Of a DNA stretch of 64,000 nucleotides, positions 1-64,000 are shown one piece after another (position 1 is the first letter of the stretch; each line of letters starts with the position of its first letter). The notes below the pieces were generated by a model. That model saw only the letters and a list, made by a program, of their open reading frames with translations, had not been told where the DNA came from and searched no databases. The position numbers were made by a program, and so were the translations under genes. The stretch is from positions 310,001 through 374,000 of the forward strand of contig NZ_SOBW01000008.1 in NCBI RefSeq assembly GCF_004364975.1, in the 5' to 3' direction. This DNA is from Gelidibacter sediminis. GTDB lineage: Bacteria; Bacteroidota; Bacteroidia; Flavobacteriales; Flavobacteriaceae.

Positions 1-1
1 G

Positions 2-697
2 GCTGGAACTGTGGATGATGCATCATTACGTTATCAGGCATATATTTTTAACGGATTTGCTTCTGTTAATGGTTCTAAATTCTTAGGCGGTAAAGATGGC
101 TTGAGAAATGGCCGTCAAAAGGGAATTAAATCGAACATCGATTCACCTAACCTTTCTGCAAAATTGGATTATTACGGATTGCCAGGATTGCGTTTAGGAT
201 TGTCTGGCTATGTAGGACGCTCTCAAGCTGAAGATAATGTAGAGGAATTGGATGGTTCTAGTGTAGGTATTTCTATGGTAGGATTGGATGCACGTTACAA
301 CTTTAAACGATTTGCTGCCCGCGGACAATTTGTATACTCCTCTTTAACCGATACTGAGGCTTATAATGAATTGCATTATGATTTAGATGCCAATCCAACC
401 CAAGGCTTAGGTAGTGCTATGCAAGGATGGTATTTAGAGGCAGCGTACAATTTATTACCGCTTACAAAGCAACAGCAATTGTATGCCTTCGCACGTTATG
501 AAGCTTATGACACAAATGCGTCTGTAAGTGGAGATTTGTTAGTCAATGATGCCTTTAATAGAAGCGATTGGACTGTTGGTCTATCTTACAAATTAGCTCC
601 AGGTGCGGTCCTAAAAGCAGATTATCAATTTAGGGATGATGCTACGTCTGCTAATTTGGCCAACCAATTAAACCTTGGTATTGGCGTGTGGTTCTAA
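2..697 (+). CDS. Outer-membrane beta-barrel porin, C-terminal part (5' end outside window)
   Basis: The window opens inside this gene: the frame is open back to base 2 and ends in TAA at 695-697, leaving about 231 residues. The visible part is a run of short amphipathic strands rich in Tyr, Phe and Gly (for example the stretch ending DYQFRDDATS) and it finishes in GVWF. A terminal aromatic Phe is the usual outer-membrane assembly signal. The pattern is that of the C-terminal half of a phosphate-selective/OprO-P-type porin, a general diffusion channel; the substrate cannot be read. The GTG at base 11 is internal, not the start. A hairpin terminator follows, so the gene is probably the last of its own transcript. 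Barrel call firm, family call moderate. Confidence 0.75.
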   Translation, partial: AGTVDDASLRYQAYIFNGFASVNGSKFLGGKDGLRNGRQKGIKSNIDSPNLSAKLDYYGLPGLRLGLSGYVGRSQAEDNVEELDGSSVGISMVGLDARYNFKRFAARGQFVYSSLTDTEAYNELHYDLDANPTQGLGSAMQGWYLEAAYNLLPLTKQQQLYAFARYEAYDTNASVSGDLLVNDAFNRSDWTVGLSYKLAPGAVLKADYQFRDDATSANLANQLNLGIGVWF

Positions 698-727
698 TTA
701 AATTTGATTTACTATAAACGTGTCAAT

Positions 728-754
728 AGCTAGAGAATTATATCTCTAGCTTTT
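728..754 (+). terminator. Rho-independent terminator after the porin gene
   Basis: A 9-bp stem AGCTAGAGA / TCTCTAGCT (728-736 and 743-751) with a 6-nt loop is followed by a short T run. It lies 31 bp after the porin stop and before the promoter of the next gene. The T run is short, so strength is uncertain. Confidence 0.6.
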
Positions 755-764
755 GGCATGTTAA

Positions 765-794
765 TTGGACAAGAGAAACAATTAAATATCTTTG
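765..794 (+). promoter_or_regulatory. Bacteroidota-type promoter for the FMN-binding gene
   Basis: TTG at 765-767, exactly 19 nt of spacer, then TATCTTTG at 787-794 matches the Bacteroidota TTG-N19-TAnnTTTG consensus without mismatch. Only four bases separate the -7 element from the ATG at 799, so the mRNA would begin at or next to the start codon. Confidence 0.65.
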
Positions 795-798
795 CAAC

Positions 799-1326
799 AT
801 GAATTTGAAATTTACCATTATCATTTTTATTCTTACTGCATTTCAAAATGTAGAATTGCCTAAGCATATACAGAAGAAAGTTGATAAAGAAATAAGTGAA
901 ACATTTCAATCAACCGCAACTCAATTTGAAACGTTTAAAATTCCGCAGGATGTTGCGAAAGGTTTGCCCTCAACCTTTGGGTCTGACAATTTTTTTAAAA
1001 TTCGCCATAACAACAAATTGTTAGGGTATGCTTATATTGCTAAAGCTCCAAGTAAAACGGATGAATTTGATTATTTGGTACTATTAAACCCTGATCTTGT
1101 GGTGTTGTCTACAAAAGTATTGGTCTATCGTGAAGATTATGGAGGAGAAATTGGAAGTAAGCGCTGGTTGCGTCAATTTATTGGAAAATCCCTAAAGGAC
1201 GAGCTGCGTTATGGCGACAATATTATGGCTATTTCAGGAGCTACTATCTCAGTTAGATCTATGACATCAGCAATGAACGATCTTTTAAAGTCATTAAAAA
1301 TACTTCACTCTAAAAATATCATTTAG
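799..1326 (+). CDS. Periplasmic FMN-binding domain protein
   Basis: A 175-residue protein. Residues 4-16 form a hydrophobic export signal or anchor. The rest matches the FMN_bind fold known from NqrC/RnfG and other flavinylated extracytoplasmic proteins. The signature is SGATIS at 146-151; in this family FMN is attached covalently through phosphate to the Thr of SGAT (here T149) by an ApbE flavin transferase. No apbE is visible in the window. Likely role: an electron carrier outside the cytoplasmic membrane. The next gene, a small membrane protein, starts one base after the stop, so the two are cotranscribed and may work as a pair. Function beyond flavin binding is inference. Confidence 0.8.
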   Translation: MNLKFTIIIFILTAFQNVELPKHIQKKVDKEISETFQSTATQFETFKIPQDVAKGLPSTFGSDNFFKIRHNNKLLGYAYIAKAPSKTDEFDYLVLLNPDLVVLSTKVLVYREDYGGEIGSKRWLRQFIGKSLKDELRYGDNIMAISGATISVRSMTSAMNDLLKSLKILHSKNII

Positions 1327-1327
1327 T

Positions 1328-1825
1328 ATGCATCTAAATGGCTTGATATATACATTCCCTAAAGAAATAAAATTCTTAATTGCTGCGTTTATAATCGTAT
1401 TAAGTGTTGGGTTTTATACAGGTTTGCTTTTTGTAGGCAATACATCAGGAGCAGAGCCGAAAGGGATTGAAGAACAGTATTTGGGAAATGAACTTGATGA
1501 GGATGCTAGTGTGATGAAATTTAAAAAAAGTGAGCAAGAAATGCTGACCTTGGTTCATAACCACATTTTGTCTATGTCCATTATTTTCTTTTTAGTGGGA
1601 ATTCTATTAAGTACCACGCAACTCAACAAAAAACTCAAGCTATTCTTAATTGTAGAACCTTTCTTATCTGTGATATTGACCTTTGGTGGCTTATATTTTC
1701 TTTGGTCCGGTCATTTATGGATGAAGTATATTGTCATGTTTTCTGGTATGCTTATGGCTATAACCTATACATGCTCTATAGTCGTTATTCTAGTTCAAGT
1801 ATTCCAATCAAAAAAGGTTTTGTAA
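1328..1825 (+). CDS. Small multi-pass membrane protein paired with the FMN-binding protein
   Basis: A 165-residue protein with about four membrane segments (roughly 15-37, 76-96, 104-126 and 132-158). An acidic stretch at about 42-72 lies between the first two and probably faces one side of the membrane. His77, His79 and His129 lie in or at the edges of membrane segments, a pattern compatible with haem or quinone binding but not proof of it. I do not recognise a named family. The start lies 1 bp after the stop of the FMN-binding gene. That coupling suggests it is the membrane partner passing electrons to or from the flavin protein. This role is inference from context. Confidence 0.6.
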   Translation: MHLNGLIYTFPKEIKFLIAAFIIVLSVGFYTGLLFVGNTSGAEPKGIEEQYLGNELDEDASVMKFKKSEQEMLTLVHNHILSMSIIFFLVGILLSTTQLNKKLKLFLIVEPFLSVILTFGGLYFLWSGHLWMKYIVMFSGMLMAITYTCSIVVILVQVFQSKKVL

Positions 1826-2088
1826 ATATATCATCAGATATCATCCTTTATAATAAATTGAGGCCTCTTCTAAACTTTAGTTTTATTTTTATTAGGTGTA
1901 TAACTTCAAGGTGCTCGTTACTAGTGCCAAATTGTACATAGATTTTAAAGTTATTAGCAAGGTTCTCTACTCATAATCTACAGTTGTATCTACAATAATT
2001 TATAACCCAATAATTTTAGGTTATTGTTTATTAAAGCATAAATAATTATTTTAAGATAATCTTAAATCTGTTTTCGGTATAAATATTG

Positions 2089-2096
2089 TACATTTG
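2089..2096 (+). promoter_or_regulatory. -7 promoter element for guaB
   Basis: TACATTTG fits TAnnTTTG and lies 23 bp before the guaB start. The -33 region is weak (ctg at 2068-2070). The rest of 1826-2119 is AT-rich and shows no gene or clear structure. Confidence 0.5.
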
Positions 2097-2119
2097 CACG
2101 CAATTAAACCGTAATTGCA

Positions 2120-3592
2120 ATGACAGCACACGAAAGCAAAATAGTAAGTGAGGGATTAACTTATGATGACGTACTCCTAATTCCTGCATATTCTGAAGTC
2201 CTTCCTCGAGAGGTCAACATTCAAACCCAATTTACACGTAATATTAAGATTAATGTTCCTATTGTATCTGCCGCTATGGATACGGTAACTGAGAGTGCTA
2301 TGGCTATTGCCATTGCTCGAGAAGGTGGAATTGGTGTCTTGCATAAAAATATGAGTATTGCGCAACAAGCTAATGAAGTGCGAAAAGTGAAGCGTGCTGA
2401 GAGTGGTATGATAACTGACCCTGTAACGATGCCGTTAACGGCAACAGTTTTAGATGCGAAGCAACTAATGGCAGAACATAGTATTGGTGGTATTCCAATT
2501 ACTGATGGGAAGGGGGTCTTAAAAGGTATTGTTACCAATCGTGATTTACGTTTTGAAAAAGATGGCTCTCGTGCCATTTTAGAAGTCATGACTAAGGATA
2601 ATCTCGTAACTGCACCCGTCGGAACATCATTGCAGGATGCCGAAGGAATTCTTCAAAAGAACAAGATTGAGAAATTACTGATTGTTGATGAGAATTACAA
2701 TTTAGCGGGTTTAATTACATTTAGAGACATTACCAAATTAACTACAAAACCTATCTCAAATAAAGATACTTACGGGCGTTTGCGTGTTGCAGCGGCAATC
2801 GGTGTAACGGGTGATGCTGTTGAAAGGGCAGAAGCTTTAGTGAAATCTGGCGTAGATGCTGTTATCATTGATACTGCTCACGGACATACCAAAGGTGTGG
2901 TGACAATTTTAAAAGAAATTAAAAAACTATTCCCTGAGCTTGAAGTGGTGGTTGGTAATATAGCTACGGCAGAAGCTGCTGAATATTTGGTTGAGGCCGG
3001 TGCAGATGCCATTAAAGTTGGTATCGGACCAGGATCTATTTGCACCACAAGGGTTGTTGCAGGTGTTGGTTTTCCACAATTCTCAGCAGTATTAGAAGTG
3101 GCTGCAGCCATTAAAGGTTCTGGTGTTCCTGTAATTGCAGATGGCGGCATCCGCTATACAGGAGATATTCCTAAAGCCATTGCGGCCGGCGCAGATACGG
3201 TGATGTTAGGTTCCTTATTGGCTGGTACAAAAGAATCTCCAGGAGAAACTATCATCTATGAAGGTCGTAAATTTAAATCCTATAGAGGTATGGGATCTGT
3301 GGATGCCATGAAACAGGGTAGTAAAGACCGTTATTTTCAAGATGTTGAAGATGACATTAAAAAATTGGTTCCAGAGGGCATCGTAGGACGCGTACCATAC
3401 AAAGGCGATCTTTTTGAGAGTATCCACCAATTTATTGGAGGTTTGCGTGCCGGTATGGGCTATTGCGGCGCTAAAGACATTGAAACACTTAAAGAAAATG
3501 GTCGTTTCGTAAAAATAACATCTTCCGGAATTAATGAAAGTCACCCTCATGATGTGACCATTACTGAAGAATCTCCTAATTACTCAAGATAA
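2120..3592 (+). CDS. guaB: Inosine-5'-monophosphate dehydrogenase
   Basis: Oxidises IMP to XMP with NAD+, the first committed step of GMP synthesis, in the cytoplasm. At 490 residues it has normal bacterial length. The TIM-barrel catalytic domain is split by a pair of CBS domains at roughly 95-205. The active-site loop [11 protein letters not shown] holds the catalytic Cys308. The substrate motif GGIRYTGDI and the flap region [12 protein letters not shown] near residues 392-403 are intact. It has its own promoter and a strong terminator, so it is monocistronic. Confidence 0.97.
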
Positions 3593-3613
3593 ATTACTTA
3601 AGTAATTCGATAT

Positions 3614-3644
3614 AAAACACGACCTTGATAGGTCGTGTTTTTTT
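3614..3644 (+). terminator. Strong terminator after guaB, possibly bidirectional
   Basis: Perfect inverted repeat with core ACACGACC / GGTCGTGT and loop TTGATA, extended by A and T runs to about 11 bp per arm and followed by seven Ts. It sits between convergent genes (guaB and the GreA/B-type gene). The A run on the other side could serve the minus strand. Confidence 0.85.
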
Positions 3645-3684
3645 ATGGTTATTATAAATTTTTAGTGTATTTTGTATGGGACTT

Positions 3685-4200
3685 CTATTGATGTACCTGT
3701 GGGTACTCAATATTCATGATTTTAAAGCTACGATCTTCCTTGGCCAATTTAAGAACAGCAATATCTCCTACTTGTTTGTCTGTTAATAATTTGGCGATGG
3801 GTGATAAAAATGAAATTTTTCTTTTTGAGATATCCGCTTCGTCTACCCCAACAATTTGATAGTGTTGTAAGTTTTTATCGGAACCTATTTTTAAGGTAAC
3901 AATGGCTCCAAAACGCACTTCATTTTGCGGTTGAGTTGATAAATCCACTATCTTGGCGGTTAGAATCCTATTATTGAGTAACTGTAATTTGGCATTGATA
4001 TAATTTGTGGTAATTCGTTTTTCCTTTTCATTGGTATTGTCTAACCCGTCACGTTCTGTAATTAGTCGTTCTCTTTCACCTAATAATTCGTCCATACCTA
4101 CCTGAGTCACATAATTAATAGCGCCTTCTGGCAAATCTGCTCTCGGGGGTACCATTGGCACTTCTTCTTGATCCTCTTCTTTTACAAATCCTCTGCTCAT
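3685..4200 (-). CDS. GreA/GreB-family transcription elongation factor-like protein
   Basis: A 171-residue cytoplasmic protein. Residues about 30-85 form the helical coiled-coil region (MDELLGERERLITERDGLDN and the following helix). Residues about 95-168 form the C-terminal FKBP-like domain that binds RNA polymerase, with FGAIVTLKIGSD, YQIVGVDEADIS, SPIAKLLTDKQVGDIAVL. Family members rescue backtracked polymerase by stimulating transcript cleavage. An N-terminal acidic and proline-rich extension of about 25 residues differs from classical GreA and may make this a specialised paralogue. Monocistronic. Family call firm; exact GreA versus GreB role not decidable. Confidence 0.85.
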   Translation of the reverse strand: MSRGFVKEEDQEEVPMVPPRADLPEGAINYVTQVGMDELLGERERLITERDGLDNTNEKEKRITTNYINAKLQLLNNRILTAKIVDLSTQPQNEVRFGAIVTLKIGSDKNLQHYQIVGVDEADISKRKISFLSPIAKLLTDKQVGDIAVLKLAKEDRSFKIMNIEYPQVHQ

Positions 4201-4372
4201 AATAAACGTTTTTTGTCAGGTTGCTTGCTAAGGTTAACAAACTATAGCTTTAACTAACATTTAAAAATAAATAGAATACGGGGTAATGGTTGTCCGTATG
4301 AGTTATTTTATGAACGCAATACCAAGTCTAAAGTCATTAAACACAGTTCAACGCGCTTTTCTGTAAATAGTG

Positions 4373-5023
4373 CTAGGAAGTTGTCGTTGTAAGTTCAGTC
4401 AACACCTGCTTAAACACGTCTACTGGTTGTGCGCCCGTTACGGCACTTTTTCGATTAAAGACAATTGTTGGGACCGATGTTACTCCTAATTGGCGCCAAA
4501 ATTCTTCCGCATTCTTTACATCGCTACGTACCTTATTATCCTCTAGGCGTGTTAATGCTTCTTCCACATTTAACCCAACATCAGATAATATTTGGTTTAA
4601 TACCGTTCTGTCCGACACATCTTTTCGATTACTAAAAAAAGCCTTCGTCAATCGCATCTGTAATTCTGTTTGTTTACCAAATTGTTTGGCATAGTCCAAC
4701 AAAATATGCGCATCAAAGGTGTTGACAATTCGCATCTCATCAAAATAATCGAACTTAAAATCGACCTCTTCCCCCGCAGCAACCAAGTGTTGGTGTGATG
4801 CTTCTTGTTGTTCAGAAGTAGAACCATATTTTTCGGCGAGATGTTCTTTCAAATTTTGTCCTTCCATGGGCATGTTTGGATTTAATTCAAATGGCTGCCA
4901 TTCAATTTCTACCTGATCTTGAATGCCCAATTCCGTAATGGCTTTTTCTAACCGTTTATAACCTATGGTACACCAAGGACATACCACATCAGAAACAATA
5001 TCTATTTTTAATTTCTCTTTCAT
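4373..5023 (-). CDS. DsbA-family (FrnE-like) thioredoxin-fold oxidoreductase
   Basis: A 216-residue protein with no signal peptide, so probably cytoplasmic. The N-terminal strand runs into C15-P-W-C18, the FrnE/DsbA2 active-site motif. A helical insertion and the cis-Pro strand near the C-terminus (GVTSVPTIVFN) complete the fold. Members act as disulfide isomerases or glutathione-S-transferase-kappa-like enzymes. The frame is open upstream to 5065, but the ATG at 5023 gives the usual MKEKLKIDIVSD start and is preferred. Monocistronic; substrate unknown. Confidence 0.85.
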   Translation of the reverse strand: MKEKLKIDIVSDVVCPWCTIGYKRLEKAITELGIQDQVEIEWQPFELNPNMPMEGQNLKEHLAEKYGSTSEQQEASHQHLVAAGEEVDFKFDYFDEMRIVNTFDAHILLDYAKQFGKQTELQMRLTKAFFSNRKDVSDRTVLNQILSDVGLNVEEALTRLEDNKVRSDVKNAEEFWRQLGVTSVPTIVFNRKSAVTGAQPVDVFKQVLTELTTTTS

Positions 5024-5405
5024 TGTTTTATAGTTTGTTAAAATCTTAATCGTAATACATAGCATAAACTTTCATTGTAGCGCTGATATTCCTCAGATTT
5101 GTAGTTGGTTGCTCACAATCCATAATACTACATTCTATTTATTTGATACTTCTAGACTCGAGGCCTAGCCGCTCAGTACTATATTTAATTCAACTCTGAT
5201 AGCGCAGATTTTTATCCCCCCCCCCTTTTGAAAAATTTGACAGGTGAACTAAATGAATTTGATTACAGAGGTCTCTTGCAAAAGGCTGTTAAAACCACAG
5301 AGAAATGCTATGGATTGTAAGTTAGATGTTCAATATTAAATCATAAATTATAAGTTTTTAAAACCATAAAACTGTAATTTCGCGCGTAAATAATTATGAC
5401 ATTCA
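5024..5405. other. Intergenic stretch with a C10 tract
   Basis: No gene is supported in these 382 bases between divergent genes. A run of ten cytosines at 5216-5225 stands out in AT-rich DNA. A weak -7-like TAATTTCG at 5375-5382 may serve the esterase gene on the plus strand. Confidence 0.6.
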
Positions 5406-6167
5406 ATGACGGATTTTAAACCTATTATAAAGGTTCTTGAAGAGGCTTATGAAATCCCACATTTGCAGGCTACCAGAAAAATATCTGCGTTGTTGCCTTA
5501 CAATTACTATGAAACGGATAAACATTTCCCTGTGCTTTATTTACAGGATGGGCAAAATTTGTTTAACCCCATGTCTCCTTTTGGCGATTGGGCTATAGAT
5601 CAGTCGTTGGCAAAACTGGCCGAGCAGGGCATGAGTGATATTATTGTCATTGCTATAGATCATGGAGAAGACGAGCGTATCACTGAGTATCTGCCGTATT
5701 ACCATCCGAGATATGGTGAAGGGAAAGGCAATTTCTACATTCAGTTTATCATTGAAAAATTAATTCCTTACATTAACAGTAATTATAGGACACTGCCTGA
5801 TTTTCAGAATACGGGCATTGGTGGGAGTTCTTTGGGAGGTCTGATTAGCCTACACGCAGGATTGTCAAATCCGGGTGTTTTTGGTAAAATGATGATATTT
5901 TCACCAAGTCTGTGGATTGCGAAAACAATTTTCAATCAAACGGAATCATTTCAGCCTTTACAGGAGTCAAAAATTTATTTGTATTCAGGAGGTAATGAAA
6001 GTGCCGAACATTTGCCAAATGCTCAAAAACTGGAAGCCATTTTTAGAGAAAAGATGGTTGAAAATCATTCGATAGATTTCCATTTTTCAATCAACGAAAT
6101 AGGAAAACATGCGGAAATTTATTGGAAACATGAGTTTCCAAAAGCTGTGAAATGGCTTTATTTTTAA
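5406..6167 (+). CDS. Alpha/beta-hydrolase, putative esterase (Fes/YbbA-like)
   Basis: A 253-residue protein without a signal peptide. It fits the putative-esterase family: the strand motif PVLYLQDGQNLF at about 42-53, the nucleophile elbow GGSSLGG with Ser142, and a late His in GKHAEIYWKHEFP. Family members hydrolyse esters such as enterobactin, S-formylglutathione or acyl conjugates; the natural substrate here is unknown. It is followed 9 bp later by an M17 aminopeptidase and then an ATP-grasp ligase on the same strand. That order raises the possibility of a role in turning over the products of the neighbouring ligase cluster, which is inference. Confidence 0.8.
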   Translation: MTDFKPIIKVLEEAYEIPHLQATRKISALLPYNYYETDKHFPVLYLQDGQNLFNPMSPFGDWAIDQSLAKLAEQGMSDIIVIAIDHGEDERITEYLPYYHPRYGEGKGNFYIQFIIEKLIPYINSNYRTLPDFQNTGIGGSSLGGLISLHAGLSNPGVFGKMMIFSPSLWIAKTIFNQTESFQPLQESKIYLYSGGNESAEHLPNAQKLEAIFREKMVENHSIDFHFSINEIGKHAEIYWKHEFPKAVKWLYF

Positions 6168-6176
6168 TTTGAAATT

Positions 6177-7589
6177 ATGATTTATAAACACATTACCCAA
6201 CTTAACATTCATCAAGATGTCATTGTACCATGTCGTAAAGGGCAATTGGACCATCTTAGTCAATATACCACGGTAAACGACCCAGATTTTAATGGTGAGT
6301 TTTCAACCGTTCAAATGCTTTACGGAGCAGAAGGCAATAGAGTTTATTTGTTAGGGTTAGGAGAGGAGAAGGATGCCGTAAAAATTGATGACGCCTTCAG
6401 AAAGCTCAGTTTTGATTATAAAAAATATTGGAAAGAACCTGTTCAAATTATAACAGAAGGTTTTTCTGATGCTGAACTTCGTAAAGTGGTGATTGGTTTA
6501 GAAATGTCGGCTTACAATATTGGCGCTTTTAAATCTAAAAAGGAGCAGGATGGGCCAATTACATTTGAAATTGTAAATTCTCAAAACGTGACCGCCCTTC
6601 TTGAAGAATCTCAAGAAATTGGCGCCACCATTAATAGAATTAAAACATTAGTAGATGCACCGGCCAATCAAAAAACACCTGAGTTTTTAGGGCAATGGGC
6701 GCAAGCTTCTGCGCATGATGCTAACTACACATGCACAGTATTACACAAAAAGGAACTTGAAGCCCAAGGATTCCAAGCCGTTATGGCGGTAGGGCAAGGT
6801 AGTGCAAATCCGCCAGTGGTTATTGTAACTGAATATATGCCGAATAAAGATGCTGCGGTGGATATCGGTTTGGTAGGTAAAGGCATCACTTTTGATACCG
6901 GCGGTTTGTCAATTAAGCCTTCAACTAATTTGCATTATATGAAGAGTGACATGGGAGGCGCCGCTATTGTACTTGGCGTTGTAGAATTGGTGGCAAAATT
7001 GAAACTCAACGTTAATGTTGTTGGTGTAGTAGCTTCTGCAGAAAACGCGGTAGATAGCAATAGTTACCGTCCTGGAGATGTTATAAACAGTTACTCAGGA
7101 AAAACTATAGAAATTATTGATACTGACGCTGAAGGTCGTCTGGTCTTAGCAGATGGCTTAAATTATATTATTAAGGAATTTAAGCCCAAGCAAGTTATAG
7201 ATTTGGCTACTTTAACGGGGAGTGTCGTTCAAACCTTAGGATATTCCGCTGCAGGCATGTTTACCAACAATACCGAGATGGCACAAAAACTCTCAACAAT
7301 AGGGTTTGAAATCAATGAACGGGTGTGGCCGTTACCCCTATTCTCAGACTTTGATAGTGATTTGCATAGTGATATTGCGGACCTCAGAAACTTTAGTGGG
7401 AAACCTATTGCAGGTGCAACTACCGCAGCAAAGTTTTTAGAAGCTTTTACGGAGGAGCATCAGGCATGGATGCATTTGGATATTGCCGGCGTATCATTTG
7501 GCGACTCTAAATATGCCAAAATGAAAAGTGCAAGTGGCTATGGCGTCCAATTAATGGTAAATTATATCAAATCTATTTCAGAGAACTAA
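6177..7589 (+). CDS. pepA: M17 leucyl aminopeptidase
   Basis: Cleaves N-terminal residues from peptides in the cytoplasm; a two-metal, normally hexameric enzyme. The 470 residues comprise an N-terminal regulatory domain (about 1-150) and the C-terminal catalytic domain. The metal and catalytic residues are in place: K235 and D240 in GKGITFDTGG, D258 in KSDMGG, and D317/E319 with R321 in the family signature DTDAEGRLVLAD. It follows the esterase gene by 9 bp, probably in one operon. Members can also cleave Cys-Gly and other small dipeptides, which is relevant given the adjacent ligase cluster. Confidence 0.93.
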   Translation: MIYKHITQLNIHQDVIVPCRKGQLDHLSQYTTVNDPDFNGEFSTVQMLYGAEGNRVYLLGLGEEKDAVKIDDAFRKLSFDYKKYWKEPVQIITEGFSDAELRKVVIGLEMSAYNIGAFKSKKEQDGPITFEIVNSQNVTALLEESQEIGATINRIKTLVDAPANQKTPEFLGQWAQASAHDANYTCTVLHKKELEAQGFQAVMAVGQGSANPPVVIVTEYMPNKDAAVDIGLVGKGITFDTGGLSIKPSTNLHYMKSDMGGAAIVLGVVELVAKLKLNVNVVGVVASAENAVDSNSYRPGDVINSYSGKTIEIIDTDAEGRLVLADGLNYIIKEFKPKQVIDLATLTGSVVQTLGYSAAGMFTNNTEMAQKLSTIGFEINERVWPLPLFSDFDSDLHSDIADLRNFSGKPIAGATTAAKFLEAFTEEHQAWMHLDIAGVSFGDSKYAKMKSASGYGVQLMVNYIKSISEN

Positions 7590-7704
7590 AAGTTTATTTT
7601 GTATTTTGTGTGAGAATAGTACTGAAGTAACCGTTGCTTCAGGAAGAGTTTTTATTTAAGGTATCTTATCTAAAAGCTTTCATCAATAAAAACTCCACAG
7701 TAAT

Positions 7705-8907
7705 ATGTCTGCCAAACGACCACTCAATTTTCTATGTGTTACTACGTATCATAAAGGTGCCGATTTTATAAAAAGCTGTAAAGCTGAAGGCAATAATGTC
7801 TATTTATTGACCAAAAAGAAATTGGAACACGAGGTGTGGCCGTGGGAAGCCATTGATGATGTGTTTTACGTGGAAAATTGGAATCAAAGTGATGTCACCA
7901 AGGGCATCGCTTATAAATTCAGAACTATAAAGTTCGATCGTTTTGTGGCCTTGGATGATTTCGATGTCGAAAAAGTAGCGCTTTTGCGCGAACATTTCAG
8001 AATGCCCGGCATGGGCAGAACGACCTCACATTATTTTAGGGATAAATTGGCCATGCGTATGAAAGCGCAGGAGGAAGGCGTCAATGTACCCAGGTTTACA
8101 GCTCTTTTTCATGATGTTGATATCAATGCCTTTGCGGATAATGTGAGTCCACCATGGTTCCTAAAACCGCGTTTGGAAGCTTCTGCAACCGGTATTAAGA
8201 AGATCAACAATCGCGAAGAACTTTGGCAAATAGTCAATGCACTTCAAGACGAACGTGATAATTATTTAATTGAAAAGTTTGCCCCAGGTGATGTTTACCA
8301 TGTAGACAGCTTGACGCTTGACGGAAAAGTCATATTTTCCAGAGTGAGCAAATATTTGGATACGCCGTTCGAAGTGGCCCATGGTGGAGGTGTCTTCAGA
8401 TCTGCCACTTGCAAAATTGGCACAAAAATAGAAAAGGCATTAACCAAAATGAACGCTGAGGTCATGACCGCTTTCGGGATGCAGTTTGGTGCATCTCACA
8501 CTGAGTTTATTGAGTCTAAAGACACAGGCGAATTGTTTTTTCTGGAAACATCTTCACGTGTAGGCGGGGCTAATTTAGCGGAAATGGTAGAGTTGGCATC
8601 GGGTATTAATCTCTGGGGAGAATGGGCGCGTATTGAGAGTGCCACCCTAAGGAATGAAAAGTATACCTTGCCTGAAGTCAAAAATCAGTATGCGGGAATT
8701 GTGGTGTCCTTAAGTAAATTTGAGAATCCGGATACGTCAAGTTTTAACGATCCTGAAATTGTATGGCGAATGGATAAGAAATGGCATATCGGGATGATTG
8801 TAGTTTCTGAAAATGCAGAACGGGTGATGGAGTTGTTAGATGATTATACCAAGCGTATTGCGACTGATTTCCATGCGAGTATTCCGGCACCGGATAAGAG
8901 TTTGTGA
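7705..8907 (+). CDS. ATP-grasp domain carboxylate-amine ligase, 400 aa
   Basis: Residues 1-110 form a Rossmann-like preATP-grasp domain. Residues about 110-310 are the ATP-grasp fold: PWFLKPRLEASATGI (ATP lysine strand), YLIEKFAPGDVYHVDSL, HGGGVFRS, and the metal-binding strand FFLETSSRVGGANLAEM. In that strand the usual ExNxR is altered to ETSSR. The family activates a carboxylate as acyl phosphate and couples it to an amine, as in D-Ala ligase, carbamoyl-phosphate synthase and L-amino-acid ligases. It lies alone on the plus strand, facing the minus-strand ligase operon across a dead toxin-antitoxin locus. Substrates unknown. Confidence 0.82.
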   Translation: MSAKRPLNFLCVTTYHKGADFIKSCKAEGNNVYLLTKKKLEHEVWPWEAIDDVFYVENWNQSDVTKGIAYKFRTIKFDRFVALDDFDVEKVALLREHFRMPGMGRTTSHYFRDKLAMRMKAQEEGVNVPRFTALFHDVDINAFADNVSPPWFLKPRLEASATGIKKINNREELWQIVNALQDERDNYLIEKFAPGDVYHVDSLTLDGKVIFSRVSKYLDTPFEVAHGGGVFRSATCKIGTKIEKALTKMNAEVMTAFGMQFGASHTEFIESKDTGELFFLETSSRVGGANLAEMVELASGINLWGEWARIESATLRNEKYTLPEVKNQYAGIVVSLSKFENPDTSSFNDPEIVWRMDKKWHIGMIVVSENAERVMELLDDYTKRIATDFHASIPAPDKSL

Positions 8908-8976
8908 TTTAAGATAGAACGCTGAGTGTTTATGATTTTCACTGATTTTTAAAAGGAATTACCTAAAATCTACTTC

Positions 8977-9010
8977 ACCGTCTGAACGGACCGGCAGGTC
9001 AGCGTTCCAC
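8977..9010. repeat. 34-bp direct repeat, copy 1 (left of the dead TA locus)
   Basis: Shares 27 of 34 positions with 9735-9768, including an invariant block GGCAGGTCAG and the following GTTCCA. It is richer in G and C than its surroundings. The pair brackets the degraded toxin-antitoxin genes. Likely a dispersed intergenic repeat of this genome. Confidence 0.6.
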
Positions 9011-9026
9011 TTAAAGAAACTTAAGA

Positions 9027-9323
9027 TTAAAAAATTCTATTTTTAAGATTTCGTGAAGAATGATGAACGGTCAAAATGTCTATTCGTGATGGACTGACAA
9101 CTTTATAGATAATTCTATAGTGGCCTTCAATTAATTGTCTTGTATGTTGTTTATTTATTTCAGGAACGGTTTGCCCAGAATAAATCTGAGAATGTAGAAT
9201 CTTCGTGCGTTACTTGATTCTTATAACTTGAAGTTTAGCGTAGTTTTTAGAATCTTTTGAAATGTAATCAAAAATAGCTCTTAAATCTGCAACAGATTGA
9301 TGGGTCCAATTTATTTGAACCAT
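9027..9323 (-). pseudogene. RelE/ParE-family toxin, inactivated by one stop codon
   Basis: From ATG 9323 to TAA 9027 the frame holds 98 codons plus the terminal stop, broken only by TAA at 9210-9212 (codon 38). Before it reads MVQINWTHQSVADLRAIFDY and after it RTKILHSQIYSGQTVPEI, then GHYRIIYKVV and DILTVHHSSRNL. These last motifs are typical of ParE/RelE toxins (ribonuclease- or gyrase-targeting). The intact family has a Glu or similar residue where the stop lies. An antitoxin relic is just upstream on the same strand. Very probably non-functional. Confidence 0.75.
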
Positions 9324-9427
9324 TTTTCTAGTTGCAGTTTTTAGAATCTTTTGAAATGTAATCAAAAATAGCTCTTAAATCTGCAACAGATTGATGGGTC
9401 CAATTTATTTGAACCATTTTTCTAGTT
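9242..9427. repeat. Tandem duplication, two 92-bp identical copies
   Basis: Bases 9242-9333 and 9336-9427 are identical, separated by the dinucleotide gc, giving a 94-bp period. The copied segment covers the end of the antitoxin and the first 26 codons of the toxin. As a result a truncated toxin start (ATG 9417 to TAG 9328, 29 residues) lies between the antitoxin and the second toxin copy. Perfect identity implies a recent event. Confidence 0.9.
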
Positions 9428-9587
9428 CAGTGGTTAAGTCAGATTCAGAAACATAATTCCCACTTTCAGACTGTTGGTACCCGTTCTCTATTTTTTCAAT
9501 TAAAATTAATCACTCAATGAGTTCATCAATAGTAAATTCGTCAGGTATACTTTCGATTTGTTCTTTTAATTTAGTCTTTGTAATCAT
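9405..9587 (-). pseudogene. Antitoxin of the dead TA pair, with internal stop
   Basis: From ATG 9587 to TAA 9405 the frame has 61 codons with a single internal TGA at 9510-9512. It reads MITKTKLKEQIESIPDEF before the stop and YVSESDLTTELEKWFK at the end. A small acidic protein whose stop overlaps the toxin start is the usual arrangement of an antitoxin before a ParE/RelE toxin. The family is not recognisable by name. The TGA is one base from CGA (Arg). Both partners therefore carry a nonsense mutation. Confidence 0.65.
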
Positions 9588-9734
9588 CACACAAGATTGA
9601 AATCTAATATACAAAATTATTGATTTGGTCTACTTAAAAAGGGAATTAACTTGCTAATCCGATGGAACTCGGATGAGGATGATTGTTTATGATTTATAAA
9701 TAGATATCTGTGATAATCAGTTAACTCTGCGTCG

Positions 9735-9768
9735 CCCGCCAGAACGGTCGGGCAGGTCAGTGTTCCAA
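9735..9768. repeat. 34-bp direct repeat, copy 2 (right of the dead TA locus)
   Basis: Second copy of the element at 8977-9010. Here its left part also forms a near-palindrome GCCCG / CGGGC around CCAGAACGGT. It ends 6 bp before the stop of the next minus-strand gene and could act as that gene's 3' hairpin. Confidence 0.6.
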
Positions 9769-9773
9769 CAATC

Positions 9774-10973
9774 TCACGGTTCAAAAAAACCAGTGCTGCC
9801 ACCAACCCAAGTTTTATCCTTGTTGTACTTTACACCCACCATTTCGCCTTTACTGAGTCGCATCAAATTACTGACAATTTGAGTTTGATTGGTTTTGCTA
9901 TTATGGAGTAACATCATCCGAATCTCACACTTTGCCGGTTCATCCATGGTTTGGATGATAGGCGCATAGGCTACTTTTTCTTGTAACAGGTAATTCGATT
10001 TATCTTTAACAGCGTCTATCTTCGCCTGATCGACATGTATTTCAACGCCAGCTCCCGCAAAAGAGTAGAGCGGTTTTAAAACATAATTTTCTAAATCTGT
10101 CGGGATGTTTTCAAGTTGGTCCAAGTAATAGGATTTTGGAACATAGTCACCTTTTAGCAATGGCATCGTGTATTTGCTAATTCTGAAAAACCAATTGGGG
10201 TGTCCAATCCATTCAATATCTACGTCTTCTTTAAAATCAAATTCCCGGTCTAAATCTGGCCGTTGGTCCAATTCATCAAAAATGATGCGGTTATAAATCT
10301 TTAAGACTCGAATTTCTTCGCCATTAGCATCCACATAAAATAATTGCCTTCCTCTTTTAATCAATTCGGAAATGCACAACACTTTAATTCCTAACAACGC
10401 TTCCGTGGCATAAAAGTCGATGGCTGTAGCCTGTTTTTCAGGCTCAATTTCTAAAAGAATCACTTGTTTGGGATCGGTAGCTCCTACAATTTCTGCGCGT
10501 AATAACTCCACATATTCTTGAGAAGTCAGCTCGTTAAGGTGTTGCGAAAAATCATGTGGAATTGCCTCGTAATGTTTACGATACATCCTGCCTAAAAGTT
10601 CCTGAAAAAAGTAGAGGGACGGAAACCCTTGCAGTTCGATAAGTTTAGGGGTGAGTTCTCCGTTGTCATCTAAACACACTCCAAAATCCAATTGTAAAAA
10701 TTTTGCGTGCGCATCTTCATTAGGCACTCTCATTGCCTCGTTAAAGAACGCACCGTCAGTGAGGTCTTTAAAATTAGGCTGATTGATAACTTTCATAATG
10801 TCATCACAAGCTTCCATTAATTGTTTTTTTAATGCTTTTGGAATAAAAACAGGCGTTTCGGCAATTTTAAATTGAGGTGTATAATTGAATTGCGTGTTAA
10901 TATCAGCCAGCATGCCAGCGTATTTATCATCCGTAAATTGCGCGTTGAATGCTTGGCGTAAGGAGGCAATCAT
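9774..10973 (-). CDS. ATP-grasp-like ligase, 399 aa (glutathionylspermidine-synthase-like features)
   Basis: A cytoplasmic protein with no signal. Around residues 95-120 it has QLDFGVCLDDNGELTPKLIE, and near 225 KIYNRIIFDELDQRP. Around residue 295 comes the ATP-binding strand YVLKPLYSFAGAGVEI, then LLQEKVAYAP and CEIRMMLL. These are hallmarks of a divergent ATP-grasp ligase, recalling glutathionylspermidine-synthase-type enzymes that join a carboxylate to an amine. It is the last gene of a tight minus-strand operon: its ATG at 10973 lies 4 bp after the stop of the amidotransferase-like gene. Substrate unknown. Ligase call moderate. Confidence 0.7.
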   Translation of the reverse strand: MIASLRQAFNAQFTDDKYAGMLADINTQFNYTPQFKIAETPVFIPKALKKQLMEACDDIMKVINQPNFKDLTDGAFFNEAMRVPNEDAHAKFLQLDFGVCLDDNGELTPKLIELQGFPSLYFFQELLGRMYRKHYEAIPHDFSQHLNELTSQEYVELLRAEIVGATDPKQVILLEIEPEKQATAIDFYATEALLGIKVLCISELIKRGRQLFYVDANGEEIRVLKIYNRIIFDELDQRPDLDREFDFKEDVDIEWIGHPNWFFRISKYTMPLLKGDYVPKSYYLDQLENIPTDLENYVLKPLYSFAGAGVEIHVDQAKIDAVKDKSNYLLQEKVAYAPIIQTMDEPAKCEIRMMLLHNSKTNQTQIVSNLMRLSKGEMVGVKYNKDKTWVGGSTGFFEP

Positions 10974-10977
10974 AGTG

Positions 10978-11796
10978 TTATGAGATTAGTTCTGGTGACA
11001 ATTGTTTAATAGCGCTTGCAATATAGTTGGGTAGAATGATTTTGTGGGTTTTAATGATTTTATCCGGGTCGTCCATTTTATCCATCATATCATCATATTT
11101 TTCTTCACCAAAATTGGCAATGACCTTATGTTTATTGGCATCGGCGAGAAAGTGGGCACGCATCCCAATAGGATCGGCTTCGGGGTGGAATTGTGTACCT
11201 ACAAATTCCTTAGAAAAACGTACCGCCATAATGGCGCGCTCATAACTTACATGGCTGCGGATTTTTTCTAAACTTAAAATAGAAGCGCCGTGTTCCTTAA
11301 AGACTTTCAGTCGGGGTTGTACCAATTGCCAATCACGAGAATCTACAGCATAAAACGGATCGTCCAAACCTTCTAAAAGCGGGTCTTTTAGCCCTGCTTT
11401 AGTTTTGTGGATGGGCAAAACCCCAAAAGAAGTGCTACGTCTTGGTCGCATTTCGCCTAATTTAAAATAATCGCATACCACTTGAAAGGAGTAGCAAATA
11501 AAGAACATATATTTCTTTTGATCTAAAGAACTCTTATTGAAATCCCACAAGTCTTGAACCAAATTCAGATAGGGAATGCGCCAAGGTCCATCCTCAAGCG
11601 GACTGTCCGGTCCGCCGCTCGAAATATAAATATCGTAAGAGCTGTCTGGTAATTCATCAGCACCTCTCACATTAAATATGGCATAATCAACTTCATCTTC
11701 AAAGCCTCTCACAATATCAGCAATACAACGCAAGCCCTGATTGGGTTGGTTGTTGTTCATATCCAGTATGGCTACTTTTATCTTTTCTTTGGGCAT
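10978..11796 (-). CDS. Class I glutamine amidotransferase-like protein
   Basis: A 272-residue stand-alone GATase1 domain. The oxyanion region is ISSGGPDSP at about 59-66. The nucleophile is Cys101 in FFICYSFQVV, departing from the usual GxCxG elbow. His204 and Glu206 in TQFHPEADP complete the catalytic triad. Such domains release ammonia from glutamine, or in stand-alone form hydrolyse gamma-glutamyl bonds. Its place between a GCS2-type ligase (10 bp away) and an ATP-grasp-like ligase (4 bp away) suggests it either supplies ammonia to a ligase or trims a gamma-glutamyl product. Which of these is inference. Confidence 0.8.
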   Translation of the reverse strand: MPKEKIKVAILDMNNNQPNQGLRCIADIVRGFEDEVDYAIFNVRGADELPDSSYDIYISSGGPDSPLEDGPWRIPYLNLVQDLWDFNKSSLDQKKYMFFICYSFQVVCDYFKLGEMRPRRSTSFGVLPIHKTKAGLKDPLLEGLDDPFYAVDSRDWQLVQPRLKVFKEHGASILSLEKIRSHVSYERAIMAVRFSKEFVGTQFHPEADPIGMRAHFLADANKHKVIANFGEEKYDDMMDKMDDPDKIIKTHKIILPNYIASAIKQLSPELIS

Positions 11797-11806
11797 GTAT
11801 AGTGTT

Positions 11807-12901
11807 CTAAGTTCCTAAAACGGTCTGTGCAATAATATAATCGACCACCTTGGTCAAATCCTTGGTGTCTTCATAAACAGCAATTTGCCGATCAGCTCCC
11901 GTTCCGTTAACTAACATAGTCTTAATATGCTCTATTTCCTTACGCGATCCGAGCTCATCCACAACATCATCAACAAATTCGAGTAATTCTAGCATTAATT
12001 CTCTGGTGGGCACTTCACATTCTTTGCCAAAATCAATCATCTTCCCATCGATTCCGTATCTACTGGCACGCCATTTATTCTCATTGATTAAGGCGCGGTG
12101 GTAGAGCATAAAATTAAGATTTTGAGTTCTTAATTTATAAAGTTTAGCAACTAGAGCTTGAATTAAGGCGGCAATGCTCAAGGTTTCCTCAATAGTCATC
12201 GGCACGTCACAAATCCGCACTTCCACCGTTGGAAAAACGGGATGGATCCGGATGTCCCACCAAATTTTCTTCGGATTGTCAATACACTTTGTTTTAATCA
12301 GGATGTCAATATAATGCTCATATTCTGCAACGGTTTGAAAAACGCCAGGGATTCCTGTTCTAGGGAATTTGTCAAATATTTTTGAACGAAATGATTTGAA
12401 CCCTGTATTACGGCCTTCCCAAAATGGCGAATTGGTAGACAGCGCGTATAAATGCGGTAAAAAATAACGCATGGCATTGGTTAAATGCAAGGCCAATTGT
12501 TTGTCTTCAATACCTATATGCACATGCAGTCCGAAAATTAAATTTGAGCGGGCAGTATCTTGAAGTTCATTAACAATCTCGTCATATCGCGGATTAGGGG
12601 TCATCAATTGAGTTTCCCATTTGGTAAACGGATGAGTGCCGGCTGCGGCAATTTTAAATCCTAATGTACCTGCAATTTCTGAAATGGACTTTCGCAAATG
12701 CGTCAGCTCCGTGCGTGCTTCACTGATGTCCTTACAAATATTGGTGCCCACCTCCACAACAGCCTGATGCATTTCAGCCTTTACTTGCTCATTTAAGAGT
12801 TTGGCCGCTTCTGATACAATTTGCTGATCATGGGAAATTAATTCTCGGGTTTTCGGACAGATGACTTGATATTCTTCTTCAATGCCTAATGTGAACTTCA
12901 T
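11807..12901 (-). CDS. GCS2-family carboxylate-amine ligase (YbdK-like)
   Basis: A 364-residue member of the glutamate-cysteine ligase type 2 family. The N-terminal signature KFTLGIEEEYQV, the motif GTHPF at about 90, HVHIGIEDKQLA at about 125 and PVFPTVEVRICDVPMT near 225 are intact. The family makes gamma-glutamyl-type amide bonds with ATP; E. coli YbdK has weak glutamate-cysteine ligase activity. The frame extends to a TTG at 12910, but ATG 12901 gives the standard family start. It is centred in the ligase operon, 10 bp upstream of the amidotransferase-like gene and 74 bp downstream of an ATP-grasp gene. Real substrates unknown. Confidence 0.88.
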   Translation of the reverse strand: MKFTLGIEEEYQVICPKTRELISHDQQIVSEAAKLLNEQVKAEMHQAVVEVGTNICKDISEARTELTHLRKSISEIAGTLGFKIAAAGTHPFTKWETQLMTPNPRYDEIVNELQDTARSNLIFGLHVHIGIEDKQLALHLTNAMRYFLPHLYALSTNSPFWEGRNTGFKSFRSKIFDKFPRTGIPGVFQTVAEYEHYIDILIKTKCIDNPKKIWWDIRIHPVFPTVEVRICDVPMTIEETLSIAALIQALVAKLYKLRTQNLNFMLYHRALINENKWRASRYGIDGKMIDFGKECEVPTRELMLELLEFVDDVVDELGSRKEIEHIKTMLVNGTGADRQIAVYEDTKDLTKVVDYIIAQTVLGT

Positions 12902-12975
12902 AAAATACAATTGGTTTTAATTACTATTGCGGCATAAATGATGTCTTTCAAATACTTTAAAAGAGCACCGTATAA

Positions 12976-13938
12976 TTATTTATAAGTGGTTTTTTTACCG
13001 GTAATTTGGTCTTTAACAAAAGTTCCCCAAGTGAGGTTCATCTTGTCATTTTTATATTTCTTAGCCTTCGCAATGGCCATGTTGGCCGCGTTTTCAACAA
13101 TCCATTCAAAATTGTCCTGACCTACCGAATTGATATCAGCATCAGGCGCTGGATTACAGAAATCGATGGCATAAGGGATACCGTCTCTTACGGCAAATTC
13201 CACAGTGTTAAAATCGTAGCCTAAAGCTTTATTGAGTCGGATACAGTATTTTTTGATTAAGTCTAACAGCTCTTGTTTAACAGGAGGCCCGTCAATGACA
13301 TAGCGTAAATGATGCGGATTTCGCGGTTCATACTGCATAATATGCACGTTGTCCGTATCTAACACATAACATCTGAAATACTCGGTAAAATTGATTTCTT
13401 CTTGCAACATCATTACCAAGTTTTCAGTTTCGCCGTGTTTTTTCCACAAATCTTGCGAATTTTCAACACGATACACACTTTTCCAGCCGCCACCATCATG
13501 AGGTTTCATATAGGCAGGAAAACCAATGGTATCGAACATATGTTCCCAAGCAAAAGGGAATTTCATGTTTCTAAATGAATTTTCATCTGTATCAGGCGGA
13601 CGGTGTGAAGACGGTAAAATAAATGTTTTTGGTACCGGCACACCCACTTTTTCTGCCAAGGCATTATTGAAGAATTTTTCGTCGGCACTCCACCAAAACG
13701 GATTGTTGATGACCGCAGTCCCAGAAATTGCCGCGTTTTTTAAATAGGCGCGATAAAACGGGACGTCCTGAGATATTCTGTCAATTATTACCGCATAATC
13801 CGTAGGTTTTGCCTGTTCTACCATATCGATAGAAACGGCTTCCGCCATAATATTTTTTACTTTCTTCTCATTAACACGATCTATAAATGCCTGTGGAAAC
13901 GTGTTTTCTTTTCCGAATAGGATGCCAATTTTTTTCAT
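12976..13938 (-). CDS. RimK-like ATP-grasp ligase, 320 aa
   Basis: The start is taken as ATG 13938 (MKKIGILFGKENTFP); the frame stays open to 14133 but that overlaps the upstream esterase gene and adds unrelated sequence. The N-terminal domain is followed by the ATP-grasp core: PAYMKPHDGGGWKSVYRV (ATP lysine and glycine loop), VMMLQEEINF, EYFRCYVL, and the metal-binding end VEFAVRDGIPYAIDFCNPAPD. The family joins amino acids or peptides to a carboxylate, as in RimK, glutathione synthetase and LysX. It begins 34 bp after the esterase stop, in the same operon. Acceptor unknown. Confidence 0.85.
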   Translation of the reverse strand: MKKIGILFGKENTFPQAFIDRVNEKKVKNIMAEAVSIDMVEQAKPTDYAVIIDRISQDVPFYRAYLKNAAISGTAVINNPFWWSADEKFFNNALAEKVGVPVPKTFILPSSHRPPDTDENSFRNMKFPFAWEHMFDTIGFPAYMKPHDGGGWKSVYRVENSQDLWKKHGETENLVMMLQEEINFTEYFRCYVLDTDNVHIMQYEPRNPHHLRYVIDGPPVKQELLDLIKKYCIRLNKALGYDFNTVEFAVRDGIPYAIDFCNPAPDADINSVGQDNFEWIVENAANMAIAKAKKYKNDKMNLTWGTFVKDQITGKKTTYK

Positions 13939-13972
13939 ATGTATAAATTTTTGGTGGTGTATCTTAATTAGT

Positions 13973-14677
13973 TTAAAGTTTTGAAAGGTATTCTGGAAAT
14001 ATATCGCGCCATAATGGCCAATCGTGTTTTGCCCATTTTCGGACATCATACCAAAAGGGAATATTTTTATCGCGGAGTATTTGGGCCATTTTTTCGTTCG
14101 CTTCCAAACAAATATCCCATTCGCCAACGCCAAGGATAATCTTCATTTTCCATAAATCGGGATGGTTATTTCCGGGTAAAAAATCTATGGGGTTATTGAA
14201 AAATACAGTGTTATCATAATAACCGTCTACAAACGATTTGATATCAAAAGCGCCGCTCATACTAAACATATGGCTTACCTTTTCTGGATGCTTAAACGCG
14301 AAATTTGAGGCTTGATAGCCTCCAAAACTCGGTCCTGCTACCGCAACCTTAGGCAATCCTTTGTCCTCACAAATAGGGTTGACTATTTCATTCATAATAA
14401 ACTGATCGTACCATTCGTGGTTTCTTGCACGTTGTGATGGATGGATTTCTTTATTGTACCAACTCAGTTCGTTAATACCATCAGGACAATAGATTTGGAC
14501 TTTACCTTGCTCCACAAACCATCGGACAGATTCTATAAGTTTCATGTCTTTACATTCGTTGTGTTTTCCCATGGTCGTTGGGAATAATATGACGGGATAC
14601 CCGGCATGTCCAAAAACGAGCATTTCTATATCCTTGCTAAGGGTTGGGGAGTACCATTTGTGATGTTGTTCTTTCAA
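13973..14677 (-). CDS. Alpha/beta-hydrolase esterase of the ligase operon
   Basis: A 234-residue cytoplasmic putative esterase. It opens with KWYSPTLSKDIEMLVFGHAG, has the nucleophile elbow AGPSFGGY with Ser117, an Asp region at GEWDICLEAN and a terminal His in WAKHDWPLW, so the triad is complete. It is the first gene of the minus-strand ligase operon. A second hydrolase of similar type lies at 5406-6167. In an amide-ligase pathway such a hydrolase could cleave a product, remove a protecting acyl group or act as an acyltransferase; no direct evidence picks one. Confidence 0.78.
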   Translation of the reverse strand: MKEQHHKWYSPTLSKDIEMLVFGHAGYPVILFPTTMGKHNECKDMKLIESVRWFVEQGKVQIYCPDGINELSWYNKEIHPSQRARNHEWYDQFIMNEIVNPICEDKGLPKVAVAGPSFGGYQASNFAFKHPEKVSHMFSMSGAFDIKSFVDGYYDNTVFFNNPIDFLPGNNHPDLWKMKIILGVGEWDICLEANEKMAQILRDKNIPFWYDVRKWAKHDWPLWRDIFPEYLSKL

Positions 14678-15047
14678 TAGTTGAGTGCTTTAGTGTGTAA
14701 GGTGTCCTCGTAAAACTATGTGTGGACGCAATGGTCAGTCATAGGTTAAGCGTGTTCTGTTTTAACTTGATACAGATACAACAATATACTTTTTTTAATT
14801 ATAAATTGCGATGAAATACAGTGAGATTCTTAAAATTTTATAGAATATGGATTAAAGTTGATATTGTAGTTGTGTTTATCTTATGTTTTAATGATAAAGC
14901 TTAAGATATTTTTAGCACTACAATAAGGTGCTAGGTTGTTTTTGTAGTGTCAACTCGCGCCTTCAAATAAAATTAAATACCTATAATGAGCAAGAGGTTA
15001 TCGTGGCCAGAGAGCGCGAAAAAGAATTTAAGGAATGGTTGGAATAG
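14678..15047. other. Upstream region of the ligase operon
   Basis: These 370 AT-rich bases lie between the esterase start and the stop of the LETM1-like gene. A clear TAnnTTTG element was not found on the minus strand. A 6-bp inverted repeat TAGCAC / GTGCTA occurs at 14913-14933. The last 84 bases keep an open plus-strand frame ending in TAG at 15045-15047 (EREKEFKEWLE), which I do not consider a gene. Confidence 0.45.
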
Positions 15048-16220
15048 TTATTCATCAATCCTATTCTCATCAAATGCCGAAGGGAGTAATTTCGGGATAA
15101 ACTTGATAAATAAAGGCAGTAAGAGTGCACCTCCTGGCAACATAAAGATGGCTAAACTTGGTATCGATTTAAAGATGTCCATCAATTGTTCTTGAACTTT
15201 TTTATGTTCGGCCGCTGTGAGTTCTCGTGTGGTGGACTTGGTTAAAAGCACCATCAATTCTTTACTCTCCTTGAGTTCTTGTAGTAAGCGTTTGCTGTTT
15301 CTACTGATTAGCTTCATCACCATCTTGCTCGAATTGTCATAAAAACTCTTCACAAAATTTTTGGAGCCTAAGGCAGCAATTTTGCTTTTATTCGAACTAT
15401 AGAAAAGGTCAATATCAACAATAGACTGTCTTAACACTACGATTTCGAGATCTAGATGTTCACAGAATTGAGCTAAAAACAGGTTCTCACTCTTATCAAT
15501 CACATTATCTGTCCAGGATGCCATGCAGGCAATATCAATAATATACCGTTTTTCTAAAGAAGTCTTGAGCGTAGCGATGGCTTCACCATAATCTAAAGGG
15601 CCATTGGAATGGTAACGTCTGGATAATTTAAAGAGCTTGGTTAAACTGTCGTCATACTTGGTCTTTTGAAGTTTAGATTCAAAAACTTCAACCACTATAG
15701 TCTCAATAGTCGTTTCAATGTCTTGTAGATATTTGTCTGAAACGGTGTTGGTGTCCAAATATTTCTGATACGCTAAGACATCTACAAACAATAGGGCGTT
15801 AGTGATGAAATAATTAAAATTCTTGGTAAACACGTTGTCATCAATATGTACGCGTTTTTCAATCAAGTCTTCCAATAACGCCCCAGATTTCTTTTTGATT
15901 AATAGCGATTGAAAAATGGAGGTTTTACTGACCGTTATGGCACTATAGAAATTAATGACCGTGTCTATAAATTTTTCTTCGGATGGGTTTTGCTTATAGA
16001 AATAGAAAAACGCTAAAATTAAATTGACTTTACACAATTCTTCGTCGGTCAAGTCTTTTTTAGGAACCGCATTGCTAACAACCCCCACATTACTACCATA
16101 GATAAATCCGCACTGCTTGAGTTCTTGATAAAAACTTTCAAGAGTGATGTTGAAAAAAGTTTCATCCAGCGAAACTTCTTTTAGTAATTTTTTGATCCAG
16201 CCCGAAGCAGAAGGATTCAT
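15048..16220 (-). CDS. LETM1-like domain protein
   Basis: A 390-residue protein. The N-terminal 300 residues are helical without recognisable motifs. The C-terminal part (about 335-385) reads RELTAAEHKKVQEQL, then SIPSLAIFMLPGGALLLPL, then KLLPSAF. This order of a helix, a hydrophobic hairpin with LPGG and the closing LPSAF is the LETM1 signature, known from mitochondrial ribosome-binding and ion-exchange proteins. Flavobacterial relatives are often named LETM1-related biofilm-associated proteins. It probably sits at the inner membrane through the hydrophobic segment. It has its own promoter. Function in bacteria is not settled. Confidence 0.75.
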   Translation of the reverse strand: MNPSASGWIKKLLKEVSLDETFFNITLESFYQELKQCGFIYGSNVGVVSNAVPKKDLTDEELCKVNLILAFFYFYKQNPSEEKFIDTVINFYSAITVSKTSIFQSLLIKKKSGALLEDLIEKRVHIDDNVFTKNFNYFITNALLFVDVLAYQKYLDTNTVSDKYLQDIETTIETIVVEVFESKLQKTKYDDSLTKLFKLSRRYHSNGPLDYGEAIATLKTSLEKRYIIDIACMASWTDNVIDKSENLFLAQFCEHLDLEIVVLRQSIVDIDLFYSSNKSKIAALGSKNFVKSFYDNSSKMVMKLISRNSKRLLQELKESKELMVLLTKSTTRELTAAEHKKVQEQLMDIFKSIPSLAIFMLPGGALLLPLFIKFIPKLLPSAFDENRIDE

Positions 16221-16241
16221 AGTCGCTATTCAATTAGACTG

Positions 16242-16249
16242 CAAAGATA
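16242..16249 (-). promoter_or_regulatory. -7 promoter element for the LETM1-like gene
   Basis: On the minus strand TATCTTTG fits TAnnTTTG and lies 21 bp before the ATG at 16220. No good TTG at the -33 position was found. Confidence 0.5.
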
Positions 16250-16366
16250 CTTTTAAAAATAAAATTCCTCATTTTTTTACGTTAACAAAACTTTAACAAA
16301 ACCGACATTCTTAATTTTCCGTAGGTATGCACAGAGACATTAATAATTAACAAAAATCTCATTATT

Positions 16367-17017
16367 ATGAAAAAATCAAAACTTTTATTAGGAGCGGCAG
16401 TTATCGCGGTAACGGGCTTCTTCGCAATTGCGGCAGATCATATTGATGCGCCTGCGGTTACTGGTGGTACAAATGACATCACCGACTTCTATGCCTTTCA
16501 GGGGCAGAACACGAACAACATTGTTTTTGTAGCAAACCTTCAAGGACTTTTATCTCCAACGGCAACTCAAAATGCAAAATTTGATGAAAACACCATGTTG
16601 GAAATAAATATTGACACCAATGGTGATGCTGTTGAAGATCTGGTTATCCAAGCCATTCCTAAAAATGGTAAAATGTATTTCTTTGGACCGGTGGCTCCAG
16701 GGCAAACAGGATTGAGTAGTACAGTACGCACAATGGGTACAATGGCTAGTGTAGATATTACACCAGCAGGTTCAAACGCTATGGTTTCTACCAATGCAGG
16801 CATGAGCTTTTTTGCTGGCCCACGTGATGATCCTTTCTTTTTTGACTTTGATCAATATACTGCTATTTTAGCTGGTAATGCTAGTGGTTTTAATAACCCA
16901 GGAACAGACAAATTTAAAGGCACAAATGTGTTATCAATTGTGGTAGAAGTGCCAAAATCAATGATTGGTGGTAGTGGAAACATCAACACATGGATAGAAT
17001 CAAAAAGAAAACAATAA
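16367..17017 (+). CDS. DUF4331 protein, N-terminal half
   Basis: A 216-residue exported protein with a signal peptide (about 1-22, ending FFAIAA). It begins with the family hallmark ADHIDAPAVTGGTNDITDFYAF and continues through PRDDPFFFDFDQY and VVEVPKSMI, ending at NTWIESKRKQ. In long DUF4331 proteins this WxS-type segment is followed by a second region beginning RPAINT. Here that second region is a separate gene 20 bp downstream. The biochemical role of DUF4331 is unknown; the neighbouring TonB receptor suggests a part in envelope uptake or sensing. Confidence 0.82.
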   Translation: MKKSKLLLGAAVIAVTGFFAIAADHIDAPAVTGGTNDITDFYAFQGQNTNNIVFVANLQGLLSPTATQNAKFDENTMLEINIDTNGDAVEDLVIQAIPKNGKMYFFGPVAPGQTGLSSTVRTMGTMASVDITPAGSNAMVSTNAGMSFFAGPRDDPFFFDFDQYTAILAGNASGFNNPGTDKFKGTNVLSIVVEVPKSMIGGSGNINTWIESKRKQ

Positions 17018-17036
17018 ACTCTAAAAAACTTTTATT

Positions 17037-17585
17037 ATGAAATTCAATAATATAAAAATTGCTGCACTAGCAGTATTGGTATCATTAACTGCATATAACT
17101 GTAGTAATGACGACGACGCGATGGATAATTCAGGACCTGACTTTTCAGGCAACTACGTCCAAGAAGATCAAATGGCAAGGCCAGCGATTAACACGGTATT
17201 TGTAACAACTGGAAACAAAGATGCTTTTAATACAACGGTACCTTCTAAACAGAATGCTGCTTTTCAAGCTGCATTTCAAAGTAGATTACTTGCTTTAAAT
17301 TCTGGATATACAACAAATGCTTTAGGCATGGATGCTGCAACTTTTACCGGTGCGTTGGCTACTGATGTCTTGACGGTTTCCTTAGATGGAAAAACTACAT
17401 TTTTTGACGGTACGAATGTCTTAACAGGTCGTGCATTAGCTGATGATGTAATTGACACAGAACTACTCTTAATTTTTGGAGGGCCAACAGGTGGCGATAA
17501 TGGTGCTGTAACGAGTGATAATGTAAGTGCGAATGATAAACCATTCTCTAATTCATTCCCATACTTGGCAGCGCCACATATGTAA
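17037..17585 (+). CDS. DUF4331-type lipoprotein, C-terminal half
   Basis: A 182-residue lipoprotein with its own signal and lipobox (LTAYNCSNDDD, Cys22). The body carries the C-terminal DUF4331 hallmarks QEDQMARPAINTVFV and GRALADDVIDTELLL. It starts 20 bp after the preceding gene, which holds the N-terminal half. Since each has its own export signal, this is a gene fission or an ancestral two-gene form, not a recent frameshift. The two products probably assemble in the periplasm, with this one anchored to a membrane. Followed by a terminator-like hairpin. Confidence 0.78.
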   Translation: MKFNNIKIAALAVLVSLTAYNCSNDDDAMDNSGPDFSGNYVQEDQMARPAINTVFVTTGNKDAFNTTVPSKQNAAFQAAFQSRLLALNSGYTTNALGMDAATFTGALATDVLTVSLDGKTTFFDGTNVLTGRALADDVIDTELLLIFGGPTGGDNGAVTSDNVSANDKPFSNSFPYLAAPHM

Positions 17586-17591
17586 TTATAT

Positions 17592-17632
17592 AATCCCTGA
17601 ACTCGCACTCACGTTAGTTCAGGGTTATTTTA
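17592..17632 (+). terminator. Hairpin after the DUF4331 pair
   Basis: Stem ATCCCTGAACT / AGTTCAGGGTTAT with a loop of about 12 bases, followed by ATTTTAC. The weak U tract may give only partial termination before the downstream TPR and receptor genes. Confidence 0.6.
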
Positions 17633-17644
17633 CAATACTCATAA

Positions 17645-17690
17645 CAAAAACTCAAAAACTCAAAAACTCAAAAACTCAAAAACTCAAAAA
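17645..17690. repeat. Octanucleotide tandem repeat (CAAAAACT)5 before the TPR lipoprotein gene
   Basis: Five perfect 8-bp units at 17645-17684 plus a partial sixth end 10 bp before the ATG at 17700. The tract replaces the normal 5' leader and lies where changes in unit number would alter initiation or promoter spacing. Confidence 0.85.
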
Positions 17691-17699
17691 ATCAAACTC

Positions 17700-18989
17700 A
17701 TGAATTCACACTATATCTTATCACTTTTTACTTTGGTGATCCTAAGTAGTTGTAGCACATCTCCGAATAAAGTTAGTGATGTTTCAGATTATAATGATTA
17801 TCTGAATGTTGCAGAAAACAAAACGATGATGGATGCACAAAAAGACTACGATTTTTGGACTGCAAAATCTGCTGAGGCTCATAATCCATATTCTTATGCA
17901 AGTCAGATTGCAAATTCACAGTCGGCTTTATTTGCTACAACTGGAAATATTGATTACTTAAAATCAGCCGAAACACATTTAGTTCAACTGAATCAATCTA
18001 ACAACTACAGTGTTTCTGGTCCGATGAGAAGCTTAGCGGCCAATTACATATCACAACATAAATTTAAGGAAGCTTTGCAATTATTGAATAAAGCTGAAAT
18101 GAATGGCGATAATCTGGACGGTACCAAAAAAATGCTATTTGATGTGCATTTGGAATTGGGAAATTACAAACTGGCCAAAACCTATTTAGAAGGCTTCGCG
18201 AACATGTCAGATTTTGATTATTTGATCCGACTCTCCAAATGGAGTGACCATCAAGGCAATTTAGATGCTGCTATCCAATACATGGAAAAAGCTAAAGTAA
18301 TCGCAGAAGCATCTAATTTGGATGGCATTAAACAATGGTCTTATACTAACTTGGCCGATTTTTATGGACATGCCGGTAGAATTGAGGATTCGTATACCCA
18401 TTTCTTAAAAGCACTGGAATTGGATCCAAATGATGCCTATGCTAAAAAAGGTATCGCCTGGATCGTTTATTCTCATGAGAAAAACCCGGATGAGGCCTTA
18501 CGCATTTTAAATACGGTAATGAAAGATTACCATGCTCCAGACTATTACCTATTAAAATCAGAAATTTTTGAGTTTAAAGGAGATTTAACATCTAAGAATG
18601 AACAATTGGCGCTCTACCATGATGCGGTTAAAAATGAAGCTTACGGTGTTATGTACAATCAATATAACGTGCAATTATACACCCAGGAGAATCATAATTT
18701 ACTGGAGGCCATTGCCATTGCAAAAATAGAAGTAGAAAACCGTCCAACACCACATTCTTATGATTTATTGGCTTGGTCTTATTTTAAAAACGGACAATTG
18801 CAGGAAGCATTACAATTGACTAAAAACCATGTATTAGGACATACTTCGGAACCTAAGGCGTTATACCATAGTGCTGAAATATTAAAGGCTTCCGGTAATT
18901 TAGAAAAGGTAAAGGAACTCAAACCAGATCTCATGGCAAGTTCATATGAATTGGGACCGATAATGGCAGAAAAAGTAAGCAAACTATAA
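17700..18989 (+). CDS. Tetratricopeptide-repeat lipoprotein
   Basis: A 429-residue lipoprotein (lipobox LSSCSTSP, Cys18). From about residue 85 on it is made of TPR-like helix pairs, for example FKEALQLLNKAEMNGDN, GNLDAAIQYMEKAKVI, GRIEDSYTHFLKALELDPND and GQLQEALQL. TPR domains are protein-binding scaffolds; no enzymatic motif is seen. It starts next to an octamer repeat and ends 12 bp before the TonB-dependent receptor gene, so it is probably translated together with the receptor. Likely periplasmic face of a membrane. Partner unknown, the receptor or the DUF4331 proteins being obvious candidates. Confidence 0.8.
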   Translation: MNSHYILSLFTLVILSSCSTSPNKVSDVSDYNDYLNVAENKTMMDAQKDYDFWTAKSAEAHNPYSYASQIANSQSALFATTGNIDYLKSAETHLVQLNQSNNYSVSGPMRSLAANYISQHKFKEALQLLNKAEMNGDNLDGTKKMLFDVHLELGNYKLAKTYLEGFANMSDFDYLIRLSKWSDHQGNLDAAIQYMEKAKVIAEASNLDGIKQWSYTNLADFYGHAGRIEDSYTHFLKALELDPNDAYAKKGIAWIVYSHEKNPDEALRILNTVMKDYHAPDYYLLKSEIFEFKGDLTSKNEQLALYHDAVKNEAYGVMYNQYNVQLYTQENHNLLEAIAIAKIEVENRPTPHSYDLLAWSYFKNGQLQEALQLTKNHVLGHTSEPKALYHSAEILKASGNLEKVKELKPDLMASSYELGPIMAEKVSKL

Positions 18990-19001
18990 AAGTGGACACC
19001 T

Positions 19002-21236
19002 ATGAAACTTGTAAATTTAACAACATTGTTTGCGGTGTTGGGTGGTATCGCTCTGGCGCATTCCCAACAAATAAAAGGTAAGATTACGGATCAACAAAAC
19101 CAACCTTTAGAAGCTGCCTACGTATATAATATTAATAGTAAAAGTCATGCCCACACGTCGGAAAACGGTGTGTTTATTATCGAAAACAATAGGGTAGGTG
19201 ACAGTCTAAAAATAGGACTGTTAGGCTACGAAACTAGAATTGTTACCTTGAACGCTTCCAACTTTTCACAGATGATTACCACGATTCTTCAAGAAAAGAC
19301 ATTTCAATTGGATGAGATGGTGCTTACAGAAGAGCTGAATCCGGTAAGTACAATCAGTCGTTTGGATTTAAATACCAACCCGCTGAACTCCTCACAGGAA
19401 GCCTTGCGGAAAATTCCAGGTTTGATTATAGGTCAGCATGCCGGTGGTGGTAAGGCAGAACAAATATTCTTAAGAGGTTTTGATATTGATCATGGTACGG
19501 ATATTTCCATTTCAGTAGACGGAATGCCAGTAAATATGGTTTCTCATGCCCACGGACAAGGCTATAGCGATTTGCATTTCCTTATCCCAGAAACGGTTAA
19601 TAAGATTGATTTTGGAAAAGGACCTTATTCGGCTAAGCATGGCGATTTTGCCACTGCAGGTTATGTCGATTTTTCTACCCGAGATGTCTTGAAAGAAAGT
19701 TCAATATCCGTTACTGCAGGACAGTTTAATAGTTTGCGGACCTTAGGTTTATTCAATCTATTGGAAACTACGACAAATCAAAATGCCTATATCGCAGCCG
19801 AATATTTAGCGAATGATGGACCTTATGAATCCCCTCAAAACTTTGATCGGATCAATATTTTTGGCAAATATGTGGCCTTTTCTCCCAATAATGATAAGAT
19901 ATCCTTAACAGCGTCGCATTTTACAAGTGGGTGGGATGCTTCAGGACAAATTCCGCAGCGTGCAGTTGATAGTGGAATGATTTCAAGATTTGGAGCCATT
20001 GACGATACTGAAGGTGGCGAAACGGAACGCACCAATTTAAATGTGCAACTCAGCAAGCGCTTATCCAATAAAACGACGTTTAAAACCAATGCCTATTATT
20101 CGCATTACACATTTGAACTGTATTCTAATTTCACCTTCTTTTTAGAAGATCCTATCAACGGTGATCAAATTAAACAAAAGGAAAACCGAAACATATTCGG
20201 CCTGAATACGTCGCTTGTTCATGATACCAATATAGGAAATACGCCATTGACGTTAACCTCCGGTTTAGGATTTAGAAAAGATAGGGTAGATGGTATTGAA
20301 TTATCGCACACTTTAAACAGAAGCACGATTTTAGAACACCTGCAATTGGGCGATTTAAATGAAACGAACGTTAATGCCTTTATAAATGCCGAGTTTGAAT
20401 TAGGGAAATTCAGGATTGCCCCAGCCTTGCGTTTGGATTATTTTAAATTTTTATACCAAGATCAATTGCAATCAGAATACCAGAATCTTGCAGAAACTAA
20501 GGCTATAGTGAGTCCGAAGTTTAATTTTTACTGGGATGTAAAAGATAACTATCAAGTCTTTTTAAAGTCAGGTATTGGGTTTCATAGCAATGACACTCGG
20601 GTTGTTGTGGCCAATCAAGGTAAAGAAATCTTGCCACGAGCTTATGGTGTGGACTTAGGCGATATTTGGAAACCATTTCCAAACTTAGTTGTAAACACTA
20701 CGCTATGGTATTTGTTTTTAGAACAAGAATTTGTCTATGTGGGCGATGCGGGAATTGTAGAGCCTAGTGGCAAAACAGAACGTTACGGCTTGGATTTTGG
20801 ATTTCGTTACCAATTTAATGATTATCTGTTTTTAGATACTGATATGACACTGACTCACGCTAGAAGTACAGAAGATCCTAAAGGCCAAAATTACATTCCG
20901 CTGGCGCCAAGCTTTACCATGGCAGGAGGCTTATCCCTTAACGAATGGAACGGTTTTTCTGGAGGCTTACGTTACAGATTTATAGATGACCGACCTGCAA
21001 ATGAAGATAATTCTATAGTGGCGAAAGGTTATTTTATTACGGATATGAATGCCAATTACAAGTTTGATAGTATCACTATAGGATTTGCTATTGAAAATCT
21101 ATTTGATGTGGCCTGGAATGAAACCCAGTTTGCCACGGAATCAAGACTTCAAAATGAAGCGCAAGCGGTAGAAGAAATTCATTTTACACCTGGAACACCA
21201 TTTTTTATTAAAGGCACTATTGCCTATACTTTTTAA
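19002..21236 (+). CDS. TonB-dependent receptor with carboxypeptidase-like N-terminal domain
   Basis: A 744-residue outer-membrane transporter. A signal peptide (1-21) is followed by a CarboxypepD_reg-like beta domain (about 23-95: KGKITDQQNQPLEAAYVYN). The plug domain covers about 105-225 with LRKIPGLIIGQHAGGG and FLRGFDIDHGTDISISVDGM. The 22-strand barrel ends in IAYTF with terminal Phe. The plug carries His-rich stretches around residues 160-185, which would suit a metal or metallophore ligand. Substrate not determined. It closes a set of DUF4331 x2, TPR lipoprotein and receptor. Confidence 0.9.
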   Translation: MKLVNLTTLFAVLGGIALAHSQQIKGKITDQQNQPLEAAYVYNINSKSHAHTSENGVFIIENNRVGDSLKIGLLGYETRIVTLNASNFSQMITTILQEKTFQLDEMVLTEELNPVSTISRLDLNTNPLNSSQEALRKIPGLIIGQHAGGGKAEQIFLRGFDIDHGTDISISVDGMPVNMVSHAHGQGYSDLHFLIPETVNKIDFGKGPYSAKHGDFATAGYVDFSTRDVLKESSISVTAGQFNSLRTLGLFNLLETTTNQNAYIAAEYLANDGPYESPQNFDRINIFGKYVAFSPNNDKISLTASHFTSGWDASGQIPQRAVDSGMISRFGAIDDTEGGETERTNLNVQLSKRLSNKTTFKTNAYYSHYTFELYSNFTFFLEDPINGDQIKQKENRNIFGLNTSLVHDTNIGNTPLTLTSGLGFRKDRVDGIELSHTLNRSTILEHLQLGDLNETNVNAFINAEFELGKFRIAPALRLDYFKFLYQDQLQSEYQNLAETKAIVSPKFNFYWDVKDNYQVFLKSGIGFHSNDTRVVVANQGKEILPRAYGVDLGDIWKPFPNLVVNTTLWYLFLEQEFVYVGDAGIVEPSGKTERYGLDFGFRYQFNDYLFLDTDMTLTHARSTEDPKGQNYIPLAPSFTMAGGLSLNEWNGFSGGLRYRFIDDRPANEDNSIVAKGYFITDMNANYKFDSITIGFAIENLFDVAWNETQFATESRLQNEAQAVEEIHFTPGTPFFIKGTIAYTF

Positions 21237-21311
21237 ATAATACGATTTTAAGTCTGATATTGTTAAGACAATAAGACTTGCACAAATGAATAGAGTTCAT
21301 TTTGTAAAGAG

Positions 21312-21336
21312 ACCACGTGAGTTGTGGTAGTTTTTT
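21312..21336 (+). terminator. Possible weak terminator after the receptor gene
   Basis: A short stem ACCAC / GTGGT (21313-21317 and 21325-21329) precedes a six-T run. A longer 9-bp inverted repeat GGAAAGCAC / GTGCTTTCC lies at 21353-21392 without a T tract. The rest of 21237-21514 shows nothing else. Confidence 0.4.
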
Positions 21337-21514
21337 AGAGTTTTTTGTTAGTGGAAAGCACTTGGCCATAGAGATAGGGTTAGGTGCTTTCCTAATTATA
21401 GTCTTGAGGTTGTTTTGATTTAGTCAAGAGGATTCAAAAGTTCTTTTTTTGGCAGTTAGAACGGTTTTAATAGTACGATTCGATATTGAAATCTATAGTT
21501 TAGGAACTATGCAG

Positions 21515-22978
21515 CTATTTATATTTCAAAGATTCATGAACTTTGATGTACTCTTGCTGATCATCAGCAAGCACCATTAAAGTGTCGCCTGCTTTTATCT
21601 CAGTGGAGCCGCCAGGGCGGATAAACTGATTGTCGCGTTTAATCATGATGATAAACGCTGATCTTGGGAAATTCAGATCTACAATACGCTTATTAACTGC
21701 GAAAAAATCAGGCGAAATCGAGAATTCCTGCAATGACGATTTTGGTAGTTCTAAAAGCAATTGGTCTACCTCGTTAATGATCTTCGATTTTTCAGGCAAT
21801 CCTACATTGAGCCATTTTGCTAAAACGGACAAAGTGGTGCCTTGAATCAAAATTGACGTAACAGAGATGAAAAAGACGATACTGAAAATCATATTCGCTT
21901 TTTCAATTCCTGCTAAGAGTGGATACGTTGCAAATACAATCGGTACGGCGCCTCGCAATCCTACCCAAGAAATATAGAAACGGCGTCTTAATTTCATTTT
22001 GAAAAACACTAAACTGATAAAGACACCAACAGGGCGAGCAATGAAAATAAGAAATAATGAAATGAGCATTCCAATGCCAATATAAGGCACTATTTGAGAA
22101 GGAAAGACTAACAATCCTAAGGTAAGGAAGAGTACTATTTGCATCAACCAAGCCAATCCATCAAACATTTTTAATATAGTAGCTTTATGAATAATATCCT
22201 GATTGCCCAAATACACTGCACAAATATATATGGCAAGGAATCCGTTTCCACCCACAAAATCTGTCGCAGAAAATGTGATGAACATAAGCGCTATGACCAA
22301 TACTGGATAAAGACCTTCAAAATCAAGTTTAATTCTATTGATAATATATTTGCTTGCATATCCAAATCCAAACCCTGCAGTAGCCCCTACTACCATCTGC
22401 TGAAGAAACATAGGGATTATGGACGCCAAACCTTGATCTTGATTGATTACTAGGGTCAAGAAAGCAATGGTCAGCACATACGCCATCGGGTCATTGCTAC
22501 CACTTTCCAACTCTAATGTTGGTCTGAGGTTTGTTTTTAGGGCGAGATTTTTAGAGCGTAAAATGGAGAATACGGCCGCAGCATCAGTGGAAGACACAAT
22601 AGATCCTAATAGCAAACTTTCATATATGGTGAAATCAGTAACATAATACACAAAAGTGCCTAGTGATACTGCGGTTAACAAAACCCCTAGGGTGGATAGC
22701 ATAATTCCTTCTTTAAGAACGGGTTTTATAGAACTCCAGTTGGTGTCCAATCCACCAGAAAATAAGATGAAATTCAGTGAGATGATACCGATAAGCTGCG
22801 CGTAACTTGGATTATTAAAACGAATATCACCAATACCATCTGAGCCAGCCAGCATGCCGATAGCCAAAAACAAAATTAATGTTGGTACGCCAAATTTATA
22901 GGATGTTTTTCCGACAATAACGCTGATAAAAAGTAATAACGAACCAACTAATAAAATGTTTTCAATGGTTAATTGCAT
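21515..22978 (-). CDS. Potassium/proton antiporter, CvrA/NhaP2 type
   Basis: A 487-residue inner-membrane CPA1 cation/proton antiporter. About 12-13 membrane segments fill residues 1-390, including the exchanger core FSGGLDTNWSSIKP, the discontinuous helix SIVSSTDAAAVFSIL and the family signature LESGSNDPMAY, whose acidic residues bind the ion. The C-terminal part (about 400-487) is a TrkA_C-like cytoplasmic regulatory domain ending GGSTEIKAGDTLMVL. It exports K+ or Na+ for H+ and helps ion and volume control. Monocistronic. Confidence 0.88.
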   Translation of the reverse strand: MQLTIENILLVGSLLLFISVIVGKTSYKFGVPTLILFLAIGMLAGSDGIGDIRFNNPSYAQLIGIISLNFILFSGGLDTNWSSIKPVLKEGIMLSTLGVLLTAVSLGTFVYYVTDFTIYESLLLGSIVSSTDAAAVFSILRSKNLALKTNLRPTLELESGSNDPMAYVLTIAFLTLVINQDQGLASIIPMFLQQMVVGATAGFGFGYASKYIINRIKLDFEGLYPVLVIALMFITFSATDFVGGNGFLAIYICAVYLGNQDIIHKATILKMFDGLAWLMQIVLFLTLGLLVFPSQIVPYIGIGMLISLFLIFIARPVGVFISLVFFKMKLRRRFYISWVGLRGAVPIVFATYPLLAGIEKANMIFSIVFFISVTSILIQGTTLSVLAKWLNVGLPEKSKIINEVDQLLLELPKSSLQEFSISPDFFAVNKRIVDLNFPRSAFIIMIKRDNQFIRPGGSTEIKAGDTLMVLADDQQEYIKVHESLKYK

Positions 22979-23085
22979 GCGTTTTTCTTTTTTTTATGGA
23001 TTCAAGCGAAGATACTTTTTTTTCTTTTCAAAATTTTGAGAGTGTTTAAAGGAATAGTCGTTATGAAATTAAAATATTCCGCAAT

Positions 23086-23115
23086 AAAAAAAGCACCAAC
23101 AAACGTTGGTGCTTT
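23086..23115 (-). terminator. Terminator of the sigma/anti-sigma operon
   Basis: Perfect 11-bp inverted repeat AAAGCACCAAC / GTTGGTGCTTT (23090-23100, 23105-23115) with a 4-nt loop. On the minus strand the second arm runs into a T tract, placing it directly after the anti-sigma stop. Confidence 0.85.
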
Positions 23116-23137
23116 AAGATATATGTTGAAAGTCTAT

Positions 23138-23959
23138 TTAAGGTGCCGCAGCTACCACAACTCCTAAGGTATACAATTGGTCCATGGTAGGTGTTTCACT
23201 ACCACCTTCAGGCTCTAAAGTGATTCCAAAAGCTTCACTCTCGTTAGCGTTGGCAATGGCAAATATTTTGTTGTCATCTGAATTAAAATTGTCAATAGTA
23301 CCTAAACTCGTAGGTGTTAACGGATTCAATTTTAAAGACCATACTTGGTACACTTTACCAGCAGGTGCTTCAGGCAGACCTTGGGCATCTAGATAAATGC
23401 TGTTGTCTTTCTTGTTCCAATACACCTTAGCGTAGGTGTTTGCAAATTCACCCTGTCCCCCCAGCGGTACTGAAATGATATCTTTGTCACGTAAAATGTT
23501 CAATAGGTTTTTGGATGCGGCAAGGTCTGTTTTTGCGTTTGCAATTTGCTCTTCTAAATACGCATTCTCTATTTCGGCAGTCGTTAAGTTGGATTTTAGA
23601 TTGTTAGTTTGATTTAATGTCCAAAGCAATCCAGCGCCAATAATAAAGGCAGCAGCCCAGCCTGTATAAGTAATCCAGTTGTATTTAGGTTTTACAATAG
23701 AAATCACTTTAGGGATCGACTCTCTATTTGCAGATTGATTTTGAACCCTTGTTTTAATAGGTTCAAATAAATCAGCAGTAGTATTCGGAGCTGCAGCAGC
23801 AGTTAATTTTTTGATGGCAGCCTCAATCTGTTCTACTTCCTTCTGTATTTCCGGATGTTGTTGCATCAAACGGTACACCTCTCTATTTTCTTGATCAGAA
23901 AGGGCGCCAGCGACGTACAATTCTAAAATTCCAGATGCTATGTAAGCGGTTATATCCAT
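23138..23959 (-). CDS. RskA-family anti-sigma factor
   Basis: A 273-residue single-pass membrane protein, counted from ATG 23959. An N-terminal cytoplasmic anti-sigma domain (about 1-80, with GILELYVAGALSDQENREV) lacks the classic zinc-binding HxxxCxxC. A membrane segment lies near 125-145 (YTGWAAAFIIGAGLLWTL). A coiled-coil stretch and the periplasmic RskA domain follow (PAGKVYQVWSLKLNPLTPTSLG). It should hold the adjacent sigma factor inactive until a signal triggers release. The ATG lies one base after the sigma-factor stop, so translation is coupled. Confidence 0.87.
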   Translation of the reverse strand: MDITAYIASGILELYVAGALSDQENREVYRLMQQHPEIQKEVEQIEAAIKKLTAAAAPNTTADLFEPIKTRVQNQSANRESIPKVISIVKPKYNWITYTGWAAAFIIGAGLLWTLNQTNNLKSNLTTAEIENAYLEEQIANAKTDLAASKNLLNILRDKDIISVPLGGQGEFANTYAKVYWNKKDNSIYLDAQGLPEAPAGKVYQVWSLKLNPLTPTSLGTIDNFNSDDNKIFAIANANESEAFGITLEPEGGSETPTMDQLYTLGVVVAAAP

Positions 23960-23960
23960 A

Positions 23961-24494
23961 TTATTGAAGTACAATAGTTCTTAATTCGTTAATGCAATTT
24001 CTGTTCCGTGTTTTAATTGTGCCAATAGGCATGTCAAGTGTTTCTGAAGCCTCCTTTTGGGTATAGCCCTTAAAGTAAAGCAGTTCAATAACTTCAATGC
24101 ATTTTTTAGCAAGTTGACTCACAAATTTTTTAATTCCAATGGCGTCAGTCTGATCATCCAAACTATCACCGTGGGCCAGAATATCTACGAAATATTCGGC
24201 ACCTAGGTTTTTTTTAGAATTCTTAAAGGCTTTTGAACGGGTTTTGTCAATGGCCGCATTTCTGGCAATGTTCAGGATCCAAGTAAAGAATCGTCCCTTT
24301 TCTGCCGAATAGCTGGCAGCATTGTTCCAAGCTTTGATAAACACATCCTGCATCAATTCTTCAGCAATATCATGATCTCTCACAATGTTGTAGATAACGC
24401 CATGCATACTCTTACTATACATGTTATAAAGCTCCTCAAATGCTTTGACGTCCTTCTGTTGGAATTTTGTGATCAATAGTTCTAATTGCTGCAT
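23961..24494 (-). CDS. ECF-type RNA polymerase sigma factor
   Basis: A 177-residue sigma-70 family protein with only regions 2 and 4. Region 2 (about 10-80) has FEELYNMYSKSMHGVIYNI and DVFIKAWNNAASY. Region 4 (about 120-175) has the helix-turn-helix GYTQKEASETLDMPIGTIKTR. It directs RNA polymerase to a stress regulon controlled by the RskA-type partner encoded one base downstream. The direct targets are not visible, though the Cu/Zn superoxide dismutase next door is a candidate. Confidence 0.92.
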   Translation of the reverse strand: MQQLELLITKFQQKDVKAFEELYNMYSKSMHGVIYNIVRDHDIAEELMQDVFIKAWNNAASYSAEKGRFFTWILNIARNAAIDKTRSKAFKNSKKNLGAEYFVDILAHGDSLDDQTDAIGIKKFVSQLAKKCIEVIELLYFKGYTQKEASETLDMPIGTIKTRNRNCINELRTIVLQ

Positions 24495-24531
24495 AAAGTT
24501 TTGTTTTTAGGAAATATTGCTGAAAATTAAG

Positions 24532-24557
24532 AAAAGCCACCTTTTATAGTGGCTTTT
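24532..24557 (-). terminator. Terminator after the superoxide dismutase gene
   Basis: Inverted repeat AAAAGCCAC / GTGGCTTTT (24532-24540, 24549-24557), 8-nt loop. It lies between sodC and the sigma factor on the minus strand, so sodC is separately transcribed. Confidence 0.75.
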
Positions 24558-24585
24558 AATGTTATTTAGATATAACGTATAAATA

Positions 24586-25164
24586 TTATTTAATAATACC
24601 TCCACAACTAACGCGTCCACCTGCATTACCTGTTGGTTGCGTTTTAAAGTCGTCAACACCTTCGTGAATTATGATAGCTTTACCAACAATATCTTTGTTG
24701 GCATCTCCACATCCAATACACCATTCATCTGTAGTAACAGTTATAGTTCCGTTTCCATTGGCATCAGCTTTAAAGTTTCCGATATCACCTTTATGGTAAC
24801 CATCTGGGCTTCCCCATTTACCGTGTGGTTGATTTGTTGGGTTCCAATGTCCACCGGATGATGTCCCATCATCTGCTGAACAGTCAGCTTTTTCATGAAG
24901 ATGAATAGCGTGTTCACCTTCTTTAAGTCCACCAACAACTGCAACCATGGTAACGGTGCCATCTTCTTCAGTAAACACAGCGTTTCCTTTTACAGTACTT
25001 CCGCTTTTAGGCTCTAAGGCTACCTGCATTTTCTTAATGTCAACAGTCTTAGTTTCCTCTATTTCTTCTATTACTTCTGTCTTAGTTTCTTTCTTGTCTT
25101 TTTTACAAGATGTAGTCATGGTCAGTGCAAATACTGCAATGAAAATGAATGATAATCGTTTCAT
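24586..25164 (-). CDS. sodC: Cu/Zn superoxide dismutase lipoprotein
   Basis: Converts superoxide to H2O2 and O2 in the periplasm or at the cell surface. The 192 residues begin with a lipoprotein signal (MTTSCKKDKK, Cys20) and a charged spacer. The enzyme fold follows: HAIHLHEKADCS (copper His pair and disulfide Cys), GGHWNPTNQPHG (bridging His), GDIGNFKAD, then IIIHEGVDDF and GNAGGRVSCG with the second copper His and closing Cys. All ligands are present. It uses copper, as do the respiratory enzymes further along the window. Confidence 0.93.
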   Translation of the reverse strand: MKRLSFIFIAVFALTMTTSCKKDKKETKTEVIEEIEETKTVDIKKMQVALEPKSGSTVKGNAVFTEEDGTVTMVAVVGGLKEGEHAIHLHEKADCSADDGTSSGGHWNPTNQPHGKWGSPDGYHKGDIGNFKADANGNGTITVTTDEWCIGCGDANKDIVGKAIIIHEGVDDFKTQPTGNAGGRVSCGGIIK

Positions 25165-25306
25165 ATGTTTAAGTTATTTAGTGTTTAATGATTAAAGTTA
25201 CTATTTATTTAGGGCTTAAACAACCATCTATGTTAATTTCAGTAACTCCTGCTTTATTGTCATTTGATCTTCAATTCATAAAATTACAGGAAAGGGAATT
25301 GCGTGT

Positions 25307-25350
25307 ATGACTTATATCATATTTTTTATAGCCGATTTAGAATAATTTTG
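25307..25350 (+). promoter_or_regulatory. CRP/FNR-type box and promoter of hemN
   Basis: Palindrome ATGA-CTTATA-TCAT at 25307-25320 is followed by -7 element TAATTTTG at 25343-25350. The box centre (25313.5) is 29.5 nt before the first base of the -7 element, the position of a class II activator. The same geometry recurs at nirK, nosC, ccoS and ccoI. Confidence 0.75.
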
Positions 25351-25364
25351 CCTCAAACATAAGT

Positions 25365-26738
25365 ATGATAAACATGATGCGGTCTTTAATTGATAAATAT
25401 AATGTTGCAGGTCCTCGATATACAAGCTATCCAACAGTTCCATATTGGGACACTGACACATTTACCATGCAAAAATGGAAAAACGCATTAATTGAGGCCT
25501 TTAATGAAAGTAATGAAGCCGAAGGTATCAGCTTATATCTGCATTTACCGTTTTGCGAAAGTTTATGCACTTTTTGCGGATGCCATAAACGCATTACAAA
25601 GCAACATAGTGTGGAAACGCCGTATATTAATGCGTTAATAAAAGAGTGGGATTTATATTGTGATATTTTACCTACAAAACCCAAAATTAAAGAGTTGCAT
25701 TTGGGCGGTGGCACCCCGACATTCTTTTCGCCTGAAAATTTGAACTTACTCATTAAGAGTTTGTTAAATCGCGCCACATTGGCTGATGGTTATGAGTTTA
25801 GCTTTGAGGGACATCCAAACAATACTACTGAAGAACATCTACAAACGTTTTATGACTTAGGATTTAGACGCGTTAGTTATGGTGTTCAGGATTATAATGA
25901 AACCGTCCAAAAAGCCATCCACAGAATACAACCTTTTGAAAATGTAAAGCGCGTTACAGAGCAAGCTAGAGCTATCGGATACACTTCCGTTAGTCATGAT
26001 ATTATATTTGGATTGCCGTTTCAAACCGAGGCGCATGTGACAGAAACCATAGCTAAAACTAAATCTTTGAAGCCTGATAGAATTGCCTTTTACAGCTATG
26101 CCCATGTGCCTTGGATTAAAGGTAATGGCCAACGTGGTTTTGATGAAAGCAATTTGCCATCTGGAACAGCCAAACGTCAGCAATATGAATTGGGTAAAAC
26201 CTTACTCGCAGAAGCTGGCTATCACGAAATTGGCATGGATCACTTTGCATTGCCATCAGATTCTTTGTACCAATCCATGACCAACAAAACCTTACATCGG
26301 AATTTTATGGGGTATACAGCTTCAAAAACAAAAGCAATGATTGGTTTGGGGGTATCTTCAATTAGCGATAGTTGGTATGGTTTTGCACAAAATGTTAAAG
26401 GTATTGAAGCATATTATAGTTTACTTAATGAAGGCATTATTCCTGTTGTTAAAGGACATATCTTAAATACTGAAGATTTAATTATTAGAAGACATATTTT
26501 AAATTTGATGTGCCAATTTGAGACGTCTTGGAGTTTGGATGCACTCAAATTTGAAGAGTTGCCAGAAGTGCTGAGCAATTTAGAAGAAATGGAACATGAT
26601 GGACTGCTGACTATAAATAATTCAACATTAACAGTAACCGAAAAAGGCAAACCGTTTGTACGAAATATATGTATGTCATTTGATTTGCTTTTAAGACGTA
26701 AACAACCACAAACGCGCATTTTTTCAATGACTGTTTAA
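25365..26738 (+). CDS. hemN: Oxygen-independent coproporphyrinogen III oxidase
   Basis: A radical-SAM enzyme that decarboxylates coproporphyrinogen III for haem synthesis when oxygen is low. The 457 residues include the early PRYTSYPTVPYW block and the cluster motif C64-x3-C68-x2-C71-x-C73. GGGTPTFF follows, and the HemN C-terminal domain lies near residues 350-440. Three ATGs (25365, 25374, 25377) are possible; family members usually begin within a few residues of SLIDKYNV, so the later two are equally good. It has an FNR-like box, which fits an anaerobic haem supply for the cytochromes encoded downstream. Confidence 0.95.
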   Translation: MINMMRSLIDKYNVAGPRYTSYPTVPYWDTDTFTMQKWKNALIEAFNESNEAEGISLYLHLPFCESLCTFCGCHKRITKQHSVETPYINALIKEWDLYCDILPTKPKIKELHLGGGTPTFFSPENLNLLIKSLLNRATLADGYEFSFEGHPNNTTEEHLQTFYDLGFRRVSYGVQDYNETVQKAIHRIQPFENVKRVTEQARAIGYTSVSHDIIFGLPFQTEAHVTETIAKTKSLKPDRIAFYSYAHVPWIKGNGQRGFDESNLPSGTAKRQQYELGKTLLAEAGYHEIGMDHFALPSDSLYQSMTNKTLHRNFMGYTASKTKAMIGLGVSSISDSWYGFAQNVKGIEAYYSLLNEGIIPVVKGHILNTEDLIIRRHILNLMCQFETSWSLDALKFEELPEVLSNLEEMEHDGLLTINNSTLTVTEKGKPFVRNICMSFDLLLRRKQPQTRIFSMTV

Positions 26739-26742
26739 AGTG

Positions 26743-26761
26743 TGTCAATATGTTATTGACA
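26743..26761. promoter_or_regulatory. Perfect palindrome between hemN and the stress protein gene
   Basis: TGTCAATA-TGT-TATTGACA has 8-bp perfect arms and begins 4 bp after the hemN stop. It has no T tract, so a terminator is unlikely. A -7-like TATATTTT lies at 26785-26792, but the spacing (33 nt from centre) differs from the ATGA-N6-TCAT sites. Could be an operator of a different factor. Confidence 0.5.
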
Positions 26762-26821
26762 TACAGAACTAACGCCTTAATTAATATATTTTCCTAATTA
26801 TGGGATAAAATACAACCTATT

Positions 26822-27652
26822 ATGAAAAAAATAATTGTACCAATAGACTTTTCAAAATATTCTGAATATGCTTTAGAAGCCGCCGCGATATTGGCGAAGA
26901 AGAACAATTCAGAAATTTTGGCATTGCACATGTTAGAAATGGCTGATGGCTTATTTACTGCGTCTGATGCTGGACAAAAACCTAAAATGTTATATTTTTT
27001 AAAACTAGCGGAGCAAAAATTTGATGAATTTTTGAATAAGCCGTTTTTAGAAGGCATCAACGTAACGCCCATAGTAAAACAATCTAAAGTGTTTAGTGAA
27101 GTAAGTGAGGTAGGCGCTCAACATCATGCTGACCTTATTGTAATGGGATCGCACGGTGTTAGTGGTTTTACCGAGGTATTTGTAGGTTCTAACACTGAAA
27201 AAGTAGTGCGTTATTCAGAAATTCCAGTCTTAGTTATTAAGCGAAAACCGAATACACTTAGCTTTGATACTACAATTTTTGCTTCCAATTTCTCAGAAGA
27301 AGCGGTTGGAGCATATTTAAAAGCTTTAAAAATGTTACCAAAAACGGCCAAGATAGAATTGCTGTATGTTAACGTTCCTGGAGAAGATTTTAAAAGCACT
27401 TCAGAAATGGAACAACAAGCTGCAAATTTCCTGACAAAAGCTGAAGGCAACTTAGACCGACTCAACACCGTTAATTATGTGTCAGATTACTCAGTAGAAA
27501 AAGGTATCCTAAATTTCTCGAATCTTGTGGGGGCTGACCTGATCATGCTACCAACTCGTGGTAAAAAGGGCCTGGCACATTTTTTTGAAGGAAGTATTTC
27601 TGAAGATTTGGTCAATCATGCCAATTTGCCGGTCATGACTTTTAAAATATAA
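26822..27652 (+). CDS. Universal stress protein with two Usp domains
   Basis: A 276-residue cytoplasmic protein made of two UspA folds. The first (about 1-140) has KKIIVPIDFSKYSEYALEAA and the ATP-loop motif VMGSHGVSGFTEVFVGSNTEKVVRYSEIPVLVI. The second (about 148-276) is degenerate but ends MLPTRGKKGLAHFFEGSISEDLVNHANLPVMTF. Such tandem proteins are common near low-oxygen regulons of Bacteroidota and bind nucleotide. It sits between hemN and nirK and is followed by a terminator. Role in survival at low oxygen is inferred from its place. Confidence 0.88.
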   Translation: MKKIIVPIDFSKYSEYALEAAAILAKKNNSEILALHMLEMADGLFTASDAGQKPKMLYFLKLAEQKFDEFLNKPFLEGINVTPIVKQSKVFSEVSEVGAQHHADLIVMGSHGVSGFTEVFVGSNTEKVVRYSEIPVLVIKRKPNTLSFDTTIFASNFSEEAVGAYLKALKMLPKTAKIELLYVNVPGEDFKSTSEMEQQAANFLTKAEGNLDRLNTVNYVSDYSVEKGILNFSNLVGADLIMLPTRGKKGLAHFFEGSISEDLVNHANLPVMTFKI

Positions 27653-27680
27653 CCACACCATAAATTTTATAAATTACCTT

Positions 27681-27708
27681 AGCTGGACGGAAGTTCAGCT
27701 TTTCTTTT
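27681..27708 (+). terminator. Terminator after the universal stress protein gene
   Basis: Stem AGCTGGAC / GTTCAGCT (one G-U pair) with a GGAA tetraloop, followed by TTTCTTTT. It separates the stress protein from the nirK promoter region. Confidence 0.75.
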
Positions 27709-27723
27709 ATCTTTATCTAATGT

Positions 27724-27737
27724 GGATAAAATTGTCC
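27724..27737. promoter_or_regulatory. Rrf2/NsrR-type operator upstream of nirK
   Basis: GGATAAAATTGTCC, a GGA-N8-TCC near-palindrome followed by TA. Matching 14-bp sites lie at 32232, 45546 and 46058. It ends 4 bp before the CRP/FNR-type box. Confidence 0.65.
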
Positions 27738-27741
27738 TAAT

Positions 27742-27785
27742 ATGACCATCGTCATATTTTTATGAGATTGATTAATTTAATTTTG
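27742..27785 (+). promoter_or_regulatory. CRP/FNR-type box and promoter of nirK
   Basis: ATGA-CCATCG-TCAT at 27742-27755 (arms extend to TATGAC / GTCATA) and -7 element TAATTTTG at 27778-27785. Centre to -7 distance is 29.5 nt. Confidence 0.75.
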
Positions 27786-27799
27786 AACCATAAACCAAT

Positions 27800-29254
27800 A
27801 TGTATATGAAACCACAAACAATCCTTAAAACAGTGTCGCTGCTGTCATTATTATTAGTGTTCAGTTGCTTTAAAGACAAAAAAACCGAATATGCTTCTGC
27901 TGAAGATATTCCTGTAAGTCGTGAAATGATTGCAGAATTGACTGCTCCACCACACGTGCCAACGCCAATTGGTAAGCGCAAAGCCAAAAAACTTATTGTA
28001 AAAATGGAAATCCTTGAAGAAGAAGGAGAAATTACTGATGGCGTACGTTATGTTTATTGGACTTTTGGAGGTTCAGTGCCTGGTAGTTTTATCAGAACTC
28101 GTGTGGGAGATGAAATTGAATTCCATTTACAAAACCACCCAGACAATAAATTACCACACAACATCGATTTACACGCAGTAAACGGACCTGGTGGAGGTGC
28201 TGAATCTTCTTTTGTAGCGCCAGGCCACGAAAAGGTGTTTTCATTTAAGGTGTTAAATCCAGGCTTATATGTCTATCATTGCGCAACAGCACCGGTAGGG
28301 ATGCATATTGCCAATGGAATGTATGGGCTTATTTTAGTAGAACCAGAAGGCGGTTTGCCTCCGGTAGATAAGGAATACTACGTAATGCAAGGCGATTTCT
28401 ACACGAAAGGTGCCAATGGAGAACGTGGATTGCAACCTTTTGACATGCAAAAAGCGGTTGATGAAAAAGCAGATTATGTTGTGTTTAACGGTAAAGTAGG
28501 GTCCCTAACTGGTGATGGTGCCTTAACAGCAAAAGTTGGAGAAACTGTTAGATTGTTTGTTGGAAATGGTGGGCCTGGATTGGTATCATCTTTCCATGTC
28601 ATCGGTGAAATTTTTGATAAAGTGTACGTAGAAGGTGGAGATTTGGTTAACACCAATGTTCAAACAACCTTAATTCCTGCAGGTGGTGCTGCCATAGTGG
28701 AGTTTAAAGTTGAGGTGCCGGGAACGTTTATTTTGGTAGATCACTCCATTTTTAGAGCATTTAATAAAGGTGCCCTAGGGATGTTGAAAGTGGATGGAGA
28801 AGAGGATAAGAAAATATTTTCAGGAGAGTTGATGGAAAATATTTATATTCCTGAGGGTCCTGGAATCCAAACTATGCCGACTACAGATGAAATTAAAGAA
28901 TCTGCAATACCTGCAAAATCATTTGCTGAGCAAATGGAGTTTGGAAAACAAATTTACGGACAAACATGTATTGCTTGTCACCAGTCAGAAGGACAAGGTA
29001 TTCCTGGTGCGTTTCCTCCATTGGCAAAATCAGACTACCTAAATGCAGACGTAGACCGCGCAATTAGTGCCGTACTTCATGGATTAAGTGGCGAAATCAC
29101 CGTAAATGGCGAAAAATACAACAGTATCATGACCAAGCAAATGATTTCCCAAGAAGAAGTTGCTAATGTGATGACCTATGTGTATAACAGTTGGGGTAAT
29201 AATAAAACAGTTGTTACACCAGCAATGGTTAAAAAAGTAAGTGAAAAAAAGTAA
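27800..29254 (+). CDS. nirK: Copper nitrite reductase with C-terminal cytochrome c domain
   Basis: Reduces nitrite to NO in the periplasm. The 484 residues start with a lipoprotein signal (LLLVFSCFKDKK, Cys23). Two cupredoxin domains follow with all copper ligands: H120, C161, H169 and M174 for type 1; H125, H160 and H315 for type 2. D123 and H266 are the catalytic pair. Residues about 375-475 are a fused class I cytochrome c with C390-IA-C393-H394, a three-domain form known from other NirKs, which lets electrons enter without a separate donor. The ATG at 27806 is an equal start. NirV and an SCO protein follow. Confidence 0.95.
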   Translation: MYMKPQTILKTVSLLSLLLVFSCFKDKKTEYASAEDIPVSREMIAELTAPPHVPTPIGKRKAKKLIVKMEILEEEGEITDGVRYVYWTFGGSVPGSFIRTRVGDEIEFHLQNHPDNKLPHNIDLHAVNGPGGGAESSFVAPGHEKVFSFKVLNPGLYVYHCATAPVGMHIANGMYGLILVEPEGGLPPVDKEYYVMQGDFYTKGANGERGLQPFDMQKAVDEKADYVVFNGKVGSLTGDGALTAKVGETVRLFVGNGGPGLVSSFHVIGEIFDKVYVEGGDLVNTNVQTTLIPAGGAAIVEFKVEVPGTFILVDHSIFRAFNKGALGMLKVDGEEDKKIFSGELMENIYIPEGPGIQTMPTTDEIKESAIPAKSFAEQMEFGKQIYGQTCIACHQSEGQGIPGAFPPLAKSDYLNADVDRAISAVLHGLSGEITVNGEKYNSIMTKQMISQEEVANVMTYVYNSWGNNKTVVTPAMVKKVSEKK

Positions 29255-29293
29255 TTGATTTACCACCTTTAAATAAATTTTAAACTAATAATT

Positions 29294-30073
29294 ATGCGTA
29301 CCAAAATCTTCAGATTGTCTTTTGTTCTAATGTTTGTGCAACTGTTTAGTTATGGACAATCTGAAGGTATGGCGCGTATTGAAGGTGCACGTTATATCCC
29401 TTTATATGGAAGGGATTCAACGGTAGTTGCTGTTAAAGATTTCGATTTGGACGTGTACCCTGTAACCAATAAGGAATATCTAGATTTTGTAAAGAATTTT
29501 CCAAATTGGCAGAAATCTAAAGCCAAAAAGATATTTGCAGATGGCTCCTATCTCAGAAATTGGAAAAATGATTTAGAGCTAAATGACGACGCTTTGCCTA
29601 ACAGTCCTGTGACATACGTCAGTTGGTTTGCGGCAAAATCATATTGTGCCAGTCAAGGCAAACGTTTGCCAACAATGGATGAATGGGAATACGCCGCAAT
29701 GGCTGATGAAAAGCTCAAGGACGCCCGAATCAAAAAATCCTACAATGAACAAATCTTATCGTGGTACGAAGCCCCGCGTTCTAATGAAAATGTCATTGGT
29801 CAACATCCAAAAAATTATTGGGGAGTTCATGATTTACACGGTCTGGTTTGGGAATGGACGTCAGATTTCAACTCCGTTTTACTATCTGGAGAATCGCGGA
29901 AGGATAATGAAAAAGACAACAATTTATTTTGCGGAAGCGCCGCATTGGGTGCGACAGATTTGATGAATTATGCGGCTTTTATGCGCTATGCGTTTAGAGG
30001 AAGCGTTAAGGCTAATTATGCTATTAAAAATCTGGGATTCAGATGTGCAAAAGACGTTGAAAACATAAAATAA
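29294..30073 (+). CDS. nirV: NirV-like SUMF1/FGE-domain protein
   Basis: A 259-residue exported protein (signal about 1-21, SYG/QSEG). It carries the formylglycine-generating-enzyme-like fold: EGARYIPLYGRD, FDLDVYPVTNKEYLDFVK, PVTYVSWFAAKSYCASQGKRLPTMDEWEYAA, VHDLHGLVWEWTSDF and the terminal AIKNLGFRCAKD. A member of this family, NirV, regularly accompanies nirK in denitrifiers. Its exact task, perhaps NirK maturation, is unproven. It lies 39 bp after nirK and 2 bp before the SCO gene, in one operon. Confidence 0.88.
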   Translation: MRTKIFRLSFVLMFVQLFSYGQSEGMARIEGARYIPLYGRDSTVVAVKDFDLDVYPVTNKEYLDFVKNFPNWQKSKAKKIFADGSYLRNWKNDLELNDDALPNSPVTYVSWFAAKSYCASQGKRLPTMDEWEYAAMADEKLKDARIKKSYNEQILSWYEAPRSNENVIGQHPKNYWGVHDLHGLVWEWTSDFNSVLLSGESRKDNEKDNNLFCGSAALGATDLMNYAAFMRYAFRGSVKANYAIKNLGFRCAKDVENIK

Positions 30074-30075
30074 AC

Positions 30076-30783
30076 ATGAAAAATACGTTACTAATATTAT
30101 GTAGCATTCTTTTTATCGGATTGACCTCTTGTAAAAACGAATCGGCTAAAACTTCAGATGTTATCGCTTATTACTGCCCGATGGAATGTGAAGGAGATAA
30201 AACCTATGATGAACCTGGCAGTTGCCCAGTTTGTAATATGGATTTAGTGCTTGTTGATACCAATGTAGATATGGCATCCGATGAAATTTCAGAAACTTCA
30301 ATTTTTAATCTCACCTCCACATGGACCAACCAAAATGGCGAAGACCTTCAATTGGAAGATTTAAAAGGTGATGTTTTGGTAATGGTTATGGTGTATACCT
30401 CATGTAAGGCAGCCTGCCCAAGATTGGTTGCGGATATGCGTAACATTGAAGAGCGATTACCTAAAGATGCCAAAAACAATTTAAAAATGGTTTTTGTGAG
30501 TATTGATCCAAATACTGATACTCCAGAACGCTTAAAGGCGTTTGCAGAAGAAAATGTAATGGATAAAGAACCGTGGTTATTCTTAAGGTCATCAGTAGAT
30601 AATACACGAGAGTTTGCGGCTGTATTGGCTGTAAATTATATGAAAATTTCGCCTCTAGATTTTTCCCACTCTAATATCATAAGTGTATTCAATAAACAAG
30701 GCGAGCTCGTATACCAACAAGAGGGACTCGGTGTCAACTCTGATGCTACCGTACAGCATATTAAAGACGCTATGGCAATCTAA
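30076..30783 (+). CDS. SCO1/SenC copper chaperone with N-terminal heavy-metal-binding domain
   Basis: A 235-residue lipoprotein (Cys19 in GLTSCKNE). Residues 32-60 form a small metal-binding module with YYCPMEC, GSCPVCNMDL (C34, C38, C50, C53), the type seen in CusB-like proteins. The SCO thioredoxin fold follows with C110-x3-C114 (YTSCKAACPRL), PNTDTPERL and the copper His in DFSHSNIISVF. SCO proteins deliver copper to binuclear copper sites. In an operon with nirK it probably metallates NirK, and possibly CuA of NosZ. Confidence 0.9.
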   Translation: MKNTLLILCSILFIGLTSCKNESAKTSDVIAYYCPMECEGDKTYDEPGSCPVCNMDLVLVDTNVDMASDEISETSIFNLTSTWTNQNGEDLQLEDLKGDVLVMVMVYTSCKAACPRLVADMRNIEERLPKDAKNNLKMVFVSIDPNTDTPERLKAFAEENVMDKEPWLFLRSSVDNTREFAAVLAVNYMKISPLDFSHSNIISVFNKQGELVYQQEGLGVNSDATVQHIKDAMAI

Positions 30784-30820
30784 TACGTTTGCTCAACTTT
30801 GGTAATCTAATTCCAGAATC

Positions 30821-32074
30821 ATGAAAAAACTAGTCATTTTAGCATGCCTCGGCATGTTGAGCCTCACTACCTATGCCCAAGAATTTGGGATCGATTTACA
30901 GTTAAGGCCTCGTGTTGAGTATCGGCATGGCTACAAAACCTTGATTCCTGATGCTATTGATGCTGCGACTTTTGTGTCACAACGATCTCGGCTTAATCTG
31001 AAGTATGGCAGAACAACACTCAATGCCTTTATATCCTTGCAAAATGTAAGAGTTTGGGGTGATGTAAGCACTTTATCTGCGACAGATGCTAACGGTACAG
31101 CCATTCATGAAGCATGGGCATCATTTAAATTAGATTCGGTATTGAGCTTTAAAATGGGGCGTCAAGAAATAATTTATGACGATTCTAGAATTTTCGGTAA
31201 CGTTGATTGGGCACAGACGGGGAGAAGCCACGACGCTTTTATTGCTACTTACCAGCCTAATGTAAATAATCGTGTAGATCTTGGTATCGCCCTAAATGAA
31301 GAAGATGAAACCCTTTTTAAAACGGATTATAATGTCAATAATTACAAGGCTTTTCAATATGTATGGTATCATACAAAATTTGATAATTTAAATTTAAGTC
31401 TGTTAGCACTGAATACAGGGTTTACAGTTAATACCGATGGTAACCAGGAAGTAGATTACAACCAAACTTTTGGTGCGTATGTCACTTTCGGAAAAAACGT
31501 GTTCAAAGCAGATGCTTCAGCCTATTATCAAACGGGGAAAATCGCGGATCGCGACTTGAATGCTTTTAATGTGTCTGGAAATTTGCATTATCAAGTAACT
31601 TCAAGTCTTAATCTTGGTATTGGTGCTGAATATGTATCGGGAACGGATATGAACAGTACGGATTCTGAGATCAATTCTTTTAACCCGTTATTTGGAACCA
31701 ATCATAAATTTAACGGTTGGATGGATTATTTTTTTGTGGGCAACCATATCAATTCTGTGGGTTTGGTGGATATCAATCTACCCATAAAATATCAACAGGA
31801 TAAATGGACACTTCAATTGATTCCACACCTTTTTTCATCTGCGGCGACGGTAGTAAATCTTATGGGCAATGAACAGGATGCTTATTTAGGCACCGAAATT
31901 GATTTTTCATTGGGCTATAAAATCGCTAATGACATCGATTTTCAATTAGGATATTCACATATGTTCGCTTCCGACACGATGCAATTGCTTAAAGGCGGTA
32001 ATAACGACAACACGAATAATTGGGCTTGGGCCATGTTTGTGTTCAAACCTAAACTATTTACGCATACTAAATAA
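30821..32074 (+). CDS. Alginate-export-family outer-membrane porin
   Basis: A 417-residue outer-membrane protein with a signal peptide (1-19, TTYAQE). The barrel opens DLQLRPRVEYRHGYK and carries motifs typical of the alginate_exp family in Bacteroidota: FVSQRSRLNLKYG, SFKLDSVLSFKMGRQEIIYDDSRIFGNVDWAQTGRSHDAF. It ends FKPKLFTHTK, without a terminal Phe. In denitrification loci such barrels are candidates for nitrite or nitrate entry; the substrate here is not shown. It is the last gene of the nirK operon, followed by a strong terminator. Confidence 0.82.
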   Translation: MKKLVILACLGMLSLTTYAQEFGIDLQLRPRVEYRHGYKTLIPDAIDAATFVSQRSRLNLKYGRTTLNAFISLQNVRVWGDVSTLSATDANGTAIHEAWASFKLDSVLSFKMGRQEIIYDDSRIFGNVDWAQTGRSHDAFIATYQPNVNNRVDLGIALNEEDETLFKTDYNVNNYKAFQYVWYHTKFDNLNLSLLALNTGFTVNTDGNQEVDYNQTFGAYVTFGKNVFKADASAYYQTGKIADRDLNAFNVSGNLHYQVTSSLNLGIGAEYVSGTDMNSTDSEINSFNPLFGTNHKFNGWMDYFFVGNHINSVGLVDINLPIKYQQDKWTLQLIPHLFSSAATVVNLMGNEQDAYLGTEIDFSLGYKIANDIDFQLGYSHMFASDTMQLLKGGNNDNTNNWAWAMFVFKPKLFTHTK

Positions 32075-32108
32075 CACGTTTTAGAAACCTTCCAAAAAGG
32101 ATCAAAAC

Positions 32109-32148
32109 ATCCTTCAGAATTTTCATATGAATTTTGAGGGATTTTTTT
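32109..32148 (+). terminator. Strong terminator after the nirK operon
   Basis: A 13-bp stem (ATCCTTCAGAATT with AATTTTGAGGGAT, two G-U pairs) followed by TTTTTTT. The region 32149-32226 holds no other clear signal apart from a small palindrome GGATT / AATCC at 32188-32202. Confidence 0.85.
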
Positions 32149-32226
32149 CAGTCTTATCTAATTTTTGATTCATGATTTGCCCTACTAGGATTCATGAAAT
32201 CCTTTGCTGAAATACAATCTTTATTT

Positions 32227-32250
32227 ATATAGGATAATTTTATCCTATAT
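32227..32250. promoter_or_regulatory. Rrf2/NsrR-type operator upstream of the nos operon
   Basis: Arms ATATAGGATAA and TTATCCTATAT are perfect inverted repeats around a central TT. The core GGATAATTTTATCC at 32232-32245 fits the GGA-N8-TCC pattern. It abuts the CRP/FNR-type box at 32251. Confidence 0.75.
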
Positions 32251-32294
32251 ATGATTTTTATCATGTTTTTTAAAAACCTAAGGTTATAAATTTG
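32251..32294 (+). promoter_or_regulatory. CRP/FNR-type box and promoter of the nos operon
   Basis: ATGA-TTTTTA-TCAT at 32251-32264 and -7 element TAAATTTG at 32287-32294, centre to -7 distance 29.5 nt. It leaves a leader of roughly 80 nt before the nosC-like start. Confidence 0.8.
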
Positions 32295-32380
32295 TTAAAG
32301 AAAACCAAAATTAAGGCTGTTGTCTTAATGTATCAAATGGAGTTTCAGAACCATAAATTAGAACCTAAAATTATAAAACA

Positions 32381-32872
32381 ATGAAAAAATCATTATTGAT
32401 TATTACAGGATTTTGCTTCATGCTATTCCTAGGATGTGGAGATGGCGAGAAGAAGAAAGATTCTCCTTATGAAAAATCTACTTCTGTAGAACAAACAACA
32501 CCAGCAAAATCTAAAGTGCCAGCTTCAGAACGTATCGATTTAACAAGTAAAGGTGTGGGCCCTATTAGTTCGATTACCCTTCCTTCGGAAATAGACCAAA
32601 CAATGGTGGCGCACGGGAAGGACGTATATGAAAAAATGTGTACGGCATGCCATAAGGTTGATAAAAAATTCATAGGACCACCACCAGTAGGATTGTTGGA
32701 ACGCAGAACACCGGAATGGATTATGAACATGATCTTAAACCCTGAAGAAATGGTTCAACAAGATCCTCTTGCTAAAGACTTATTGATGGAGTTTAATGGT
32801 GCCCCAATGGCAAATCAACATCTTTCTGAAGAAGACGCAAGGGCTGTTCTTGAATATTTTAGAACCCTATAA
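32381..32872 (+). CDS. Lipoprotein cytochrome c of the nos operon (NosC-like)
   Basis: A 163-residue lipoprotein (Cys19 in FLGCGDGEKK) with one class I cytochrome c domain at about 80-163. The haem site is CTACH in VYEKMCTACHKVDKK and the probable axial Met lies in NGAPMANQHLS. In clade II nos clusters a monohaem cytochrome before nosZ is thought to pass electrons from the quinol pool to NosZ. It is the first gene of the operon and lies 10 bp before the fasciclin gene. Confidence 0.88.
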   Translation: MKKSLLIITGFCFMLFLGCGDGEKKKDSPYEKSTSVEQTTPAKSKVPASERIDLTSKGVGPISSITLPSEIDQTMVAHGKDVYEKMCTACHKVDKKFIGPPPVGLLERRTPEWIMNMILNPEEMVQQDPLAKDLLMEFNGAPMANQHLSEEDARAVLEYFRTL

Positions 32873-32882
32873 TAGTTAACAT

Positions 32883-33461
32883 ATGAAAACTACACTTAAA
32901 CTTTTTAGTTTTTTACTGCTAATCGTAGTGTCTGTATCATGTAAAGAAAGTACTGACCAACAAGCAGAAACACCGATAACTACAGTAGAAACAACTGATG
33001 ATAAAAATAAAGGTCAAGCGTTTATAAAAGATGACCTGGCTACACCTAATGTTTTACAGATAGCTGTAGGCTCAGAAGATCATACCACACTGGTAGCAGC
33101 TGTTCAAGCAGCACAATTGGAGAATGTTCTGGTTAATGCCGGTCCGTTGATGGTATTTGCACCAACTAATGAAGCTTTTGATGCCTTGCCGGCTGGCACT
33201 GTTGAAGGCTTATTAAAACCAGAGAATAAGGAAGCTTTGTCTGATATTCTTAAATATCATGTAACGCCTGGCAATTATTCAAAAGAATTCTTAACCAAAT
33301 TTAAGAAACTAGGACAAGCTAACAATCAATATGTACAGATAGAGATGATTGATGGTGAACCCATAATTGGAGGCGCCAAAATTATTGCAAGTATACCGGC
33401 TGGTAATGGTATTGTACATGTAGTAGATAAAGTATTACTGCCACCAACTGACAAGAACTAA
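32883..33461 (+). CDS. Fasciclin-domain lipoprotein
   Basis: A 192-residue lipoprotein (Cys20 in VSVSCKEST) with one FAS1 domain over about 55-190. It has the conserved H1 region TTLVAAVQAAQLENVLVNAGPLMVFAPTNEAFDALP and the H2 region GNGIVHVVDKVLLPP. FAS1 domains mediate adhesion or protein contacts. A fasciclin gene between nosC and nosZ is a recurring feature of Bacteroidota nos clusters, but its role in N2O reduction is not established. 22 bp to nosZ. Confidence 0.88.
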   Translation: MKTTLKLFSFLLLIVVSVSCKESTDQQAETPITTVETTDDKNKGQAFIKDDLATPNVLQIAVGSEDHTTLVAAVQAAQLENVLVNAGPLMVFAPTNEAFDALPAGTVEGLLKPENKEALSDILKYHVTPGNYSKEFLTKFKKLGQANNQYVQIEMIDGEPIIGGAKIIASIPAGNGIVHVVDKVLLPPTDKN

Positions 33462-33483
33462 CACGAATTAAAATTTAGAACTA

Positions 33484-35445
33484 ATGAAGAATATATTACA
33501 AACCACAATTGCTCTTGTTGTAATCCTAATAGGGTTTACAAGTTGCAACAACTCAGAAAATTCGAAGGGCAAATCTGGTGCCTTGGCAAGTAATGTTGCT
33601 GAAAAAGTATATGTTGCACCAGGTGAGCATGATTCGCATTATGCATTTATTTCAGGAGGATACAGTGGAAACTTAACGGTTTACGGTTTGCCTTCTGGAA
33701 GGATGTTTAAAGAAATTCCAGTCTTCTCACAATTCCCAACCAATGGCTATGGATATTCTGAGGAAACAAAACCCTTATTAGAGACCTCATACGGATTTAT
33801 TCCTTGGGATGATTCGCATCACCCAGACATTTCTCAAACCAATGGAAAACTGGATGGACGTTGGGTTTTTATCAATGGAAACAACACCCCGCGTATTGCT
33901 CGAATCAGTTTGACCACATTTGAAACGGAAGAAATCATTGAAGTTCCAAACAGTGCAGGAAACCATAGTTCTTCTTTTATAACAGAAAACACAGAGTATG
34001 TAGTTGCAGGGACACGTTTTTCTGTGCCAGTACCTCAACGGGATATGCCAATTAAAGATTATAAGGGCAACTTTAAAGGCGCTTTAACTTTTATTTCTGT
34101 AGATCCTGAACATGGACATATGGATATCAAATTCCAAATTCTTATGCCAGGTTTTAATTATGATTTATCACATCCTGGACGTGGAAAGTCACACGGTTGG
34201 TTCTTCTTTACAACGTATAATACGGAAGAAGCAAGCTCATTATTAGAGGTCAATGCCTCTCAAAATGATAAAGATTTTATTGCCGCAATCAATTGGAAGA
34301 AAATTGAAGAATACGTCAATAATGGTGGTGGTAGAATGATGCCAACTAATTATGCACACAATGTTCATGATGAGGCAACGCACACTGCAACCTCTACAAT
34401 GAAGAAAGAAGTACGTGTTGTGGATCCAGCTGACATTCCTGGTGCAATTTATTTATTGCCTACACCAAAATCGCCACACGGGTGTGACGTAGATCCATCT
34501 GGTGAATATATTGTAGGTAATGGAAAATTATCGGCTAATTTAACGGTGCATTCTTTTACAAAAATGCTTGATGCCATCGAGAAGAAAAAATTTGACGGTG
34601 ATGCGTACGGTATTCCGATCTTAAAATTTGAAGACGTATTGGCAGGTTCTGTTGAACAACCAGGATTAGGCCCATTACATACAGAGTTTGATGGCAAAGG
34701 GAATGCATATACAACGTTCTTTATTTCTTCTGAAGTTGTTAAATGGAAATTAGGTACTTGGGAAGTTCTGGATAGAAAACCTACCTACTATTCGGTTGGT
34801 CACTTAACAATTCCTGGAGGCAACTCAAGAGAGCCATTTGGTAAATATATGTTTGCCATGAATAAAATTACCAAAGATCGTTACTTGCCTACTGGTCCAG
34901 AAATGGAGCACTCAGCACAGTTGTATGACATTTCTGGAGATAAAATGGAGTTATTAATAGATTTCCCAACACATGGTGAGCCCCATTATGCTGCTGCCAT
35001 TCCTGCGGAAATCATTAAAAATAATTCTAAGAAAATCTACCGACTGGCTGAAAATAAACATCCTAGAAAGACAACAACGGATGCTGAGACAAAAGTTGTA
35101 CGCGATGGTAAAAATGTACACGTGTATATGGCCATGATTCGCAGCCATTTCTCACCAGATAATATTGAGGGTATCAAAGTAGGAGACAAAGTTTTCTTTC
35201 ACTTGACAAACCTTGAGCAGGATTTTGATGTGCCACACGGTTTTGCGATGATTGGTGCTAATAATGCAGAATTATTAGTTGCTCCAGGTCAGACAAGAAC
35301 CTTAACCTGGGAACCAAAACAAGTAGGGGTATGGCCATTCTATTGTACAGACTTCTGCTCTGCACTTCATCAAGAAATGCAAGGTTATGTGCGAGTATCT
35401 CCTGCAGATTCCAACATCCAATTATCTTGGTCATTAGGTGACTAG
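33484..35445 (+). CDS. nosZ: Nitrous oxide reductase, clade II
   Basis: Reduces N2O to N2. The 653 residues start with a Sec lipoprotein signal (GFTSCNNSE, Cys21) in place of a Tat signal, which marks clade II. The seven-blade propeller holds the CuZ His ligands (DSHYAF, DDSHHPD, AHNVHDEATH, SPHGCDVD, LGPLHTEF, EHSAQLYD, HGEPHYA). The C-terminal cupredoxin domain carries CuA: C621, C625, H629 and M632 in WPFYCTDFCSALHQEMQ. It is cotranscribed with the nosC-like and fasciclin genes; a strong hairpin follows before the maturation genes. Confidence 0.97.
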   Translation: MKNILQTTIALVVILIGFTSCNNSENSKGKSGALASNVAEKVYVAPGEHDSHYAFISGGYSGNLTVYGLPSGRMFKEIPVFSQFPTNGYGYSEETKPLLETSYGFIPWDDSHHPDISQTNGKLDGRWVFINGNNTPRIARISLTTFETEEIIEVPNSAGNHSSSFITENTEYVVAGTRFSVPVPQRDMPIKDYKGNFKGALTFISVDPEHGHMDIKFQILMPGFNYDLSHPGRGKSHGWFFFTTYNTEEASSLLEVNASQNDKDFIAAINWKKIEEYVNNGGGRMMPTNYAHNVHDEATHTATSTMKKEVRVVDPADIPGAIYLLPTPKSPHGCDVDPSGEYIVGNGKLSANLTVHSFTKMLDAIEKKKFDGDAYGIPILKFEDVLAGSVEQPGLGPLHTEFDGKGNAYTTFFISSEVVKWKLGTWEVLDRKPTYYSVGHLTIPGGNSREPFGKYMFAMNKITKDRYLPTGPEMEHSAQLYDISGDKMELLIDFPTHGEPHYAAAIPAEIIKNNSKKIYRLAENKHPRKTTTDAETKVVRDGKNVHVYMAMIRSHFSPDNIEGIKVGDKVFFHLTNLEQDFDVPHGFAMIGANNAELLVAPGQTRTLTWEPKQVGVWPFYCTDFCSALHQEMQGYVRVSPADSNIQLSWSLGD

Positions 35446-35496
35446 TTTTGATTAATAGCAGATAGGGAAATTTTGTTTTAGTGTTTATTTTCCTAT

Positions 35497-35534
35497 GAAA
35501 GGCGAGAGTTGTGGTTTCGCTCTCGCCTTTCTTT
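35497..35534 (+). terminator. Strong hairpin between nosZ and the nos maturation genes
   Basis: Perfect 12-bp inverted repeat GAAAGGCGAGAG / CTCTCGCCTTTC (35497-35508 and 35520-35531), then TTATT. It probably gives partial termination so that nosZ is made in excess over nosLDFY, or protects the nosZ mRNA end. Confidence 0.85.
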
Positions 35535-35599
35535 ATTAAATCACTAAAAACAGTATGTAAAAAGTTTCCGCATAACTAAATAATACTAAATTATTCTAA

Positions 35600-36220
35600 A
35601 TGAAAACGGCTAGCATTATAATGATACTCGGTTCCTTGCTATTATTGGGACTCTTTAAATTCCCCCTCTGGAACATCATGCTTGGCGCACCACAATATCC
35701 AGACCCCTTAGGTATGAATATATATATTGATGGTATTAAGGGTGTTGAAGAATTTGATTTGCAAAATATTGATGGTATTAACCACTACATTGGCATGAAG
35801 ACCATCCCGAAACCCGAAGAAATGTGGGAGTTTTCCGTGTTTCCCAAAGTTATTTTGGGCATGTCAGTATTGGGTGTCATAATTGGCTTGTTGGGTTTTT
35901 TTGGAAAAGTAAGCTATAAATTCTTTTTAGGTTGGTTTGTTTTAATGGCCGTTTTAGGCCTTCTTGGGATGTATGATTTTAATAATTGGCTGATTTCTTA
36001 CGGCAGCGATCTGGATCCTAATGCAATTATTAAAGTGACCAATCCGGACGGTTCACCAATGTCCTATAAACCACCATTATTTGGCTTTCAAAAGCTACTT
36101 AACTTTGATGTAACATCATTACCCCATATAGGAGGTTACCTTATGTTTGTCGGGATGCTCTTAACCTTAATAGCATCATGGTTAGGAAGAAAGGCAAGTT
36201 TAAAAACATCTACGGCGTAA
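35600..36220 (+). CDS. Conserved membrane protein of the nos cluster, unknown function
   Basis: A 206-residue protein with four membrane segments (about 5-27, 84-105, 108-128 and 175-197). Two sizeable extracytoplasmic or loop regions (about 30-80 and 130-170) carry no Cys. I do not recognise a named family; a membrane protein near nosZ also occurs in other clade II clusters (for example the one called NosB). It lies after the nosZ terminator and 29 bp before nosL. Its place suggests a part in electron supply or NosZ maturation, which is inference. Confidence 0.6.
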   Translation: MKTASIIMILGSLLLLGLFKFPLWNIMLGAPQYPDPLGMNIYIDGIKGVEEFDLQNIDGINHYIGMKTIPKPEEMWEFSVFPKVILGMSVLGVIIGLLGFFGKVSYKFFLGWFVLMAVLGLLGMYDFNNWLISYGSDLDPNAIIKVTNPDGSPMSYKPPLFGFQKLLNFDVTSLPHIGGYLMFVGMLLTLIASWLGRKASLKTSTA

Positions 36221-36249
36221 ACATTCATTGTGTATAAAACACGAAACCC

Positions 36250-36687
36250 ATGAAAACACTAAAACACTATTCAATTTTGGCATTACTGCTAGTCATGTTC
36301 AATTGTACTGTATCTCCCAAAGCCATAGATTATGGCAATGATGGCTGCAGCTTTTGTAAAATGACCATTGTAGACAAGACACATGCTGCGGAAATTGTAA
36401 CTAAAAAAAATAAAGCCTATAAATTTGACGCAACAGAATGTATGGTCAATTTTATGGATGATTTTAAGTCTTCAGAAATTGAACTTTTTCTCTCTAATGA
36501 TTTTTCTGAGCCAGGGACCTTGATTGATGCAAAGAAAGCAACATTCTTAATCAGTAAAAATATTCCAAGCCCTATGGGTGCCTATCTTTCAGCTTTTAAA
36601 AATAAAGCGGATGCCCAAAATAAGCAGGCTGAAGAAGGAGGCGATTTATACTCGTGGGAGGAATTATTAATGCATCTTAAAGGCTAG
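36250..36687 (+). CDS. nosL: NosL copper-binding lipoprotein
   Basis: A 145-residue outer-facing lipoprotein (Cys19 in VMFNCTVS). The copper motif is DGCSFCKMTI with C33, C36 and M38, followed by the NosL fold FDATECMVNFM, the segment around ATFLISKNIPSPMGAYLSAF and the C-terminal GGDLYSWEELL. NosL binds Cu(I) and hands it to the CuZ site through NosDFY. It ends 4 bp before nosD. Confidence 0.92.
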   Translation: MKTLKHYSILALLLVMFNCTVSPKAIDYGNDGCSFCKMTIVDKTHAAEIVTKKNKAYKFDATECMVNFMDDFKSSEIELFLSNDFSEPGTLIDAKKATFLISKNIPSPMGAYLSAFKNKADAQNKQAEEGGDLYSWEELLMHLKG

Positions 36688-36691
36688 CCAC

Positions 36692-37927
36692 ATGAAAAAG
36701 TTAGTCGTTTTTATGAGCGTCATGTTAATGACGGTTACATCTGTTGCACAAAAATTAGAAGTATGCAAAACCTGTGCAATTACTACAGTGCAAGCGGCTA
36801 TAACCCAGGCCAAGCCATTTGATACCATCATTATTAGGAAAGGCATTTATAAAGAGTTTGATCTCAATGTAGATAAACCGCTGACAATCATCGGGAAAAA
36901 CCAACCTGTAATTGATGGTGAATTAAAGGGTGAAATTATAACCATAACCTCAGACAATGTCGCCATTGACGGTCTTATCATTAAAAATGTCGGTACGAGT
37001 TATACATCAGATTATGCAGCAATTCGTGTAAAGCGGAGTAAAAATTTCACCATTCAAAATGTTGTTCTGGAAAAACTTTTTTTCGGAATATATATTGAAC
37101 GCTCTAATGATGGAAAGATTCTTAATAATAAGATCATCGGAGATGCGGTTGAAGAATACAACTCCGGAAATGGAATTCAGTTATGGTACAGTAAAAATAT
37201 TCAAATTGAACATAATGTTGTGCAACATGTGCGGGATGGTATTTATCTCGAATTCTCTGATTTTTGCACCATCAAAAACAACCTGAGCTCCTTAAATGTG
37301 AGATATGGCCTGCACTTTATGTTCTCCAATGACGATGTCTATGAGAATAATGAATTCTCTAATAATGGCGCTGGTGTGGCGGTCATGTTTTCCAAGCGCA
37401 TAAAAATGTATAATAATTTGTTCAAGGACAATTGGGGAACTGCGTCCTATGGCATGTTGCTAAAAGAAATTAATGATGCTGAGATTATTGGCAATACCTT
37501 TCATGACAACACCATTGGGATTAATATAGAAGGCTCTAACCGCATTATTTACAAACACAATAATTTCAGAAATAATGGTTGGGCCATTAAAGTCCGCGGA
37601 GCCTGCTACACCAATACGTTTACTGAAAATAATTTTTTATACAACTCTTTTGACATTGCCTACAACAGCAATGTTAATGATAATACATTCGATCGTAATT
37701 TTTGGAGCAGTTATACCGGTTATGATTTAAATAAAAATGGGATTGGTGATATTCCTTATAGACCGGTAAAATTATTTTCATACATCGTCAATCGCACCCC
37801 AGAGACCATCATATTATTGCGGAGCATGTTTATTGATATTATTGATTTCTCTGAAAAAGTGTCCCCTGTTTTCACCCCAGATGATTTGATGGATAATAAC
37901 CCTCTAATGAAAAAAGCCACATGGTAA
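36692..37927 (+). CDS. nosD: NosD periplasmic maturation protein
   Basis: A 411-residue exported protein (signal about 1-19). It is a right-handed parallel beta-helix built of CASH/NosD repeats, for example KNFTIQNVVLEKLFFGIYIERSNDG, NNKIIG and YENNEFSNNGAGVAV, and ends with the family motif NFWSSYTGYDLNKNGIGDIPYRP. NosD works with the NosFY transporter in loading copper and sulfur into CuZ. Its last seven bases overlap nosF. Confidence 0.93.
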   Translation: MKKLVVFMSVMLMTVTSVAQKLEVCKTCAITTVQAAITQAKPFDTIIIRKGIYKEFDLNVDKPLTIIGKNQPVIDGELKGEIITITSDNVAIDGLIIKNVGTSYTSDYAAIRVKRSKNFTIQNVVLEKLFFGIYIERSNDGKILNNKIIGDAVEEYNSGNGIQLWYSKNIQIEHNVVQHVRDGIYLEFSDFCTIKNNLSSLNVRYGLHFMFSNDDVYENNEFSNNGAGVAVMFSKRIKMYNNLFKDNWGTASYGMLLKEINDAEIIGNTFHDNTIGINIEGSNRIIYKHNNFRNNGWAIKVRGACYTNTFTENNFLYNSFDIAYNSNVNDNTFDRNFWSSYTGYDLNKNGIGDIPYRPVKLFSYIVNRTPETIILLRSMFIDIIDFSEKVSPVFTPDDLMDNNPLMKKATW

Positions 37928-38628
37928 CAATACAAGGTTTACATAAAAAATTCGGAAAAAATCTCGTCTTGAGCGGACTGGACCTGAGCATCAGCGCAGG
38001 TGGCATATTTGCCATTCTAGGCCCGAATGGTTCTGGAAAAACAACATTAATTAAGTCGGTATTAGGAATGGTCATTCCTGATAAAGGTGACATTACGGTA
38101 TTGGGTAAAAATATTACCCAGAATTCAGATTACCGCCATCAGATTGATTATTTGCCGCAAATCGCAAATTTCCCAAGTAACTTAAAGGTTAGGGAACTTA
38201 TAAAGATGATCAAGGATTTACGTAAATCTACCAAAGAAGATGAGCGCCTGATAGAATTGTTCAAACTAACGCCGTTTTTAGATAAGAAATTAGGCCAACT
38301 TTCTGGAGGTACAAAACAGAAAGTAAACCTGGTATTGACCTTTATGTTTGACAGCCCCATCATTATTTTAGATGAGCCTACTTCAGGTTTGGATCCCATT
38401 TCAATGCTTCGCTTAAAGGATTTAATTCAAACGGAAAAAGAAAAAGGAAAAACCATTCTAATCACTTCTCATATTATGAGTTTTGTTGAAGAAATCTCAG
38501 ATGAAATCGTCTTCATTTTGGAAGGCAAAATTTACTTTAAAGGAACCATATCAGAATTAAAAACCAAGACCAATCAGCCAGATTTTGAACATGCTATTGC
38601 GTCCATCTTAACTGACAATCATGCTTAA
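37921..38628 (+). CDS. nosF: NosF ABC-transporter ATPase
   Basis: A 235-residue cytoplasmic ATP-binding subunit. Walker A is GPNGSGKTT (34-42), the signature is LSGGTKQKVN, and Walker B is IIILDEPTSGLD, with the switch His in TSHIMSFVE. It powers NosY during CuZ assembly. The gene overlaps nosD by 7 bp and nosY by 8 bp, so the three are translationally coupled. Confidence 0.94.
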   Translation: MVTIQGLHKKFGKNLVLSGLDLSISAGGIFAILGPNGSGKTTLIKSVLGMVIPDKGDITVLGKNITQNSDYRHQIDYLPQIANFPSNLKVRELIKMIKDLRKSTKEDERLIELFKLTPFLDKKLGQLSGGTKQKVNLVLTFMFDSPIIILDEPTSGLDPISMLRLKDLIQTEKEKGKTILITSHIMSFVEEISDEIVFILEGKIYFKGTISELKTKTNQPDFEHAIASILTDNHA

Positions 38629-39403
38629 AATATTAAAATATAGTTTTTATGACCTGATGCGCAGCCGTTGGAGTTATGTCTATTTTGCATTCTATCTCCT
38701 GCTTGGCATCGTCTTATTATTCTTAAATAACGATTTATCAAAAGCGGTCATCACCCTAATGAATGTCATCATTATTCTGGTGCCGTTAATAGGAACCATT
38801 TTTGGAGTCATGTATTATTACAATTCTAAAGAATTTACAGAACTGCTGTTGGCACAACCTTTAAAACGCTCTTCTATTTTTTTGGGACAGTATTTAGGCG
38901 TCGCAATATCGCTATCCATGAGTTTAATTTTAGGATTAGGATTGCCATTTGTATTCTACGGATTGTTTGAGAGTAGTGCCATCTGGGACTTTTCATTGCT
39001 GCTGATAACTGGAACATTTTTGACCTTAATTTTTACTGCGCTTGCTTTTAACATAGCGCTTTCCAATGAAAATAAAATCAAAGGCTTTGGTTATGCCATC
39101 TTGCTATGGCTCTTTTTAGCGGTTATTTATGATGGCATATTTTTAATGATATTGATAGGTTTTGAAGAATATCCATTAGATAAGGTATCATTAATTGGCA
39201 CCATGCTGAATCCTATAGATTTATCCCGAACCTTGATTCTATTAAAATTGGATATTTCTGCATTATTAGGCTACACTGGCGCCATTTTTAAACAGTTTTT
39301 TGGAACTAGTTTTGGATTGATAGTTTCTTTTATTGCCTTAAGTTTATGGGTAATAGTACCTGTACTGCGCATTGTCTATAAATCGAAGAAAAAGGATTTT
39401 TAA
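38621..39403 (+). CDS. nosY: NosY ABC-transporter permease
   Basis: A 260-residue membrane protein of the ABC-2 type with six segments, starting LKILKYSFYDLMRSRWSYVYFAFY. The block MYYYNSKEFTELLLAQPLKRSSIFLGQYLG is typical for NosY. It forms the membrane part of NosFY, which couples ATP hydrolysis to NosD and NosL action outside. Last gene of the overlapping nosDFY set. Confidence 0.92.
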   Translation: MLKILKYSFYDLMRSRWSYVYFAFYLLLGIVLLFLNNDLSKAVITLMNVIIILVPLIGTIFGVMYYYNSKEFTELLLAQPLKRSSIFLGQYLGVAISLSMSLILGLGLPFVFYGLFESSAIWDFSLLLITGTFLTLIFTALAFNIALSNENKIKGFGYAILLWLFLAVIYDGIFLMILIGFEEYPLDKVSLIGTMLNPIDLSRTLILLKLDISALLGYTGAIFKQFFGTSFGLIVSFIALSLWVIVPVLRIVYKSKKKDF

Positions 39404-39463
39404 TGCATTTCAGATGGCTTTTAAATTGTGACTAGTGCGACTTAAAGTTGAAATCATTGTTCG

Positions 39464-39471
39464 TAAATTTG
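39464..39471 (+). promoter_or_regulatory. -7 promoter element of the copper-acquisition genes
   Basis: TAAATTTG fits TAnnTTTG. Four bases separate it from the ATG at 39476, so a leaderless mRNA is likely. No ATGA-N6-TCAT box is present, so these genes are probably under a different control, perhaps copper. Confidence 0.5.
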
Positions 39472-39475
39472 TAAT

Positions 39476-39871
39476 ATGATTGCAGGCATTGCACATAAAA
39501 TCACAGCCTTTTTATTGGTGTTTATATTATTCGCACATAATATCAACACCCTCGTGATTATTGGCGATTTCTTAGCGAACCAAGCCGTTATAGCAAAAAA
39601 TTTCTGTATCCAAAAAGACAACCAGCAAGGTTGTAACGGAAAGTGTCAGTTGACCAAAGAACTCAAACAAAGCACACCAGAATCTAATACTGACTTGCCT
39701 GCTCAAGAAACTAGACGCCTGTCTTTAGATGTGTTTTGCTTATTTCAAATAGCGCGTTCAACGATTGAAAACGAAGCTCCCACAAAACTCCAAAATGCGC
39801 ATTTTTATTTCGAAAATCATCTAATTCTTAGATATCAAGATATCGAGACCCCACCACCAAATTTTAGTTAA
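39476..39871 (+). CDS. Small Cys-motif protein, possible copper-binding
   Basis: A 131-residue protein with one N-terminal hydrophobic segment (about 8-30). Directly after it comes NFCIQKDNQQGCNGKCQLTKEL, a motif with three Cys (CxxxxxxxxCxxxC) and a basic helix. Similar small proteins with a CNGKC core precede TonB-receptor genes in other Bacteroidota as far as I recall. The rest is without motifs. With the OprC-like receptor two genes on, metal binding at the membrane is plausible but unproven. Confidence 0.55.
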   Translation: MIAGIAHKITAFLLVFILFAHNINTLVIIGDFLANQAVIAKNFCIQKDNQQGCNGKCQLTKELKQSTPESNTDLPAQETRRLSLDVFCLFQIARSTIENEAPTKLQNAHFYFENHLILRYQDIETPPPNFS

Positions 39872-39974
39872 TTTTTTTCGGTATAAAAAAACCAATGGTT
39901 TTTTACTTTTCTGGCTTGTAAATACGAGCTAGCAGGAGGTTTTACAATTTATTATAACCAGATACTCAAAAAAA

Positions 39975-40820
39975 ATGAAATTAAAATATATCATCTCAAT
40001 CCTATGTGTCGTCCTATTTACGCTCTCCTGTTCTACAGATGACGATACCAACTCAATACTTAATGAAGTGGAAGATCTTATCAAAATTCAAGATATTAAT
40101 AATAACACACACACCATTGAATTCTTTAATAAAACTGGCAAATTTGAAACAGGGTACAACGCGATTAGTTTGCGCATCAAAGATAACACCACTGATACTT
40201 ATGTGGAGAATGCCTCACTAAATTGGATACCGGTCATGCAAATGCCAACTACAGCGCATTCTTCACCAAAATCTGAGATTTCAAAAACCATAGGAATGAA
40301 GACTGTTTATGAAGGGTTTATTGTCTATCAAATGGCAAATCTTGATGGTTCAGGATGGTCGTTATCTATAGATTATACAATTGATGGCAATACCTATAAT
40401 GCCAGTTCAGATATTGTGGTGATGCAAAGCGAATTTCAAAATGTAACCAGTTTTACTGGTGCTGATGAAAAGCGTTATGTGCTGGTCCTGAGGGCGCCAG
40501 AAGAGCCTAAAATAGCGATTAACAGGTTGAAAGTTGGCTTGTTTACCATGGAAACAATGATGTCATTTCCGGTAGTTGAAGCTTTTAGAATGACCTTGGA
40601 TCCACGTATGCCTGGGATGGGAAACCACAGTTCTCCAAACAATACGGATTTGACCTACAATAGTGCAAAACAATTGTATGAGGGTAATTTATCCTTAACA
40701 ATGACGGGCTATTGGGTGCTCAACCTACAATTGTTGAATGCTGCTGGAGAACTTCTTAAAGGAGAACCAATCACTGAGGATCATCCAAAAAGTTCACTTT
40801 ATTTAGAACTTGAATTTTAA
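39975..40820 (+). CDS. Lipoprotein with Met/His-rich repeats, next to the copper receptor
   Basis: A 281-residue lipoprotein (Cys19 in FTLSCSTDD). It appears to hold two Ig-like domains (about 30-150 and 155-281) of the YtkA/FixH type. Each has a Met/His cluster: PVMQMPTTAHSSP near residues 79-91 and DPRMPGMGNHSSP near 212-224. Such MxM and His clusters suit copper ions. It lies between the Cys-motif protein and the OprC/NosA-like receptor, so a copper-relay role at the inner face of the outer membrane is inferred. Confidence 0.6.
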   Translation: MKLKYIISILCVVLFTLSCSTDDDTNSILNEVEDLIKIQDINNNTHTIEFFNKTGKFETGYNAISLRIKDNTTDTYVENASLNWIPVMQMPTTAHSSPKSEISKTIGMKTVYEGFIVYQMANLDGSGWSLSIDYTIDGNTYNASSDIVVMQSEFQNVTSFTGADEKRYVLVLRAPEEPKIAINRLKVGLFTMETMMSFPVVEAFRMTLDPRMPGMGNHSSPNNTDLTYNSAKQLYEGNLSLTMTGYWVLNLQLLNAAGELLKGEPITEDHPKSSLYLELEF

Positions 40821-40857
40821 TCCATTCTATTTTACAAAGCTATCTAAACACATCGTT

Positions 40858-40916
40858 CTGTCAGGTTGAGCGCAGTCAAAACCTATTTAATATGGAGAGC
40901 ACTTTCAGTCTGACAG
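40858..40916. repeat. Small inverted-repeat element before the receptor gene
   Basis: CTGTCAG (40858-40864) and CTGACAG (40910-40916) bracket GTTGAGCGCAGTCAAAACC. The sequence looks like a dispersed intergenic repeat common in flavobacterial genomes; only one copy is in this window. Confidence 0.4.
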
Positions 40917-40944
40917 GCGGTATAGTTTTTTAACCACTACTACA

Positions 40945-42942
40945 ATGAAAAAGCTCATAACAGCTGTCATTTTGGTGTTTTGTTACGGATTTATAGTCGC
41001 TCAAGAATCAAATGACACTAAAAAAGATACCACCAAATTAGAAGAGATTACTTTGGTTGGCCGACGTCAATTAAGCAATTACCGTCAAGAGAAAACCTTA
41101 TCAAGTATAGACGATTATTTAGAAAAATCGAATAAAATTACCATGATCAAACGTGGTAATTACGCTTGGGAACCGGCCATGAACAACATGAATAGCGAAC
41201 GTTTAAACGTTACTATTGATGGCATGCAAATATTTGGAGCATGTACAGATAAAATGGATCCCATCACCTCTTATGTAGATGTGTCCAACTTACAAAAAGT
41301 AAGCGTAGGTTCAGGACAATCGGGTTCAGAGAACGGTCATACCATTGGGGGCGGTATCGATTTGCAATTACCAACTGCTAAATTCTACCAATCTGGATTA
41401 AAAACGAGCGTCGATTTGGGTTACGAAACCAACGGCAATTATAAAACCGGCGGACTGGACCTTGAATATTCCGGAGATCGTTTTTATTTCAATACGGACG
41501 GGATTTTTCGAAAATCAGATAATTATGATGCCGGAGATCGTCATGAAGTATTATACTCGCAATTCCAGAAGTATAATATTTCATTACAAACCGGGTATAA
41601 GCTCAATGATAAACATACGTTGGATGCCGCTATTATTTATGATAAAGCTACAGATGTGGGCTATCCAGCACTGACGATGGATGTGTCGCTTGCAGAAGCG
41701 CTGATCACTTCGGTGACCCATAATTATGCGAATGACTCTACGTTTATCGAATCGTTGGAGTCGAAATTGTATTTCAATACCATTACGCACGTTATGGACG
41801 ATTCCAAGCGTCCTATTGTACCTATCCGTATGGATATGCCCGGGTGGAGCGACACCTACGGATTTTACAGTAAAGCGGCTATGAGTATCAGCAAACACAC
41901 ACTTTTAGTAAATCTTAACGGGTTTTACAACCGTTCTTTGGCTGAAATGACCATGTACCCAAATGATCCTAATCAATCCGCAATGTTTATGTACACTTGG
42001 CCTGATATCAGAACTTTATATTCTGGAATCTATGCTAAAGATGTGTACGCCTTTAATGAGCATGCGTCTCTGTCTGCAGCGGTGAGAGTTGGATTTCACC
42101 GGAATGAAATTGCTAAAAAAACAGGTTTGCAAAGTCTTCAGATCTTCTATCCAAGCATTGAGGATACAAAACACCGAGTATTGTCGAGTTTTACTACAGA
42201 TTATACGTTTAAAAAGCAGCACTATGATGTATCATTTGGTGTAGGCTATGGTGAAAGAGCGCCTTCAGTAAGTGAAGGGTATGGTTTTTTCCTCTTCAAT
42301 AGTTTTGATAATTATGATTATATTGGAAACCCAACCTTAAAGAACGAAAAAGCTTTGGAAGCTAATGTTAAGGCCAATTACCACAAGCGTAATTTTCATA
42401 TAGGTGTAGAGACCTCATATTTCTATATCATGGACTATATCATAGGAACCATTGACGAAAGTTTGAGTTCCATGACCATTGGTGCCAACGGTGTCAGGAT
42501 GTATAGCGCGTTATCCAATGCCCGCATATTTGACGTGTATATAAATTCAAGTTACAAATTATCACGTTCATTTTCTGTCAATGGAACCATAGGCTATAAT
42601 TATGGAACCGGCAGTAATGATGAGAACCTGCCCTTGATCAAACCATTTACCTATATCGCTGAAGTAAACTATTCTACATCAAAATTTAATGCAGCGCTTC
42701 AGTTGGAAGGGAATGGCAACCAAAGTAACTATGGCAGTTTTTATGGTGAAGATGAGACACCTGGATATGCAATTTTAAATCTGAATTTAGGAAATAAATT
42801 GATTATTCAGAACAATAAAGTTGTCCTCAAATATGGAGTCGAAAATATTTTGGATGCGAGCTATTCAACTTATGCTGATTGGAAAAACATTCCCAGACAA
42901 GGCCGTAATTTTTATATGAACTTGTCTTTTGTGATCCGTTAA
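40945..42942 (+). CDS. OprC/NosA-like copper TonB-dependent receptor
   Basis: A 665-residue outer-membrane receptor: signal 1-20, plug at about 35-145, and a barrel ending FYMNLSFVIR. The plug holds C100-TDK-M104 (FGACTDKMDP) and the first barrel half holds H282-V-M284 (TITHVMDD). CxxxM plus HxM is the copper site described for Pseudomonas OprC, with nearly the same spacing between the two halves (182 here, 180 in OprC by residue number). NosA, the P. stutzeri homologue, is needed for copper loading of N2O reductase. The location after nosLDFY supports copper import for NosZ and NirK. Confidence 0.85.
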   Translation: MKKLITAVILVFCYGFIVAQESNDTKKDTTKLEEITLVGRRQLSNYRQEKTLSSIDDYLEKSNKITMIKRGNYAWEPAMNNMNSERLNVTIDGMQIFGACTDKMDPITSYVDVSNLQKVSVGSGQSGSENGHTIGGGIDLQLPTAKFYQSGLKTSVDLGYETNGNYKTGGLDLEYSGDRFYFNTDGIFRKSDNYDAGDRHEVLYSQFQKYNISLQTGYKLNDKHTLDAAIIYDKATDVGYPALTMDVSLAEALITSVTHNYANDSTFIESLESKLYFNTITHVMDDSKRPIVPIRMDMPGWSDTYGFYSKAAMSISKHTLLVNLNGFYNRSLAEMTMYPNDPNQSAMFMYTWPDIRTLYSGIYAKDVYAFNEHASLSAAVRVGFHRNEIAKKTGLQSLQIFYPSIEDTKHRVLSSFTTDYTFKKQHYDVSFGVGYGERAPSVSEGYGFFLFNSFDNYDYIGNPTLKNEKALEANVKANYHKRNFHIGVETSYFYIMDYIIGTIDESLSSMTIGANGVRMYSALSNARIFDVYINSSYKLSRSFSVNGTIGYNYGTGSNDENLPLIKPFTYIAEVNYSTSKFNAALQLEGNGNQSNYGSFYGEDETPGYAILNLNLGNKLIIQNNKVVLKYGVENILDASYSTYADWKNIPRQGRNFYMNLSFVIR

Positions 42943-42943
42943 G

Positions 42944-43405
42944 TTAACGCCAAAACTCGTCTTTCACATTATCTACAAAGCCTTCTTCATGATGAATTTC
43001 GGCAATGAGCGCCAATTGTTCTTCGGTTGCTGCTTTCTGAATTTCAGGGAACAAAGTGCGTTCTTCAAAACGGATATGCTGCTCTAATTCTTCCTCAATT
43101 TTATGAAGATTTTTAGCGGCATCTTCGTCATTGGTAAATAAGCGTTTTAAACGTCTATGCTCCGCTAGGGCACGTTTAACAAGTTCATTATCTGAAGGTA
43201 AAATGGTAAAAATATGCGTTTCTTCTAATGCAAAGTGTGGTATCAAATGGTTTTCAAAAAACCAATCGGCATATTGTTTAATACGTTCAATTTCAATGTT
43301 TTTACTAAATCCACTTCTGATTTTCCAAGATAGCAACAAACCGTGGTGATGCTCTCTGCTTAAAGGTTGCAATGCTTTATGTCGTTTTAATGGTTTTGGT
43401 GTCAT
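42944..43405 (-). CDS. Hemerythrin HHE-domain protein
   Basis: A 153-residue soluble protein with a four-helix HHE cation-binding fold. Likely di-iron ligands are in SREHHHGLLL, NHLIPHFALEETHIF, EHRRLKRLF and EQHIRFEERTLFPEI. Such domains bind O2 or NO. The gene overlaps the end of the upstream oxidase-subunit-like gene by 29 bp, so both are made together. With RIC and the NsrR-like regulator upstream, a role in NO handling is likely by context. Confidence 0.82.
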   Translation of the reverse strand: MTPKPLKRHKALQPLSREHHHGLLLSWKIRSGFSKNIEIERIKQYADWFFENHLIPHFALEETHIFTILPSDNELVKRALAEHRRLKRLFTNDEDAAKNLHKIEEELEQHIRFEERTLFPEIQKAATEEQLALIAEIHHEEGFVDNVKDEFWR

Positions 43406-44582
43406 AATTTTTGAGATTTAAAATGAACAATAAGATGCCCACAGGTAAAAAGATGCTGCATAATAGCAACATGAGATAATAATGAGGTAACATTCCTAAG
43501 CCTAAAAAATAGAAAATTCCTTGAAGAATGAGTAATGCTTCTGTAGTAATAAAACCAAATATAAAAGCATAAATTCCAATACTTAAACTCTTGCCACTAA
43601 TATTTTTTGGAAATTTCTGTGCTAAAAAAGCAAATAAAAACCCGCTAATAACGCCCAACATCATTAAATGAATAAAACCAATTACAAAGTTACGGTATTG
43701 GTAGGCCATCTCAGCAACTTGTGGGAAAATGGATGCGGATTGCAATACAATTTTTAACATAAAAGAGAGTAACGCCAAGCCATAGAGTGCTTTGATGGGT
43801 TTAGAAATTCCCGCCCAAAATGGGGTCCAATGTGGTTTTAACAATAGGATAAAATAATAACCTGAAAGTAGCTGTAGCAAGACGCCTAATCCGTTTATGA
43901 TCAACCATAATGGGTGGTGTACAAACCAACTTACAGGTAAGGCGAAGGTTAAGATGGTTGCGGCTATAAGTGTATTGAAAAATCGTTTAAATAGCCTTGA
44001 ATGGCTTAAATTGAATTGATTTAGAAACACTGCCAAAACGGCCAGCATAAACCATCCATTAAACTGAAAATGTAAAAAGAACTGAATGGCAATTTGATAA
44101 AATGCTGACATCTGACCTAAGGTAGCCACTGCTGGTCCCAAGCACCAAACACCAACTGTTGATACTATCATAAACAGCAATGACCATTTTAACAACCTAC
44201 GAACAAGAGGTGAGCTGACCTTATGGTTCTTCCAGACCAAGATTGCAAAATAGTAGCTGCAGAAAATATGCAAACTAGAGAAGGTTATGGAGATTGCCGC
44301 GTATCCGGTAACCGGGAAGCTGACCATCATGCCTACAACTGAAATTTGAGTTAACCAAAATAAGCGCTGATACACAGGTTTTTTATCTGGTATAAAATAA
44401 TAGACTATAAAGAGGTATAACATTAAATACACCCAGCCTAACATGGCAACATGCGAATGCGCATGGGTGAGGTATCTAAAATTAATGTGGAGGGGTTGTA
44501 CAAATATATAGCGTAATGTTAAACCCATTAAAGCGGCTACCAGGAAGTTGATGAGGCATACAGCAATAAGCTTTTTTTGCAT
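43377..44582 (-). CDS. Haem-copper-oxidase-subunit-I/NnrS-like membrane protein
   Basis: A 401-residue protein with about 12 membrane segments. The start is placed at ATG 44582 (MQKKLIAVCLINFL); the frame remains open to 44633. The motif THAHSHVAMLGWVYLMLY near residue 40 is like the haem-ligand helix of oxidase subunit I and NnrS. Other membrane His occur in LHIFCSYYFA, FFLHFQFNG, WFVHHPLW and FIHLMMLG. It is too short for a NorB or CcoN and lacks their full ligand set. It lies between RIC and a hemerythrin, so NO-related haem chemistry or sensing is a reasonable inference. Confidence 0.6.
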   Translation of the reverse strand: MQKKLIAVCLINFLVAALMGLTLRYIFVQPLHINFRYLTHAHSHVAMLGWVYLMLYLFIVYYFIPDKKPVYQRLFWLTQISVVGMMVSFPVTGYAAISITFSSLHIFCSYYFAILVWKNHKVSSPLVRRLLKWSLLFMIVSTVGVWCLGPAVATLGQMSAFYQIAIQFFLHFQFNGWFMLAVLAVFLNQFNLSHSRLFKRFFNTLIAATILTFALPVSWFVHHPLWLIINGLGVLLQLLSGYYFILLLKPHWTPFWAGISKPIKALYGLALLSFMLKIVLQSASIFPQVAEMAYQYRNFVIGFIHLMMLGVISGFLFAFLAQKFPKNISGKSLSIGIYAFIFGFITTEALLILQGIFYFLGLGMLPHYYLMLLLCSIFLPVGILLFILNLKNYDTKTIKTT

Positions 44583-44745
44583 TAAGAAATGATTTGGTTT
44601 TATAAAGTTACACATAATGTCAGATAAAAACACTTCCTAACTCATTTCATTTAACTGATGCTCATTTCCCCTCAAAGAAACGTAGGTCGCAACAGATAAA
44701 AATTAAGAAAGGAAGTGTTACCTTAACAAAAAAACTAAATAAATA

Positions 44746-45477
44746 TTATTTTAATGATGTTTCCAATTTTATAGCTTGCGGAAACAAAATGTTATTTTCC
44801 AAATGGATATGTAAATGCAAATCTTTTTCAAACTCCTCTAGCATTGCAAAAGTTACCTTATAAGTGTTACAAGCATCTGCAGGAGGTGTATAATTATTGG
44901 TCAACTCGGCAATTTTTCTAAATCGTTCACCTTCAGCTTCATGTTCGTGTTTCATCATCGCGATAGGGTTTTCTACAGTATTAAACTGAGGAGACTCAAT
45001 TTTAGTACCTTCTATTTGAGCTTTTAACATGCGTTTGATAAATGGGAAGATTATTAATTCTTCTTTTTTCATATGCGCTGCCAATTCTTTGGAACAGCCA
45101 ATAAATAATGCTGTAATTTCTAACAACTCCGGATGTCTTAATCCGTGTACTTTGCATAATTTATCTAAAAACTGACGTAATATAGGCGACTTTTCCTCCA
45201 CATAGCGATGGTGTTTTTTTTCTATGTATTCTGCCAATAAATCTAATGGCCATGATTTATAATCGATGGATTGTTGACTGTTGGAAGATTGAATAGCTTC
45301 TAATTTGGTCAATAGTTCATCAATGTCTATTTGATTTTTGTTGCAAACCTCTTCAATGGTTCTTTCACCTTTACAGCAAAAGTCTATCCCGTAAGTCGAA
45401 AAGACAGCAGCAGTTCTGAAATCCTCAGCCACAAATTGACCGATCTGTTTTTGTGAATCTTTATGTAATGTTTCCAT
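44746..45477 (-). CDS. ric: Iron-sulfur cluster repair di-iron protein (RIC/ScdA/YtfE)
   Basis: A 243-residue cytoplasmic protein. The N-terminal ScdA domain has FSTYGIDFCCKGERTIEEVC (C34, C35), and the hemerythrin-like domain (about 80-235) carries HHRYVEEKSP, LRHPELLEI, AAHMKKEELIIFPFI, MKHEHEAEG and HLHIHLENNILFPQA. It repairs Fe-S clusters damaged by NO or peroxide and can process NO. A GGA-N8-TCC operator overlaps its promoter, in line with release of repression by NO. Confidence 0.93.
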   Translation of the reverse strand: METLHKDSQKQIGQFVAEDFRTAAVFSTYGIDFCCKGERTIEEVCNKNQIDIDELLTKLEAIQSSNSQQSIDYKSWPLDLLAEYIEKKHHRYVEEKSPILRQFLDKLCKVHGLRHPELLEITALFIGCSKELAAHMKKEELIIFPFIKRMLKAQIEGTKIESPQFNTVENPIAMMKHEHEAEGERFRKIAELTNNYTPPADACNTYKVTFAMLEEFEKDLHLHIHLENNILFPQAIKLETSLK

Positions 45478-45545
45478 AAAATTGTCCCATACCTAAATAT
45501 TTAAGGCGTTTTTCTGGGCGTTTTAAATTAGACAAAAGTTAATTC

Positions 45546-45559
45546 GGATAAAATCATCC
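45546..45559. promoter_or_regulatory. Rrf2/NsrR-type operator at the ric promoter
   Basis: GGATAAAATCATCC followed by TA lies just upstream of a -7-like TAACTTTTG on the minus strand (45533-45541). A protein bound here would block the promoter, as expected for a repressor. Confidence 0.65.
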
Positions 45560-45578
45560 TATTTATAGTTAAATTTTT

Positions 45579-46013
45579 TTATAATTTTAGAAAGCTTGCT
45601 CCAGACTTTACATCCAAGGCCAATTGCTCTAAATTTGTACTTTCTAACATGTCTTTCAACTGTGTTCTTATGCTTTTAAATTGGTCGTGAACAGGGCAGG
45701 GGAGGTGTTCATCACACACATGCAAACCCAGTCCGCAACCTTTATAAATACTATCGCCGTCAATGGCTTTTACAATTTGAGAGAGTTTTGTAGCGGCAAT
45801 ATCTTTTTTAGGAATTTCAAATCCGCCATAAGCACCCTTCACTGATTTAATTATTTTATGCCTGACCAAATCTTGAAGTATTTTTGCTGTAAACGCTTCA
45901 GGAGAATCAATTTCTTTAGCAATTTCTTTTAAACTCACGCGGTGGTCATCATAAGAGCTAGTCGCTATATAAATAGACGCTTTTAATCCGTATTCGCAGG
46001 CTTTAGAAAACAT
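45579..46013 (-). CDS. NsrR-like Rrf2-family transcriptional regulator
   Basis: A 144-residue DNA-binding protein. The winged helix covers about 1-65 (ACEYGLKASIYIATSS, VSLKEIAKEIDSPEAFTAKILQDLV, KSVKGAYGGFEI). The Fe-S site is C93-x6-C100-x5-C106 in KGCGLGLHVCDEHLPCPVH, the spacing found in NsrR, whose cluster is destroyed by NO. It is encoded next to ric, and its own promoter and that of ric have GGA-N8-TCC palindromes. NO sensing is a strong inference; an IscR-like role is less likely as no isc genes are near. Confidence 0.85.
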   Translation of the reverse strand: MFSKACEYGLKASIYIATSSYDDHRVSLKEIAKEIDSPEAFTAKILQDLVRHKIIKSVKGAYGGFEIPKKDIAATKLSQIVKAIDGDSIYKGCGLGLHVCDEHLPCPVHDQFKSIRTQLKDMLESTNLEQLALDVKSGASFLKL

Positions 46014-46033
46014 ATTGCTATAATTTTGTCATA

Positions 46034-46071
46034 CAAAGATACGTAATATTTTAAATAGGACCAAACTATCC
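46034..46071 (-). promoter_or_regulatory. Promoter and Rrf2/NsrR-type operator of the regulator gene
   Basis: Minus-strand -7 element TATCTTTG at 46034-46041. Operator GGACCAAACTATCC at 46058-46071, extended to TAGGA / TCCTTA, lies over the -33 region. This is the layout of negative autoregulation. Confidence 0.65.
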
Positions 46072-46103
46072 TTATTAAAATTTAATGGTAATTACAATTG
46101 TTG

Positions 46104-46805
46104 TTAGTGGCATTCAATTTCACCTTGAGCCATTTCAGTTACCGGGGCGGGAGATAGGTAAGGAATGTCAAGGCCCATGCCGCGTATAATAAATAACAAA
46201 CCGATGGCTATTACAACTACTGGAATAGCTTTTTGGATGTGACGTTTGACATTGGTATTTAAAAATTTACCTAAGTAAATTGCGGAGGTCATTAGCGGGA
46301 TAGTACCTAATCCGAACAACGCCATATACAAACTTCCTTGAAGAGCGCTGCTCATAGCTAGAGACGCAAAGACCGCCATATAAACCAATCCACAGGGTAA
46401 GAATCCGTTTAGAAATCCGATGGTAAGAAACGTGTCAGCCGTTTTTTTCTTTAAAGCCTGACCTAAAGCTGTCTTGACTTTAGAAATGAGTTTGTAAAGC
46501 GGTTTGGAAAAATTGTATTTGTTAAAGGTTTTTGTAGGAATTACAACAACCACTATCATTAGAACTCCTATAAGGATGGATAGTTGTTGTTGCAGTCCAA
46601 AGATATATAAGCTTTTGCCAACCAATCCGAAGATTAGTCCGATAAGACTATAAGCGAGAATTCTGCCAAAATGATAGGTGAAAATTTGAACTACTTTTTT
46701 GGTGGAATTGGTGCGGTCTACAGGCAACATAAAGGCTATGGGGCCACACATGCCTATGCAATGAAAGCTTCCCAACAGGCCAAATATGAGTGCAGACCAT
46801 AACAT
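46104..46805 (-). CDS. TauE/SafE-type membrane protein of the cco cluster
   Basis: A 233-residue protein with six membrane segments. The first carries LLGSFHCIGMCGPIAFMLP, whose HCxGMCGP motif marks the DsbD/UreH-like branch often annotated as sulfite exporter TauE/SafE. In Bacteroidota this gene regularly closes the ccoNOQPGH operon and is thought to help metal or cofactor supply to the oxidase. Its start ATG abuts the ccoH stop (TAA then ATG). Exact cargo unknown. Confidence 0.8.
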   Translation of the reverse strand: MLWSALIFGLLGSFHCIGMCGPIAFMLPVDRTNSTKKVVQIFTYHFGRILAYSLIGLIFGLVGKSLYIFGLQQQLSILIGVLMIVVVVIPTKTFNKYNFSKPLYKLISKVKTALGQALKKKTADTFLTIGFLNGFLPCGLVYMAVFASLAMSSALQGSLYMALFGLGTIPLMTSAIYLGKFLNTNVKRHIQKAIPVVVIAIGLLFIIRGMGLDIPYLSPAPVTEMAQGEIECH

Positions 46806-47252
46806 TTAATACGTAATATCCTTTTTAAAAATGTACGCATTGCCTTGATACTTCCAATCCACTTTAATGTTCCAACGACCACCTAACAAACGTTTGTCAG
46901 GTATGAGCAAATTATGGTCAGACAATGAAATTGCACTTTCAAAGTCTAATTGTTTATTAGATGGTCTATAAAGGAACACTTTACCCGTAATATCTGATGG
47001 CGTCATGCTCTCAGGAAATGTGATGACTAATCCGTCTTCAGTATGGGACCAGAAAAGATCTGTTTTTAGTGTTTGCGCATTGCGTTGCTTATGAAGTTCA
47101 TTTTCAAATTCCAGTTCTTGGCCGTAATAGTTTTCTGTTACCAAATCGTGTTCATATTTTTTGTTAACCGTCATAGATATAACAAAATATAATATGAAGC
47201 TAATAAAGCCTATAAATGCCAAAACAATACCTGTACCCCAATTGAATTTCAT
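46806..47252 (-). CDS. ccoH: FixH/CcoH-family oxidase assembly protein
   Basis: A 148-residue single-pass membrane protein. The N-terminal segment is WGTGIVLAFIGFISFILYFV, the extracytoplasmic domain starts KYEHDLVTENYYGQELEFE and ends with GGRWNIKVDWKYQGNAYIFKKDITY, all typical of FixH. It is needed for stable cbb3 oxidase assembly, probably as partner of the CcoI copper ATPase. It lies 121 bp after ccoG and directly before the TauE/SafE-type gene. Confidence 0.88.
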   Translation of the reverse strand: MKFNWGTGIVLAFIGFISFILYFVISMTVNKKYEHDLVTENYYGQELEFENELHKQRNAQTLKTDLFWSHTEDGLVITFPESMTPSDITGKVFLYRPSNKQLDFESAISLSDHNLLIPDKRLLGGRWNIKVDWKYQGNAYIFKKDITY

Positions 47253-47373
47253 AATCGCTATATTCCTGTGCAGACAGGATTTTTTTTTAGTTAATAGTAT
47301 ACTTTCTTAATTTACATATAAGCTACAGGAGCTTCAATAACTTGTATTTTATTCAACTGACCATAACATTTCT

Positions 47374-48798
47374 CTACTTGTAACTTCTTGGTCCCAAAAA
47401 GTTAACGGTGGTTGTTTCAATCAAATCGTCATCACTGTACACCTCAATCATCAATTTAGTTTTATCAGATTCCAATTCACTCTGCGGAATTTCGATAAAC
47501 ATGGTGCCTTCTGCTAAGCCTTGCATCGGAACGGTAAATCGATCTTCTGCCGACACTACTTTAATAGTCCCATTATAGCTTCGCAATTTAAAGTGGATCT
47601 CAGGAATATCCCTTGTTGTTTTATTGATGAGTTTATAAGTGAATACGTTACTGATAATGTTATTGTCCTTATGTTCAAATAACTGACCAGGAAGGCGTAA
47701 TACACGTGCTTCAACATCATTTCGCAACATCAACATGCCTATTAGCAACCCTGTTAGAATTACCAATACAGCAGAATACCCTTTAAGTCGTGGTGTAAAC
47801 TCAAATTTCTTTTTCTTTTCAATATTTTCTTCACTAGCATATCTTATAAGACCCTTAGGCAGGTTGATGCTTTCCATAATATGGTCACACTCATCAATGC
47901 AGGCGGTACAGTTAACACACTCCAACTGGGTCCCGTTTCTAATATCGATACCGGTAGGACAAACATTTACACATTGGAAACAATCAATACAATCACCATG
48001 GCCCAATGCTTCCCTGTCTTCGTTTTTACGGAATTTTTTACGTCCATTTTCACCTTCACCACGCTTATGATCGTAGGCCACTACAATAGATTTGTTGTCC
48101 AACAGTACGCCTTGAAGCCTTCCATAAGGACATGCTATGATGCACACTTGCTCTCTAAACCAAGCAAATACAAAGTAAAATACAGCTGTAAATATTACCA
48201 ATGATATAAACGTACTGGCATGTGCCAATGGACCATCAGTTATATAATTGATCAATTTGTCACTACCTATTAAATACGCTAAAAACACATTAGCAATAAC
48301 GAAGGAAATGACTAAAAATAGGGACCATTTTATGCCACGCTTTCTAATTTTTTCGGCGTTCCATTCTTGTCGATCCAAACGCATTTGGGCGCCTCTATCA
48401 CCTTCAATCCAATATTCAATGCGTCTAAAAACCATTTCCATGAATATGGTTTGTGGACAAATCCATCCGCAAAAAATTCGACCAAAAGCTACCGTAAACA
48501 GGGCAATAAAAATCACACCAATCAGCATAGAGATCACAAATAGATGAAAATCTTGCGGCCAAAAAGGAAAGCCAAAAATATTAAACCTCCGCTCTAAAAT
48601 ATTGAACATCAAAAATTGATTGCCATTTATTTTAATGAACGGGGCTAGCAAAAAGAACGCAAGTAGAATATAGCTGACCCATTTACGGTAGTCATAAAAG
48701 CGGCCACTTGGCTTTTTAGGGAACACCCATTTGCGCTTCCCTTCTTCCGTAAGGGTGCCAATCGTATCTCTAAAGCTTTCGTTTTGGGGAGTTTCCAC
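47374..48798 (-). CDS. ccoG: Cytochrome c oxidase accessory protein CcoG
   Basis: A 474-residue membrane protein. Four to five membrane segments in the first 210 residues include the motif FGRIFCGWICPQTIFMEM. A double [4Fe-4S] ferredoxin domain at about 260-310 reads CIDCFQCVNVCP and CVNCTACIDECDH. A last membrane helix precedes an Ig-like C-terminal domain. CcoG reduces Cu(II) to Cu(I) for delivery to cbb3 oxidase. It lies 84 bp downstream of ccoP in the same orientation. Confidence 0.94.
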   Translation of the reverse strand: METPQNESFRDTIGTLTEEGKRKWVFPKKPSGRFYDYRKWVSYILLAFFLLAPFIKINGNQFLMFNILERRFNIFGFPFWPQDFHLFVISMLIGVIFIALFTVAFGRIFCGWICPQTIFMEMVFRRIEYWIEGDRGAQMRLDRQEWNAEKIRKRGIKWSLFLVISFVIANVFLAYLIGSDKLINYITDGPLAHASTFISLVIFTAVFYFVFAWFREQVCIIACPYGRLQGVLLDNKSIVVAYDHKRGEGENGRKKFRKNEDREALGHGDCIDCFQCVNVCPTGIDIRNGTQLECVNCTACIDECDHIMESINLPKGLIRYASEENIEKKKKFEFTPRLKGYSAVLVILTGLLIGMLMLRNDVEARVLRLPGQLFEHKDNNIISNVFTYKLINKTTRDIPEIHFKLRSYNGTIKVVSAEDRFTVPMQGLAEGTMFIEIPQSELESDKTKLMIEVYSDDDLIETTTVNFLGPRSYK

Positions 48799-48882
48799 TT
48801 TCTATTTTTATAGATTTATACACTGTTATTACATTACCCATTTAACTGGCATAGCCACGCAAATAGGTTATTCTTCTGTGTT

Positions 48883-49773
48883 TTATTGTTCGGCATTGTC
48901 ATCTACCCAAATCTCGCCTTCTGGTTCTTTAGGTTTTGCAGGGGTTGTGCCTTCAAATGTCATAATATAGCTTGCAACTTGTGCCATCTCATTAGGTTTT
49001 AAGGTAGATTTCCATGCAATCATACCTTTTCCACTACGGCCACCTTCACTAATAGTATTAAAAATATTCTTAATGCCGCCACCTAAAATCCAGTGTTCAT
49101 CCGCAAGGTTAGGTCCAATACCGCCACCCCCATCTGACATATGACAGGCCACACAATTAGCTTCATAGATAATCTTGCCGTTAGCCAAATCAGCCGGATC
49201 TGTCAGTACTGTTACGGTATTGATATCTACCAAATCTTTTGCTGTCTTTTTGTATTCTTCCAGCTCGGCTTTAGCTATTTCTAAGGTGGTTTGCAGTTCT
49301 TCATATTGATTCTCTCCATCAAAAACATGGTAGCGAATTAAATATACAGCTGCAAAAACTATCGATGCATAAAACCCATAAAGCCACCATGGTGGAAGGT
49401 CGTTATCCAATTCTTTAATGCCATCATAATCATGGTCAAGCACAATTTCGCCTTCTTTTTCAATTGGTTTTGAACCCAACATCTTTTTATACGTGGTGCT
49501 AATCCATTGTTTAAGTTGTGATGGAGAAGTTTTTGTTGCCATAAATCGGGCTTTTGCAACGTCATCTAAACTTTGATACATGACGTTCTCTAAAGCAGCT
49601 ATAATGGCTTCAATGGCCAAAAGCAGTAACAATACCAACAAAAGGAACAAAATAATCATTGGATTGGCAATGAACGCAGGTTGATCTCCCGAGTCCACAA
49701 AAAATTCAATTAGACCCCAAATGATAAAAAATATCAAAGGCACCCTAACGTAAGATGGAATTAAATGTCTCAT
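48883..49773 (-). CDS. ccoP: cbb3 oxidase subunit CcoP, single-haem form
   Basis: A 296-residue membrane-bound cytochrome c. Two membrane helices near the N-terminus (about 10-26 and 38-62) and a third at about 130-147 precede one cytochrome c domain (about 195-275) with C-VA-CH in EANCVACHMSDGGGGIGPNL. Proteobacterial CcoP has two CxxCH motifs; only one is present here and there is no degenerate second. It passes electrons to CcoO and CcoN. The ATG overlaps the ccoQ stop by 4 bp. Confidence 0.92.
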   Translation of the reverse strand: MRHLIPSYVRVPLIFFIIWGLIEFFVDSGDQPAFIANPMIILFLLLVLLLLLAIEAIIAALENVMYQSLDDVAKARFMATKTSPSQLKQWISTTYKKMLGSKPIEKEGEIVLDHDYDGIKELDNDLPPWWLYGFYASIVFAAVYLIRYHVFDGENQYEELQTTLEIAKAELEEYKKTAKDLVDINTVTVLTDPADLANGKIIYEANCVACHMSDGGGGIGPNLADEHWILGGGIKNIFNTISEGGRSGKGMIAWKSTLKPNEMAQVASYIMTFEGTTPAKPKEPEGEIWVDDNAEQ

Positions 49774-49955
49774 AGTGTTGTGTCGTTTTCGTTGTCTAAT
49801 GGAATATCACTCATTCTTTGAATGTAGTCTTTTTTGGCGGTAAAGACCCACCAGAAAAGTGCTACAAAAAAAGTAAAGAAAATAAGTAAGGAAATCACTG
49901 GGTATATTTCTATACCTGCAATGCTATCCATATGGTTTTTTACAAATTTTAGCAT
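49770..49955 (-). CDS. ccoQ: cbb3 oxidase small subunit CcoQ
   Basis: A 61-residue single-pass membrane protein: YPVISLLIFFTFFVALFWWVF, then a short charged tail. Such proteins stabilise the CcoNO-CcoP contact. It sits between the fused ccoNO gene (5 bp gap) and ccoP (4-bp overlap), which supports the assignment. Confidence 0.88.
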   Translation of the reverse strand: MLKFVKNHMDSIAGIEIYPVISLLIFFTFFVALFWWVFTAKKDYIQRMSDIPLDNENDTTL

Positions 49956-49960
49956 GGTTG

Positions 49961-52144
49961 TTAGTTTTGTGTCGTTTCTAAATCTTGTATTTTAATATCT
50001 GTTCCTAAACGCTGTAAATAGGCAATGATAGCTACTATTTCACGATTTCGCATTTCTACAAAGTCGTCACCACTGCTTTTTTTATCTGCTTCATAAGAAG
50101 CTACAAAATCTGGGTCGGCATATAGATTATTTTCAATCTGCTCACCTTGCTCAGCCATGTGCTGCTGTGCATTTGCAATGTCTTCATCCGTGTAAGGCAC
50201 GCCTAAATTGACCATGGCCTTCATCTTATTTTCTGTATTGGATTTATCCAATTCAGTAGTAATCATCCATTTATAGGCTGGCATAATGGAGCCTGATGAG
50301 GTGCTTTGTGGATCATACATATGGTTGAAATGCCAATTGTCAGAATATTTACCTCCAATTCTATGTAAATCTGGTCCAGTACGTTTACTGCCCCATAAGA
50401 ATGGATGATCATAAACATACTCCCCTGCTTTCGAGAATTCGCCGTAGCGTTCTACTTCATCCCTAAATGGTCTAATCATTTGAGAGTGGCATCCTACACA
50501 GCCTTCACGAATATAGAGGTCTCTGCCTTCAAGTTCTAAAGGTGTGTATGGTTTGACACTGGTAATGGTTGGAATGTTTGATTTTACCATAATGGTGGGC
50601 ACAATTTGGATTATACCACCAATAAGGATAGCAATTGTAGCGCCAATAGTCAATTGGATTGGTCTACGCTCCAACCAGCTGTGCCAGTGCTCTCCAGCCA
50701 CACGGCTTTTAGAAACACGTTGCAAAGCTGTAGCTTCAGCAAGCTCATCAGTTACTTCACTACCTTTTCTGATGGTTTGGATCACGTTATAACACATGAT
50801 CAACATACCAGCTATAAATAAAGTACCACCTATGGCGCGCATCCAGTACATTGGCATAATTTCAGTAACAGTTTCTAAAAAGTTACCATATACTAGAGTC
50901 CCGTCAGGATTAAATTGTTTCCACATACTGGCCTGTGTAAATCCGGCCACATATAATGGGAGCGCATACATGATGATTCCTAAGGTTCCAATCCAGAAAT
51001 GGACGTTGGCTAAGCCAATAGAATACAATTTACTTTTGGTCATTCGCGGAATTAACCAATAGATCATACCAAAGGTTAAGAATCCGTTCCAAGCCAATGC
51101 GCCAACATGTACGTGGGCAATAATCCAGTCTGTATAATGCGCTATGGCATTCACGTTTTTCAAAGATAACATTGGGCCTTCAAATGTTGCCATCCCGTAA
51201 CCGGTCAGGGCCACAACCATAAATTTTAAAACAGGATCAGTTCTTACTTTGTCCCAAGCACCACGAAGTGTCAGAAGTCCGTTGATCATTCCACCCCAAG
51301 AAGGCATTAATAACATAACAGAGAATGCCACACCTAAATTCTGTGCCCATTCTGGTAATGCGGTATATAATAAGTGATGTGGTCCTGCCCAGATATAAAT
51401 AAAAATCAAGGACCAGAAGTGAATAATGGAGAGTCGGTAAGAATACACCGGTCTGTTAGCCGCTTTTGGTACAAAATAGTACATCAATCCTAAGAATGGT
51501 GTGGTTAAGAAGAACGCCACCGCATTATGTCCGTACCACCATTGTACAAGAGCATCCTGAACTCCTGCATACACCGAATAACTTTTAAAAGCACTTACAG
51601 GTATTGCCAAACTATTAAATATATGGAGTACCGCAACGGTTACGAAGGTTGCAATATAAAACCAAATGGCCACATACAAATGGCGTTGCCGTCTTCGTAA
51701 AATGGTTCCGATAAGGTTCCAACCGAATGCCACCCAAACCACCGCAATAGCAATATCAAAAGGCCATTCTAATTCGGCGTATTCTTTAGATGACGAAAAC
51801 CCTAAAGGAAGGGTAATGGCAGCACCAACGATAATTAATTGCCAGCCCCAAAAGTTGAAATTACTTAAAGCATCGCTAAACATCCGGGCTTTAAGTAAAC
51901 GCTGTGACGAATAATAAATTCCGGCAAAAATGGCATTCCCAACAAAAGCAAAGATTACCGCATTGGTGTGCAAAGGTCTTAATCTACCAAAGCTCAACCA
52001 TGAAACGCCATCAGTTAAATTTGGGAATAGAAATAAGAAAGCCAGTAATAGCCCCACCAACATCCCTATTACGCCCCAAAACATGGTAGCATATAGGAAC
52101 TTTTTGACGATTTTATTATCGTAATAAAATTGTTGCATCTCCAT
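49961..52144 (-). CDS. ccoN: Fused cbb3 oxidase subunits I and II (CcoN-CcoO)
   Basis: The catalytic core of a high-affinity terminal oxidase. Residues 1-460 are CcoN with 12 membrane helices; ligands include H60 (low-spin haem), H206, H256 and H257 (CuB), and H344 and H346 in IIAHVHVG. A linker and one membrane helix (about 498-520) lead to the CcoO cytochrome c domain with C549-VG-C552-H553. Fusion of the two subunits into 727 residues is usual in Bacteroidota. It lies 10 bp after ccoS. Confidence 0.96.
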   Translation of the reverse strand: MEMQQFYYDNKIVKKFLYATMFWGVIGMLVGLLLAFLFLFPNLTDGVSWLSFGRLRPLHTNAVIFAFVGNAIFAGIYYSSQRLLKARMFSDALSNFNFWGWQLIIVGAAITLPLGFSSSKEYAELEWPFDIAIAVVWVAFGWNLIGTILRRRQRHLYVAIWFYIATFVTVAVLHIFNSLAIPVSAFKSYSVYAGVQDALVQWWYGHNAVAFFLTTPFLGLMYYFVPKAANRPVYSYRLSIIHFWSLIFIYIWAGPHHLLYTALPEWAQNLGVAFSVMLLMPSWGGMINGLLTLRGAWDKVRTDPVLKFMVVALTGYGMATFEGPMLSLKNVNAIAHYTDWIIAHVHVGALAWNGFLTFGMIYWLIPRMTKSKLYSIGLANVHFWIGTLGIIMYALPLYVAGFTQASMWKQFNPDGTLVYGNFLETVTEIMPMYWMRAIGGTLFIAGMLIMCYNVIQTIRKGSEVTDELAEATALQRVSKSRVAGEHWHSWLERRPIQLTIGATIAILIGGIIQIVPTIMVKSNIPTITSVKPYTPLELEGRDLYIREGCVGCHSQMIRPFRDEVERYGEFSKAGEYVYDHPFLWGSKRTGPDLHRIGGKYSDNWHFNHMYDPQSTSSGSIMPAYKWMITTELDKSNTENKMKAMVNLGVPYTDEDIANAQQHMAEQGEQIENNLYADPDFVASYEADKKSSGDDFVEMRNREIVAIIAYLQRLGTDIKIQDLETTQN

Positions 52145-52154
52145 AGTAAAATAA

Positions 52155-52340
52155 TTAGTCTTGATTAGTTAGTTTTGATGTTTTTGGTTTTTCTTTTATA
52201 AGCTCGTCTTCAAAAAGCATACGAACGGAAGGGGTGTAACTGTCATCATACTGTCCACTTTTAACTGCCACGATAAAGGCAATAAAAAAGATGACAGCAA
52301 CAATGATGCTGATAGTCAATAAAATATAGATAACACTCAT
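52155..52340 (-). CDS. ccoS: cbb3 oxidase maturation protein CcoS
   Basis: A 61-residue single-pass membrane protein: MSVIYILLTISIIVAVIFFIAFIVAVKSGQYDD followed by a short charged tail. The early YILL/ISI segment and the GQYDD motif are characteristic of CcoS. It is needed for cofactor insertion into CcoN. First gene of the cco operon, under the FNR-type box at 52392-52405. Confidence 0.92.
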   Translation of the reverse strand: MSVIYILLTISIIVAVIFFIAFIVAVKSGQYDDSYTPSVRMLFEDELIKEKPKTSKLTNQD

Positions 52341-52361
52341 ACCTAATTAGAAGTTATGCAT

Positions 52362-52405
52362 CAAAATTACAGTTGATGCAATAGTTATTTTATGATATAA
52401 ATCAT
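52362..52405 (-). promoter_or_regulatory. CRP/FNR-type box and promoter of the ccoS-NOQP operon
   Basis: ATGA-TATAAA-TCAT at 52392-52405 and, on the minus strand, -7 element TAATTTTG at 52362-52369. Centre to -7 distance is 29.5 nt, as at the other four sites. Confidence 0.78.
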
Positions 52406-52507
52406 GTTTTGCGATTTTTACATTTATAAAATCGCGATTATTTAAACTTAAAATGTCTTATTTATTTCAAACATATACATTTTTTATTACAATGGTAATT
52501 TCATACA

Positions 52508-54883
52508 TCACTTTAAATTTCGAGATACCCAATTGGTGGCTATGGTGGTAAATACCACAACACTTATAGAACTTAAAGGCATCAGGATGGCCGCAATAAC
52601 AGGAGCTAATTGCCCGGTGACAGCAAAATACACACCAATTACATTGTAGAATAGGGATAACATAAAGCTCCAATTCACAATTTTTATGGCCGATTTTGAT
52701 AAGCCTAGGAAATCTCCCAAACGGTTAAATTTTTCCGCGTCCAGAATGGCGTCACAGGCAGGTGAAAACACATTGACATTTTCAGATAGTGCAATCCCAA
52801 CATTACTTTGTGCTAAAGCACCAGCATCATTCAATCCGTCGCCAAGCATCATCACTTTAGCGCCTTCACTTTGATGGTATTTAATATATTCTAATTTATC
52901 ATCTGGTTTTTGATTGAAGAGCATCTTGGTTCTAACCGGCAATAATTTTTTCAGATTCTCCAATTCGCCTTCGTTATCGCCCGATAGAATGGCCAAATCA
53001 TACTGTTTTTTGAGGGTGTTGAACAATTGTGACAATCCTTTTCGGTAGCTGTTGTAAAATGTGTACTTGCCTTTGTAGGTGTTGTTGCTGCTAATATGAA
53101 CGGCAGTATTCAACAAGGCGGTTTCGGTATTTTTACCAACAAAATTAGCCGATCCTATTTTGATCCGATCTTTAAGGTGTACGCCTTCAAGGCCTTGGCC
53201 TAGATGTTCTTCAAACTGATCGAGGGTAATGATGTCATGTTCTTCTAAAAGCGCATAGAGCGTTCTGCTAAGTGGGTGGTTAGAGCCTCTCAAAGTATTT
53301 TTTAGCAACTTCTCTTCTGAAGACGATAAAGTAGCCCCTTCATACTTTGCAGTGCTCTGTTTATTGGAAGTTATTGTTCCTGTTTTATCGAATATGATGG
53401 TGTCAATGGCCGCCATTTGCTCAATAACCGTAGCATTTTTGAGATAAAATTTATGTTTTCCAAAAATTCGTAGCATATTTCCAAGGGTGAACGGCGCAGC
53501 TAAAGCAATGGCACATGGGCAGGCAATGATTAATACCGATGTAAAAACATTCAGTGCCTTGCTAGAATCGTAAAACAACCAAAACGTTGTAGAGATAAAC
53601 GCAATACTCAATACGACTATGGTAAAGCGCTTACTGATCATGTTGGTTAAGGTAGTAAAGCCATCTTCTTTAGATTTGTTAAACACATCATTCCCCCACA
53701 ATTGGGTTAAATAACTTTGTTCCACACTTTTTAAAGCTTCCATTTCAATGCTTCCTGAAGTTTGTTTACCACCTGCAAAAAGTTTATCGCCTGACACTTT
53801 CCGTACCGCTTCAGATTCGCCCGTTACAAAACTGTAATCAATTTTGGCATTTCCTTTAATCAGAACTCCATCTACAGGAATAAGCTCCTCATTTCTAATC
53901 AGCAGTCGGTCGCTTTCTTTAATATCATAGACTTGAACGGGTTGTTCTTTTCCATCCTTGGTTATTTTGGTGATAGCAATAGGGAAATAGGATTTATAAT
54001 CGCGTTCAAAGGATAAAAAGGAATAGGTCTTTTGCTGGAAGAATTTCCCTAATAATAGAAAGAATAATAATCCGGTTAAACTATCAAAGAAACCAGAACC
54101 GAAATCGAACATGATGTCTATTGTACTTCTTAAAAAGAGCACAATAATTCCTAGCGCAATAGGGACATCAATATTTAAGACTTTTGCCCGCAACCCTTTG
54201 TAGGCGGATACGAAATAATCTGACGATGCATAAAATACTACCGGTAAAGAAAAGGCAAACATTAACCATCTAAAGAATGGTTTATACTGTTCCAACCAAA
54301 ATTCATTGACTTCAAAATATTCCGGAAACGATAAAAACATCACATTTCCGAAAGCAAAACCGGCAATACCAAGTTTGTAAATTAGGGAGCGATTTACGTG
54401 GCTCTTTCCTGTAGAGAAATCTTCTAAACTAATGTAGGGCTCATAACCAATTGAACTCAATAAAATGACGACTTCCTTTAAGCTGTAGTGTTCGGAATTG
54501 TACTGAAGCCGAACTGTTTTTTTACCGAAGTCGACTTGTGGAGACGATATATTTGGGTTAAGCTTATTGAGGTTTTCGAGGATCCAAATACAGGAGCTGC
54601 AATGAATTTGCGGAATGTAGAGTGTGACGATTTGAGATTTACCGTCATCAAACTCTACTAATTTATCTATAATGTTTTGTTGGCTAAGAAAATCATATTT
54701 ACCCTGAATATCTTGAGGTGTGGTTCCCGGGTTGGATTGTAAGTCATAATAGCAGGTAAGATCATTATCTGAGAAAATCTCATACACGGTCTTACAGCCC
54801 TGACAACAAAAAGATTTTTCATCATGAAGAACTGTGGACGTGTCACAAAGATCGCCACAGTGGAAACAACTCGTATGTTCCAT
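52508..54883 (-). CDS. ccoI: Copper-translocating P1B-type ATPase CcoI (FixI)
   Basis: A membrane pump that moves copper for cbb3 oxidase assembly. It is about 791 residues from ATG 54883; another in-frame ATG lies at 54895, very close to the predicted mRNA start. The N-terminal cysteine-rich module has CFHCGDLC and CCQGC. The HMA domain carries QIHCSSCIWILENL. The core has TGES, the ion motif ACPCAIALA, phosphorylation site DKTGTIT, and the hinge MLGDGLNDAGAL. The CPC motif and gene context make copper the cargo. It has its own FNR-type box. Confidence 0.93.
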   Translation of the reverse strand: MEHTSCFHCGDLCDTSTVLHDEKSFCCQGCKTVYEIFSDNDLTCYYDLQSNPGTTPQDIQGKYDFLSQQNIIDKLVEFDDGKSQIVTLYIPQIHCSSCIWILENLNKLNPNISSPQVDFGKKTVRLQYNSEHYSLKEVVILLSSIGYEPYISLEDFSTGKSHVNRSLIYKLGIAGFAFGNVMFLSFPEYFEVNEFWLEQYKPFFRWLMFAFSLPVVFYASSDYFVSAYKGLRAKVLNIDVPIALGIIVLFLRSTIDIMFDFGSGFFDSLTGLLFFLLLGKFFQQKTYSFLSFERDYKSYFPIAITKITKDGKEQPVQVYDIKESDRLLIRNEELIPVDGVLIKGNAKIDYSFVTGESEAVRKVSGDKLFAGGKQTSGSIEMEALKSVEQSYLTQLWGNDVFNKSKEDGFTTLTNMISKRFTIVVLSIAFISTTFWLFYDSSKALNVFTSVLIIACPCAIALAAPFTLGNMLRIFGKHKFYLKNATVIEQMAAIDTIIFDKTGTITSNKQSTAKYEGATLSSSEEKLLKNTLRGSNHPLSRTLYALLEEHDIITLDQFEEHLGQGLEGVHLKDRIKIGSANFVGKNTETALLNTAVHISSNNTYKGKYTFYNSYRKGLSQLFNTLKKQYDLAILSGDNEGELENLKKLLPVRTKMLFNQKPDDKLEYIKYHQSEGAKVMMLGDGLNDAGALAQSNVGIALSENVNVFSPACDAILDAEKFNRLGDFLGLSKSAIKIVNWSFMLSLFYNVIGVYFAVTGQLAPVIAAILMPLSSISVVVFTTIATNWVSRNLK

Positions 54884-54907
54884 AATTATGCTCATTTATA
54901 CCTGCCG

Positions 54908-54951
54908 CAAATGTTTTAATTATATTCTTTATAAAAAATGATATATGTCAT
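54908..54951 (-). promoter_or_regulatory. CRP/FNR-type box and promoter of ccoI
   Basis: ATGA-TATATG-TCAT at 54938-54951. The minus-strand -7 element AACATTTG at 54908-54915 differs from TAnnTTTG in one position. Centre to -7 distance is again 29.5 nt. Confidence 0.68.
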
Positions 54952-55073
54952 AGTTTATGGCAAAATTGGAATATTGCGGTGCGGATATATTCTTCAAATA
55001 ATTCCATCGCGAACATAATAGCTGAGGAGGTATATCCCGACATGGTTTTAAATAGGGCGGCATGAACAATGAT

Positions 55074-55100
55074 AAACCCCAAAGCTATGACACCTTGGGG
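55074..55100 (-). terminator. Hairpin downstream of the S9 peptidase gene
   Basis: AACCCCAA / TTGGGGTT (55075-55082, 55093-55100) with a 10-nt loop, 45 bp after the minus-strand stop. The T tract on the minus strand is short. Confidence 0.6.
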
Positions 55101-55144
55101 TTATAAATTACCAATTTTGTTTTAAATTCAATTGTGAAGAGATA

Positions 55145-57091
55145 TCAGTCTTCCGCTTTAATTTCCGTTGATTTCAATTCGCCATCAACAGGTTGTTTGT
55201 CAGCTTTTAAATAGGTGTCCAGAAATTGGACTACTCTGCTATACGCTTCAATTTGATTTTCTTTTTTGATAAATCCGTGGCCTTCATCTTCAAAAAGCAC
55301 ATATTCTACAGGCACTCCATTTTTCCTAACACCGGCAACAATTTCATCAGACTCTACCTGAAGCACTCTAGGGTCTTTAGAGCCTTGTAAAACGATGAGT
55401 GGCTTAGTAACTTTATCAGTATGGAATAATGGTGAAATGCGTTTCAATCGGACAGAATCAGCCGTATATGGATCTCCTAATTCTAAATACAACGATTTCC
55501 GCATCGATTCCCAATACGGAGGAATGCTTTTGAGAGTCCTGATCCAGTTGGTCACACCAAATAAATTCACGCCAACATCAAATTCTTCAGGGGCATAGGT
55601 AAGCGCTGCCATGGTCATATAGCCGCCATAAGATCCGCCTATGATTACTATTTTGCTACCGTCAATCTCAGGTTGGGTTGCTAGCCAGTTTTTGCCTTCA
55701 ACACAGTCTTGTAAATCTTTTTCACCGTGATTTAAATCGTCCATTTGATAAAACGTTTTTCCATATCCGCTGCTGCCACGGTTATTTACCGCTAAGACAG
55801 CATAACCTTGATTGACCATATATTGGATCATCGAACTGAAATTCTGGCGGGTCTGTCCTCCCGGACCACCGTGTACCCAAACCATGGCAGGAACCTTGTT
55901 GTTTTCAGAAGCTTGATGTGGCAGGTAATAAATGGCAGGAATTTCTACGCCATCAAAAGATTTGTAACGCACTACCTTTGCCGTAACTAAATCTTCTGGG
56001 TGAATCTCATCGTTTAACACATTCGTTATTTGATATTTTTGCTTTGTTTCAAAATTATAGGTGAATAAATTGGAAGGCGTATTAGAACCTCCAACATATA
56101 ACCTCATCCATTTTTCGTCATTACTAAAGCCGACACTTGTAATACTTTGATCTCCAAAATCGGGTAAAGCGATAGGCTTGTTAGTTTTGGTGTCAATCAC
56201 TTCAATGGCATTTTTCCCATCCTCATTCACGTAAACCACCATATAACTGCCTTGTTCTGTAAACCCTGCACCCATAATGTCCCACGGCTTTTGTAACACC
56301 GTTGTGGTTTCTTTGGTATTCAAATCGTATTTCATCAAATAGGAAAATTCTGCACCATCATCAGTTGTATAATACAGCGCGCTATTGTCATTTGAGAAGT
56401 CTTGCGCTGAATTGCTACTTTGGTTGGTATTAATTTTTGTTTTCTGCCTTGTTTTGACATTATAAACATACAAATCGCTGTCATTGGTGTTTAAGGACTG
56501 TACCAAAGCAATATGATTTTTGTCCTTAGAAATAGCGCTGAAATTAAGGCCGTCATTATTTTGATAAATCATTTTAGAATTAAAATTGCTGACATCCATT
56601 TCATAAACATCAAAGAATTTCGGATTCATTTTATTTGATCCAAAGTAAAACGATTTCCCATCCTTAGCCCAACCGTAAAATTGTGCTTTCGCTTCCTTTT
56701 CTGGCGTTAAATCTTTGATGGTTCCTGTACTATCCCGTAAAAAAATATGATCAATTTCGTCGCCATTACCATCTGCAGACAATAACATACGGTCATCATG
56801 AGGAAAAAACGATTCCGCAAAATAAGACGTGCTGTCAGATGCTGTTACAGGCGTGTAGTTACCTCCAGTTGTAGGTACGGTGTACACGTTATAAATTCCT
56901 GACCGATTACTGGAGATTAAAAGTTTAGAATTGTCATAGGAAAAACTACCGCCACCTACGGCTTCATTGTCCATAAATTGCTCGATGGTATACTGCTGTA
57001 CGGTCATTGCAGTATCTTCTTTTTGTGCGTCTTTGTTGTCTTTACAACTCGAGCATAAAAGAATTAGGAAAATAAATAGAAAGTGTTTCAT
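55145..57091 (-). CDS. S9-family prolyl-oligopeptidase-like peptidase, lipoprotein
   Basis: A 648-residue lipoprotein (Cys16 in LLCSSCKDN). Residues about 35-370 form a beta-propeller of WD40-like repeats (for example DNSKLLISSNRSGIYNVY). The C-terminal alpha/beta-hydrolase domain has GGPGGQ (oxyanion region) and the nucleophile Ser487 in IIGGSYGGYMT. The Asp lies in LQGSKDPRVLQVESDE and the His in EDEGHGF. It cleaves short peptides outside the cytoplasm, acylaminoacyl- or dipeptidyl-peptidase-like. Monocistronic. Confidence 0.92.
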   Translation of the reverse strand: MKHFLFIFLILLCSSCKDNKDAQKEDTAMTVQQYTIEQFMDNEAVGGGSFSYDNSKLLISSNRSGIYNVYTVPTTGGNYTPVTASDSTSYFAESFFPHDDRMLLSADGNGDEIDHIFLRDSTGTIKDLTPEKEAKAQFYGWAKDGKSFYFGSNKMNPKFFDVYEMDVSNFNSKMIYQNNDGLNFSAISKDKNHIALVQSLNTNDSDLYVYNVKTRQKTKINTNQSSNSAQDFSNDNSALYYTTDDGAEFSYLMKYDLNTKETTTVLQKPWDIMGAGFTEQGSYMVVYVNEDGKNAIEVIDTKTNKPIALPDFGDQSITSVGFSNDEKWMRLYVGGSNTPSNLFTYNFETKQKYQITNVLNDEIHPEDLVTAKVVRYKSFDGVEIPAIYYLPHQASENNKVPAMVWVHGGPGGQTRQNFSSMIQYMVNQGYAVLAVNNRGSSGYGKTFYQMDDLNHGEKDLQDCVEGKNWLATQPEIDGSKIVIIGGSYGGYMTMAALTYAPEEFDVGVNLFGVTNWIRTLKSIPPYWESMRKSLYLELGDPYTADSVRLKRISPLFHTDKVTKPLIVLQGSKDPRVLQVESDEIVAGVRKNGVPVEYVLFEDEGHGFIKKENQIEAYSRVVQFLDTYLKADKQPVDGELKSTEIKAED

Positions 57092-57252
57092 ATGGATTGG
57101 TTTTAGTGTTGATTGGTTACAGTTTTGTTAGTATAAAGCTCTGAAAACACAGATGAGTGAGGTTCTATAAATCAGACCCTTGCCTTAAAGATAATAAAAA
57201 CGCATTACTTGATTTGCAAAATCGATGTTAATAGCAATTGGGGGCATTCAAA

Positions 57253-58401
57253 ATGTTGTATTTTTATGAGGCTATGATAAATAATACGAATACACGCAAA
57301 GGGTTTGTTTTTAAAACCTACGAAGCCCCGTTTCAATCGCCTTTTGATAAATTATTTGAAATTTTCAAGGAATTGATAACGCATACTTCTGGCGATTTTG
57401 ATGAAGCCATTGATTGGTTGCGCGAGCTGGACAAGGAGTACAAATTGACCACCGCAGAATATACAGTGGATGATTTTATTGAAGACCTTAAGAAGAAAGG
57501 CTATATAAAAAAAGAAATTGATCCGGATGGCAATGGTGGGATGGCCATTACCGCGAAAACAGAACGCGCTATTAGGCAACAAGCCTTAGACCATATTTTT
57601 GGAAATATCAAGCGCAGTGGCCAGGGCAATCACAAAAGTAAAAGTCCTGGAATTGGTGATGAGCATACAGGCGATTTCAGAAATTATCAGTTTGGCGATG
57701 CTTTAGATAAAGTTTCCATGACCGAGAGTTTGAAGAACGCTCAAATCAACCATGGTATTGGCGATTTCAGGTTGTCTGAAGACGATTTGGTGGTTGAAGA
57801 AACGCTGCATAAATCGCAAATGAGTACGGTTTTGATGATTGACATCAGTCACAGTATGATTTTATACGGAGAAGACCGCATCACTCCAGCTAAGAAAGTG
57901 GCGATGGCCTTGGCAGAATTGATTACCACACGCTATCCAAAAGATACTTTGGATATTATTGTGTTCGGAAATGACGCTTGGCAGATTGAAATCAAAGATT
58001 TACCGTATTTAAAGGTCGGTCCATACCACACCAATACCGTTGCCGGTTTACAATTGGCGATGGATTTACTCCGAAGAAAGCGAAATACCAATAAACAGAT
58101 TTTTATGATTACGGATGGGAAGCCAAGTTGTTTGCGACTTCCGGACGGCCAGTATTATAAAGACAGTGCAGGTTTAAATCCCTACATTACCAATAAGTGT
58201 TATGATATGGCCCAACAGGCCAGAAAACTGCACATCCCGATCACTACGTTTATGATTGCGCAAGACCCGTATTTAATGCAGTTTGTGCAGGAATTTACAC
58301 ACGCCAATCAAGGAAAGGCATTTTATACCGGAATTAAAGGTTTGGGAGAAATGATTTTTGAAGATTATGAAACGAATCGGAAGAAACGAATTCGGGGGTA
58401 G
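57253..58401 (+). CDS. VWA-domain protein paired with a MoxR-type AAA+ ATPase
   Basis: About 382 residues from ATG 57253 (ATG 57274, MINNTNTRKG, is an equally good start). The N-terminal helical part (about 1-170) is followed by a von Willebrand A domain at about 185-370. Its metal-ion-dependent adhesion site is IDISHSM, with the further motifs FGNDAW and FMITDGKPS. Such VWA proteins act with MoxR/ChlI-like ATPases as metal-insertion or protein-remodelling chaperones. The ATPase gene follows after 122 bp. A -7-like TTGATTTG occurs at 57209-57216. Confidence 0.85.
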   Translation: MLYFYEAMINNTNTRKGFVFKTYEAPFQSPFDKLFEIFKELITHTSGDFDEAIDWLRELDKEYKLTTAEYTVDDFIEDLKKKGYIKKEIDPDGNGGMAITAKTERAIRQQALDHIFGNIKRSGQGNHKSKSPGIGDEHTGDFRNYQFGDALDKVSMTESLKNAQINHGIGDFRLSEDDLVVEETLHKSQMSTVLMIDISHSMILYGEDRITPAKKVAMALAELITTRYPKDTLDIIVFGNDAWQIEIKDLPYLKVGPYHTNTVAGLQLAMDLLRRKRNTNKQIFMITDGKPSCLRLPDGQYYKDSAGLNPYITNKCYDMAQQARKLHIPITTFMIAQDPYLMQFVQEFTHANQGKAFYTGIKGLGEMIFEDYETNRKKRIRG

Positions 58402-58523
58402 ATTTTTTTGAGAAAATTGAAAATAGAAAAGAGAATAGCGAGAAGAGATTGCTGATAGGACATGATGCTTACACCAAGAATTATCTGTTGGCGTTCTCAG
58501 TACACAAAACATAGAAACAGAAT

Positions 58524-59990
58524 ATGAACATAGAAAAAATAACCACCTTAGGCGAACTTAAAAAGGCCGGGTACCAAAGCAAGTCTATTAAGGATGAATT
58601 ACGAGATAATCTGATTCAGAAAATTAAGAATAAAGAAACCACTTTTGAAGGCGTTCATGGCTACGAGAATACCGTAGTTCCAGAATTGGAGCGCGCCATT
58701 TTATCCCGTCATAATATCAATTTATTAGGTTTGCGTGGTCAAGCAAAAACGAGACTAGCACGTTTGATGCTGAATCTATTGGATGAATACATTCCCGTAG
58801 TGGAGGGTTCTGAAATTAATGATGATCCGTTACATCCCATTTCAAGATTTGCTAAAGAATTGATTAAAGAGAAAGGCGATGATACGCCGATATTTTGGTT
58901 GCACCGAAGCGAACGTTTTGCTGAAAAATTGGCCACCCCAGATGTGACCGTGGCCGATTTGATTGGTGATGTAGACCCGATTAAAGCAGCGAACTTAAAA
59001 TTGAGTTATGCGGATGATCGTGTGATTCATTACGGGATGATTCCACGTGCCAACCGTTGCATCTTTGTTATAAATGAGCTGCCAGATTTGCAAGCACGGA
59101 TTCAGGTGGCCTTATTTAATATTTTACAGGAAGGCGATATTCAAATTAGAGGTTTCAAATTGAGATTGCCTTTGGACATTCAATTTTTGTTTACGGCGAA
59201 TCCTGAAGATTATACCAATAGAGGTAGTATCGTAACCCCATTGAAAGATAGAATTGGGTCTCAAATTCTAACTCATTATCCGTCAGATATTGAAACAGCA
59301 CGCTTGATCACAGAACAAGAAGCACGCTTAGTGGAAGGTCAGAAAGACATGGTTGAGGTACCTGATTTGGCACGGGATTTATTGGAGCAGATTGTCTTTG
59401 AAGCCCGTGAAAGCGATTTTATAGATGCTAAAAGTGGTGTAAGTGCACGTTTGAGTATTACCGCTCTTGAGAACTTGTTGAGTACCGCAGAACGTCGTGC
59501 CTTAAAAGCTGGAGATCCTAAAACAATGGTACGCTTAAGCGATTTTGTGGGCATCATTCCGTCCATTACGGGTAAAGTGGAATTGGTTTATGAAGGAGAG
59601 CAGGAAGGTGCTGCCGTTGTGGCTTATAACTTAATTGGCGAAGCGGTTAAAAACCTATTTGAAGAGTTCTTTCCTAAGATTGAAAAATTGAAAAAGGAAG
59701 ATACTGAAACAGCTTATGATGAGGTCATCTCATGGTTTTTTAATCAGAAGGATGGTTTTGAGTTGTTAGATGATTTAAACGAAAAAGAGTACAAAAAAGT
59801 GTTGGATGCTATTTCACCTTTAGAAGACTTGTTAAAAGAACACCAGCCTAATTTGGATATAAAAGAAAGTTACTTTGTTAAAGAATTTGTGCTTTGGGCC
59901 TTAGTGGAATTTAAACAGTTGAATAAATATCGTTTTTCTGAAGGCACTCAATTTCAGGACCCTTATGGCAGTTTTATAAGCGGTATATAA
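58524..59990 (+). CDS. MoxR/magnesium-chelatase-like AAA+ ATPase
   Basis: A 488-residue cytoplasmic ATPase. The P-loop is variant, GLRGQAKTRLARLML (about 74-88), in place of GxxGxGKT. The sensor and Walker B region is RCIFVINELPDLQARIQVALFNILQEGDIQIRG and sensor 1 is FLFTANPEDYTNRG. A lid and a C-terminal helical region follow. Resembles ChlI-type sigma-54-activator-like chelatase subunits. With the VWA protein it forms a two-component AAA+/VWA chaperone; the target protein is unknown. Confidence 0.86.
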   Translation: MNIEKITTLGELKKAGYQSKSIKDELRDNLIQKIKNKETTFEGVHGYENTVVPELERAILSRHNINLLGLRGQAKTRLARLMLNLLDEYIPVVEGSEINDDPLHPISRFAKELIKEKGDDTPIFWLHRSERFAEKLATPDVTVADLIGDVDPIKAANLKLSYADDRVIHYGMIPRANRCIFVINELPDLQARIQVALFNILQEGDIQIRGFKLRLPLDIQFLFTANPEDYTNRGSIVTPLKDRIGSQILTHYPSDIETARLITEQEARLVEGQKDMVEVPDLARDLLEQIVFEARESDFIDAKSGVSARLSITALENLLSTAERRALKAGDPKTMVRLSDFVGIIPSITGKVELVYEGEQEGAAVVAYNLIGEAVKNLFEEFFPKIEKLKKEDTETAYDEVISWFFNQKDGFELLDDLNEKEYKKVLDAISPLEDLLKEHQPNLDIKESYFVKEFVLWALVEFKQLNKYRFSEGTQFQDPYGSFISGI

Positions 59991-60094
59991 TTTTATTTAA
60001 GGCCATCATTCCTTTAAATGAATCAAGTTCCTTTTGAGATTTGAAGTAATTTTATCCTGTGATCATTTTACATAGTAACTTAAATTAAACTATT

Positions 60095-60244
60095 ATGAAA
60101 ACGAACAAAGACACAAGGTCTCAAGATAAACAAAGCTTAAAAGATCAAGCCATCAATATAAAAGAGAAAGCCTCAGATGGCAAAAAAATTAATCCGCAAG
60201 TCGAGCAAAAACAGGAAAAACATCAACCTCGTGATAACGCTTAA
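60095..60244 (+). CDS. Small charged protein, 49 aa
   Basis: ATG 60095 to TAA 60242-60244. The product is made almost wholly of Lys, Gln, Asp, Asn and Glu (it begins MKTNKDTRSQDKQ and ends HQPRDNA) and is predicted disordered, without hydrophobic core. The 104 bases upstream and the clean spacing to the next small gene (25 bp) favour a real gene. No family recognised; it recalls small stress-induced hydrophilic proteins, but that is only an impression. Confidence 0.5.
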   Translation: MKTNKDTRSQDKQSLKDQAINIKEKASDGKKINPQVEQKQEKHQPRDNA

Positions 60245-60269
60245 CTAAGGCAAAAATAGACATTCAATT

Positions 60270-60422
60270 ATGATGGCAACAAATTTATTAGGAATGGCAA
60301 ATTTTCTTGTAAAAGGAAAAAAAGCGAGTATGGTCCTCATTGGAGTTCAATTGGCCTATTTAATTTATAAATATCAAAAGGACAAAAAAGCTCAACTTAA
60401 AAGACTTAAGGCTAAATTTTAA
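60270..60422 (+). CDS. Small single-pass membrane protein, 50 aa
   Basis: ATG 60270 (or 60273) to TAA 60420-60422. One hydrophobic helix (SMVLIGVQLAYLIYKYQ, about 20-36) is followed by a strongly basic tail KDKKAQLKRLKAKF. It follows the 49-residue gene by 25 bp and is followed by a strong terminator, so the two form a mini-operon. No family recognised. Confidence 0.5.
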   Translation: MMATNLLGMANFLVKGKKASMVLIGVQLAYLIYKYQKDKKAQLKRLKAKF

Positions 60423-60488
60423 AAAACCAATAGGTCAAATAAATTATCACTACATACTTTAAAAAGTAAATAGTCTTTAATATCCATT

Positions 60489-60520
60489 AAAAACCCAGTA
60501 GGTCACTACTGGGTTTTTCT
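60489..60520 (+). terminator. Strong terminator after the two small genes, possibly bidirectional
   Basis: Perfect 13-bp inverted repeat AAAAACCCAGTAG / CTACTGGGTTTTT with a GTCA loop, then CTTTG. It lies between convergent genes and its A and T runs could serve both strands. Confidence 0.88.
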
Positions 60521-60564
60521 TTGTATCTATTACTAATGTTGTGGCTTATAAGTGCGCTAGACAC

Positions 60565-62187
60565 TTATAACTTCTTTTTAGCTACATAATAATTAGGATT
60601 AACAGTCAATGCGTTTCCTTGTGTTTTGATACTGGTCCAATTCGCTTTAGGGTAGAGCTGTACTCTTTCTTCATTAATAGACACTTCAATTGGCATGTCG
60701 AAATCTGAAATAGTGTTTATCCATCGGTATTTTAAGTCACCTTCTATAAATTCATATTCTAAAATTGGGATTCTGAAATCTCTTAAATATTGATTAAAAA
60801 AAGCGGTTAATTCGATTCCGGATTGTTCAGAAATATAAGTTTCAATTTGGTCTGTTGTAACGGTTTGATGATAAAAAGTTTTATTTAAACCTCTTAGAAT
60901 CTCACGCCATTTTTCATCATTATTAATCCATTGCCTTAACGTGTGTAACATATTGGAGCCTTTAAAATACATATCACCAGAACCAGACTGATTCACATGA
61001 TAAGGCCCAATAATGGGTTTGTCATTTTGAATGGCTCGACGCGTCCCAATTACATATTCAGAGGCAGCGTTTTTACCATAGAAATAATCCAAAAACAGAC
61101 TTTCAGAATAGGCGGTGAAACTCTCGTGAATCCACATGTCAGCCATATCTTTGTAAGTGATATTGTTGGCAAACCACTCGTGTCCGGATTCGTGTATGAT
61201 GATAAAATCAAATTTTAAGCCCCATCCCGTCCCTGAAACATCATTCCCTAAATACCCTTTTTTATACTGATTGCCATAGGTTACAGAACTTTGGTGTTCC
61301 ATTCCCAAATAAGGCACTTCTACCAATTTGAAACCGTCATCATAAAATGGATAAGGCCCAAACCAATGTTCAAATGCTTCCATCATTCGTGGGGCATCTT
61401 TAAAATGTGTTTTTGCCTTTTCAAGATTATTGCGCAACACGTAATAATCCATTTTTAACGGCCCTTTTTCGCCATTGTAGGTTTCGGAAAAATGGACATA
61501 ATCGCCAATATTGACGTTCACGCCATAATTGTTGATAGGATTATAGACAAACCAATTATAGGTTTTTCTACCGTTTTCCAAAGTGTCTATACTGCGTAAT
61601 TGCCCGTTAGAAACATTCATTAAATCTTTAGGGACGGTCACGCTAATGAGCATGCTATCTACTTCGTCGTACATGTGATCTTTATTGGGCCACCACACAC
61701 TTGCACCAAGCCCTTGGCAGGAGGTTGCTACAAAGTCATTGCCGTTATCATCTTTTTTCCAAGAAAAGCCACCATCCCAAGGCGCTCTTATGGCTTCTTT
61801 AGGCTGACCTTCATAATACACCTCTAAACTTTGAATGCTTCCAACTTCCTGAGCATTTTTTAAGGTGATGAAATGCGCATTGCCTTCATGTGAAATCTCT
61901 AAAGGAATATCGTCTTGAGTGACTTTGGTGATGGTTAAAGGGGATTGCAAATCAATTTGAAGTAAGTTATGTGGCTCCAAAACCTTATACTGAACGGTGT
62001 TTTTCCCTTTGATGGATTTTGAGGAAGGATTCACTTCAACATCCAGATGGTAATAGGTCAAATCCCACCAAGCGCGTTCGGGCGTTATAGAACCTCTCAA
62101 AGTATCCTGTCTTGTAAACGATTTCTCTTGGGCTGTTGCCGTTTGAAATGTTATTAAGGCAAGAGCCATTACAATATATTTGTTCAT
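60565..62187 (-). CDS. M1-family metallopeptidase (aminopeptidase)
   Basis: A 540-residue exported enzyme (signal 1-19, TATAQEK). The N-terminal beta-saddle domain (about 30-215) leads to the catalytic domain. It has the exopeptidase motif LGMEHQS in place of GAMEN, and the zinc site HESGHEWFANNITYKDMADMWIHESF (HExxH plus a downstream Glu). At this length it lacks the large C-terminal helical domain of classical M1 enzymes. It removes N-terminal residues from peptides in the periplasm. It starts 3 bp after the M28 peptidase stop, in one operon. Confidence 0.9.
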   Translation of the reverse strand: MNKYIVMALALITFQTATAQEKSFTRQDTLRGSITPERAWWDLTYYHLDVEVNPSSKSIKGKNTVQYKVLEPHNLLQIDLQSPLTITKVTQDDIPLEISHEGNAHFITLKNAQEVGSIQSLEVYYEGQPKEAIRAPWDGGFSWKKDDNGNDFVATSCQGLGASVWWPNKDHMYDEVDSMLISVTVPKDLMNVSNGQLRSIDTLENGRKTYNWFVYNPINNYGVNVNIGDYVHFSETYNGEKGPLKMDYYVLRNNLEKAKTHFKDAPRMMEAFEHWFGPYPFYDDGFKLVEVPYLGMEHQSSVTYGNQYKKGYLGNDVSGTGWGLKFDFIIIHESGHEWFANNITYKDMADMWIHESFTAYSESLFLDYFYGKNAASEYVIGTRRAIQNDKPIIGPYHVNQSGSGDMYFKGSNMLHTLRQWINNDEKWREILRGLNKTFYHQTVTTDQIETYISEQSGIELTAFFNQYLRDFRIPILEYEFIEGDLKYRWINTISDFDMPIEVSINEERVQLYPKANWTSIKTQGNALTVNPNYYVAKKKL

Positions 62188-62190
62188 TGT

Positions 62191-63528
62191 TTAGTTTCTT
62201 AAGATAGAATTTGGGAACACTACTACGCTTTCATGACCGTCGGGTCCTACAGAAGCAACGCCAAAATAATAATTATCAATGACAATGCCGTTGAGTGTAA
62301 ATTCTTCAGTATTGCTTACATATCGAGAATGGTCCCAAGTGGGAGACGTTGTGTCTCTCCAATAAATTTTATAGCCTTTAGCGCCTTCAACTCTATCCCA
62401 TTTCAATTTAGCGGATGGCTCCACAATGCCACCAATAGCAACAGTTTTAGGTGGAGGAGGAGCAGAGGCTAAACTCGCCAAACTAATCGCGTTGACGGCG
62501 GTTAGTTTGGCGGCGTAAGGAAAATTGACATGTTCAAAGGTATCGCCATAGGCAATGCCGTTTTCAGTACGGATATCTTGATGTTGTTGGGTGTAATTTT
62601 CGTGGGCTTCCATAATTCTAATGCCGGGAAACCCTAAATCATTAAATGGACGGTGGTGTCCGCCACGGCCAAATCGATCTAATCTGTACACCAGCATCGG
62701 ATTCATTTCTGGCATGTAAGTTTGCGTAGTTTTGTGGACATAGCGTGCCAATTGACGTGAAATCCCATCGACTTCACCACCATAAAATCGGCGCATTTGA
62801 CGTTCCTTTTCAGTTTCAGTAGGAGGGACGGGTTCAGAAAAAATTCTAAAGGTGCGGTTGTCAATGACCCCATCAACACCTTCAATATTACCGATCATGT
62901 CATTATTTAGAATACCAATAATATCCCAGCCTTGTTCTTTAGCATGAGCAGCCAAACCAGCGCCGCCAAAGAGACCTTGTTCTTCTCCAGAAAGCCCGAC
63001 GTAAATAATACTGTTTTCAAATTTATATTTTGATAATACCCGGGCAGCTTCAATAGTGCCTGCCATTCCGGAAGCATTATCATTAGCGCCAGGAGCGTCA
63101 CTAGTAAAATCCATCGTGTCGCTGCCACGCGAATCAATATCACCACTCATGATAATATAGCGGTTGGGATATGTACTTCCTTTTTGAATAGCAAGTACAT
63201 TAACCACCCAAGCATCGTGAGGAACACGGTTGTTACCTTCTTTTGTCACAAAATCCTTTTGGTATGACACCTTTAAACAGTTGTTGCATTCTTTGGAGAT
63301 GGTTTCAAATTCTTTTTTAATCCAACGTCTTGCGGCGCCAATTCCTCGAGTATCTGAAGTTGTGTCACTAAAGGTGTTTCGGGTGCCAAAATTGACGAGT
63401 GTTTGCACATCTTTTTCGATACGCTCAGCTGAAACAGCATCAATAATATCGTACATCTTTTGATCCGTTTGGGCATTAAGGCTCAAGCTGAAACACGCGA
63501 CTAAGCTGAATTTTAAAATATATTTCAT
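62191..63528 (-). CDS. M28-family metallopeptidase with C-terminal fibronectin-like domain
   Basis: A 445-residue exported peptidase (signal 1-19, LSLNAQT). The zinc site is typical of M28: IMSGDIDSRGSD (His replaced by Asp in the usual GHxD), GANDNASGMAG, and GLSGEEQGLFGG with the catalytic Glu. A tail at about 365-445 reads as a fibronectin type III-like domain (LKWDRVEGAKGYKIYWRDT, YYFGVASVGPDGHES). It probably works in peptide use together with the M1 enzyme encoded 3 bp downstream. Confidence 0.88.
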   Translation of the reverse strand: MKYILKFSLVACFSLSLNAQTDQKMYDIIDAVSAERIEKDVQTLVNFGTRNTFSDTTSDTRGIGAARRWIKKEFETISKECNNCLKVSYQKDFVTKEGNNRVPHDAWVVNVLAIQKGSTYPNRYIIMSGDIDSRGSDTMDFTSDAPGANDNASGMAGTIEAARVLSKYKFENSIIYVGLSGEEQGLFGGAGLAAHAKEQGWDIIGILNNDMIGNIEGVDGVIDNRTFRIFSEPVPPTETEKERQMRRFYGGEVDGISRQLARYVHKTTQTYMPEMNPMLVYRLDRFGRGGHHRPFNDLGFPGIRIMEAHENYTQQHQDIRTENGIAYGDTFEHVNFPYAAKLTAVNAISLASLASAPPPPKTVAIGGIVEPSAKLKWDRVEGAKGYKIYWRDTTSPTWDHSRYVSNTEEFTLNGIVIDNYYFGVASVGPDGHESVVVFPNSILRN

Positions 63529-63559
63529 ATTAATTATTTTGAAAAATTGGATTTCGATT

Positions 63560-64000
63560 CTATTTTTTATAATTGAATTTTACGTTTTCTATACGACCAT
63601 CATCTTGCTTCATATCAACATAAACATTCATTTCATGATCACTTATTTTCTCAAAGGTCATGCCTTCAAAAACAACTTTATTGTGTGTAATTTCCTTTAA
63701 CGGGAAATCGATAGTTTCATCTTTTTCTTCCCATCCTTTAAGGTCGTTGCCAAAATGTTTTAGCTGTAAAATCAGGGTGTTTTCAATTTCACGAATAATT
63801 TCAATCTCGTAAAATACTACCGTGCCCTTATCAATTAATTTAAACGTCGCCATCATTGATCCGCCGGACGGTTCGCTCCAATTTTCTTCAATTTGGCCGC
63901 CAAATGCCTCGCCTTTCCAGTTGCCAGAAAGCCACTTGATATTGTCCAGGGTTGGAGCTAAAGGTTGGTCTGAAAAGCTTGTATTTGTACCTGCCTGGTC
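63560..64000 (-). CDS. DUF6265-like protein (5' end outside window)
   Basis: The minus-strand frame is open from base 64000, so the start is off the right edge; 146 residues are visible. The part beyond the ATG at 63856 reads LDNIKWLSGNWKGEAFGGQIEENWSEPSGGSM, then MATFKLIDKGTVVFYEIEII and the terminal DDGRIENVKFNYKK. This matches the DUF6265 lipocalin-like barrel. Function unknown. It precedes the M28-M1 peptidase genes by 31 bp and may be cotranscribed. Confidence 0.75.
   Translation of the reverse strand, partial: DQAGTNTSFSDQPLAPTLDNIKWLSGNWKGEAFGGQIEENWSEPSGGSMMATFKLIDKGTVVFYEIEIIREIENTLILQLKHFGNDLKGWEEKDETIDFPLKEITHNKVVFEGMTFEKISDHEMNVYVDMKQDDGRIENVKFNYKK

Follow-up and report, generated by a model that had tools for sequence, protein, structure and literature searches.

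The 64,000-nucleotide stretch of Gelidibacter sediminis DNA analysed here (the window) carries on its forward strand a nos cluster with a clade II nitrous-oxide reductase and, further downstream, the genes of a YtkA-like lipoprotein and of a predicted TonB-dependent copper receptor (Table 1). The sequence-only reading had placed this receptor next to nosDFY. It does lie on the same strand, downstream of the NosZ, NosL, NosD, NosF and NosY-like genes, but two genes, those of a small cysteine-containing protein and of the lipoprotein, separate it from the permease gene. In the accessible part of PMC7477175, flavobacterial nos clusters are described up to nosY and the receptor is omitted.

Table 1. 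Features of the nos cluster, the lipoprotein and the receptor in the window (receptor classes A and B are defined in the text)
Feature	Position	Strand	Basis or remark
Cytochrome c-like protein	from 32381	+	
Fasciclin-domain protein	from 32883	+	
NosZ, clade II (Sec-dependent) nitrous-oxide reductase	33484..35445	+	TIGR04246 940 bits, cut-off 625
Conserved membrane protein between nosZ and nosL	35600..36220	+	family searches: none matched
NosL, copper lipoprotein chaperone	36250..36687	+	PF05573
NosD	36692..37927	+	PF05048, TIGR04247
ABC ATPase in NosF position	37921..38628	+	PF00005
NosY-like permease	38621..39403	+	PF12679 below cut-off; position
Small protein with invariant C44, C53-x-G55-x-C57 and P126-P127	39476..39871	+	family searches: none matched
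YtkA-like lipoprotein, predicted surface partner of the receptor	39975..40820	+	281 aa; two Ig-like domains in model
Lipid-anchor Cys19 followed by S-T-D-D-D	40029..40046	+	resembles published Bacteroidota lipoprotein export signals
M212-P-G-M215-G-N-H-S-S-P-N-N, candidate copper-binding segment of the lipoprotein	40608..40643	+	M212 and M215 invariant in 37/37 rows
Class A OprC-like TonB-dependent copper receptor (predicted)	40945..42942	+	665 aa; ORF, profile scores, PDB matches, model, tree
C100xxxM104, plug half of predicted copper site	41242..41256	+	motif, alignment to OprC, conservation
M245	41677..41679	+	aligned with OprC M286 in two alignments; kept in 33/33 class A and 18/18 class B rows
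H282xM284, barrel half of predicted copper site	41788..41796	+	motif, alignment to OprC, conservation
M296 and M298	41830..41838	+	loop holding OprC M339/M341/M343, register uncertain; 33/33 class A and 0/18 class B rows
M335, M337, M347	41947..41985	+	kept in 33/33, 33/33 and 32/33 class A rows

Divergent from the nos cluster, the minus strand of the window between 43377 and 55000 holds ccoG-, ccoH-, ccoP- and ccoNO-like genes for a cbb3 oxidase and its maturation, as judged by reading the ORFs, together with genes for an Rrf2 regulator and a RIC/YtfE repair protein. The cbb3 oxidase beside the nos cluster is a second copper consumer within reach. Searches for regulatory sites gave null results: 48 sigma-70-like promoter sites were found for 44.5 expected, 9 terminator-like sites for 7.3 expected, and 3 copies of a Bacteroidota-type promoter pattern for 5.6 expected, none of them between nosY and the receptor; a short form of the latter pattern occurred 24 times in locus L086 for 29.7 expected.

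Copper-site motifs and fold of the receptor

The receptor contains a single CxxxM motif, C100TDKM104, and a single HxM motif, H282VM284, the pair in which the sequence-only reading had recognised the copper site of OprC from Pseudomonas aeruginosa. The four residues align with the OprC copper ligands Cys143, Met147, His323 and Met325 in a phmmer search of the PDB (ligand numbers from PMC8610252), and the spacing given for them also proved correct, with 182 residues from Cys to His against 180 in OprC. The search was run to an E-value of 10 over 177,635 distinct PDB sequences, and its only matches were six OprC sequences (best E 7e-21). When the receptor protein was shuffled 100,000 times, both motifs occurred in 1,704 shuffles and lay 175-185 residues apart in 30; a chance motif was ruled out by these shuffles and by the conservation of the residues.

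For conservation and neighbourhoods we used two samples. Among 395 Bacteroidota genomes searched, 117 had a receptor relative at E up to 1e-10, and 80 regions were chosen by hand from the listed relatives as a phylum sample, which omits some relatives with E below 1e-20 (e.g., the second G191 copy, G194, G274, G364, G195, G081, and G003) and most weaker ones. The second sample, the close relatives, comprises the best 80 of 339 loci found with patterns from the window receptor and is biased to near kin. Loci L002-L030 duplicate places in L111-L140 and were excluded from the counts. The sequence-only reading had pointed to Bacteroidota homologues as the place to look for the four residues. All four were kept in 80 of the 81 rows formed by the receptor and its close relatives and in 73 of the 80 phylum-sample rows, the identity falling to about 22% in the most distant receptors. 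The single incomplete row among the 81, from a Lutibacter metagenome assembly (L109, 10001-11977), reads HVV, with valine in place of the last methionine, either a change or an assembly error. In the phylum sample, glycine replaces the cysteine in five rows and two rows were not alignable at that position. The closest receptor in named genomes was that of G. salicanalis (92% identical), in a search from which the window's own records may be missing.

The AlphaFold2 model of the receptor (62-sequence alignment) had a pLDDT of 90.0 and a pTM of 0.86. Foldseek placed OprC on top (E 1.4e-39, TM 0.82), the first 28 rows all being OprC with PhuR and ZnuD behind, and VIA-align 2 superposed the model on OprC with Z 39.5 and 2.4 A over 595 residues, ZnuD coming next with Z 36.5. 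The fold scores of the zinc receptor ZnuD and of haem receptors were thus close behind those of OprC. The model supports a TonB-dependent barrel-plug fold whose nearest match among solved structures is OprC, and alignment and superposable fold together support the predicted OprC-type copper site. As for haem itself, a haem receptor was rejected on its profile score (TIGR01785, 71.5 bits, far under the cut-off of 316.85).

Several methionines of the receptor may correspond to the methionine track of OprC, in which M286 is an Ag(I)-binding residue (PMC8610252). Besides M245, its counterpart, M337 aligns with OprC M387. For M296 and M298 the alignments disagree, as these residues match M339/M341 in the PDB phmmer alignment and M343/S345 in the multi-row alignment. 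The passage on Ag3 in PMC8610252 names Met348 as a silver ligand; the PDB chain carries Asp at this position and a Met at 448, and the published number may be a printing error.

Receptor classes and their genomic neighbours

From the wording of the motif in the receptor alignment we defined three classes. Class A, with a GAC[TVI]D[KR]MDP-like motif and an HxM mostly followed by DD, comprises 48 phylum-sample loci, the close relatives and the window receptor; class B carries ACPNRMDP, as in OprC (24 phylum-sample loci), and class C has Gly in the Cys position (5 phylum-sample loci). In an unrooted 61-row tree, class A (33 rows) was set apart from all other rows by a branch with 100/100 support and class B (18 rows) by another with 100/98, while OprC and two proteobacterial relatives, the only three proteobacterial rows, fell on the B/C side. 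One receptor labelled class C in the tree despite a CMHM set (L190) grouped with an Acetobacter protein, so that two changes are required in the tree for class C and likewise two for the proteobacterial rows. The class C receptors L180, L181, L183, L185, and L186 keep M-HxM but read GPARMDS and have Leu at the equivalent of M286. As the OprC mutant C143A binds no copper (PMC8610252), class C probably carries another substrate.

By its sequence the window receptor thus belongs to a Bacteroidota clade separate from OprC and is no OprC/NosA ortholog. The sequence-only reading had seen in it an extension of the OprC/NosA type to a Bacteroidota clade II nos cluster. Its OprC-type site, fold and nos linkage stand, but the clade is a separate one, the score against the OprC/NosA equivalog TIGR01778 (141.3 bits) lies below the cut-off of 472.45, and the motif was already published for Bizionia argentinensis (PMC11213822), which pre-empts the main claim to novelty. 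G2EC70, the protein concerned, is a flavobacterial TonB receptor with CxxxM-HxM, 21.8% identical to OprC, and a receptor of the same species in our sample (L049) is 73% identical to that of the window. In the accessible text of this 2024 paper NosL is listed nearby by locus number, and neither nos linkage nor a partner lipoprotein is mentioned ('ytka', 0 occurrences).

Among known systems, OprC and NosA have been identified experimentally as copper receptors (PMC8610252). OprC (PDB 6fok, 6z8q) shares with our receptor the TonB-dependent fold, the CxxxM-HxM pair and at least one track position, M286, but is only 20-21% identical to it over the structural alignment, and class A differs further by its lipoprotein partner gene (read from the class A side only) and its class A-specific methionines. 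NosA of Pseudomonas stutzeri is likewise an OprC-type receptor tied to nitrous-oxide reductase; it is about 60% identical to OprC, unlike the window receptor, and its serving of NosZ is disputed in PMC8610252. A NosA/OprC cluster has been noted among marine TonB receptors (PMC3400609), and OprC has been placed in a cluster map (PMC2771747). The CrtA copper receptors form a different family with two conserved His and no conserved Cys or Met according to PMC12914433, whereas class A keeps Cys and Met.

The lipoprotein gene accompanies class A closely. With the same strand and a distance of at most 2.5 kb required, it was found beside the receptor in 79 of the 80 close relatives, at a median gap of 91 bases, and in 44 of the 48 class A loci, at a median gap of 60 bases; none of the 24 class B and 5 class C loci had it. 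The one close relative scored without it (L094) has a fragment at the contig edge, and of the four class A misses, two exceed the Pfam YtkA cut-off (L137 and L148), one has a candidate by eye (L141) and one has none visible (L132). The window lipoprotein itself scores under the Pfam YtkA cut-off. Its model (pLDDT 92.6) consists of two Ig-like domains, and a fold search returned generic Ig-like matches only (best Z 8.9 over 91 residues), with no CopC-like or other copper fold among the matches listed; NCBIfam gave no useful name for it or for the small Cys protein. C19, M212, M215, and M243 were invariant in the 37 aligned rows.

The residues after Cys19 resemble the signals SDDDD and SDDFE, which were shown to direct a lipoprotein to the cell surface of Capnocytophaga (PMC5080379). 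We examined 124 lipoproteins and 78 NosL proteins, of which 120 and 73 had a recognisable lipobox. At least two acidic residues in the six positions after the lipobox Cys were present in 100/120 lipoproteins against 4/73 NosL and, where both were readable in the same locus, in 61/68 against 4/68. The signal was found in 72/75 lipoproteins of close relatives and in only 27/44 of more distant ones, so that the cell surface is a likely location for relatives close to the window lipoprotein but an uncertain one for the others.

The linkage of the receptor to a clade II nos cluster, as first read from the window, is conserved in close relatives, 64 of 80 having NosZ or NosD in the fetched stretch, as do 14/48 class A and 2/24 class B loci. 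In three loci (L147, L156, and L161) the nos cluster itself contains the lipoprotein-receptor pair, placed between nosL and nosD. A different context, genes for MbnP and an MbnH-like di-haem protein beside the receptor, was recovered in 17/48 class A loci and in none of the 24 class B loci, 5 class C loci and 80 close relatives. These genes lie directly at the class A receptors of L115-L123, L130, L135, L137, L140, L141, L144, L148, and L151. The MbnP and MbnH models were built from class A loci, and an independent Pfam search finds MbnP at the same 17 places; Pfam MbnP exceeded its cut-off at L137 and L148, and the NCBIfam equivalogs remained under theirs. L135 is the sole locus with both contexts, and the fetched stretch of 18/48 class A loci lacks nos genes as well as a complete Mbn pair. 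A search with PF20243 did not find MbnP in the genome of the window. MbnP-MbnH is itself a copper-linked gene pair, noted near MbnT-like TonB receptors in methanotrophs (PMC3621798). The small CxGxC/PP protein, of membrane type, is encoded near 23/48 class A and 13/24 class B receptors and is perhaps a copper sensor or chaperone for both classes.

At the level of whole genomes, with kinship ignored in all tests, NosZ was present in 27/47 class A genomes against 102/348 others (Fisher p 2e-4), MbnP in 28/47 against 67/348 (p 2e-8), and at least one of them in 44/47 against 154/348 (p 2e-11), NosZ and MbnP not being associated with each other (p 0.26). The count of 47 is a minimum, as G258 looks like a class A fragment. 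Three of the 47 have neither protein. NosZ had no match in 20 of the 47, of which 18 are safer, the nos clusters of G109 and G212 being cut by contig ends.

Proposed function of the receptor and lipoprotein

The residues, their conservation, the fold match and the gene linkage were observed directly. Because the receptor has the same ligands and fold as OprC and at least one methionine in line with the OprC track, and class A loci adjoin nos or MbnP-MbnH, import of copper is very probably its function, by far the likeliest one. The reading that we find likely overall is that class A receptor and lipoprotein make up a lipoprotein-assisted importer of ionic copper, serving nos here and other cuproproteins elsewhere. 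We infer copper as the substrate, the topology of the lipoprotein, the hand-over and the destination as follows. The YtkA-like lipoprotein would be the partner of the TonB-dependent receptor, anchored in the outer membrane and most likely facing outward, and its conserved Met and His would bind copper, which would then be handed on to the barrel. A methionine track, shown for OprC, would feed copper from outside to a site where, on the model of OprC, the CxxxM of the plug meets the HxM of the barrel, and remodelling of the plug by TonB would release it to the periplasm. In the putative operon of the window copper would then pass via NosL to NosZ; in related operons it would serve other cuproproteins such as MbnP.

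Capture at the surface is modelled on BtuB-BtuG of Bacteroides (PMC10404256), a TonB receptor encoded with a surface lipoprotein that offers a model of how such a pair may act, although its ligand is vitamin B12 and BtuG is a beta propeller, in contrast to the two Ig-like domains of the window lipoprotein. Pressed further, this analogy suggests a Bacteroidota-specific two-part importer in which the methionine-conserved Ig-like surface lipoprotein would cover an OprC-type barrel as a lid that catches copper, and the cell would connect this module to nos, for N2O respiration, or to MbnP-MbnH as needed; we hold this version possible but somewhat doubtful.

The main competitor concerns the side of the membrane on which the lipoprotein works. 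It could be an inward-facing periplasmic chaperone, passing copper from a general copper receptor to NosL or MbnP, and its conserved Met and His and Ig-like fold would suit such a role equally well, as would the weakness of the export-type signal in distant relatives (27/44). In close relatives, however, the residues after the Cys resemble published surface-export signals almost throughout (72/75), and NosL from these loci, which functions in the periplasm, shows them in just 4/73; we therefore regard an inward-facing lipoprotein as rather unlikely. The identity of the cargo raises a different question, and uptake of chelated copper (a chalkophore) or of some other metal, for instance zinc, instead of free copper seems improbable to us. 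In its favour, chelated Cu(II) is the cargo of CrtA, a further TonB receptor for copper (PMC12914433), among non-haem metal receptors ZnuD follows OprC most closely in fold, and MbnP-MbnH is known from methanobactin operons (PMC3621798). Against this, the soft S/N ligands and conserved methionines match OprC, which is reported to take ionic copper, and the CrtA receptors are described as having no conserved Cys or Met in the accessible text of PMC12914433.

As to the destination, the sequence-only reading had invoked the function of NosA, i.e., a supply of copper to NosZ alone. Such a role agrees with the nos linkage in close relatives (64/80), with the position of the pair between nosL and nosD in the three loci mentioned above and with the enrichment of NosZ in class A genomes (27/47 against 102/348). 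It does not fit the clade, since 20/47 class A genomes show no NosZ (18 without G109 and G212); moreover, 17/48 class A loci adjoin MbnP-MbnH and in 102 NosZ genomes no class A receptor was found. A receptor dedicated to NosZ thus has, in our view, a low probability, and an importer of ionic copper serving several cuproproteins is preferred.

Two features of this proposed importer appear to be new with respect to the open-access literature, where we found no report of a YtkA-like lipoprotein preceding class A receptors and none linking an OprC-type receptor to MbnP-MbnH; class A loci beside nos or beside MbnP-MbnH were likewise found in none of it. The search covered open-access papers, and a subscription paper of 2019 on MbnH may already report MbnP-MbnH as neighbours of TonB receptors.

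The reduction of N2O can be limited by copper, and bacteria with clade II NosZ, among which there are many Bacteroidota, are an important sink for this gas. The papers covered by the search do not establish how copper enters through the outer membrane of these bacteria, and the receptor-lipoprotein module is a testable answer. One receptor clade is tied to both NosZ and MbnP-MbnH, and with Gelidibacter, Bizionia or Flavobacterium there are culturable bacteria in which to test what this receptor carries and what the lipoprotein does.
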